Shown piece by piece: positions 1-64,000 of a stretch of 64,000 bases of DNA (the first letter of the stretch is position 1; each line of letters starts with the position of its first letter). The DNA is from Cladopsammia gracilis (lineage: Eukaryota; Cnidaria; Anthozoa; Scleractinia; Dendrophylliidae), in the NCBI GenBank assembly GCA_022457155.1, contig JAJGOT010000052.1, positions 2,003,001-2,067,000 on the forward strand. The letters run 5' to 3'. A model generated the notes under the pieces. It was not told where the DNA came from and ran no database searches. It worked only from the letters and a program-made list of their open reading frames with translations. A program made the position numbers and the translations under genes.

Positions 1-663
1 CTAGTCCGTATTTTATACCCAGTCCATAATCCGCAGTCCGTAGTCCGCAGTCCGTGTTTTATACTGACCGCGATTATTTCAAATATAGCTCGCTGGAAGT
101 GCTAACGTGCGAATGAGCTAATTAGGGAACTCCAAAAAATAAAGGAAAGAGTCAAATACACGACACACACTATACAAAAATATATGAAACCAGGAGCCAT
201 AATCGGGCATGGAGACCGCAAGCATGGGGCCCACGCAAACCCATGTTAAGGACGTGTTGGCCTACTGTGATATTTTTAGTAGAAATTGCGCCACCCTTGA
301 CATAATGAGAGCGCACGCACTTTCTACCTTAAATAGAAAATAAAAGCCTTTCGGGTTTGTTGATTACAAAAGCGGATTGTAAATGAAATTTTTACGTCGA
401 CGCCAGAAGTTCACAAAACGACAAAAATATGAAAAGTGACGGAAGTAATACAGTTGAAGTAGAAGTTGAATTTTTTATCTACCGTACAGGACTCAACAGA
501 ATAGAAACTGGTGTCAGATTAATCAAAATTAACTTTTTCAGTAACAGAACGTGCAGATTATGAAAAAAGTCTTTTGATGGTCTTTTTATAGTTGTTTACT
601 TGGTTAAGAGACATCTGCCAGTAGTCTTTCCCGACAGAAAAACTTATTTTATTTGGGACTGTG
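1..663. other. No gene recognised
   Basis: Non-coding sequence with short runs of GTCCGTAGTCCG-like repetition at 1-60. I see no supported exon. The stretch immediately before 664 may include former promoter or 5' UTR of the orphan signal exon. Confidence 0.5.
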
Positions 664-727
664 ATGTTGAGGAGTGTCATACTTGTACTTACTGCAGCAG
701 TAACAGTTGTCACCACAACGCCTGCGC
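664..727 (+). pseudogene. Orphan inverted copy of the oxidoreductase signal-peptide exon
   Basis: The sequence reads MLRSVILVLTAAVTVVTTTPA plus one base, then GTAAG: the same core, phase and donor as exon 1 at 24107-24026, on the opposite strand. No plus-strand exon of the oxidoreductase was found downstream, so this is probably an exon left without a gene by the inverted duplication. It could instead be exon 1 of an unrelated gene whose other exons I did not recognise. Confidence 0.6.
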
Positions 728-871
728 GTAAGCCTGAATAAGATTAACTATTTCTTAGAAAATGCTTACTTGTTTCATGGTTCCAACAGACTTACTACAA
801 CTTTGTCAACTTAACGTGCATTTCATTTAATTAAAGGATAGGTGTTCCAAAAATTTTAAGCAGAACATCTT

Positions 872-1737
872 CTCAAGTAGTTAAAGGCCTGGGTTAAAGG
901 CTTTCACCAGGAAAAACAGTTTATTCGTGATAACTTTAACAAAGGAAATGGAACTGGATCGAAATTTGGCACATGGAAAGGACTTATCCAGGGGCGGATC
1001 CAGGGGGGGGGGGGGTGAAATGGGTGAATTTTCACCCCCCCCCCCTTTTTGAGACCCTTTCTTTCTTTTTTCTAAAGTATTTCTCAAATAGATAATATTT
1101 TATTTCTCTGATATCTTTTTTGATTAAAATTTCACCCCCCATTTCAAAATCCTGGATCCGCCCCTGTTATCGTCCTAAACATTTTTAAGTATAATAAGCT
1201 TTCCCATGAGTCACGTGAAATGTCACGTGGCCATTTTTCTTAAAATAGCAAATATTTGACGAATTGGTGACGGGTTTAAGAGAAAATATAAAATAAAAAC
1301 GCTTTCCTGATGCATATTAAATATTTCCAGCCCTTCACGTTTGGAATGATCGTCCATTGTTCTCTAAAAAGAATTATGAGAACAAAGGTCATTTTTAAGT
1401 CCAAATTTCCACCTTTGATTATCTATAACTGTAATTTTAAAACTCGAGAACAATCATTCAAAACCTAGAAGGTTAAATATGTTAAACCTCCATCGGAAAA
1501 GCTAATTTATTTTACTATACAAAGAAAATTCGCTGGCATATCGCCGATTTCCTTAATGTTAAAATTTTGATCACGTGATATGTCACGTGACCAAACTTAT
1601 GCATTAAGGCAGAAGAAGACGTCAAGATTTACATTCAGGGCAAATTACAAATTGGTCTAGGCAATCTAGCCGAAGATATTAAGTGTGAACCATATTTTCG
1701 GAACAGACTTTAAACCCAGGCCTTAAACTGCTTGAGT
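872..1737. mobile_element. TIR DNA transposon (about 866 bp), non-autonomous
   Basis: The ends are inverted repeats, CTCAAGTAGTTAAAGGCCTG on the left and the complement of a CAGGCCTTAAACTGCTTGAG end on the right. ATCTT flanks both sides (867-871 and 1738-1742). The right arm of the duplication has a single ATCTT at the equivalent place, which is the empty site. No transposase is visible. A smaller element is nested at 990-1166. Confidence 0.75.
990..1166. mobile_element. MITE with CAGGGGCGGATCCAGG ends and G/C homopolymer tracts
   Basis: Left end CAGGGGCGGATCCAGG and right end CCTGGATCCGCCCCTG are inverted repeats around poly-G and poly-C runs. The ends look hAT-like. It sits inside the 872-1737 element and so is younger. 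Confidence 0.7.
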
Positions 1738-2153
1738 ATCTTAGTATTTTGTTTTTGTTCTTTTACTTTCAACAAATAAATCGTTCCCCCTGGTAAGAAA
1801 GAACACTGCTATCTGCGTCACAATTTAACACATTGATAACAAATCACAGTTTTGATTCAAAACGGCTTGCGGGGTGCGTGCGTACCACTCTTCACGGACA
1901 CGGAGGCGAATAATTGTTTCAACATATACCACACCAGTGGATAACCAGCCCAAAATACTTACATTTTAACAAAAACTTATTGCTATGTATTTTCAATACC
2001 CATAAGTCTTTAGGTTTTGTTTGGGCTTTCTCAGTCTTCACCTTATTTCCCTTATATTAATGTATATTATAACTGATAACACGCGTTATAACTTCATTGT
2101 ATTTGAATCTTACTTTTAGCCGCGTTATGATGTTCTAGCTGAAACTAATCTTA

Positions 2154-2364
2154 GGGCGCTTACCGTTTGTTAGAACTGGCCGGCCAGACTGGTCCTTTGG
2201 TAACTAGAATTCATCTTTTTGAAGACTTGTTCCTACAAGTCCATCAAAAAGGTGCATGCTATTTCCAAATTTACCAGTCTGGCCGATCAGTTCTGACAAA
2301 TAATGGAATAATATTTACGAATTGAGCGGTCCGGCCGGCCAGTTTTGACAAATGGTAAGCGCCC
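2154..2364. mobile_element. MITE with GGGCGCTTACC ends and TTA target duplication
   Basis: Inverted ends GGGCGCTTACCGTTTGTTAG and CAAATGGTAAGCGCCC, with GGCCGGCC inside both arms. TTA lies on each side, as for PIF/Harbinger-type insertions. The right arm of the inverted duplication lacks it. A weaker relative may occupy 17107-17555. Confidence 0.75.
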
Positions 2365-2569
2365 TTAAATTCTGAAATAAACCCAAAACGGTGATTTCCA
2401 CTTTTATTTCTTGCCGCGTGTTTTTGTTTACACTTCCTTCGTGCTGATGACGTAAGTGTAGCTTGACAGGACGTATTGCATCCCGCAGATAAATTTTTTG
2501 GGTCATTCAGAATTCCTATTTGATTAACAAAATTTGTCAAGTAATGACTTGTGACTGATACGTGGAATA

Positions 2570-2722
2570 GATGGTTTTCATGTTACGTCACGGCGGCCAT
2601 ATTGGTGTACATCTACAAAAGAATTTTAATGGCCTTCTTTTGTTATGTACACCAACATGGCCGCCATGGCCTTTGTCATTTGAGTCCCACAGGATTGAAG
2701 GTCACGTGAGTGAAAACCATCT
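2570..2722. mobile_element. Palindromic MITE, GATGGTTTTC family, copy 1
   Basis: Ends GATGGTTTTCA and TGAAAACCATC, with inner arms GGCGGCCATATTGGTGTAC and GTACACCAACATGGCCGCC. It is 153 bp, the same length as copy 2 and nearly identical to it. TA-type flanks suggest a Tc1/mariner-like origin. Confidence 0.8.
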
Positions 2723-3494
2723 GTTCATTTATATGAAACATAACCCAAGTGCACGCGTGGCCTTTATTATCGCCTTGGTGTATAGATCTAGCGAAAAAAA
2801 AAACAGCAAAGTTTTAAGATTTAGACTTTATTTAGCTTTGGAAATCAATTACAACAACACTAAGAGGTTATCAATCTACTTAGTTTTACATTCTCAGTTA
2901 GCTCGTTATATTCATTTTCTCTTAGTTTTGATCCCAATACAATTCATCTTCGAGGCTTATGCATGCTTAACTATGCTGTTTAGAAAAAAAAAGGCAAATC
3001 CCTTCTTCACAAAAAATTATAACCGTATTTATAAATTTTGTACCAGGAAGGATGAAGTTTTTACTGCCTATGAGCACAGGCTTACCATCCTCTGTTTGAG
3101 TGGTTTACTGTGCATCTGCATACATGTAATGGCCTTATCGCTTTATAAATTTAGCCTCACTAAAGGCCAAATTTAGGACTCTTAAAACTAACGAAAATGA
3201 AATGAAAACGCACAAAATCACTGTTATGTTGTTTAACTTTGTTTTTCTGTGTTTATTTTGGTAATCTTTGGCTCGCAAAAGTGTTCTTTTCAAAATAACG
3301 GTTCCGACTCGCTCAAGTACTCTTTCTCTACCGGTAAGAATTAAAAGGTTTATAAGATAATTCTAACTTTTATCCTGACTGTTTGAAGACACTCCATTTA
3401 CAGCGAGTCATGCATGTTATACTACTAAATGGTAAGTTAACAAGAATGTAGTGCAATAGTAAAGAAATTAAAAACGCGCCGAGTGCATTATTGA

Positions 3495-3622
3495 GTTATA
3501 TAAGCACGCGGGAATTTTTAAGAACACAAAAGAAGTGCAGAGAAGCACGAGCCAAAGGCGAGTGCTTCTCGCACTTCTCGAGTGTTCTTAAAAATTTCCA
3601 AGTGCTTATATAACTAAAAAAT
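3495..3622. repeat. Palindromic repeat (MITE-like)
   Basis: Arms TTATATAAGCACGCGGGAATTT and its near complement around 3585-3615, with a second hairpin of AGAAGCACGAG/CTCGTGCTTCT type in the centre. No coding content. Confidence 0.55.
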
Positions 3623-3660
3623 GTACGAGGAACAAGTTTTTTTATTTCTTTTATAAAATA

Positions 3661-3813
3661 GATGGTTTTCACGGTATGTCACGGCGGCCATATTGGTGTA
3701 CAACTACAAAAGAATTTTAATGAACTTCTTTTGTTATGTACACCAACATGGCCGCCATGGCCTTTGTCATTTGAGTCCCACAGGATTGAAGGTCACGTGA
3801 GTGAAAACCATCT
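3661..3813. mobile_element. Palindromic MITE, GATGGTTTTC family, copy 2
   Basis: Nearly identical to 2570-2722, same 153-bp length, flanked by ATA and TATA. The closeness of the two copies indicates recent activity. Confidence 0.8.
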
Positions 3814-4210
3814 ATAAAAACGGTTATAATGAACCATACGTCACGCGCGTGCTTTATACAACCAACCAAACATAGCGCGCGCATTTCCTTGAGCATTTTA
3901 TAACATGCTCTAACAAAGATCAGTTTCAATTAAGAGTCGAAAGTAGCACGCTTTTGCTTTGATTTTGCGTTACCACGCTCTGCGATTGGTTAAAATATCT
4001 CGCGCCACTCTCTCAACCAATCAGAAGTAAAACAGAAATTCTTAAATTGTATATAATTGAAATAATACGAGCCCTTGATTTGTAATACGGACAACCCCTT
4101 CAATTTAGATGTCAATTAATCACAATAACAATTGTACTGTACCGTACTGTACTATGCTTGACTATATTATACTATACTGGACTGGACTGGACTTGACGAT
4201 ACTGCTCTCA

Positions 4211-6186
4211 TTAAACTGTCGGCTCTTCGTCGATTATGAGCCCCTCGAATGCCATATTATGTGTAAATCTGTTGTTGAAAGGGCCTCTCTTGTTGAAAAT
4301 CTGGAAAACTTGTACCCACTTGCTGATCTTGTCTCTATTGTAGCAAGAAAGAATCTTCACTCCGTTAATGCGGTTGTTTTTTCCCCAGTGTGGCCTGGCC
4401 TGAAACTCCTTGAAAAGTGCGTTTTCCACGCACTCCTGAAATTCGTCAATGCCGAACGCTCCAGGGAGAAATGGTACCTGGTGATATCAACATTAAAATC
4501 AAAAATTGGAAAATGAACCGTATTCGTAATCATCCCCCAAGACCAAGATACAAGGCCTGTCACTAGTAGCTCGTTATTTTTTAGGCGCGTTTAATATAAT
4601 TTCTTGGGAACACATACAGATATATTAAGATAAACCTCAGATCACATCATTGGCGTGCAAGTTTGAAAATAACAAGTGGTAAAACTAATGAACAGCGTAA
4701 AGAACTGGAGCCACTGAATTCAACAATCCACCTTTTCATATTGAGTCTAAGAAATTTTTTATTGAGTTCTTAGAAGGTTCCAAACTTATTTTTCTAAATA
4801 CTGAATGTTAACATTATCTGTAATTATGTTACGATGTAAATAGTCTTTTAACCCTTTCACTCCCAGAGTCAATTATGAAGACATGTAGTGTAGTTCTAAC
4901 TTTGATGCTGTGGACGAAAACCTATGGTGTGACCATTCAAATGAAACCTCTTTAGCAGTACTTTTGCATGGTACCATTTTTTCTAACTTTTGAGTCTGTG
5001 GATGAAATCCTATGGTGTGACCATTCAAATGAAACCTCTTCAGCAGTACTTTTGCATGGTACCATTTGTTTTTCAATATTTTACAAAATGAAATTTGGGA
5101 TTTTTATTGAATTTTGATGTTTGGCACTCTTGGGAGTGAAAGGGTTAATATTTTTATATTTTTTAAGGACTTCTAGGGACTTTTTATTCTAGTAGTTTTA
5201 AATATTTTTATATCTTGTAGGGACTTTTTATTCTAGCATTATTGTATTTTAGTAATCAACAGGACCCCCTTTGATACCAGTGTTTTTACACTGACGGGGT
5301 TATCCTGTATAAATATTATGTTATTATTAGTAATTAATGATGACGATGAGATATTGATAATGATGATGATAGTGGTGATAATTGTCTGAATTATGAACTG
5401 ACATCAGTCTCAAACTCATTAATAATTCATCAACTTTGTTTAACAAAAGAAAATCACAAGCGTAACAGTGCTTTGGAGACCCGATCCTAATTAGCATATA
5501 TTTTAGCGATTGTATTCCTTCATAATCTCTGCATTTAATGACTCAGTTTGCGAAGCTATATCAAATACTAGAAAGAGTGTTTCATCAGATGTCCAAACAC
5601 CTCGAAGTGGGTTAAAAATAACCCGGCTGCGCCTCGTTTTTTCAATCCACTTCTCGGGGTTTGGAAATCCTGATGATGTACTCTTGTTTGATATATATAC
5701 AGCTATTTCAATTAACGTTGTCGGATGAAAAAAGCTCAAAGCCAAGACCGCAAGGTAGTATGGGATTCATATGCATAAATTCACCACAATGGCTATTAAC
5801 AACTATCCATACTACCTTGCGGTCTTGGCTTGTAGGATTTGAGCTTTCATCCGACAACGTTAATTGAAATAGCTGTATATATTGACGTTTAAGCTTTCTC
5901 CGAATTTAACAGTATCTTTTGAGTGTATTTTGTATGCAATTAACACCTTTGAATCGCTAAGAAAAGGCGCTATAGATATAAAAAGTGCTCTGATCATTGC
6001 TATGGATAGTGGTGCTATATAAAATGTATATTATTACTATTATTATTTTTTTTAAGACAATGATCAGTTTTCATTTTAAAAATGTAATGTTGAGGAGTCT
6101 TTCATTATTATATATTTTGTAATTATTATACATGTGTTGTAATTTTATATTGTAAATTTAAGATTGTTTTAAGAAATTTGTTAATA

Positions 6187-6228
<42 letters not shown>

Positions 6229-9200
6229 TAGGTAAGGATATTAATTATATGCACTCTCACCTCAATATAGCAGTTATGCTCGTTGGTAGTTTCATCAGAT
6301 CCAGGTCTAAACTTGCTTGCTGGACTCAGGAACAGATCATCGGTTTTCACAAGTCTCACATAAATAGGCAGCAAGGAGTACTGTCGATGCCATTGTGCGT
6401 ACTCTTGAGCCTTCTGTATCACCATAGAAAGGGCACTGTTGAGATGCTCCAGCGGCAAACAAAATTCAGCTGTGCGCACACTGGAAGATAATGCGTGAGA
6501 ATAACGGAAGAGTCTAGATTCCATAGCTCAGAAGGAGGTCGGACACCTTATTGAGACTTATATAACGGAGTAACTGGTTAGCTTTCAGTTGAGGTTGGGG
6601 TTAGCAGATTATATAGTTAAATTTAGGCCTAAGCAACCCGAGAAGCTACGGTGGTACAGTGGTACGGTAGGCTATGTAAGTCTAAGCCTGGCTGAAGTCA
6701 CAGGTTCAGTTTAGATTTTCTTTTTTACACTTATTGAAAATAAAATTCTAAGTGTCGACATTACGTTATATAATTCTCAATAAGTGTCCGACCTCCTTCT
6801 GAGCTACAGAAGGTAGACTCTACCGAGAATAACATCACATTACATTGTCGAATCCAGGCCTCGGTTGTTCAAAAAGTGGACAGCGCGATCCATGGGATAA
6901 ATCACTATCCAGCGGATAGGCATTAGCAAAACCAATTGTGTTATCCACTGGATAGTGATTTATCCGCTGGATAGCGCAATCCAACTTTTGAACAACCAGG
7001 GCCAGAAACCTGTCCCCAGGGTCTTCTCGAAATGGCAGCAAGAATAGCAGATCACGTGATTTCCAAACTGATCTTTAGTTACTTGTAGTAGGTGCTGTTG
7101 GAAGATTTTAAGGTCATGTGATCTGAACTGTAAGCATGCGCAATGTCGACCCCAGAGCCGTCGTTTCGTTTGGTCAGAGGTTAAAACTACACGCGACAAA
7201 ATTATGGAAAATAACGTAGAACTCTGCGGAACTCTGCTCAAGCATTACAGGGCGCAAAAAATAAGAAACATCCCTTTAGAAAGCTGATTTACTAAAAACA
7301 TTTTAAGCTTTTTTAAATTCCAATTTGATCTGGATAGAGGATTTGCATGAAAACCAGCCACGGCTGATGTGGCTTTCCTCTCTAAATATAGTTATTTATT
7401 TATGTTGGTCTGCGCCGGAAAACGGGCTATGGTTTGACGCATGCGCAGACATTTGTCCGCGGGGGAGTTTTCTTCAGCTGCAAAGATATTTTCCAAAATC
7501 GAGCAACTCTTCCAAAATCACATGCTTGTGGTCATTTGTTCGATTCCGGCCTGGAAACTGATATTGTTCATTAAAGAAAGGGACCATCTTACGAAAATAC
7601 GCTAACATGACAAAACTGAATTAGATGTCGTTGACCTTTCCACACGCGCTGCATAAATAAAATAAATAAGCTTCCGTATTGTTCTTACAATAGTGTTTAA
7701 AGCTTATATTCAGGCACCTGAAAATTGTACATTCCCTTCAACTTTTCAGCTCCCTCCCCCTGATTTACGCTCCACCGACTCTGCATTCTTATTGTAACTT
7801 ACTGAATATTCCCTTTGGTGAACTGTAGCACATTGTACCACTTCTGCACATACACATCATCTGGGCTATCAAACGCAAACTGCTTCAAACCAAAATTGGT
7901 CAGTCGTGGTATACAGGTGGGGCAGCAGTTTGCGCAGCCCTGGAGACAAGATGCCGTGCAGTCAGTCTGTAAGCAGCCTATTTCCGCTATCCCTCTTCCT
8001 CCACAGCGGCTGCAACAGCACGCACAGCACGCACAGCACGTGGGCGAATGATTTGTTCGCGAGGCTTTAAGAACAACCATGTCGATAGTTTTATTAACCC
8101 TACCGGAACAAGACAAAAGGAAGACCATTATCTATGATGATTCATCCAATGTTTTTATTAACCTGTTGTTCAATATAATATCAAGCAGTGAAGTAGAGTA
8201 GAGGCAAGAATGGTGCGCCATAGTTAATGCACCTTTTCTTTGTTTTGAATAGGTTCTTATTTTCAATAACCATGATTCTTCTCATTGTTTTAGAACCGAG
8301 CAGGTCATTATTGTGGTCAGTGATGTGGAACAGGAGGTCATTATTGAAAATAATGACCTGGTCGCAATAATGACCTGCTCGGTTCTACTTAGTTGACCAC
8401 AATAATTTTTAGGACAACCAAAATTGAAGAGCCTTTACTTTTATCTCTGTCACATAGTTTACAGAAGTTCTCGCATTTGTCAATTATAACTTAGCAATTA
8501 CAAACTTTTTCTAGCTATTGTTAATGGTAATATTACAATTTCCACCTGAAATATTCAAAGTAATTGACCCAAAGCATTTGGAATCTGCGTAGCAGCAACA
8601 TTTTCTCTGGTTGTGGTTTCACTGGACTGGCCGTGCACTAGTTTTGAAACTTTAACTAGTTGTTCATTTGTTTCCCGTTTGTAACTTTGAAGAGCTTCCG
8701 ATCGATGCCCAGTAACACCCCGAATCAATTTGTCGTTTACACCTTCTTGAGACAATCTTGAGACCGCTGTTGCTCGCAAAGAGTGATTAGTGAAATATCC
8801 CTTAATTCCAGCTTCAACCATTATCATTTTAATCATGGAATTGAGTTTATTATGACCCAAAGGTACAATAGAAAACCAAGCATTGTCACTTTCGTACTTT
8901 CGCAATGGCTTCAAGTAAAAAGCTTTATCTAGAGATCCTTTAGGACATCGCTCAATATAAGTCTTGACAATTCTTACAACACATCTCTCGTGACATTCAA
9001 CGTTAGCATACCCTTTACAAGTTCTCGGGCAACCTCAAACATGTCGGTAATATCGATAGCGTCGTCTTCACAACTCTTCTGCTCAAACATATCAAGACTC
9101 TGGGAAAGACTTTCATCAAGTCCATCGTCTAAAACTACCTCTTCTTTTTCGCATTCATCCACCGCCTGCGACAACAAATCATCTAAACCATCGCTCATCA

Positions 9201-12200
9201 TCTCGAATGAACGTTTTTCCAAATAACTGGACATATTGGCAGTAAAAGCAATATCGACTAAAGCGTTATGGAACTCAGCTGCTGAACTGAAAGAAAAGCC
9301 TAAAAACACTAAACCCCTTGAGAAAAGGCAGATATTCAAATTGTGATACATGAGGGCTGCAAATCCTAACGGGATTTCATACAGTGTTTCACGACTCTTT
9401 AATTAGCAAACCATTCAAGCTATTCTTGGCTTCCCTTGTTCTAAAACAATGGAAAGGTGCATTAAATCGCATAATGCCCTCGCTCCTCGGCCTTCTTAAA
9501 AATAATGACCTCGCGCTACGCGCTCGGTCATTATTTTTAAGAAGGTCTCGGAGCTCAGGCATTATCCTATATAGAATAAACGTATCTATTTTAAATGTCA
9601 TCCGGTGATGAGCTTTTGTAGACTGCGTTGCAGCCGCCGGTTTATATAATAAGTGGTTTAAACCCTCGGAATAGATGACATTTTTGCTGGGGATTCCTTG
9701 CTGTCGGTTGGACTTTTAAAGGACTTATGCGTGGGAATGATTTAAGGGAGTTCGTTTAAGGTGGCTCGACTGGATTTTTTGGGGGCGATACCCTCCAAGA
9801 TTGAGCATTAACTACAACGCCATTAACAATGCTATGGACAAATGGTCACCACAGCTGTAATAGATAAAGACGAAAGTTTGTTAAGACCAGTGTGAAATTA
9901 ACATCGAAGTTGCCATAGCAACGTAATGACGCCATGACGTTTTTTCTTTCCGTCGTATTTCTCGGCACCAGGAGGTTTTTTCGGCAATCGCTTAAGGGAG
10001 CTTGTATCTCCAGTAGCCGCCTCGAATGTGGCAAAGATTGAACAAATTCTATGAGAGCGTTTCTGAAATTTTTTTGGGATAAAGTTTTGGCGATTACAAA
10101 TACAGTGAAAAACATACTAACGACATAATTGGCTAATATCTCAAGAAAACGATGCGCTTTTGGAATGTAGTTTCATCTCATAGTAGTTTGATTCCATTTA
10201 AATCGTGTTTGAAAAAGTGAGGGCGATTGCTTTGGCCGATTGCGAGAAAGAAGGATTTGATTAACATGCGTTCAGCCGCACTTTTTGTCATTTTTGTATG
10301 TAATTTGGTGTACGCCTACAAATGTGATGATAATTTGGAAACCGCTTGACAAACGTTTTTTAAAATTTGACAATCTCGAGATTAATCGTTACTTTATATG
10401 GCCTGCAAGTTTCAAGGACATTGAAAACATGCAAGGCAATTAAATAAGGCCTCAAATGTTTCATTCATGTTTCATTTTTTTCCCTCAGATTTTGTGTTTA
10501 CAAGTGAGCGTCCCATTATTCACGGGTATTGTTTTCAAGTTTCATATGCACGTGCACAACTTTAGCAAAAAAACTCATTTGCATCAAACAGAATGCTCGA
10601 TTGCTTTGCGAAAAATTTTCCGAAACATGCTAATAACTGGCTTGAGAATTGCGATAATATACGCACTCGATGTCACGCTATTACGTGGGTCCAGACTTTT
10701 ATCCTGCTCTGTTATTCTGTAGAATAATACCTTTTTTGTTTTCTGGACATAGAGACCGCTGCATTACAGCGTAATAGCATGACGTCGAGTGCGTTATGTG
10801 GTAACAATTAATGTCACCTTAATGTAACAACAGTCGAAGCGTAAATAATGACATATATATTTAACGCCTTACCCACTTCCCATTGGATACGGATTGACAA
10901 AAAATGAAAAGTACTCCCCCAGTTCACGGTTTGTGTAAATATGTTCAAACTCGTCTGGGACCTTGAACTCGTCGGCCGAGGTCCAAGGAACATGCGCCAT
11001 CACCCTTTTTTCAGCCAATTTGTACATGGGAACACAGCGATATGTGATGGAGTAAACTATACCCATGCTTCCCAGCCCTACTGCGCATGCCTTCAGCACA
11101 TCATCACTGTTTATCTCAACAGGATCTTCTCCATATTTGGCATTGGTTATCTTTTGTTTGCACTCATCAATAGTTTCATCTCCTCCGCGCACTTTCACCT
11201 GGATTCCCCCGCTTGTGATTAAATGAAGACCCACAACCAAAGTAGACTGCAAAAGAAAATCCATTTATGATTACCGCTATGTAGCAACACGTTCCAATAG
11301 CATACAGCCATTTCAATAAACGTTGTCGGATGAAAGCTTAAAACCAAGACCGCAAGGTAGTATGGTAGTAAGGTAGTAAAGCTATTCACAACTAACCATA
11401 CTACCTAGCGGTCTTGGCTTTGAACTTTAGGATCCGACAACGTTAATGAAATAGCTGTATACCCGGAGGAGGGGGGGGGGGGGGGGTACTCCCATATAAA
11501 AATGACGGGGGTGTCCGTCGGAAATTTTCGAAAAACACCCTAAAATGTACCAGGATCTCGTTTGATGGGCGTGGTTCAAAATAATTTTTACCCCTAAAAC
11601 AACAAATATCATGTTCTGTCATATTTTTTTGGCTCAATACCCTAAAAGGTACCGCGATAATTCTAACGGTGGTCATGTTAGATTTAAGTACCCTGAGCTG
11701 TACCAATCTAAAAATTTTGACCCATAAAAGGTACGACGAGCACCCCCGTCATTTTTATATGGGAGTCTTGAACCTCTAGGAATTAATAAAAAAGATGATA
11801 TTTCCGTTTATATCTACTTTTATTCATATGCTACATGTTCTTCTATTTTCATTTTATATCTCTTTTGTAACGTTTTTTTAAGCTTTATATCTTCAACGGT
11901 TACTTTTCCATTGTATTATATGTTATCATAGCATCATATTGCCGGTATACGTAAATTTAAATTGTAACGTCCTAGTTACCCATAGTCATTATTTGTAATA
12001 CCCTGAAGAAGAAAGGCCGCGCCTTTCGAAATATTGGATAAATTTCATTATATTCCTTCACTGTCGAATCAGCCTTGCTTTTATTCGTTTATTAAAATAC
12101 AACAAGTACGATTCAAATGACTGATGAAACTACATAGCAAATGGTCAGCGGCCTTCATTTCCATCCATTGTATAGGGCCCTCTCCGTGGAGAGGGGTGTG

Positions 12201-15200
12201 GGATCGAAACTGATTCGTCCTGAGTTTCCGCTCCATGTAACCGACGCCTATGTACTAAATTGACGCCTCTCAGGTCACGTGTTCGTGATCGTTCGAAAAA
12301 AGTTCTCCATCGTCATTTTTTAAATTTGGCTTATTCGGTACAAGCCAGTTTGTTTTATTGTGATCTTTAATTGTTTTCTTGTTTTTCCTGTATGGTTATT
12401 TGTACTATCGCGCGCACTTAATCAACAGCACCAACTATTCCATAAAAAACTACGCGTGTATACAGCGACCGACACAAAATTCAAAACAAGAAAATCATAA
12501 TACATTTAAAAACAAGTCCTAAATATATTTTTCAAAATATCGAGACAGAAGCAGTACCATGGAAAAAGAACTGCCTGATAGTATTGACTGGAATATTAAT
12601 GAATCATTGCAAGTCAGACTTGCCGGAGGTCTCGTACATAGACTCCTAGTATGAACTACATTACATTGAGCCAGGTTTGAGTCTGGGGGCGAATTGGGAC
12701 TGGGATTATGATCAGGTGAATAAAAGTTGGCGCCAGAAAAACCGAATCACTGAATGTGAAGAAACGTCTCGATCAGAATACGAAGCTAAGTGCTTAATGT
12801 TTAAGTTACCAATGTTCCACTGAATATCCCCGACCCATGAGTTGACGTGTTAGCTACGCCTGCGATTGTTTGACCAGCGTAATTCCCCATCATATCAAGC
12901 GCGAGGCCATACTTTGTGTCCAGCTGCTCAGCAAAATCAACAACGAGCATCCCCGCCTCGACTTCGATGTCCACGTGTTCATGATTCATGTTGTCCGTTC
13001 TGGATAGGGGCTCAGGCGTGAGAATCCTTTCCAACGATCTCATGTTCACCATTATGTCCCGTGTGTGCGTGAGGTGGGACCAAGAAGAGCCTGTTCCCAC
13101 GGCACGAATTGAATAATTCCTGTCGGTGGCATACTTGCAAACAGCTGCTAGCTGACCAGGAGAATCAAGGCCTGTATGAATAAAAATATCACCGAACGTT
13201 TCACACTCGACACTAATAAATGTTAGTTAATTGATCGGATGCAGATAGGTAAGCTATCATATAGACCAGCAAACCGTCCCTTGCATATGAGCGTAAACAC
13301 GTGGTCACCAAATTCACAGTATGATCAATGTAGGTAAAATTTCGTCGACAGACTCAAAAGTAAGAACTACACCACATGTCTCCGTAATTGACCCCGGGAG
13401 TGAAGAGTTAAACAGTAAAAGGTAGCGACTCAGTTTCAGGGACCGCGGAGCACACTTTAAAGTGGTAGGGCTAATAGGATGAAATGGAATTGAGAATTAT
13501 TTTGTGAGCGCCGAAGGCGCGAGCCTTTAGAGGGGTCAGGGGGCATGGCTTCCCCAGAAAATTTTGAAATCTTGATGCTCTTAAACTCCATTTCTAGCGT
13601 TATGAGACGACGATTTCTGTCAAAAATGTTCGGTAAATTGATAGTCATTTTTGGCATGTTGTCCATAAGAAAACGTGCGTGTACAGACAGAAACGCTTGG
13701 TAATCGATTTTATTTTTAATTTTTTTTAGCTTAGCTTATAATCAATTCATAGAGAAGAATCGAGGATTGCCGTTGAAAGTCTATCTATTTGAATTTGGCT
13801 CGACTTGCTGTATCTATAACAGGTTAAATTATGAAAACTGAAGGACTTACCTGGTACACTTTGAAAAAGCTTGTTTCTTTCTTGACATTATGGTTGGTTT
13901 TTAAAAGTCAGAAAATCGAAACCAAACTTTAGTTTTAAGATAGTGTTGCATTGATATGTACACGTTGAGAGAACATGGGCAAAGATCCTCCTGAAGCTCA
14001 TTCCCAGCCCCCTCATTCATGTTTGCAATACGGGAGGAACGCCAGCAAGAATAAAAGGCGAAGTTTGTTCAGTCTTCGAGGAGCAACGCAATGGGTGCTT
14101 GTTACTTAAATTACTATTTTGGAAAAAAACAATCAATCTCGTGAGCCCTCAAAACCTTTTTTTGTCAACCCATGCAAAAAGGTGGTTTTACACAAGGCAA
14201 CGTAACGCTGACGAGAGCCGCTGCGACATGTTGCGAGACAAGTTGCTGATTACATGTTACACGTTTGCAACTTGTCTCGCAACGTTGCAAAAAGTAGATA
14301 AGTGGTCAACTTTTTCTGCAACTCGCAATTTTTCGTTGAGAAACAAGTTTCGCAGAGAAGGTGTTACAAGCGTAATTTCATCTGCAACTTGTCTCGCAAC
14401 GGGTCTCGTCAGCATTGCATGCGTTGCAAGTTGCAGGAAAAAATTGCCTCGTGCAACGGGACCTTTATGTATGTAGGGGGAGAAATACACAAAATACTTT
14501 TCTCGGCGTTTGTCCGGAATTTGCTCATCAGTTCTTTACGTTATGAAATATTGCAACAACCTACATATATTAAGTCTTTTTAAAGCCTCATAACTAGATC
14601 GAGGAACCCCTGGTACTTTTGAATTTAACGAACCATTTACCAGGTAATGTTTTGTTTATACGCACCATTTGCCAGTTGATTCCTAATATCCGGGTCATCA
14701 TCAATACCGTAGAGGTCACGTGGAAGCGTGTACACAGGTGAGTCCTCGGGATGGAACACGTGAACAAGTGGTTGCACCATTTCCGTCCCGTCAAAGTTGT
14801 ACCACACCCGGCGTCCCGTGTACGTACAGAAACGAATGCAAGGAAATATGCACTGATATGACCAGCGGCAGTTATAACAGCTATCTATCCTGTTGCCCAT
14901 GGCTGTGACTGTGTTCTCTGTAAAGAACATTGTAACCTGTTTTCCCCGTTCAAAATGGTAGCCTAAAATTTCTGAAGAAGGCTGCAAAATACTTCAGTAA
15001 TCTTGGAGCATTTTGTCAAGAGATATACGATGGAACGTCGTCTTTGTTCCCATTTGAAAAGTGGTTCCTTTTGATCAGTGGTTCCTTTTGATCAGTGGTT
15101 CCATTTGATTAGTGGTTCCATTTGATCAGTGGTTCCAGATTTCAAGAAAAATATACGACTACAGATCGGAACGAAGACGACATTTCGCCATTTTCACATT

Positions 15201-18200
15201 ACAAAATACATCAAGATTCTTGGAGTATTTCACTTCTTAATTTTTATGCTTAACTTTCTCCTGAGCACAAATCTTAGCCAATGAATTATGAGTTTGTCCA
15301 AAGTCCTGAGTGATGATTAATTCATCATACTTCTGTCTGTAATGGCGGCAGTTAACCCTGAAAAAGTCGATACTGATGACGTTAATCACCCGTCGCTAAT
15401 TTGGCATAATCCGAATTATGAATTAGTATTTGGCCGGAATGGAAGATTGAATGGGGTCACAGAGCTCTCCTGTCTCTCCTGTCTAAAACGTTTTTTGAGG
15501 AGCGAAAGATGCTGGTGGACAACATTGCGACACTGTTGCGATCGTCAAGACTGGACTCCTTTATTTGGCGAAATGTTTGTGGAGCATGAAACAATTACCG
15601 ATAAAAACTACCGGTATGGAAGCCATATTGAATTTGCCCCCTGGCACCTTCAGGCATCACATAATGATCATTGAAATTAATATATTCCTTTCAACGGTAA
15701 AAAGGTATATCATGCAAGATTGTGGAGCGGACCAATCATCTCTCCTGTCCGGATTCGGTTCAGATTTACGTCGTCAGTATGGAATTTTTCAGGGCAAACA
15801 GGAGATGCTTCTCGCGCGAACGCCCCAAGCGGCCGGGAGCGATGAGAGGCGGCTGTATCCACAGGCTAATAGACTGCTAGCTGTCCCCAGAGCCCCCTCG
15901 GTTCGCTCGCCGCTCCAATTTGTTCGCCCGCTCGACTATCCAGAGAGGGACTGCTAGCAGTCTAACAGGCTAACTGCACACAGGCAAATAGTGGAAAACA
16001 GAATAGCTCAGTCAAGAACGTTACTCGGACATGCGAAAATTTCTGGCTTTCAAAGCGCTGAGTGACACCTAATCTGACGCTTTCTACAAAAACCAAACTA
16101 TCATGCATCTACTCTGCACAGGTGTCAAGGGTAAAAACGATTTCCGTATAACCCCATACATTTGTTATGCATACGGTTCTTACAAGCAAAAAATAGAACG
16201 CCTAAAGAATCAAAGTGCCCTATGGGCTATCTCCTGTAAGTTCTTCCCATCATGCATTGCTGTCATATTATGTCTGAATATTGTTTTCGATGTTACAATT
16301 AGGCATTTACGTAAGGGTACGCGGTTTCTTGAGTTTAAGCGGTGGTCTAGTGGTTAGCGCGTCGGACTTTCAACCTGAAGGTCGGTGGTTCGATGCCTGG
16401 TCTCTGCCGTCGTGTTGTTTCCTTAGACAAGAAACTTTACTCCACACTGTCTCTCTCCACCCAGGTGTATAAATGGGTACCGGCGACAAAATGCTGGGGG
16501 TAACCCTGCGATGGACTAGCATCCCATCCAGGGGGGAGTAGCAATATTCCTAGTTGCTTCATGCTACAGAAACCGGGTTTAAGCTCCGGCCGTGTGGGCC
16601 ATCGTGGCTCGTGTGCGACTTTACCTTACCTTACGCGGTTTCTTGAGTTTAAATCCTCATTTGTTGTTACTGTTAGTGACGAGGAGTGTCCAGGAGTTAT
16701 TTCGAGTATCACGAGGGACGATGTCATTATAAAGCCGTTATCACGTCATTTTCAATCGAAATGGGGTAAACCGTACATGATGAACGCTTTTGGACCGTTT
16801 GGTGAGAATACCGTAAATGTCTTGAATTTCCGAATAGTGAGAATGATGCAAGAAAGCGTGAGAAAATTATGTTGTCAGACGTGGTTGCTTTGTATAAATA
16901 ATTGGCAAAGGACCGCACACGAAATGCTGCCGCTGTACGTAGGATCTAGAGAAGATCTAATTAGCCAAAAATGTGAACACAAATAGAGTAAGCAAGGCTG
17001 CTACTACATCGACTTTCAGTTTGGGCTCCGTATCATGTCGTTGCCGCGTTAAGTGTTCTACGCAATATCAACCTTGCTTACTTTATTTGCTTTGTATGGA
17101 TATCTTGGGCGCATTCCATTTAGCCAAAAAATCCGGAAATTTCGGTTGAAAGTCGAATGGAGCAGATAATTTCCGGAAAATCTGTTCGGAAATTGTGGAC
17201 TACCTCCACTATTTTTTTCGTTTCGTTATCCGTACCATTTGAACGATACTTCCGTTTCCAGGCTCTCTTGAAGGACCTTCGCGCGGTTTTAGTTGTCTTT
17301 TCAATATGGCGTCTCGTCAACAATGTGGTTCTTGCTTATTCATCTCCGACACTATGGACCACAGAAACGCCATCCCCAGCACTTGTTTTACTGGAGGAAT
17401 AGCAGAAATCAGTGGAATTTCGTGCTATAAATCGAGTGAACGGCCTGGGTACCAGGATAATCTCATCGGTTGGTCGGTATATTTGGAAAATCAATTACCA
17501 TTATGTAAAGGTCACCCTAACCGGTTTTTTCCTACAAATGGTAAGCACCCCTTATAAAGGGCTATTTTTACAAGTTTACATGCTGGTACTAGTACACAAC
17601 TTCTTACAAGACATTTCTTACTTCTGCTTTAGACATACAATATAGGTGGATATTCTGACCGGTCATGTGGCTTGTGAAGCAGGTAAAATAAATTATTGAG
17701 ACAAGGTTTAGCCTGCCAAAAATATGTTTTTTTATTTCAGGCTTAAAGCCACAAAATAAAGGGAGAAGTTGTCATTGAACATGTGTATGGCTAGCTTTTC
17801 TTCAAAGGAAGGGGCGGCTGTACACTATACTGTCATTGAGTAAACAGACATCCTCACGGACACCTCAATAAAACAGAAACAGTTCATAGAAATATACACA
17901 CAACATGAAGCTTGCATTGCCAGTAAAATGGCCCAGGAAGATTTTTATCTTTCTCCCAGTTTCTACTCCTGATAGAATGGGGGCTATACCAACAAGACAC
18001 CATCTTTTTAGGCGGGGGAGAGGGGGTACATAAAGAGACCACCAGTCTTTTTGTAAAATGGTGGGTCCTGTCCGAGTACAATAGTTTGCACACTAACTCT
18101 TCCGGCGGTGCGTTCTCGAGTAATTAACAGAATTACATGAAACAATCGTCCATTTTGTGGTAAAGGAACCTATTCCCAAATCCTTGGCAATAATTGGATA

Positions 18201-21200
18201 GCTTCACATTTTGTTTGCGTATGACATGTTAGAGAAAAGGCTGCTGGATCATTCGTTGATAAGAGTAGTTCACAAGCGGGTTGAAAGTTGTCAAAGTTGA
18301 CCGAACATAAATCGTGTACACAGGCAAAATGCGTCCGCTTCTTTCCTTAATCCTTTCCCTTAAACAAATCACATATAGGTATTCTCACTTTCCGATCCCA
18401 GTGCTTGTAGCTCGAAAAAAAAGTGGTGACATGCCACTGTAAAGTGCTTCATCTCCTCGAATCCCTCTTGTTCGCTATGACACTCCTAATACGACCGTTT
18501 TGATCGCGCGCAAAATGGAGATCGACACTTTCCGATCCGGCCGCCAAATTCGAACTTTCCGGCTCGAAAAATATGGGATGCAAAGGATTCTATACTCACT
18601 AAAACTCGCATATTCGGATCGAGGGAGTCCCCATTTATCATTTTGGGAAGAAACATTTTTCACTTCACAAAACAACCACACAAACACAATGTCTGGTGTT
18701 CAGATTTAATGTTTGATATGTTTTCATATGTTCTTATATTTTCCTCTAAAAACGCGTTTTGTACTAATACCTAAACTTAAAAACTCAGAATTTTAATAAC
18801 CCAAACCTATATTTCACAATTACATTTCATATTTTCCTTTCGTTTGAAAATATCTATTTTAGTTATAGACGTTATAGGAATTCGCGCATTTAATTAAAAT
18901 CGACGTGTTTATTGACCTTCATTGAGATAAGCGGTTTAAGGTTAAAAGAATGTCTCAAGAATGTCTAAGCTGAGAGCGCCAGAACTTTCGTTCATTCAGG
19001 CCAGTGATTTCTGGCGCGGACTCGACTGTCTGTGAGTATCTTTCTTTCAATATTTAATTCAACTCAAAGCACAAATTCTCCTTACTGGTCCCCATACATT
19101 TCGTATAAGACAAATCAGGAGAAATTGTTAAAGGATCAAGAGAACTCATCTTGGGTGATCATTATCGTAATTCTTGTTACCTCTGTACTTAATAGTACAT
19201 TGATACTACAAGGAGAAATTTGGTACTGATCACTACTGGCGCTTAAAAGGTTAATTCAAAATGCACATACCGTAAACTACAAAGCAAAAAGTCACAGGTT
19301 TTAAATTAACTTAAAAAACATAGACATTTTCATGCTCCTCACATTTAACATTAAAGCTTTCTGAGCTTTTCAAACCCTTCCCAAACTCTTTTAAAACCCT
19401 TCCCTTTCTCAATACTTCTCAGACCTCTACAAACTAAAATATCGCCACATAAATTGCTCTCTTCTAACGTTCTCTAAAATCTCAGTTAACTAAATCAAGC
19501 TATGAATATATCGCTTCATCACGCCACAAACCTGCGCTCGCTAAACCCCTTCCAAAAAAAATATGCTACTCGACTCTCATGTCCAATAAAGTCTATTAAT
19601 AGTATCTAACAAAAATGCAGCTAACAAAAAATGTACCCATGGATCGACAAAGAATGCAGGTTAGACGACATAATACTCCTGTAAGTTAAACATTAACTTA
19701 CAGGAGATAAAAACAATAGCACATTCATGCATAATTAAAGTTTGGGGTTATACGGAAATCTTATCCAAATCAGTTTAAAACCACTCATTTGGAAACGTTT
19801 TATAGAAACGCATACGACATAAATTCTTTATTACAAACTAGCCTGTGTACAGCCGCTCACTCTCCTCGTGAAAAATTGAAGAAGCAACTTCTCCAAGTTT
19901 TCTTAAGGTTCTTGTGGGGATGGGGCGACTGCCGTACACAGGCTAACACAAAATGTAGTTCCTTGAACAAGGTAAACAACAAATTTGAAATGCCTTAATG
20001 CTATCCACACTGAGGAAATCATGTTATCGTGTTTTGTATAAAATTGACAATGAATTGGTTGTCAGTAAATGTAAGCTTACCTGTCGTTTGAGGTACCTTA
20101 CAAGATTCAACCGTCAGAGATTTTAAATGGGCGATTCACTATGGCGTCATTTTGCTGAAACTACCAGAATTCATTTCAAAAGCCGTAATTAATACATAAT
20201 AAAAACATTAGACCCTAAGACCGATCCAGTCACGTCCGTGACCTATTGACCAACCAGAGGCTTATTGGATGCTGAAACAAAGAGTTCTTGGGCAAATCTG
20301 AATGACAATACTCAGTATTTGTAAACAGGAACTGTCGCTAAAAGTATTTGATAAATGTCAAGACATTCTCTATTTTCGAATTGCCCATAATACACTTCGT
20401 TTGCCCCCAGATTTTGCATAAACTATTGTTTTGAAATGCTCTTGGGAATATGCAGTCCTCCCAAGAGCATTTAAAAACAATAGTTTATGCAAAATTTGGG
20501 GGGCAAACAAAGTGTATTATGGGCAATTCGAAAATAGAGAATTGAGATGGCAGATAACGGAAACACACATACAAAACAAACAAATCACGACGGACTTCTG
20601 AGAGATCTAAAATCGTTAACCCCCTGCTGATGTTCTGTTAGAACAGGGGTCTCATTACATCGAGTATAGACGAATTATCTGTTTGATGCTGTGAACGGAG
20701 AGCAGTGTAATGTTTGACAAGGAGACGAAATTTGGGCTAGCGTGTTTCGTCTGGCTTAGATCAGACGAAACTACCGAAGCTACCTTGTGAGGTAGTTCCT
20801 GGCGTAGCGAATCGAACGGTTCGGTGATCGAACTCAATCGAACCCAATCCGATTATTGGGTTCGATTGAGTTCGGTAATCGAACACAATCCGCAATTTAT
20901 AATTAAAATTAATCTCACGTCACTGTAGCTCCATTTCATGATTTATTCACTATAGAATCTTCGAACATGTCTTCGATAACCCGAGCAAAGTACAATGAAC
21001 TGAAACAAAGCCGTAAACGTTACATCTTCAAGTTATTAAATACAAATTAGTTGTGAACACAAATGTTGGAAGTAACATTCATTATTGAATAACGCTACGA
21101 GGAAAAGTGAAATAAAAGAAACCGTCATATTTACAATTAAGACAATTAACAGCAACAGCAGGTTGTTAACAGTGTAACAATCTGTAAAAAGAAATTTAAG

Positions 21201-24107
21201 GAGTCCAGCACATAAGAGGGCATTTAACAGCTGAACACTTGCAAAAAAACCATCAATGAACTTAAAAATTGTTATGAAAAAATAATAAGTCTAATAACGA
21301 TGTTCAAACGCAGTCTTAATGTGCTAGTGCAATTGACCGTGAAGATGACAACAACATCCTTTATTTATGCACGATAAAAGTTAAAGCAAAATCTTGCTTG
21401 TGGGGTTGTGTTTCTAGCTACACTAATTAAAAACGTTTCTATATACATTAAAATTAAAATAATTATATACATGATTGGTCACAATAAAACTTAAAATCCG
21501 TTACGTTCCTACTTTGCGTTTGAATCGAGGTTGCATTGAAGTCCAGTGTTTAATAAAATCGTCCTTTTTAGCTCTGAGTGATGCTGTAAAGTTGAAAGCC
21601 TCATCAGCTGAACATAATGTAAACTCTTATATCAATGAGTGCTGAGTATTGTGATTCGCCCCAAACATAAAATAAATGACAGTTTATTGTTGAACACTTT
21701 TCATAGAGGAACATGTCTCATTCGTGATCAGACTTGGGTGACTGAGCAATACTGTGTGGAACTGAAAGTTGTCCCGAAAATTTGGAATATCTTCCCGATT
21801 TTTTCCGAGACATTCTCGCAAAAATTTCATACTTCCCGAAATTTTAACAACATTATCTCATGTTTCCCCGAAAATTTTTCGAGTCTCCCGATTCCCTGCA
21901 AAATCTTTAGATTTCCGGAAGAATTTTGTTTTTCTCCCGAAACAGGCCTTCTTAGAGTTGTCACCCCCTGTAACTACCTCGTCATGCTCAGAGTAAATAT
22001 GTTTCGATCATGATCATTGCGCCGCCTGATTGAACACTTTTGATAATGAAACATGTTTCATTCGTGATCAGGCTAAACATGTTTTGCCTCAGTGTGAACG
22101 CAGTATAAGTTGATTGGATCGTTATATTTTCTATTTTTTATCCGCTTTCCCACAAAAATCATAGTTTAGTTCTTCCCTCCATCTTTCCAACGAGTGAGCA
22201 CCAAAGCAGACGAGGCCGCAGGCCGAGGCGGCTAAAGTCAGGCGATATTGCATGTGCAAGCTTGGGCACTATAACTGTTTTACAATTCAACACATTGATA
22301 ACTGGGCTAATTATTCTACGATAACATTGCTAATAGAATAAACAATGGATGAAATATCAGGTCCCATACAAGACAGGTATGAAGAGAGTACAGAGTTCTT
22401 TACTTTCACAGGTATTCTCCTGCCCCAATCTCGACGGTTTTCCCTTTCGTTTTTGGCATTGGCTTCAGTGGCTGCACAATATATCTCATACATTTATCAA
22501 TTTATTGGTGTTCTCAGATACAGTCGATACAGTGAAGAAACTCTTCCGCATCTCTCGTGTATGGCCTCCAAACCTTCCCCATGCAGTCATAATTTAATAA
22601 AAGCACACTACTGACACTATACCACTGAATATTTCATCCTAATGTCGATTCTATAACATTACTAATAGAATCAACAATCGATGAAATATCAGTGATCACT
22701 TCATGTACCTTACCGGAATTCTCGTATGGGACCAGGTTTCTTTACTTTCACAGATATTTTTCTACCTCAATCTTGACGCTTTTCCTTTTCGTTTATGGCG
22801 GTAGCTGCGCATAATTTATTTCGATACTGTCGCTATTTGAGGATAATGCAGGCCAATATCAAAGCCCATAATTGAATAATAATGTTATTTTTCCAGGTAG
22901 CTCGCGTCACCTAGGTGTTTTTCAGTGAGGCCCTGCAATAATATAAATAACGAATATTAAACACAGATAGATAAAAAAATTTACAATACTAATAAAAATT
23001 CACAATAAAAACACAGGATAAAAATATTAGCTTAAGACTACATTCTTCATTTTTTATGTCCCTTAGTGATTTGCCAAGATTGTTCTAAGAATGTCCAGGT
23101 TTAGATAAATATATGCGTATCATCCAGAAATAATATTCGCAATAGTAGTGTGACAGACATGTGTCAAATCATAATCATCAAGGACAAAAACTCTTATAAA
23201 AAAATTGAAATTAAGCTTAGAACGTCACGAACTGTCCTGTCAAGCTCCGCTTAAATGATCAAAGTGTAAACAAAAATACCACGGCAAGAAATAAAAGCGG
23301 AAATCACCGTTTTGTTTATTTAATAATTTGAGATTAGCTTCAGCTAACGCGACTAAAAGTAAGACTCGAATACATTGAAGCTATAATAACGCGTGTTATC
23401 AGTTAAAATATACATTAATATAAGGGAAATAAGATGACGAGAAAGCTCAAACGAACCCAAGAGACTTAAGGGTATTGATGAAAATACTCGCATAGCAATA
23501 AGTTTTTGTTAAAAGTAAAAACACGAAAAAAGCAAGTGACACACTCGAACACCAACCACCTTACGCATGAACACAGCCATATCACCCTGGCAGTAAGTAC
23601 TTTGGGCAGGTTATCCACTGGTTTGGTGTATGTTAAAACAATTATTAGCCTCAGTGTCGGTGAAAAGTGGTACGCATGCGCCACGTAAGCCTTAAAACTG
23701 AAACTATTTGTATCAAAACTGTGATTTGTTCTCAAAGTGTTAAATTGTGACGCAGATATAGTGACTCGTTTGCAAAGTGTCAGACGATAGAACAATTTGA
23801 ACATATCGCGTGATTTCTCTCTTACCAGGGGGGACGATTTGTTGAAAGTAAAAGAACAAAATCGAAACACTAAGATAACATGTTCTGCTTAAAATTTGTG
23901 GAACACCTATCCTTTAATTAAATCAAATGCACGTTAAGTTGACAAAGTTGCAGTAAGTCTGTTGGAACCATGAAACAAGTATTAAAAGCATTTTCTAAGA
24001 AATAGTTAATCAAATTCAGGCTTACGTGCAGGCGTTGCGGTGACAACTGTAACTGCTGCAGCAAGTGCAAGTTTAATGACACTTCTCGGTCTTCTCGACA
24101 TCATCAT
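4211..24107 (-). CDS. FAD-linked oxidoreductase, sugar-1,4-lactone oxidase family, probably secreted (7 exons)
   Basis: Exons in transcription order: 24107-24026, 14917-14666, 13171-12810, 11246-10873, 8099-7803, 6480-6261, 4477-4211. All junctions are GT-AG and phases join to a 617-residue protein ending in TAA at 4211-4213. Residues 1-27 form a signal peptide. The FAD-binding (PCMH-type) half spans about 112-330, with the flavin motif AVGTGSSWS at 135-143, VEAGMLVVDF, and GVANTSTHGSG. The C-terminal lactone-oxidase half carries AEFCLPLEHL, LSPASKFRP, a CYIE/VPFLPG junction and the terminal RPHWGKNN plus FNKRGPFNNRFT. The family oxidises aldono-lactones (gulono-, galactono-, arabinono-lactone), as in ascorbate synthesis; the substrate here is unknown. 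Oddities: Ser140 stands where the histidine that covalently binds FAD normally is, and residues 378-419 hold 15 cysteines. Exons 2-7 are secure; the link to exon 1 across a 9.1-kb intron rests on matching phase. If wrong, translation could start at Met 14930 or 14900. Confidence 0.85.
4848..5148. mobile_element. TTAA-flanked MITE, TTAACCCTTTCACTCCCA family, copy A
   Basis: Both ends are TTAACCCTTTCACTCCCA and TGGGAGTGAAAGGGTTAA, perfect inverted repeats including TTAA, as in piggyBac-type elements. Inside are two copies of an 80-90 bp unit containing TGGTGTGACCATTCAAATGA and TTTTGCATGGTACCATTT. This is the most intact copy in the window. Confidence 0.8.
5556..5694. mobile_element. Palindromic MITE (TATCAAACACT/AGTGTTTGATA type), copy 1
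   Basis: Arms around AGAGTGTTTCATCAGATGTCC and CCTGATGATGTACTCTTGTTTGATAT, with a central CCGGCTGCGCC loop flanked by GTGGGTT and AACCCAC-like arms. A second copy is at 59822-59945. Confidence 0.65.
5698..5878. mobile_element. Palindromic MITE (ACAGCTATTTCA family), copy 1
   Basis: Long arms TACAGCTATTTCAATTAACG and CGTTAATTGAAATAGCTGTA, with AAGACCGCAAGGTAGTATGG and its complement further in. It lies in the last intron of the oxidoreductase. Confidence 0.8.
6193..6229. repeat. (ATT)n microsatellite
   Basis: About 12 ATT units. It follows a GGTGCTATATAAAATGTATATTATTA-like stretch at 6010-6050 that resembles the 3' tail of the LINE fragment at 35370. Confidence 0.85.
6857..7002. mobile_element. 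Palindromic MITE, GTTGTTCAAAAAGTGGA family
   Basis: Arms GTTGTTCAAAAAGTGGACAG and GGATAGCGCAATCCAACTTTTGAACAAC, with ACTATCCAGCGGATA and TATCCACTGGATAGT inside. A weak relative is at 62943-63046. Confidence 0.75.
7803..8099 (-). CDS. Exon 5 of the oxidoreductase, with a Cys-rich insertion
   Basis: This exon encodes residues 357-455. Positions 378-419 contain 15 cysteines in 42 residues, beginning TCCACCACCCSRCGG and ending NCCPTC, followed by ordinary family-like sequence (FAFDSPDDVYVQKWYNV). The first part is a short DNA repeat of TGC-TGT-GCG codons, so replication slippage may have lengthened it. I know of no such cluster in gulonolactone or arabinonolactone oxidases. In a secreted enzyme it could form disulfides or bind metal; that is inference. 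Confidence 0.8.
8291..8402. repeat. Palindromic repeat, GAACCGAGCAGGTCATTATT
   Basis: GAACCGAGCAGGTCATTATT on the left pairs with AATAATGACCTGCTCGGTTC on the right, and a second hairpin AGGTCATTATTGAAAATAATGACCT is in the middle. MITE-like; in oxidoreductase intron 4. Confidence 0.7.
8555..9351 (-). pseudogene. Crypton-type tyrosine recombinase remnant (in an intron of the oxidoreductase)
   Basis: The 3' part (9000-8555) reads RCVVRIVKTYIERCPKG, then KAFYLKPLRKYESDNAWFS, then a recombinase core with NHSLR (H-x-x-R), GHRSE and a candidate catalytic tyrosine in QSYKRE. This is the DUF3504/ZMYM/KCTD1-like recombinase found in Cryptons. The 5' part (9351-8974) is an acidic N-terminal stretch in another frame. 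The two meet near 9000 in conflicting frames and the middle of the usual protein is missing, so the gene is internally deleted. It lies on the same strand as the host gene. Confidence 0.7.
9462..9570. repeat. Palindromic repeat with CTTCTTAAAAATAATGACC arms
   Basis: CTTCTTAAAAATAATGACC and GGTCATTATTTTTAAGAAG flank a CGCGCTACGCGC loop, with outer arms ATAATGCCCTCGCTC and AGCTCAGGCATTAT. It lies near the Crypton remnant but I see no proof it is the element's end. Confidence 0.65.
9759..9800. repeat. Half-copy of the AAGGTGGCTCGACTGG element
   Basis: Matches the left end of the palindromic element at 32009-32178 (AAGGTGGCTCGACTGG, then a GCGATACC block). No right end was found here. Confidence 0.5.
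10665..10795. repeat. Imperfect inverted repeat near exon 4
   Basis: ACTCGATGTCACGCTATTACG and GCGTAATAGCATGACGTCGAGT are inverted copies separated by about 90 bp. MITE-like, no coding content. Confidence 0.55.
11303..11460. mobile_element. Palindromic MITE (ACAGCTATTTCA family), copy 2
   Basis: Arms TACAGCCATTTCAATAAACG and CGTTAATGAAATAGCTGTA around AAGACCGCAAGGTAGTATGG. The unit GGTAGTA is locally repeated in its centre. It lies just before exon 4 and abuts the element at 11463. Confidence 0.8.
11463..11774. mobile_element. TIR element with poly-G start, GTACTCCCATATAAAAATGA ends
   Basis: Left ACTCCCATATAAAAATGACG plus GGGGGTG and right CACCCCCGTCATTTTTATAT plus GGGAGT are inverted repeats. 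No protein signal. The ACAGCTATTTCA MITE directly abuts its left end. Confidence 0.7.
13330..13409. mobile_element. TTAA-family MITE, truncated copy (minus orientation)
   Basis: Reverse complement of the family start: CTCCGTAATTGACCCCGGGAGTGAAGAGTTAA preceded by GACAGACTCAAAAGTAAGAAC. Only one end is present. It lies in oxidoreductase intron 2, just beyond exon 3. Confidence 0.65.
14190..14470. repeat. Inverted-repeat region rich in GCAACTTGTCTCGCAAC
   Basis: Contains CAACTTGTCTCGCAACG twice, an inverted GCGAGACAAGTTG copy and outer CTGACGAGA/TCTCGTCAG arms. Similar but diverged sequence recurs at about 63230-63500, so it is a dispersed repeat. It lies just 3' of exon 2. Confidence 0.55.
15058..15137. 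repeat. Short tandem repeat, GTGGTTCCNTTTGATCA, 4-5 units
   Basis: Successive copies of AGTGGTTCCTTTTGATC and AGTGGTTCCATTTGATC, about 18 bp each. Confidence 0.75.
16339..16631 (+). mobile_element. tRNA-derived SINE with a 21-bp target-site duplication
   Basis: The 5' head resembles tRNA-Glu (GGTGGTCTAGTGGTTAGC A box, GGTGGTTCGATGCC B box). It is followed by a central segment with CACCCAGGTGTATAAATGGG and CCTGCGATGGACTAGCATCC, ending in a TTACC-repeat tail. Identical 21-bp sequences beginning TACGCGGTTTCTTGAG flank it at 16318-16338 and 16632-16652. Perfect duplications mean a recent, LINE-mediated insertion. Confidence 0.85.
17660..22260. other. Intron 1 stretch with no recognised gene
   Basis: Besides the palindrome at 20368-20541 and short hairpins (AACTTACAGGAG near 19676-19706; a TCGAACCCAATC/GATTGGGTTCGA pair near 20840-20870) I recognise nothing. 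The open frames are short and unlike any family I know. Confidence 0.4.
20368..20541. mobile_element. Long palindromic MITE, TTCGAATTGCCCATAATACA arms
   Basis: Arms of about 80 bp: TTCGAATTGCCCATAATACA with TTTTGCATAAACTATTG, and the complement with few mismatches. A very strong hairpin; in oxidoreductase intron 1. Confidence 0.8.
22270..22870. repeat. Diverged tandem duplication (about 340 bp units)
   Basis: ATAACATTGCTAATAGAATAAACAAT at about 22320 recurs as ATAACATTACTAATAGAATCAACAAT at about 22656. Both are followed by GATGAAATATCAG, TTTACTTTCACAG, CCTCAATCTTGACG and CCTTTTCGTTT blocks. Function unknown; lies in intron 1. Confidence 0.6.
23225..24107 (-). repeat. Right arm of the inverted duplication (transposon-free)
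   Basis: Reverse-complement match to 664-2480, covering the signal exon and roughly 800 bp of intron 1. It keeps the uninterrupted arrangement at both sites where the left arm carries insertions. Confidence 0.85.
24026..24107 (-). CDS. Signal-peptide exon (exon 1) of the FAD-linked oxidoreductase
   Basis: Three consecutive ATG codons open a 27-codon segment: a basic stretch (SRRPR), a hydrophobic core rich in Ala, Val and Thr (KLALAAAVTVVTATPA), then one base before a perfect GTAAG donor. The 1-nt overhang fits the 2-nt start of the exon at 14917, giving ATPA-Q-NTVTAMG. A near-identical exon with the same phase and donor lies inverted at 664-727, which supports its being a real exon. RNA evidence would be needed to prove the join. 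Confidence 0.6.
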
Positions 24108-24649
24108 AGCAAGCAGCACTTGAAAGACAGAAAATCTAAAAGAAAGTTTTATTAATTAAAGTGAAACCATTAAAAAAAGCGATTGAGCATTACTTATTTG
24201 TAGTACAATTCATTCATGCTTCGATATTCAGGTTTATTAAAGAAAAAGACGAAAATATACTCTTTGTTTGAGGGTTCTGAAGGGGGTATATATATCCCAT
24301 TTCCCAGCCCACATTTGAGTTGATTTACACGGAGTAATTCGTGTTGTAAGCATGTCGTAAGCATGTTTTAAGCGCGTCGCATGCGACAAAGTTGTACCGT
24401 GTAAATCGGCCCTAAGAAAGACCTTGTTTAAGAGTCTATTCAGCCTGATTTCTCACTTCATCCAATGTATAAGAACTATTTCAGCCTGTCACAGAAAATC
24501 ACTGGTTCTCTTATGCGGGGTTAAATACTACGTGTTTCGTGTCCATGTACATGAAACATTAAATAGAAACAATTAGGGCCGGTGTCCGCGGTGTAAACAA
24601 TGTCAAGAAGGCATATAGTACAGACTAGAAAGACATTTATCTCCTTAAA

Positions 24650-24935
24650 ACACAGGGTCCAGAGGAGCTCTATTTGATCGTAAAAGACGCTATTTTCTTC
24701 GAATCGTCGCTGTCTTGAAAGTTTAACTGATTGCGTTACACAAAATAAGTACCGCGGACCAAATTACTACGGGCTCGGAAGCCTTGTTCGGGAAGCTTCG
24801 CTTTCCGAAGATAATTGCGCCCTACGTAATTTGGCCCGCGGTACATATTTTATGTAACGCAATCAGTTAAACTTTCAAGAAGAAGAAAATAGCGTCTTGT
24901 ACGATCAAATAGAGCTCCTCTGGACCCTGTGGAGG
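24650..24935. mobile_element. Long palindromic element, CAGGGTCCAGAGGAGCTCTA arms
   Basis: CAGGGTCCAGAGGAGCTCTA near 24652 pairs with TAGAGCTCCTCTGGACCCTG near 24910. Inner arms GATTGCGTTACA and GTACCGCGG also pair. About 285 bp, non-coding. It lies upstream of the inferred oxidoreductase start. Confidence 0.75.
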
Positions 24936-25000
24936 TTACATTTTTACTACGTCTAGAGCAGCATTATTTGAAATTTAGCTTTTCACTTAACTCGCAAGCA

Positions 25001-26837
25001 TAGGCGTACGGGCAATTTTTTGCCAGGGGGGGGGGGGGGGGGGGGGTGAACAATTTGCCCAAAAAATTCTCGCAAGTTGCCCAAACCTCTAATTTCATTG
25101 GACCTGTATATCATGCAGCTCTATTGTTTTTAGGTCTAGGGTCTATTGTTAGCCATTGTTGTGTTGTTTGTTCTATTGTTTTCTCAACAAATCAGAGAAG
25201 ACCTTGTAAGAGCTGCGTACTGCCGCAAATTTTTATCGAACAGTCGCAAAGAAACGAGCATAGGCGTACGGGCCGGGGGGGCTGGGGGGGCTGCAGTCCC
25301 CCCAAATTTTGGGCAACTCAGATATTTTGGGCAGCATGCAAGAGAAATTTGGGCAAAGCCAGTTTTTAAAGAAGTTTCCATGTTTTTTTTCGAAGAGATA
25401 GATATTTTCTATTTTAACCTGAAGTCGGCGTGGTAAAGCCAGTTAAATTCACACGAGACAGTGGTTGCCTAGCACGTGATTAGTTTCTGGTTATAAGTGA
25501 AGGAGATCATATGCTGATATACATATTTGTAATTTTTTGGTTGTTGGGTACTGTACTAGCTGGTGTGGGGTATTTCCAGTCTTGAATTAAGCCCTCGTAG
25601 GTGAACATGCGCAAAGACAAACGCAGCTGACACCGGAATCGCACCACCGTATTAACACTTACTATGCGTCCATCCACAAGGTGCTGCCCGAGCTTGAGCT
25701 CAGGTTTAGCGGAAATGACCAGGAAATACTCTGTGTTTTAGGAAATATCTGTCACAGTGGAACACCTGATAAAGAAAGCTTCTCCCGCGTTGCTGATTTC
25801 CGAAGGCGACCCGACCAAATTCGAAGACAACCCGATCTATACCGAATATGTCCGAAGATGTTCCGAAGAATTCGGAAGTTCCCATGGACCTCAGACCTCC
25901 GTTTAATAACATCCAGTTGTAATCGTAATGTTCAGAACGATAAAAGCCTACAAAAAAGTGTCAAATTTTCATAAACGTAACTATACTGTGAATTGGATCA
26001 TGCGATCAGTTAAGGCTGATAGCTCAAATCTGTAAGTTAGGCTTGAGAAATTGCTCAAAAGGCGTGAGTTGGCGTGAGATCGGAGTTTTGGGCTCGCAGG
26101 CGTGAGACTCACGCCTAAGGCGTGAGACTTGGCAGGTATAAGACTCTGGAAGCCGAGCAGAAAATGTACACGGGTTTTCGTCGTTTGCACGGATTAGGCT
26201 ACATGACTGTTTCAGAAATGCTGGAGACGATGCACGAGAATGATCTATTTGATACGTTTACAGAGTTTTCTAATGTGGTACATATCCTTGCGGTAATACC
26301 TGCTACATCGTGTTTTGCAGAACGATCATTCAGTGCGTTGCGCAGATTGAAAACTTATGTCAGTAACATTACACTTATTAACATTGAAAGGGCATTTGCC
26401 AACTCTGTAGTCAACAGTGACATGGATCGTATCATTGATATTTTCGGCCGTCGAAATGGCAGAGACAGCTATTTCTTTTAACGTGTTTTACGAGCTCATA
26501 TGATAAATTCATATGTAAGAATATTTTCACTTCATATGTAGGCCTATGTTAGTGCATCGTACGACCCTCGTTTCTTTGCGACTGGGGCAGTACGCAGCTC
26601 TTACAAGGTCTTCTCTGATTTGTTGAGAAAACAATAGAACAAACAACACAACAATGGCTAACAATAGACCCTAGACCTAAAAACAATAGAGCTGCATGAT
26701 CTACAGGTCCAATGAAATTAGAGGTTGTAAAGAGCTGCGTGGTATCTGAAAATTTGGGCAACTTGCGAGAATTTTTTGGGCAAATTGTTCATCCCCCCCC
26801 CCCCCCCCCCCCCGGCAAAAAATTGCCCGTACGCCTA
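25001..26837 (+). mobile_element. Decayed hAT element (ZMYM1-like transposase fragments) with ~260-bp inverted arms
   Basis: The ends TAGGCGTACGGGCAATTTTT and its complement are followed by poly-G/poly-C runs. Matching arms extend to about 25260 and back to about 26566. Inside, on the plus strand, 25630-25970 encodes TPESHHRINTYYASIHKVL, then RFSGNDQEILCVLGNICHS, and 26140-26481 encodes the hAT dimerisation region (VIPATSCFAERSFSALRRLK). The middle of the transposase is lost and frames are broken, so it is inactive. A second TAGGCGTACGGGC start lies inside at 25261. It ends 60 bp before the CRE motif upstream of the next gene. Confidence 0.8.
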
Positions 26838-26896
26838 AGAGAACGCTAAAATAAGGCTGCAATCACACCCTATTATTTGAAAGACTCAGCACTGTT

Positions 26897-26904
26897 TGAC
26901 GTCA
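26897..26904. promoter_or_regulatory. CRE-like palindrome TGACGTCA upstream of the 27019 gene
   Basis: A perfect TGACGTCA site, with a second ACGTCA-type element at 26941-26949, lies 115 bp upstream of the favoured start codon. CREB/ATF proteins bind this motif. Its use here is inferred. Confidence 0.45.
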
Positions 26905-27018
26905 GTTACCTCACGCCCCCCGGTTCACGCATCAATGAAGTCACGTCATGTTTGTCAGGTATTTGAACAGATCATCAACGCAAATAAATCAGAGAAAGTT
27001 TTGTTTTCGTGTGCAAGA

Positions 27019-27783
27019 ATGCGGCTCTCTACTGTGCTTCTTCTTCTTTTCATCACCATAGTGTTGGTGGAGTTAACCGAGGCAAGAGGACGAGGGGGTG
27101 GAAGCCGGGGAGGCTCCAGAGGCTCAAAAAGTCGCTCGAGTTCGCGCTCACGATCAAGCTCAAAACCTAAAATCACCAAGTACACTCCGATCAAAGCGAC
27201 CACAGTTCGCTCCCCTGTTATCGTCAGTCAAACTAAACTGGGTTCGCGCTCGAACACGTTCAAGAGAGTTCTGTTTGGTTATATCGTGTATCGTTATGCA
27301 TTTAGCGACGCTCCAGTTTACCGGCACGGATATTCCATGTACGGCAGTTATGTGTCCATCCCAGAGAAACGAGCTGTCAGGCTAACCTATGAAGAGCAGA
27401 AGATGCTGAACGCTGAAGGAAACAAGTGTCTCCCGGACGATTCAGTTACTAAGACACTGCTGGATGGAATCGACGAATACTTGGTCGAATTGACGACTAC
27501 AGTCAAGTACAAGACTGGAGAACCGCAGGTATATTATAACAATACAGTTTCTCTGAAAGACATCAAAGAAGAGGATTTTGAAGTGACATGTCGTGCTCGG
27601 TACAATACAACGATAGTAAATGGAACATTTTGCACACAAGTTGAAAACAAAATCAAAGGCACAATGGTTACAATGTACGACACGAATCCCAACACAGCCA
27701 GCTCCCTTTATATCAACAAGCTGCTCACAAATGTGATTATACTGCTGACAGTTTACATTCATGCGTTTCAGTTTCTTTACTAG
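27019..27783 (+). CDS. Secreted/GPI-anchor-like RG/RS-rich glycoprotein with prion/Shadoo-like layout
   Basis: An intronless open frame of 254 codons. Residues 1-22 are a textbook signal peptide (MRLSTVLLLLFITIVLVELT). Residues 23-51 are basic and low-complexity: GRGGGSRGGSRGS, then SRSSSRSRSSSK. A tyrosine-rich segment spans 85-111 (GYIVYRYAF, YRHGYSMYGSY). Cysteines are 137, 191 and 205; N-glycosylation sequons are N174, N196 and N201. The C-terminus (235-254) is hydrophobic and ends at the membrane segment, as GPI signals do. The order signal, RG repeats, glycosylated core, GPI tail matches vertebrate prion-family proteins. I see no convincing residue alignment and do not claim homology. 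An upstream in-frame Met at 26896 would hide the signal peptide, so I chose 27019. A related invertebrate group is the CX-module proteins. Confidence 0.8.
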   Translation: MRLSTVLLLLFITIVLVELTEARGRGGGSRGGSRGSKSRSSSRSRSSSKPKITKYTPIKATTVRSPVIVSQTKLGSRSNTFKRVLFGYIVYRYAFSDAPVYRHGYSMYGSYVSIPEKRAVRLTYEEQKMLNAEGNKCLPDDSVTKTLLDGIDEYLVELTTTVKYKTGEPQVYYNNTVSLKDIKEEDFEVTCRARYNTTIVNGTFCTQVENKIKGTMVTMYDTNPNTASSLYINKLLTNVIILLTVYIHAFQFLY

Positions 27784-28255
27784 TAATATACACCACTAGT
27801 TGTGTGCAAAAGTGGGACATGATATAGGTCAATATTAAACACTTTTATCGCACTTGCCCTGACTGTCCTGGCAAGGATTTTTCAAGCTATATATGTAGAT
27901 GTAGACAATGGCTTAGCCGTGTATGAATATTCCAGAAAACGATTCAACACAAAAGACAAAATGATTGTATTAACATACGAGTTCGACAAGCTACCACGGT
28001 AACGGTTGTAAAATAATTAGAACATCTGTAAAATAATTACACAATGTAGCTAAAGTGTCTATTTTCATCTCCATTTTGTAATCGTTTTAACCTCTATGAA
28101 GTAGCTGAAAATAGAAAAGATTGCATACGCATGATAAAAAACATCGCTGAGTGGCAAGTTTCAAGTGTAGTAAACTCAATGTTGTTTGCTTCCTGTGTCT
28201 ATTTTTATCTTCATGATGTAATTGTTTTAGCCTCTGCGATCTAGCTTAGTATACG
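27784..28255. other. 3' flank of the 27019 gene, nothing else recognised
   Basis: AT-rich sequence with two related blocks (GTAAAATAATTAGAACATC and GTAAAATAATTACACAATG near 28010-28045; GTCTATTTTCATCTCCATTTTGTAATCGTTTTA and a similar block near 28200-28230). It is probably 3' UTR and spacer; no clear AATAAA was found. Confidence 0.4.
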
Positions 28256-28531
28256 GCCGGGTTTTACCCTGGGTGCCAGAGGTTTTTATTTTTTAGTGAA
28301 AACGGCGAGTTTGAGCGGCGAAGCCGCGACAACGAGGCGCAACGCGCCGAGAAAAAATAAAAACCTCTGGGCACTCGAGTACACAACCTCATTTCCATGC
28401 GATTTGTGGATCGAATATCTCGCCAAACCGGTTTTAATCCTTGGGGACCAACGCGTGCCTGTTTGTTTACATTAAATCTGGTGACAATATTCCGCGGTCG
28501 AGACAGAAATATTGAATCAAATCCACTCAGT

Positions 28532-28770
28532 GGAAAAGATACATCGATGACATTTTTTCACTGTAGAGTGTTGAGAAAAAGTGGAGACAGAAGATTTTAT
28601 TGTCCTTGCAAACAAACATTAATCTCAGACAAAGAAGTAAACTTTCTGGATACAACCGTTTTCAAAGGCGAGAGATTTAACAAACAAAGAATCCTTGATA
28701 TCCGCACGCAATTAATTCAGTACACTTATTTCTCTTCCTGTCACCTACCGGTGGTCAGCGAAATCGTTCA
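28532..28770 (+). pseudogene. Penelope-like/retroelement ORF fragment
   Basis: Translated segment EVNFLDTTVFKGERFNKQRILD followed by QYTYFSSCHLPVV resembles the conserved FLDT-V-KG-RF ... YTHFSSCHPPG region of Penelope-like reverse-transcriptase proteins common in cnidarian genomes. The similarity stops after SSCHLPVV and no catalytic domain is present. Confidence 0.5.
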
Positions 28771-28887
28771 GCGAGAATACCTGCAGCTCCAAAGCACGCC
28801 ACCGTGCTAGAGATAAAAATAAAATAGAGATAACAATTTTCCTCGTTCAAACAAAACTCTAAAGGTCACACTCCACGATAACACGAA

Positions 28888-29073
28888 TTAATAAGTCGTG
28901 TCTGGCCTGTCAACACCTCTTTTCAAGACATCCTTGCGCTGAATAGATTTCAACAGCGCTTCTTTCTGAACTGGCTTGAGTTCTCTGATATTTGAAAATT
29001 TGGATACTACAGAGTAATCCACAGCGTTTCTTAAAGATCGCAAAAAGCCGCAATCTCTATCTACGTCCGTCAT
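28888..29073 (-). pseudogene. RecQ-like helicase N-terminal fragment
   Basis: Minus-strand peptide contains IRELKPVQKEALLKSIQRKDVL, like the stretch just before the Walker A motif of RecQ-type helicases (LKPEQ...KDV). The ATP-binding GKS motif should follow but the frame diverges and stops, so this is a truncated remnant. Confidence 0.45.
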
Positions 29074-29384
29074 TGTTGTTTGTGTGGCTTCACTTTGGGA
29101 AACCGGTTTTTCACGCGCCCGTGGCGAATTGTTTTGGTCCAGCCAATCGAAGTTGCTGTTGCATCATTAACTCCCGGTAGAGTCTGGAAACAAGTAGGAG
29201 TAACCAATCAGCGACCTAGTTCAGATTCTGAACTAGATCCTCGCATGGAAATGAGGTTGTATATTCGAGTGACCAGAGGTCCGTCTCGCGAGCTTCTTCT
29301 AACCGTTTATGCGGTTAATTTTACTCATGATATTCAGAGAAGACAGAGAACGGACCTCTGGATCCAGGGTAGCCGGGTTTAGAC

Positions 29385-30446
29385 GTGTTAATAAGTTTTA
29401 CGTTCGAATGAAGCTCAGCTTACAGTAAAGTACATTACTTTTTGTTATCCTTGGTCGGGCGCCTTTCTTCTCGATTTTGTGATTCACGTGACATAAATAA
29501 CTATGCAAATAATACGTAAGACGTTTCATTTACAGTTCCCGTTAGGACTGTTACGGATATTCGTAATTTCTTTCAAGGAGTTACAAAATCTAGCGTTATA
29601 AATATGTACATGGACATGCTTGTTAGGTTTTTCGTTGTGCAATAAGGTCAACTTTCTAAAAAGGACCGCGGCTGGGTTTCAAAACACAAAATTAGAAAAG
29701 TGAAGCGGTTAATAGCCTGAGGCGAAGTGTTAGTGACTTTATATCAGTTGATGTAGCATCTTCAAGCTCATGGATGATTGGATTTATTTACAACATAAGA
29801 AAAAGGAAAATGATGAAACGAAACATTTCAAGTAAAAGGAACTTACATTATTGCCGGATTTGGCGAGAGTTCCATTCGATAGCGACTTCGTTTTCCTTCT
29901 TTTCGAGCAACAGATTCGAAACAGATAAATGGAAGTAATAAGCCCACACAAACTGTGTGACCGTTCGTATTTTTAAATTTAGAGGAAATGTATGGGAATA
30001 TCGGAAAGGTTCACTTATCGTAATATTATATAAATCACAATAGACCTAATTTGTTTACCCATTAGAGACCACGTGTCATTCCCCTGGGTATTATTTCTTT
30101 CTTTTCCGTTAACGCTTGAGAAGATACATTAATATGGATGTCGTTCAGACAAAGAATTGAACTCCCAAGAGGTCATTACGCCCAAGCGAATAAGGTCTAT
30201 TAAATCCACGTAAACAATGAAAAACGCATTTGCTTGGGTAGTTTTAATTCACGACTGAAGCCATTGTTTTAACAGAGATAGTTGTAGAACACTGTTTCAT
30301 CATTGCTTTTAACATTTTCACAGGTTTTAGTGAACTGGGAGTAAAACGGAGCGTGAAATCCAGCTACCAAAAAGCAGCACTAGCGAGCGCCGGCGACATT
30401 ATCTACGATTACCCAGTCTATGGGAGCCACCTCAAGCAGTCATCAG
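29385..30446. other. Intergenic stretch, nothing recognised
   Basis: Between the composite element and the repeat at 30447. No supported exon, RNA gene or repeat family was seen. Confidence 0.4.
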
Positions 30447-30701
30447 GGCCGAGTTGTTCAAAGCACGATTGTCATAAGCTAACCCAGGATTAGCGTCAAT
30501 TTTGAATCTAGCTAAATAACTAATCAGTGAAAGTTGTTTCAAATTTTTTTTTTGCCCTTCAGTTTTCACTTTAACTTTTGTTTATATTTAGCTAATAATT
30601 AGCTTTTATAAGAAAATTTTATATAAAGTAGAGAAATGAAATCCTCGGTTAACTTTTAACCCTTGGTTAGCGTTAATCGGCTTTCAAACAACCGGGCCCA
30701 G
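30447..30701. mobile_element. Palindromic MITE, GAGTTGTTCAAAGC family
   Basis: GGGCCGAGTTGTTCAAAGC at the left and GCTTTCAAACAACCGGGCCC at the right are inverted repeats, with TAACCCAGGATTAGCG and TAACCCTTGGTTAGCG blocks inside the arms. Confidence 0.65.
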
Positions 30702-30916
30702 TTGGTTATTTTCCGAGGGTGACCGCTTTATAGAGGTTTGACCGTATAATAAAACAACAACTGAGCAACCACCAGTCGTTCTGCTTGCATATTTTGGGTC
30801 TGAGTGAAACACATTTGATCGAGTTTTCGAATGGCGATCAAGCTAATTTAAAAATATTCCTGCATTTAGCACAGTGCTACTGAATTCTTGGCATTGTTTT
30901 GTTTTCTGTGGCATTT

Positions 30917-31128
30917 TTAATCCCTTTTCTCCCACGGATGGAGACATCCGTAGTGTAGTTCTAACTTTTGAGTCTGTGGACTAAATCCTATAGTGGTGTG
31001 ACCATTCAAATGAAACCTCTTCGGCAGTGCTTTTGTATGGTACCGTTTGTTTTTCAATATTTTACAAAAAAGAAATTTGTTATTTTTCTTGAATTTTGAT
31101 TTTTGACACTCTTAAGTTAAAGGGCTAA
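30917..31128. mobile_element. TTAA-family MITE, single-unit copy (3' of TRAP1)
   Basis: Starts TTAATCCCTTTTCTCCCACGG and ends near GACACTCTTAAGTTAAAGGG. It contains one unit with GTGTGACCATTCAAATGAAA and TTTTGTATGGTACC, and lies about 150 bp past the TRAP1 stop codon. Confidence 0.7.
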
Positions 31129-31274
31129 TTGAAGTCATTCGGTCTCTTGTGATGACCACATCCAGCTCAGATATTACACGGACAACGTCTATTTTCGCCT
31201 CGGGCAACAAAGAAAACGCAATTGAAGTTGGCAGAGGTGTATAAAACCATGCTAGGGACCGTGTCGCAGGGTTA

Positions 31275-48481
<17,207 letters not shown>

Positions 48482-48673
48482 TTTAAATATTTCTACACAA
48501 GCATTCGTTCGTCTTACATGAACGACTTCATTGGTTATGTACCGACCGCTGACTGACCAGCCTGACGTCTCAGTGTGGTTTCCCTTACCCCCTCCTCCTT
48601 CCCTGACGGACCTTTGATTGGTATAATTGTGTTATTGTGTGTCTGGGTCTTTTGGCTGTAGAAAATCATCAGC
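48482..48673. promoter_or_regulatory. Bidirectional promoter between TRAP1 and PGK
   Basis: Only 192 bp separates the two start codons, which point away from each other, so both 5' UTRs and core promoters must lie here (unless unseen upstream exons exist). Two inverted CCAAT boxes are present: CATTGGTT near 48529 and TGATTGGT near 48614. A TGACGTCT and a CCCTGACGGA motif lie between. There is no clear TATA box in either direction. Confidence 0.7.
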
Positions 48674-51600
48674 ATGTCCTTCAACAAATTATCCATTGCT
48701 TCTGTTGACTGCAAAGGAAAACGCGTTTTGATGCGGTAGGTCATGTTTTTGTTTATATGTTATTTGTCTAGCATAAACTTTACAGTCGCTAAAATTTTTG
48801 TGGCACTTGAAAGCCCTCACTGATCTATAAAAGATTCTGAAATATGGAGTAATCCTAAAGCCATTTTAAAAGAGCGGTTTTTTAAATTTGCAGGGTTGAC
48901 TTCAATGTACCTCTCAAGGGAAAAGAGATCACTAATAACCAAAGGTATTTTGAGACGTGCCATGGGTCGCGTTCGATGATCAGACTGTGCAAACAGCGCA
49001 CTCTCCCCCCCCCCCCCGCCCTCATTTAAAATTTACAAAAATTTAATTTATTAAAAACACGAAAACTTTGAGCTTATTATTTTTCTTTTTATTTGTAAAA
49101 ATTCTGTTAGTTTAAACTTAGTTATTATAAACATTAAATTTTTACAGGTCATATAATTTCTTTTCAGATCTAATTAGCCAATTAAAGGCACACCCTAGGG
49201 ACAAGGAAAAGTGTCCCCTTTATAATGGGGGTGTCCCCTGAATAGAGGTTTTGCCACTGTTGTTAATAATTAACCAGCTGAACAAAAGTGCCAATGTTAA
49301 ATGCAGTCATGATTTAAGTAATGCTTCACATAAGAACTATAGTAAACTTCATTGTTCTGCGGCATTGGCTCTTTCCCTGACATAGAATATCTTTGATTTC
49401 AAAAATAGAGGAGGGGCTGATGGTTCATAATTATATTTCATTATAAAAATACGTAAAACCATTTGCATGAAATATATTTTAGGAAATGTTCAAGGAAATG
49501 TTCATGCTTAACCAATCAGAATAGCAGAAGACAATATCTACTAAATTGCTTCTTTGATGAAGTTCCCCAAATACAATATCTGTTAAAAATTGCATGTTGT
49601 GCGATTGGGTCTGAAAATACTTGAAACCTTAAAAAAATTACACTTAATGAAACTTGAACCTTAACTTTTTAGTTTCCTAGGCCAATGAGATCACTAGTTG
49701 TAACAATGAAAATAGTTGACATTACATCGCGCATTGCCGTTCAGCACTATCCTTCTAATGCGGATCATTACTTAAACAACCAAAATATCTATTGACTTGC
49801 ACGTGTTTATAACTGAAAAAAGTCCATCATAAGTCAATTAAGGTACAAAACACAAGTACATGTATTATTTATAGATGGTTTTCACAGTGGCCATGTTGGT
49901 GGAAAGAACAATGGAATTTCCGTCCTTTGGAAATAAAACTATATTTTTATGCAAACAATTTCTATTGTTTCTGTCCACCAACATGGCCAGCCTGAAAACC
50001 ATCTATATGTCATTTCACTTTGAAATTCGGGCAGAAACTTGAACAATGACTAGCAATAATATTAAATATTACTTTTTTTTTTGCACAGACAAATCCTTTG
50101 TCTGTCTTCAGATTGGTAAATGGTTCCATCGCTGCACAAAACAAATATTAAGTGATCTAATTAAAAATAATAAACATGTTTACAGGGTTGTCCACAACTT
50201 TTCAAGTAGCCGGCAAAAATTTCTAAGTAGCCGGATAGCACCAGTAAAGAAACAAATAATTTGTCTTTAAAAAAGTATATTTGTCACAAAAGTAGCCAGC
50301 ACAAAGGACCGAAGTAGCCGGTTAATTCTGCTGGCTGCCGGCTGTTAGGGACAACCCTGTGTTTATATAATTATGGAGGATGACTGTTGTTTGTGTTCCT
50401 CTACACTTTCATGTTTGTGTCCGTGCATGTACCCCACATAACCCACATCGCAGAAGTGACATTAAAGACTATAAACATAGTAAATGCTACATTGTTGGTT
50501 AACAGATATTATTGTTTAACGTTTAAGGATTGTAGCTGCTCTGCAGAGTATCCGTCACTGCTTGGATAATGGAGCCCAGAGTGTGGTGTTAATGAGTCAC
50601 TTAGGGCGCCCTGATGGTAAAGTAGTCGACAAATATTCCCTGGCACCTGTTGCTGATGAACTAAAGAAACTCTTAGAAAGGTAAAACAAATAAAAGATAA
50701 TGGTCCTTAAGTATAAGCCAACTCGTGAATACATAACCTTAGGACCCTCCCCTCTCCTACATATATTTTGCTCCAACTTACCCCCCTCCCACCCTCTATG
50801 TCCAACTCCCCACCCTCCCCTCCCTCCAATGCCATCCCCATGGGTAAGGACGGTGACCATTACATATTCACCAATACCCCATGCCCTGTGTCCAACTCCC
50901 CACCCTCCCCTCCCTCCAATACCATCCCCATGGGTAAGTCAGGTGACCATTACATATTCACCAATACCCCATACCCTATGTCCAACTCCCCACCCTCCCC
51001 TCCCTCCAATGCCATCTCCATGGGTAAGTCAGGTGACCATTACATATTCACCAATACCCCATGCCCTATGTCCAACTCCCCACCCTCCCCTCCCTCCAGT
51101 GCCATCTCCATGGGTAAGGCAGGTGACCATTACATATTCACCAATACCCCATACCCTGTGTCCAACTCTCCACCCTCCCCTCCCTCCAATGCCATCCCCA
51201 TGGGTAAGGACAGTGACCATTACATATTCACCAATACCCCATGTCCTATGTCCAACTCCCCACCCTCCCCTCCCTCCAATGCCATCTCCATGGGTAAGTC
51301 AGGTGACCATTACATATTCACCAATACCCCATACCCTGTGTCCAACTCCCCACCCTCCCCTCCCTCCAATACCATCCCCTTGGGTAAGGCAGGTGACCAT
51401 TACATATTCACCAATACCCCATGCCCTGTGTCCAACTCCCCACCCTCCCCTCCCTCCAATGGAAAGGCAGGTGACCATCCTATTGCATTTGGAAAGGGCA
51501 AAATATAGGTGCAAGCCTTATGCACTGGTCAACAGAATAACCAAGAAAAGTTTACAGCCAAGGGATGGAAGGACTGACTGGCTGTCAAAAGGAGTGCAAA

Positions 51601-54600
51601 TTTGCATATTTGTCCCTGTCTGCTATTACCCGTTCAAGGTTTCATGTATTCGTGATTTTAAAAGGCAGCCAATTTATAATTCTTTTATGTGCATGTGTAA
51701 TGTTTTTGTTCTTATATGGAAGTCTGGTGTTTCTTTTATGGCACACATCTGCTTCTCTCAAAGAAAAATAAACTTAAGCTACTTTTTTAACGTCTGTGAC
51801 ATAACACAACACATTTAGCAGAGACTGGACTCAAACTTCTGACCTTTAGATTGCAAGTCTGTCAGGCCAAAACAATAGTTTTACATGACTTGCAGATTTC
51901 TTACTATAGATAAAGGCATTTCAAGCTTTCTGTAACTTCATATTTTGTTGGAGAGTCATGCATGCATGGTGGGATCACTGCACATAAAATAATAATTTCA
52001 TGTTCTGGCCAGCTGTGTTTCGTGCCTTGTTCCTCTTTGCTAGGAGCAGTTTTTGTGTTAGACCCATAATGTACATGTAGTACCTTGTTTATTGTTTATT
52101 TATAGGGATGTGAAATTTCTTCCTGACTGCGTGGGTGCTGAGGTAGAACAAGCTTGTCAAAGCCCAAGCCCTGGTATGACTGCTGTATGTTTAGCATTCA
52201 TCAGGTGGGGGGAGGGGGGGGGGGGGGGGGTGCAACCCTTGGGCAAACTGAACATAATTTATATTGGCAAGATACCAATAGCTTGCTGACTCTATATTAA
52301 TGTTTTCTTAAAGTGCATATAAAGTAAAAAAAAAAAAATTTTATTTTGTAGCCCATTGTATATTTTTTTTTTTAAAAAAAATTGCAAATTAAAGAAATTT
52401 GATGAAAACAAACTAAAAGTATTCTTTTCCTGGCTGAAGTGGACCAAATTGATGTTCCTGGAGACTGGTAATGAATTTTCCTAATTCATAGGTCACAAAA
52501 TACAGGTCTGCAAATCCTTTATATATTTAATCCCTGGTATGGCTCTGCAATTACAGATACTTCCTTTTGCACTCTTCTGGGGTGTCTTTTGGCCAAAATA
52601 GTAATGTGTGTTCTGTAGGAAGAAATTGACCTTTGGTGCATGTTAAGTGACTATGAAAGGTTAGGCGTGAATGTCAACAAAAAGATCTGAAAGAGTTTCA
52701 CTCACTTGAATACTTTAATAAAGCACTTTTAATTATTAAACTTTCACTGTCAATGAAGTTGAGGTTTTGCACCTTTTCATATTCATAAAGGTTCAGTGAT
52801 TTTGCTGGAGAACCTGCGTTTTCACATTGAAGAGGAAGGCAAAGGCCTTGATGGTGAAGGAAACAAGGTACCATGAACAGTATATGAAGATGTATGTTTT
52901 TTGGTACATTGGTTGGTTAGTATATAATTTCTCTTTGCGATATCAAAACATTTTCCCATATACAAGTCACGAGAATCAAGAAAATGACCATCAAATATAA
53001 TATCTTGATTTTTATATGACGTCTCTCGGCAAGTAGTAGAATTTATTATAATTCAAGGGTGTACCCTGGCAGCCTTTTTGCAAAGGGGTGGGTGGATTCT
53101 GTATGTCCGAAATCATTCACTCAAGCCAGTTCAGTTACACAGCATTTAAAATGCATATTCCTGTCATGTCCAGGAAGGACATTGAAATAGTCTGCTCCAT
53201 ATTCTCAATTTTTTTTTGTAAAGAGCTGTTCTCAACTAATTCTCATTAATATGCAGAGAGGTCTCTCCCCTTGGTAATGCCCCTGTAATCGATGTTTAAA
53301 AGTTTGAACTTGTTTCAGGTCAAAGCAAGTAAAGAGGCAATAAAAACATTTTGTGATTCTTTGGCAAAGCTTGGAGATATTTATGTCAATGATGCTTTTG
53401 GCACTGCTCATCGAGCTCACAGGTAGGTATTTAGTCAACTCTCTCTTAATGGACACCTCTATAAAACAGACATTTGGTGTTGGTACCTTCGTTTTTCAGT
53501 CATTTTATTGTAACTAAACTCTCTATAAGATGGACACCTCTCTAAGACGCACAATGGCCACTTTAAAACCGTTTTGACAGAAACTTGAGAAGTGCTTTTT
53601 TTAGTGAAAAATACTTCAAAATGGAAATGTAGTGCTGAGTATGAACAAACGAGTCTACTTTTGATTTTCTAATATCATTTCTGTTCCAGTTTGTAGGTTT
53701 TGCTTAAGTAAACGACTTAAAACAGTCATGTATTCATTGTGCATAGGTTCAGCTTTATTTTGTCAGAATTACTGGTGTCACGTTACCTCGACTCTCTATA
53801 AGCCAGACTAAATTAACCTATCTAAGATGGACAGTTGGGGCCGGTCTCAACGGTGTCCATCTTAGAGAGAGTTGACCATAAACTATGTATAAATTACTTG
53901 AATGTGGACTCATTACAATGGTTATGTGAAATATGTTCAAATGCGCATCACATCATTTATATATAAAATCAAATGTAGAATTAATTTAATCTATAAAAAT
54001 CTAAAAGGCTTTACACTTAAATATAACTCAAATCTAGATTTAAAATACAACTAATGAGCTTTCCTAAATAAAAATGCTTTAGCTTGGTCTTGAAACATGT
54101 AAAATTGTTGTCTCCTTTGATTCAGCTTGGTAGTTAATTCTAGAGTGCGGGCGCACCTGCAGCAGTCAATTAGAGCTAAGACTATAGTATATGTAGATAA
54201 TACAGTAAGCAACTTATAACTAAACAGCTTTTATAAAATCTTTTTAGCTCCATGGTTGGTGTTAATTTGCCTCAGAAGGTAGCAGGATTTCTGTTGCAGA
54301 AGGAATTGGTCTACTTCTCAAAAGCAATGGAGAAACCTGATCGACCATACCTGGCTATCTTGGGAGGGTTGGTATAGTGGTCTTTTGTATTACATTGAAT
54401 TTGTTTCATTAATGTGCCAACCAGAGGCTGTTGAAACAAAGAATCTTTTGTTTTACAGTTGGCTTAAATATGAATAGCAAAAGTCAAGTTTTGTAAACCG
54501 GAACATCTCTACAGTAGCTGTCAGTTTAATATTGAATGATAATACACTGCAATTGTGATGTCATTCTGTTTATGTGTGTTTTCTGCAGGGCCAAAGTTGC

Positions 54601-57600
54601 TGATAAGATTTTACTTATTGAGAACTTACTGGATAAAGTAAATGATATGATAATTGGAGGTGGAATGGCTTACACTTTTGTTAAAGTGCTAAATAAAATG
54701 GAGGTGAGTACACAAACTGAAGATTGTATGTTATTATTATTATTATTATTATTAACTAATATTTTAACTAATATTTTAATAGGATGCCCTTTCATTACAT
54801 GATTTACAAAGAGGTCCTACAAAATATAATCAATTAACTAAACACATAAATTATTTATAACTAAGTCAGCATTTTTATTCAGTGCAACATTCTGAAAGAA
54901 GCATTTGGAGTGCAGGGCATTGGCTAATAATTGATGCTAAGATGTGTGTTTAAGTTTTGCTGGAATACACTAATCCATACATTGAAAAAAATTTAATTTG
55001 CATATCACGTAGGGTCAAAATCCCCCCCCCCCTCTGCCCTTGCCCTTACCGATAGATTTAAAATATTGTCATTATGTTTGATTTCATGGATTGGTCAGGA
55101 CAGGTCCACCATAATATAACTGGCCTCACTGTCATCATCTCTAGAATAGGCACTGATGTTGCCCTGCAGTTTTATTCTTCTCTAAGTATCATCTAACTTC
55201 TTTAAAAGTCATCATCTAATGAATCCTTGAAGCTATGTTTTTATCTCTAGACTGGTCACTTCATCTTGATGACCTCAATGATTTTGTTTTAGATTGGTAA
55301 GTCACTTTTTGATGAAAAAGGATCAGAAATAATCCAAACGATCTGTGATAAGGCCAAAGAGAAGGGAGTGAACCTCCATTTGCCAACAGATTTTGTTGCT
55401 GCTAGTAAATTTGCAGATGATGCTGAGGTAAGATCTTAAGGTACACTCATATTATATGTAACCAAAGTGGAAACACTGTTAACTTCTCACTCTCAGAGTC
55501 AATTATGGAGTCATATATGTAGCATAGTTCTCACTTTTGAGTCTGTCAAAAAATCCTGTGGTGTTACTATTCAAATGAAACCTCTTTGCCTGTACTTTTC
55601 CATGGTACCACTTGTTTTTCAATATTTTACAAAACAAAATTTGGGATTTTATATTATAGTTCTTTTTATCTTTGGTAAAGTAAAACTTTATAGATGTGTG
55701 TCTTATAAGTCAATATAATTTTGGCATGTTGATAATCAGTAACCTGGAGTTGACATAATGGTCTGAAATTTCAATTGTTTTGATTCTAAGTCAATATAAT
55801 TTTGGCTTGTTGATAATCAGTAACCTGGAGTTGACATAATGGTCTGAAATTTCAAATTTTTTATCCATGATTGCATAATTATTTAACTCTTTTTTTTCTC
55901 AAACAAGAGTTTATAAGCCAGCCTGGCTGAATTAGTTTGTTTACAAGAGCATTTTACTGTGTAGAAAACTCTGTCTTCATAGCAGGAAATTTTGAAGGAT
56001 TTCTGATACTCTGAAAATATCAATAGCAGTAATTGGTACATTTTAGTATAAATCTACTGGCATTCTATCACGAATGCTGTTCTCTTATTGGCTACGCTAC
56101 TCACCATCTATCCTGTTGTAGAAAATGAGTAGAGTGATCGTGAGTGGGTCAGCATCCCATGTATGACCCCATGATATCATGGGGTCATACATGGAATACT
56201 AACCCATGAGTAGCCGATTATCCACGCGTGGTGTGACCTAAGCCTGTCTTGTTATTAAGTTTTGAACGTCTGGTAGATTTATACTAAAACAATTAGTAGA
56301 TTATTCGCTCTTGATTTCTATGCGCGATAGTTGATTCGGGCCTTGCCCTCATCAAATATCACGCGATAGATATCTCAAGCTCATAATCTAATTGTTAAAT
56401 ATATTTTATTTTATTACTTTTTCGTTTTACATTAATTTTAGTCGTTACGATCATTCAATATTATTTTTGTTGATCACAGACTAAGCTGACAAATCTTGAA
56501 ACTGGTATTCCTGCAGACTGGATGGTAACTATTTTAAACACTTTAAAACACTATTATTTAATAAAAAAATACATTGGTGACATGTTCAGCTCGTTGCGTC
56601 TGATTACTTCTACTTTTAAAAATCACTTTTTACCATACAATTCTGAAAGTTTGACCTTGTTCATATTTTGGATTCCAAAAGGAGCTGCAACGTTTGGGTA
56701 GCTATTGCTGAACAGTACTTTTGGGCTGCAAAAATTTATTCTCCCTATTAAAGAAACTTATTTAATACTGAACAAGGTAAAAAAGACCTTGAAATTGGAT
56801 CTTGTAACATGTTATATGATTTCAAGGAAGTAGGGTAAAATACTGGTGAAAACTAACATACAGTAGTTATATTCCACTGCAGTCAACTGCTGAATGCGGA
56901 TTCAGTTATGAAACATTAAGCTCTTTTGAATTAATTATTACTCTTCCGAAGTTTTCCTCAAGAAAGCATACTTTCTGAATTGTATGATATTATGAATGGT
57001 GCTTATCAGTAAACAAAGGTCATTGGTATAATGCAGCAATATGACACTGTACACAGTCAATGTTAAACACTTAATGACTGGTCCCGGCGAGGGAAACAGT
57101 TAATTTTGTTTCATGGGTTGACATCTCGAGGAAACATCAAGACTCCAGGGAAATAACATTCACTATTTCCCAAGGGATCAGTCATTAAGTGATTTGTTAT
57201 ATACCGGTAGCTTTCTTTGTGGAAAAAAACACAGTTTGAAAAATGCGCCAAGCACTCAAGGTAAACATCAATCACATCATAATCATGCAACCTTTTGTCA
57301 CGGTCTGATCACGTGCACCAGCAGGCAACAGTGCACTGTTACCTTCTGATGTAAAAAATGTTGCCCTGCTTTCGCAAATGTTGCCCACCCACGGATGTTT
57401 GGCGGGCAAACAGTTTGTTTGTTAGATGTCATGTGACCATGAATCAACCAATGAACGTGCCATTGTATTGAGAAAAACTCCTGCTATATATTAACAATTC
57501 TGCATGTTTGTATTTCCCTAGGGATTAGACATTGGACCAGAAAGTCTCAAGAAATTCCAAGAGGTGGTCTTGCAATCTAAAACTATTGTGTGGAATGGGT

Positions 57601-60292
57601 GAGGACTGTAGTCTTCGATGACTTTGATTGATGTCTCATTTTCAGTTACCATGTGACATGAAATTTTTGCAAGATCTAATTCTTGCGAATTTTACTCCAT
57701 TTATTCAGATCACAAAATGAAGAAAGAAAGGCTGAGAAATGATATCATTGTAGAAACCAAGTTTTGGTTTGTTACAAGATAATTGATATTGAAACAATAT
57801 TTCAGCTCTATTACAGTCATAGTCATGAAATGATATTTTACAAGAAGGCAACTTAAATAAAAATATCATAGGTAATGATAACCCTTCTTGTAAAATATCA
57901 TTACATGACTATGACTCTGTAATCGAGCCAAAATAGTTTCAGTATCAGTTATCTTGTAAGAAACCAAAACTTGGTTTCTAAATCTGCTAAATCAGTGATG
58001 TAGTAGAAGTAATAATGCCTTTTTGAAATAAAATTGGCTCAAAGTGTCCATTAAAAGTCCCTTTTACTCCCAAGAGTACCAAGCATAAAAAATTTTAATT
58101 TCAAGAAAAATCCAAAATTTTGTTCTGTAAAATATTGAAAAAGAAATGGTACCACACAAAAGTACTGTCAAAGAGGTTTCATTTGAATGGTCACACCATA
58201 GGATTTCGTCCACAGATTCAAAAGTTAGAACAAATGGTACCATGCAAAAGTACTGCCAAAGAGGTTTCATTTGAATGGTCACACCATAGGATTTCGTCCA
58301 CAGACTCAAAAGTTAGAACTACACTACATGTCTCCATAATTGACTCTGGGGGTGAAAGGGTTAATGCTTCATAGCTGGTCACCGTCTTGTATATCAAAAT
58401 ATAACCAAATAGTTCATTGCAGCACTTAGTCTACAGAGATTATTTTTAATGTTCAGTGCCTCGCGATAGCAGCTAAAATAGTGACATGTACTCTAGTCTG
58501 GAAAGTGGCCAGTCTGTCTCCTATCCAGTCATGAAGAAACCAATAATGTTTGCATGATAATCTTTCTGTATATGTTGCAGTCCTATGGGCGTGTTCGAGA
58601 TGGCTAAATTTGAAGTAGGAACCAAAGGTATTATGGATGCAGTTGTTGAAGCAACAAAAGCTGGCACAGTATCCATCATAGGTAAGTCACAGCGTACAGA
58701 GTTACACTCAGACCCCATCCACACTAATGCATAATTTTGAACAAAAGCCATCATGATAACGGTACCAGTTACATGTATTTGCTTAGTTCTGATTGGTTTA
58801 TTGTGATTGGCCAGACTAATAGCGTTCCGCCCAGGTGACATCATATTTGGCAGCATTGCATTGTGGGATCGAAATGCGGACAAATATTTCAAAATGACTG
58901 CTTCGGAAACACCAGTTTTTGCGATTGCGAGTTGTACCCAAGAACAGTGCTTCGTAGCACCTGCTTTTTTCGTAGCTACCTGCATAGTTCTTGAATGTTT
59001 GTACGCATTTCAATCCCATGATGCTGCGCGCCAATTCTATTTTTAGAATCTGGGCGGAACGCTATTACTTTGGTTTTCGTCTAACGACAAACCGCTCTAA
59101 CGTCTGCGTACATTTGTTTGTTTTCTTGGAAGGTGGAGGCGATACTGCCACATGCTGTGCGAAGTATGGTACCGAGGAACTGGTCAGTCATGTCAGCACT
59201 GGAGGAGGTGCTTCTCTTGAACTCCTGGAGGGTAAGTATCTTTGTTTCTGAATCTCATTCATAATTCATGACGACAACACAAAGGAAATTACCACCGTGA
59301 AGGAGGTTTGGATACCCGGTCTGAATTTGCATAGATTTTGGGGATTTTATTCCTTCGTTTTCTCTGTATTTAAGTATTGTTCCACATAAGAACGATAGCA
59401 AACTTCATTGTTCTGCGGCATTGGCTCTTACCCACATAGAATATCTTTGATTTCAAGAATAGAGGAGGAGCTGAAGGTTAATAATTATATTTCATTATAA
59501 AAATAAAGAAATTCCATTTGCGTCAAATAAATTTTAGGAAATGTTCGTGCTTAACCAATCAGAATAGCAGAAGACAATAGCTAATAATTTTGCTTCTTTG
59601 ATAAAGTTCCCCAAATACAATATCTTTTAAAAATTGTATATCGTGCGATTGGGTCTCAAATTACTTGAAACCTTAAAAAAATTAGACTAAATGCACCTTG
59701 AACCTTAACTTTTTAGCGGTTTTTGAGTCTAGACCAATGAGATCACTAGTTGTAACAATGAAAAAACTTGACATTCCATTGCCGTTCACTTATGCAGATC
59801 ATTACTTAATGATCAGTTTGTGAAGCTATATCAAACACTCGAAAGAGGGTTAAAAAAAACTCGGCTGCGCCTAGGTTTTTCAACCCACTTCTCAATGTTT
59901 GGATATCCTGATGAAACACTCTTTCGAGTGTTTGATATATTACTTATCAAACTGGATATACGAAATGTAGACACAAAAATGCGGGACATAAGTTAAACCA
60001 GTAGGAAATACGGTTATCTGTAGACCGTGAATAGGAAAGCAAAAGTTAAAAGAATATGTGTGGAGTCAAAACTAATGACTCAAAAAATAAGTAAAATCAC
60101 CGATAAACAACTGGTATGTTAGTCTGTTGGTAAAAGTAAAACCTCTATTAATTTTGAAGAAAACGGAGAACCATACATTGAGAAGTTGATCACATATATC
60201 CGCGCTGATAATACGGTGTGATGTTAATCTGTACTTTTGTTTTATTCGTAGGTAAAACCCTTCCTGGAGTCGCCGCCCTGTCGGATGCATGA
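48674..60292 (+). CDS. PGK1: Phosphoglycerate kinase (14 exons, complete)
   Basis: Exons: 48674-48735, 48894-48944, 50528-50680, 52106-52173, 52791-52867, 53319-53422, 54248-54367, 54589-54703, 55293-55427, 56480-56524, 57522-57598, 58581-58681, 59133-59231, 60252-60292. All introns are GT-AG and phases join, giving 415 residues (typical is 415-417). PGK transfers phosphate from 1,3-bisphosphoglycerate to ADP in glycolysis. Visible motifs: RVDFNVPL (21-28), SHLGRPDG (61-68), [61 protein letters not shown] (370-378), [15 protein letters not shown]. It ends [10 protein letters not shown]. No presequence, so cytosolic. Introns are full of MITEs and one minisatellite. Confidence 0.97.
49330..49770 (+). 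repeat. About 440-bp repeat, copy in PGK intron 2
   Basis: Ordered match to 59375-59815: AAACTTCATTGTTCTGCGGC, AGAATATCTTTGATTTCAA, TAACCAATCAGAATAGCAGA, AAGTTCCCCAAATACAATATC and CAATGAGATCACTAGTTGTA. Same orientation. Confidence 0.8.
49874..50003. mobile_element. Palindromic MITE, GATGGTTTTC family, copy 3 (in PGK intron 2)
   Basis: Ends GATGGTTTTCACAG and CTGAAAACCATC with inner arms GTGGCCATGTTGGTGGA and TCCACCAACATGGCC; flanked by TATA on both sides. The centre differs from copies 1 and 2. Confidence 0.75.
50184..50362. mobile_element. hAT-like MITE, CAGGGTTGTCC ends
   Basis: ACAGGGTTGTCCACAAC and GGGACAACCCTGT are inverted ends. The interior repeats AAGTAGCCGG four times. In PGK intron 2, about 165 bp before exon 3. 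Confidence 0.75.
50790..51475. repeat. 90-bp minisatellite, about 7.5 units (PGK intron 3)
   Basis: Units start at 50831, 50921, 51011, 51101, 51191, 51281 and 51371 with exact 90-bp spacing. Each holds TCCCCATGGGTAAG, GGTGACCATTACATATTCACC and CCAACTCCCCACCCTCCCC. Because 90 is a multiple of three, long open frames appear on both strands; they are not genes. The strand is pyrimidine-rich and each unit contains a splice-donor-like ATGGGTAAGT/G. Confidence 0.9.
55479..55650. mobile_element. TTAA-family MITE, partial copy in PGK intron 9
   Basis: Begins TTAACTTCTCACTCTCAGAG and contains one unit with TACTATTCAAATGAAACC and TTTTCCATGGTACCACTTG. The right end is degraded. It is followed at 55786-55860 by a copy of 55708-55780. 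Confidence 0.6.
55708..55862. repeat. Two-copy tandem duplication, about 78 bp
   Basis: TAAGTCAATATAATTTTGGC, TTGATAATCAGTAACCTGGAG and ACATAATGGTCTGAAATTTC occur twice in succession with few differences. In PGK intron 9. Confidence 0.85.
56046..56287. mobile_element. Palindromic MITE, AGTATAAATCTAC ends
   Basis: AGTATAAATCTACTGG and CTGGTAGATTTATACT outer ends, with a central perfect hairpin CCATGTATGACCCCATGATATC...GGGTCATACATGG. In PGK intron 9. Confidence 0.75.
57058..57487 (+). repeat. About 440-bp dispersed repeat, copy in PGK intron 10
   Basis: Partner of 37066-37505. The two arms of its first half (GAGGAAACATCAAGACTCCAGG, GGGATCAGTCATTAAGTG and CACTTAATGACTGGTCCC) also form an inverted repeat, so it is probably a TIR element. 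Confidence 0.75.
57752..57982. mobile_element. Palindromic MITE, GAAACCAAGTTTTGGTTTG arms
   Basis: AGAAACCAAGTTTTGGTTT pairs with AAACCAAAACTTGGTTTCT. TGATATTTTACAAGAAGG pairs with CTTCTTGTAAAATATCA, and GTCATAGTCATG with CATGACTATGAC. In PGK intron 11. Confidence 0.75.
58051..58364. mobile_element. TTAA-family MITE, two-unit copy, reverse orientation (PGK intron 11)
   Basis: TTAA at 58051 and GGGTGAAAGGGTTAA ending at 58364 mark the ends. Two units read GGTACCATGCAAAAGTAC and GAGGTTTCATTTGAATGG in reverse complement to copy A. Confidence 0.75.
58817..59070 (+). mobile_element. TIR element, AATAGCGTTCCGCCCAG family, copy in PGK intron 12
   Basis: Ends AATAGCGTTCCGCCCAG and CTGGGCGGAACGCTATT are perfect inverted repeats. 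It ends about 65 bp before exon 13, so it may contribute to that exon's 3' splice-site environment. It creates a spurious 154-residue minus-strand open frame. Confidence 0.8.
59375..59815 (+). repeat. About 440-bp repeat, copy in PGK intron 13
   Basis: Partner of 49330-49770. The internal AATGTTCAAGGAAATGTTC doubling of the first copy is absent here. Confidence 0.8.
59822..59945. mobile_element. Palindromic MITE (TATCAAACACT/AGTGTTTGATA type), copy 2
   Basis: Left arm TATATCAAACACTCGAAAGAG, centre CTCGGCTGCGCCTAGG, right arm CTCTTTCGAGTGTTTGATATA. Same family as 5556-5694. It lies in PGK intron 13. Confidence 0.7.
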
Positions 60293-60980
60293 CTAAATAT
60301 CAGTCGTCTTTGAAACAGTGTAGAATGTAGAATTTAGCTAACAGACAGTAGAGTTGAGCAAACGTAACTAGTAGAACCCGTCAACGAGATCCCTTGGGCG
60401 ACATATTTTTTTGATACCAGAATATTGCAGTTTGTTCATCAACCAGAAACATCTGCCGTTATTCGCAAAGGGCCACGTGATGTATGCCTGAAGTTGTGTT
60501 GCATAACACTGGACATCAAAGCTTTTTAGAGAAGTAAAATGACCAGTAACTCTTGCAATTCTCCGTCCGCTTTAACCATTACTATCACAAACTACTCTTT
60601 GCAAGGTGAACACATTTAAACTCGGGTGCTACAAATGTTATTCCTAGATTCATAGTATTGTTCCCGACTGCAGTATATTTGATCATGAAGGTATATAAAT
60701 TGAATTAGAAAAATAAAGTATCACTGATGCAATGAGATTTTTAGATAATAAATCCCGAATCTCTATCGAATATGCAGGATTTTTCAGTTTAACGATGAAA
60801 CAGAAAGATAACGCCTTTCCCTGTCTTGACTTATTCTAATCCTTAGAGCACTGGTTTTTTTTTTGGTAAACGAGAATGGTCTCGACTCGGGTTTTAAGAA
60901 CAAGTAATGTTACCTTTCAGTTCTTTTCTTCGTTACACAACAATTAATGCGTGATGAACAACTGCGTTTGCTTGCGCTAA
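60293..60980. other. PGK 3' UTR and spacer
   Basis: Includes the AATAAA at 60712. No other feature recognised before the satellite. Confidence 0.5.
60712..60717 (+). terminator. Candidate PGK polyadenylation signal AATAAA
   Basis: AATAAA occurs 420 bases after the PGK stop codon with no nearer consensus noted. It implies a 3' UTR of about 440 nt. Confidence 0.5.
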
Positions 60981-60984
60981 CCGT

Positions 60985-61918
60985 AGCAGTATACCTTAGT
61001 ACGTGATTAGATTTAACCATAGCAGTATATGACGCACCCTTCGAACTGGAGCAAAAGCTATAGATTGGTGGTATACCTTAGTACATGATTAGATTTAACC
61101 ATAGTAGTATATGACGCACCCTTCGAACTGGAGAAAAAGCTGTAGATTGGTGGTATACCTTAGTACATGATAAGATTTAACCATAGTAGTATATGACGCA
61201 TCCTTCGAACTGGAGCAAAAGCTGTAGATTGGTGGTATACCTAAGTACATGATTGGATTTAACCATAGTAGTATATGACTCATCCTTCGAACTGGAGCAA
61301 AAGCTGTTGATTGGTGGTATACCTTAGTACATGATTAGATTTAACCATAGTAGTATATGACGCACCGTTCGAACTGGAGCAAAAGCTATAGATTGGTGGT
61401 ATACCTTAGTACATGATTAGATTTAACCATAGTAGTATATGACGCACCGTTCGAACTGGAGCAAAAGCTATAGATTGGTGGTATACCTTAGTACATGATT
61501 AGATTTAACCATAGTAGTATATGACGCACCCTTCGAACTGGAGCAAAAGCTGTTGATTGGTGGTATACCTAAGTACATGATTAGATTTAACCATAGCAGT
61601 ATATGACGCACCCTTCGAACTGGAGCAAAAGCTCTAGATTGGTGGTATACCTTAGTACATGATTAGATTTAACCATAGCAGTATATGACGCACCCTTCGA
61701 ACTGGAGCAAAAGCTGTTGATTGGTGGTATACCTTGGTACATGATTAGATTTAACCATAGCAGTATATGACGCACCCTTCGAACTGGAGCAAAAGCTATA
61801 GATTGGTGGTATACCTTAGTACATGATTAGATTTAACCATAGTAGTATATGACGCATCCTTCGAACTGGAGCAAAAGCTGTAGATTGGTGGTATACCTTA
61901 GTACATGATTAGATTTAA
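60985..61918. repeat. 82-bp satellite, about 11 units
   Basis: GATTGGTGGTATACC recurs at 61063, 61145, 61227, 61309, 61391, 61473, 61555, 61637, 61719, 61801 and 61883: exact 82-bp spacing. Each unit includes TAGATTTAACCATAGTAGTA and GACGCACCCTTCGAACTGGA. Units differ by a few substitutions only, such as AGTAGT/AGCAGT and CTGTAG/CTATAG/CTGTTG. Confidence 0.95.
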
Positions 61919-62306
61919 GAGATTTTGTACCTTTTTGGTTTAACCTTTTAAAAGCATTTCTATCAAAACGATAACCACCCAACATCAGGAGGAAATCGGC
62001 CCCTGCCTACATTTATTTTGATATGAATTATACTTATATCAAGACCTTCAAAATGATATATTATACACGGACAGTGAGTTTGCATTTACCAGTTTGGGAA
62101 ATCAGACTCCAATGACCCAACTCGTGAATAGGAAACGTTCGGGCGCGGACCCTCCTTCTCCAAGACGTTTTTCCTCCACCCACCCCCACCCCTTGCGTCC
62201 ACCTCCTCGTTCCACCTTCCCTAATCTCGTACCCAGATCTCACTCGTGTTTGTACTGTACTGAAATGTGAGATCAGAAAACGAAAGGGAAGTACAAACAT
62301 CGCTGG

Positions 62307-62442
62307 GCAAAGATCTCATGGATATACCCACCAGACCGTGAAACAAAGACTAAACAATAGACTACACGGAAATAATAGATCACAATCAAAGACTATAACA
62401 ATGGGGAATCGTTGTGTGTATATCCATGAGATCTTTGCCCAT
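62307..62442. repeat. Palindromic repeat, GGGCAAAGATCTCATGGATA arms
   Basis: GGGCAAAGATCTCATGGATATAC and GTATATCCATGAGATCTTTGCCC are perfect arms about 90 bp apart. MITE-like. Confidence 0.75.
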
Positions 62443-62603
62443 CGCTGAACTCTTTAACAGGTAATTTGAATTGAAGCGGATAACGAGGCCAGTTTCTACA
62501 AATGACTATATTTATAGCTATCGAAGGTTACTTCTACAATTTTACATTTTGTTTAAACAAACTTTTAAATAGCTTTCAATGCCTTAACTGCTGATTACCA
62601 ACA

Positions 62604-62922
62604 TTAAAGGGGCTGTGTCTTCGGGATATTTTTATTTTTGGTTCAAAACCGGTGCATGAATATTTAAAATTGAGTACCGAAATGCTGCTAAGTGGATTCT
62701 CAAAGCGGAAACAAACAATCAGTTTTGCGATTCTTTCAAGACGCAAGGAAAAATTGATTGCCCAATTTTTAAAGCAGCAATCTATGGCCAAAGGTACTTA
62801 ATTCTAGTTTCTGTGTCATTTTAAACAAGACCGGATTACTAGATATTTTTGTGTTTCATTGGTGCAGATATGTCCTTTGGCATTTTTAAATAATACTAAA
62901 ATAGATGACATAACCCCTTTAA
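62604..62922. mobile_element. TTAA-flanked TIR element, TTAAAGGGG family
   Basis: Ends TTAAAGGGGCTGTGTC and GACATAACCCCTTTAA are near-perfect inverted repeats with TTAA at both limits; 319 bp, no coding content. The TTAA target suggests a piggyBac-type mobiliser, but the ends are unlike the other TTAA family here. Confidence 0.65.
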
Positions 62923-62942
62923 TTTCTCCTTACATGATTATC

Positions 62943-64000
62943 AACCAGGGGCTGATTTTTCAAAGAGTGGATAACACTACCCACCCGATAAACCATCATC
63001 ACTGTGTTTATCTTCCTTTTGGACAACCGGGCACTGTAGGTTATTTATCAACTAAATGTTTAATATTTAACAAAACTTCTCCATTACAAAACAACCCAAG
63101 CTAGAACTTTTCTGGAAACGAAACAAAATCATTACATTGAATTCAAAGGAAATAAAACAAATTATGTGAACGCAGCAACAAACAAGGTGAAACATTCTAA
63201 AAAATATCCACTGAATAAGCCGAAGGCGTCTTGCGCTGTTGCAACTTTTTTCAACGAGCCCAGTGGTGAATATGCCCAATTTCTAAGCGTGTTGTTACAC
63301 GTAATGATTTTTTCGTACAACTTGTCTTGCAAAAAAATTATCTTGTTGCACATTGTACGCACTATTTTTACGTTAACACCACCTCGTGCAACTTAATTTT
63401 CGATTTTTAAGTTGCGCGAAAAGTTGAATCATTTTATACTTTCTGCAGATTTCTTGAAGTGACAACAAAACTACGTGTAACATGGCTCTTGCAACTTGTT
63501 TCTCCACGCTCTTTAAGTCAACCAATCACAGCCTAGCATGGATGTGACGTTATAATGGCCTAGACAATTATTTTTGCGTGACAAGTTGTACGAAAAATTG
63601 TAACGTATAACAGCACCTTTAAACTAAACGACTTGCGTACTTTTACAAAATGTTACAAAAATATATTTTTACACATCGAAAATAAAACACTACAAACGTC
63701 GACAGTCTTAAAAAAAATTAAAAAAGCACTTGGCCTAGGGTGCTGCAGTGTGTTGCCTTGAGTAGTTTTTGCGCGTTAAAGATTATGTTCTCGTTACGGA
63801 TACGGTGAACTACAAATTCTGTCAAGTAAATAAGGACGGCAATAAATAAACGGATATGCCCACATTAGTGAAAACAAAATGGCCTTCAAACGCTTAATAC
63901 TTCATATATTCCCGTCATGAATTTTAAGATGCCACTAATAGCGGGGTCATGCGCCCCCTTGGCTAAGACTGCTTTGCTATCTGCGGGAGCTTTACCAGGT
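62943..64000. other. Right end of window: dispersed repeats, no gene recognised
   Basis: Contains a weak GTTGTTCAAA-type MITE (62943-63046) and a block like 14190-14470 at 63230-63500 (CAACTTGTC, GTTGCAAC, CTCGTGCAAC). I see no supported exon. Confidence 0.4.

What the first reader, a model, noticed from the sequence alone, without database searches (positions are those of the whole stretch)
27019..27783. Prion/Shadoo-like architecture in an invertebrate intronless gene
Signal peptide, RG/RS low-complexity basic tract, tyrosine-rich segment, glycosylated core with three cysteines and a GPI-like tail occur in one single-exon protein. Vertebrate PRNP and SPRN also have the coding sequence in one exon with the same order. 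Prion-family genes are described as vertebrate (with ZIP-transporter ancestry), so convergence or an unrecognised relative would both be worth knowing.
Basis: partly seen in the sequence, partly recalled or inferred. Interest (0 to 1): 0.75.

Follow-up and report, generated by a model that had tools for sequence, protein, structure and literature searches.

The report
Coral surface protein family, not prion
A stony coral carries one copy of an undescribed protein family that looks lipid-anchored to the cell surface; its layout superficially recalls the prion protein, but its predicted core is an unrelated all-beta domain with no clear match among solved structures.

Summary
The ORF at 27019-27783 is a real gene. 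Three searches fetched 155 relatives; the 14 with a source name are all stony corals, six genera. The prion reading fails where it matters. The third cysteine is kept in 4 of 142 family sequences, the window's included; C137 and C205 in 140 and 141. The central hydrophobic segment is too weak for a membrane span (0 of 147). The core is predicted all-beta (pLDDT 88, pTM 0.80), whereas PrP and ZIP share a helix-turn-helix. Pfam gives one Shadoo match, far below cut-off and confined to the RG tract. No solved structure matches the core clearly. Best reading: an undescribed, duplicated coral family of GPI-anchored surface glycoproteins; polyanion-binding adhesion is my inferred best guess. Oddest feature: a conserved segment (residues 49-78) that is largely predicted disordered. 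Paralogues in the window's own genome could not be searched.

The parts
27019..27783 (+). whole single-exon coding sequence, 254 aa, stop TAG at 27781-27783
   Evidence: relatives to E 5.7e-105
27019..27084 (+). signal-peptide-like N-terminus, residues 1-22 (cleavage site estimated by eye)
   Evidence: mean hydropathy 2.25 over residues 1-19; 124 of 142 family sequences over 200 aa reach 1.6 in a 15-residue window near the N-terminus
27085..27162 (+). basic Arg/Gly/Ser tract, residues 23-48; predicted disordered
   Evidence: net charge +9 over residues 23-50; pLDDT under 50 at 21-50; median 88% R/G/S/K in 140 family sequences measured, 14 of 140 under 70%, some of them ORFs with a longer N-terminus
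27163..27252 (+). conserved, largely disordered basic linker, residues 49-78
   Evidence: mean entropy 0.80 bits, second lowest of the 14 regions drawn; pLDDT under 50 at 61-78
27253..27309 (+). short hydrophobic helix, residues 79-97; not hydrophobic enough for a membrane span
   Evidence: helix 80-95 (pLDDT about 60); 0 of 147 family sequences reach mean hydropathy 1.6 over 19 residues
27310..27357 (+). Tyr-rich beta hairpin, residues 98-113, the most conserved stretch
   Evidence: mean entropy 0.73 bits; strands 104-107 and 110-113
27310..27690 (+). all-beta core, residues 98-224
   Evidence: core model (residues 96-226) pLDDT 88.1, pTM 0.80
27427..27429 (+). C137, near-invariant; inferred to pair with C205
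   Evidence: 140 of 142
27589..27591 (+). C191, the third cysteine, private to this and three other family sequences
   Evidence: 4 of 142
27604..27606 (+). N196, best-kept N-glycosylation sequon
   Evidence: 109 of 142; position checked
27631..27633 (+). C205, near-invariant
   Evidence: 141 of 142
27691..27780 (+). GPI-type attachment signal, residues 225-254
   Evidence: hydrophobic tail in 77 of 78 representatives, letters variable
27834..27839 (+). ATTAAA, candidate polyadenylation signal
   Evidence: motif search; role inferred

Best explanation
This is one copy of an undescribed, duplicated family of GPI-anchored cell-surface glycoproteins of stony corals. Shown by sequence and model: conservation, secretion-type start, basic arm, one near-invariant cysteine pair, an all-beta core, and a GPI-type tail. 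Inferred: the protein is exported, the two cysteines bond, the N-terminus is trimmed, and the tail is exchanged for a GPI anchor, so that the beta core sits close to the outer membrane leaflet with a flexible, strongly positive arm (net about +17 over residues 23-83) pointing outwards. Most likely mechanism (inferred): the arm and the conserved linker bind polyanions outside the cell (sulfated glycans, mucus, or acidic proteins of the skeletal matrix), making the family an adhesive surface coat. I hold 'real coral surface family, not prion kin' at about 0.9 and the polyanion-binding adhesion role at about 0.35; the confidence below is for the statement as a whole.
For: Relatives in six named stony-coral genera: 14 of 14 named proteins out of 155 fetched. 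C137/C205 in 140/141 of 142. Hydrophobic tail in 77 of 78. Basic tract kept in charge even where the RG letters are lost: the divergent P0141, P0142, P0144 and P0145 have an Arg/Thr-rich tract instead (sequences). All-beta core model, pLDDT 88.1, pTM 0.80. Several copies on what appears to be one contig: Stylophora P0010, P0038, P0077 and P0138 all list a contig of 316,768 bases (equal length taken as the same contig). Lineage-specific clusters in a tree of 55. Coral skeletal proteins include acidic ones with predicted GPI anchors that a basic arm could bind (PMC4043741, passages).
Against: No expression, localisation or binding data were found. The five identifiers searched are in no held paper, and the main text of one S. 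pistillata skeletal proteome paper contains no LOC111338 or SpisGene165 identifier (supplements could not be read). GPI and glycans are predictions. One of 78 tails falls short (P0117), and 18 of 142 N-termini miss the hydropathy mark. 141 of 155 relatives carry no species name, so the restriction to stony corals rests on 14 names.
Confidence: 0.4

Rival explanations
1. A family of surface receptors for microbes or algal symbionts: the beta core recognises a ligand through its variable loops, and gene duplication diversifies recognition.
For: Several copies per species and lineage-specific clusters; loops 131-153 and 166-175 vary more (1.72 and 1.96 bits) than strands (0.95-1.12). In corals, tandem duplicates make up almost a third of genes in two species, and extracellular sensing, cell adhesion and signalling families are amplified (PMC10236652, passages).
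Against: The loop variation is moderate, as in most domains (recalled). The most conserved stretches are the linker and the Tyr hairpin, which points to a shared partner rather than diversified ones (inference). No codon-level test could be run.
Confidence: 0.3
2. An unrecognised invertebrate relative of PrP, Shadoo or ZIP ectodomains.
For: Same order of signal, basic tract, sequon-bearing core with one cysteine pair, GPI-type tail; single coding exon as in almost all vertebrate prion genes (PMC3203146, passages). One weak Shadoo match in the RG tract of one of 41 members.
Against: All-beta core prediction against a helical PrP/ZIP domain; no Pfam match in the window protein and none above cut-off in the 40 of 41 members scanned one by one; no membrane-span-like hydrophobic domain and no CPALL(Y)-type motif.
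Confidence: 0.02
3. A basic component of the skeletal organic matrix, shed from calicoblastic cells rather than acting at the cell surface.
For: Named relatives are all stony corals; predicted GPI anchors occur among coral skeletal proteins (PMC4043741, passages; PMC7115838 predicts them for 10 of 60, passages).
Against: The five identifiers searched are in no held paper and none of the searched Stylophora identifiers is in the main text of PMC7115838. Acropora identifiers were not searched in PMC4043741, and supplementary tables could not be read, so this is weak evidence.
Confidence: 0.2
4. A chance or decayed ORF.
For: Only one copy found in the window, next to mobile-element remains.
Against: Full-length relatives at 52-71% identity in the alignment of 41 with near-invariant residues; intact reading frame from start to GPI-type tail.
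Confidence: 0.03

Closest known systems
Prion protein family: PrP, Doppel, Shadoo
   Same: Order of signal peptide, basic or repeat tract, core with sequons and (PrP, Doppel) a disulfide, GPI-type tail; coding sequence in one exon in almost all cases.
   Different: Core predicted all-beta instead of three helices with a short sheet; 65-73 residues between the two conserved cysteines (117 sequences measured; shorter in PrP, recalled); no membrane-span-like hydrophobic domain; Tyr-rich hairpin before the first cysteine; the only profile match is one relative's RG tract.
ZIP (LIV-1) ectodomain, cysteine-flanked core
   Same: An extracellular domain with a conserved cysteine pair close to the membrane attachment.
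   Different: No CPALL(Y)-type motif (0 of 156), no helix-turn-helix in the model, no transporter domain.
CX-module proteins (PF01705; accession recalled)
   Same: Low-complexity N-terminus and Tyr-rich stretch, as I recall them.
   Different: No Pfam match in the window protein even at E 10; two conserved cysteines instead of a cysteine-rich module (recalled).
Fibronectin III / Ig-like and MD-1-like beta sandwiches

Membership tests
Prion protein family (PrP/Doppel/Shadoo) | Sequence match to a prion or Shadoo profile | tested here: not met
   Window protein: 0 Pfam families at E<=10. Of 41 members one Shadoo match, E 0.45, 11.1 bits against a cut-off of 27, residues 24-55 of P0005, all in the RG tract. 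One search named 25 of 26 families; the 26th, EBNA2_Core, appears.
[quoted passage not shown] Doppel likewise, recalled) | tested here: not met
   Core model: eight strands of 3 or more residues and only two helices of 4 or more, each 4 long (56-59, 124-127), pLDDT 88.1; PrP described in PMC5874730 (passages). Predicted structure only.
Prion protein family (PrP/Doppel/Shadoo) | Match of the fold in a library search | tested here: inconclusive
   No prion chain in the 50 rows shown; absence from a list does not exclude.
Prion protein family (PrP/Doppel/Shadoo) | Conserved hydrophobic domain between basic tract and core (PrP, Shadoo; PMC4207050, passages) | tested here: inconclusive
   A short hydrophobic helix is at the right place, but its best 19-residue mean hydropathy is 1.25 (median 0.75) and 0 of 147 reach 1.6. 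The threshold is a membrane-span rule of thumb, and no prion sequence was measured beside it.
Prion protein family (PrP/Doppel/Shadoo) | GPI anchor, signal peptide, N-glycans | tested here: inconclusive
   Sequence signals fit; no dedicated predictor and no biochemistry.
Prion protein family (PrP/Doppel/Shadoo) | Coding sequence in one exon | tested here: met
   Uninterrupted ORF with both terminal signals, collinear with relatives.
ZIP LIV-1 ectodomain | CPALL(Y)-type motif in a cysteine-flanked core | tested here: not met
   0 of 156 sequences match C[PR][AS][LI][LI][YF]; 1 of 156 has CP[AS].
CX module (PF01705) | Match to the Pfam model | tested here: not met
   Window protein: 0 families at E<=10; not among the 26 families matched by 41 members at E<=1.
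Fibronectin III / Ig-like domain | Clear structural match over most of the domain | tested here: inconclusive

The most novel reading that the evidence does not exclude
A stony-coral-specific surface protein family built on an extracellular beta fold not yet among solved structures, with a strongly conserved but intrinsically disordered 30-residue segment that docks on one shared partner, for example an acidic skeletal protein or a sulfated glycan, and so couples coral tissue to its skeleton or mucus.
Probability: 0.2. Interest if true: 0.65.

Novelty: new member of a known kind. Interest (0 to 1): 0.35.

Why it matters
It removes a tempting invertebrate prion candidate and puts in its place a well-conserved coral gene family that matches no Pfam domain above cut-off in the members scanned and has no described function in the papers searched. 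Surface proteins peculiar to reef builders are candidates for skeleton attachment, mucus or symbiont contact, and this one comes with near-invariant residues that make mutational tests direct.

Tried and rejected
Prion/Shadoo/ZIP kinship: disfavoured by predicted fold, Pfam, hydrophobic segment and motif. No prion chain stood in the 50 rows shown; I count that as no evidence either way. CX module: no match. Other Pfam matches, all below their cut-offs: the best are New_glue in 3 of 41 members (E 0.00014, 22 bits against 31, residues 1-77 of P0045, signal and tract), RAP1 in one (E 0.0014, residues 34-155 of P0058) and LolA_like in one (E 0.0025, residues 166-222 of P0080). 40 of the 41 members were scanned one by one (P0120 was not, P0129 was scanned in addition). 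I read these matches as compositional or chance and did not pursue them. PDB sequence search: only chance matches (carbapenem synthase E 0.037; with the profile best E 1.9). Viral structure library: 0 at E<=0.001. More copies in the window: tblastn of the 121 proteins then held found only this locus at E<=1e-3.

What each count left out: A1 holds 41 of 121 proteins (representatives at 80% identity, four of 45 left out by hand); A2 holds the window core and 75 of 129 relatives; the tree 55 of 156; the site-entropy count 139 of 156 (14 shorter than 225 aa, plus P0010, P0143, P0154); the tail test 78 representatives of the 130 then held, all 78 measured; the tract composition 140 of 156; the Cys-spacing pattern, which allows 55-80 residues, matched 117 of 156. 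Family counts include the window's own protein. Hits beyond rank 120 (93 of 213 and 102 of 222) were not shown, and one search scored only the 7994 candidates sharing most words; one search listed 111 of 111. Own-genome paralogues and codon-level selection: not done, because the genome search did not answer in eight tries.

Papers: eight searches listed no paper whose title or abstract start describes this family; the library holds open-licence papers only and supplements could not be read. Passages alone were seen of PMC3203146, PMC2745754, PMC10236652, PMC7115838, PMC4043741, PMC5874730, PMC13044578 and PMC4207050; all other papers only as search listings.

Full report
What is there. The window holds an uninterrupted ORF of 254 codons at 27019-27783 on the plus strand. 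Residues 1-22 look like a signal peptide, 23-48 are an Arg/Gly/Ser tract without acid, 88-111 hold seven tyrosines, three sequons lie at N174, N196 and N201, three cysteines at 137, 191 and 205, and the last 30 residues fit a GPI attachment signal. An ATTAAA starts 51 bases after the last base of the stop.

Is it real. A protein search gave 213 proteins at E<=1, best 5.7e-105, 120 of them listed. A profile of 41 gave 222 at E<=10, 120 listed. A search with the core of an Acropora relative gave 111 at E<=10, all listed, every one at 3.6e-5 or better. Together 155 relatives were fetched. Fourteen carry a source name, and all fourteen are stony corals: Stylophora pistillata (4), Oculina patagonica (3), Montipora foliosa (3), M. 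capricornis, Pocillopora meandrina, Porites evermanni and Acropora cervicornis. These genera span the complex and robust lineages (recalled taxonomy). The other 141 have no name, so the restriction to stony corals is likely but not proven.

A duplicated family. In a tree of 55 of the 156 sequences the four Montipora proteins, a group of four around the Acropora protein, and a group of five around the named Stylophora and Pocillopora proteins each form a cluster with high support. The window protein groups with two shorter near relatives and with a group of four that contains the Porites protein (100/98). In the window only this copy was found. I could not count copies in the window's own genome, since genome search did not answer in eight tries.

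What the conserved parts say. Among 142 family sequences of 225 aa or more, the window's included, C137 and C205 are kept in 140 and 141; C191 in 4. So the family has one cysteine pair, with 65-73 residues between them in the 117 sequences that the pattern matched. N196 is a sequon in 109 of 142, N174 in 63. The tail is hydrophobic in 77 of 78 representatives while its letters vary (mean entropy 2.15 bits), as expected of a GPI signal. Of the 14 regions I drew, the lowest entropies are in the Tyr-rich hairpin (0.73 bits) and the linker 49-78 (0.80), lower than in the beta strands (0.95-1.12) and the loops at 131-153 and 166-175 (1.72, 1.96). Most of the linker is predicted disordered (pLDDT under 50 at 61-78). 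A stretch that is disordered alone and yet so conserved usually binds something (inference); this is the feature I find hardest to explain.

The prion reading. In its favour stand the order of parts and the single coding exon, which almost all vertebrate prion genes share (PMC3203146, passages). [quoted passage not shown] Against it stand the predicted fold, the weakness of that hydrophobic segment (0 of 147 reach 1.6 over 19 residues), the absent CPALL(Y)-type motif of ZIP (0 of 156), and Pfam. The single Shadoo match covers only the RG tract of one relative. Signal, low-complexity tract, glycosylated domain and GPI tail is a common plan for surface proteins (recalled), so the resemblance needs no shared descent. 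I find no support for kinship and only a loose convergence of layout.

How it may work. The anatomy suggests a cell-surface glycoprotein on a GPI anchor, a small disulfide-bonded beta domain, and a flexible arm with a net charge of about +17 over residues 23-83. A basic arm is kept even in the divergent P0141, P0142, P0144 and P0145, where it is Arg/Thr-rich rather than Arg/Gly. Outside the cell, such an arm could meet sulfated glycans, mucus and, at the skeleton side, acidic matrix proteins, some of which are themselves predicted GPI proteins (PMC4043741, passages). I therefore commit to an adhesive surface-coat role through polyanion binding, at about 0.35, with microbe or symbiont recognition (0.3) and a skeletal-matrix role (0.2) as the serious rivals. 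None of these is shown; I found no expression or localisation data for the family.

Novelty. Eight searches of the held library listed no paper that describes the family in its title or abstract start, and no Pfam model matches above its cut-off in the 40 of 41 members scanned one by one. Tandemly duplicated coral families, with the amplified families differing from genus to genus, are a known kind (PMC10236652, passages), so I rate this a new member of a known kind.

Noticed in passing
window 38996-42925, minus strand: Exons of an HSP90-family gene: HSP90 domain (E 9.9e-52) at 38996-39610 and HSP90-like ATPase domain (E 1.3e-9) at 42446-42925.
   Followed up: partly
window 28363-29280: 40-base inverted repeats, 93% complementary, 838 bases apart, about 580 bases after the gene's stop; looks like a short inverted-repeat element.
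   Followed up: no
window 26164-26481 and 8555-9034: Remains of mobile elements: hAT dimerisation region (E 0.0058, 16.8 bits against a cut-off of 21.4) just upstream of the gene, and a tyrosine-recombinase-like ORF with DUF3504 and phage-integrase matches.
   Followed up: partly
window 4894-5067, 32857-33102, 36080-36695, 58144-58319: Similar 88-base tandem unit at three places (one on the other strand, by eye) and a related 106-base unit at a fourth, a dispersed satellite.
   Followed up: no
window 27163-27252: Residues 49-78 of the protein are predicted largely disordered but are among its most conserved parts; no explanation beyond 'binds something'.
   Followed up: partly
window 50799-51461 and 60989-61918: Minisatellites of 90 bases x 7.4 and 82 bases x 11.3; across the first, two overlapping plus-strand frames stay open as Pro/Ser-rich ORFs.
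   Followed up: no
window 33571-33644, minus strand: A doubtful tRNA call without a clear anticodon, inside a 302-base tandem duplication.
   Followed up: no
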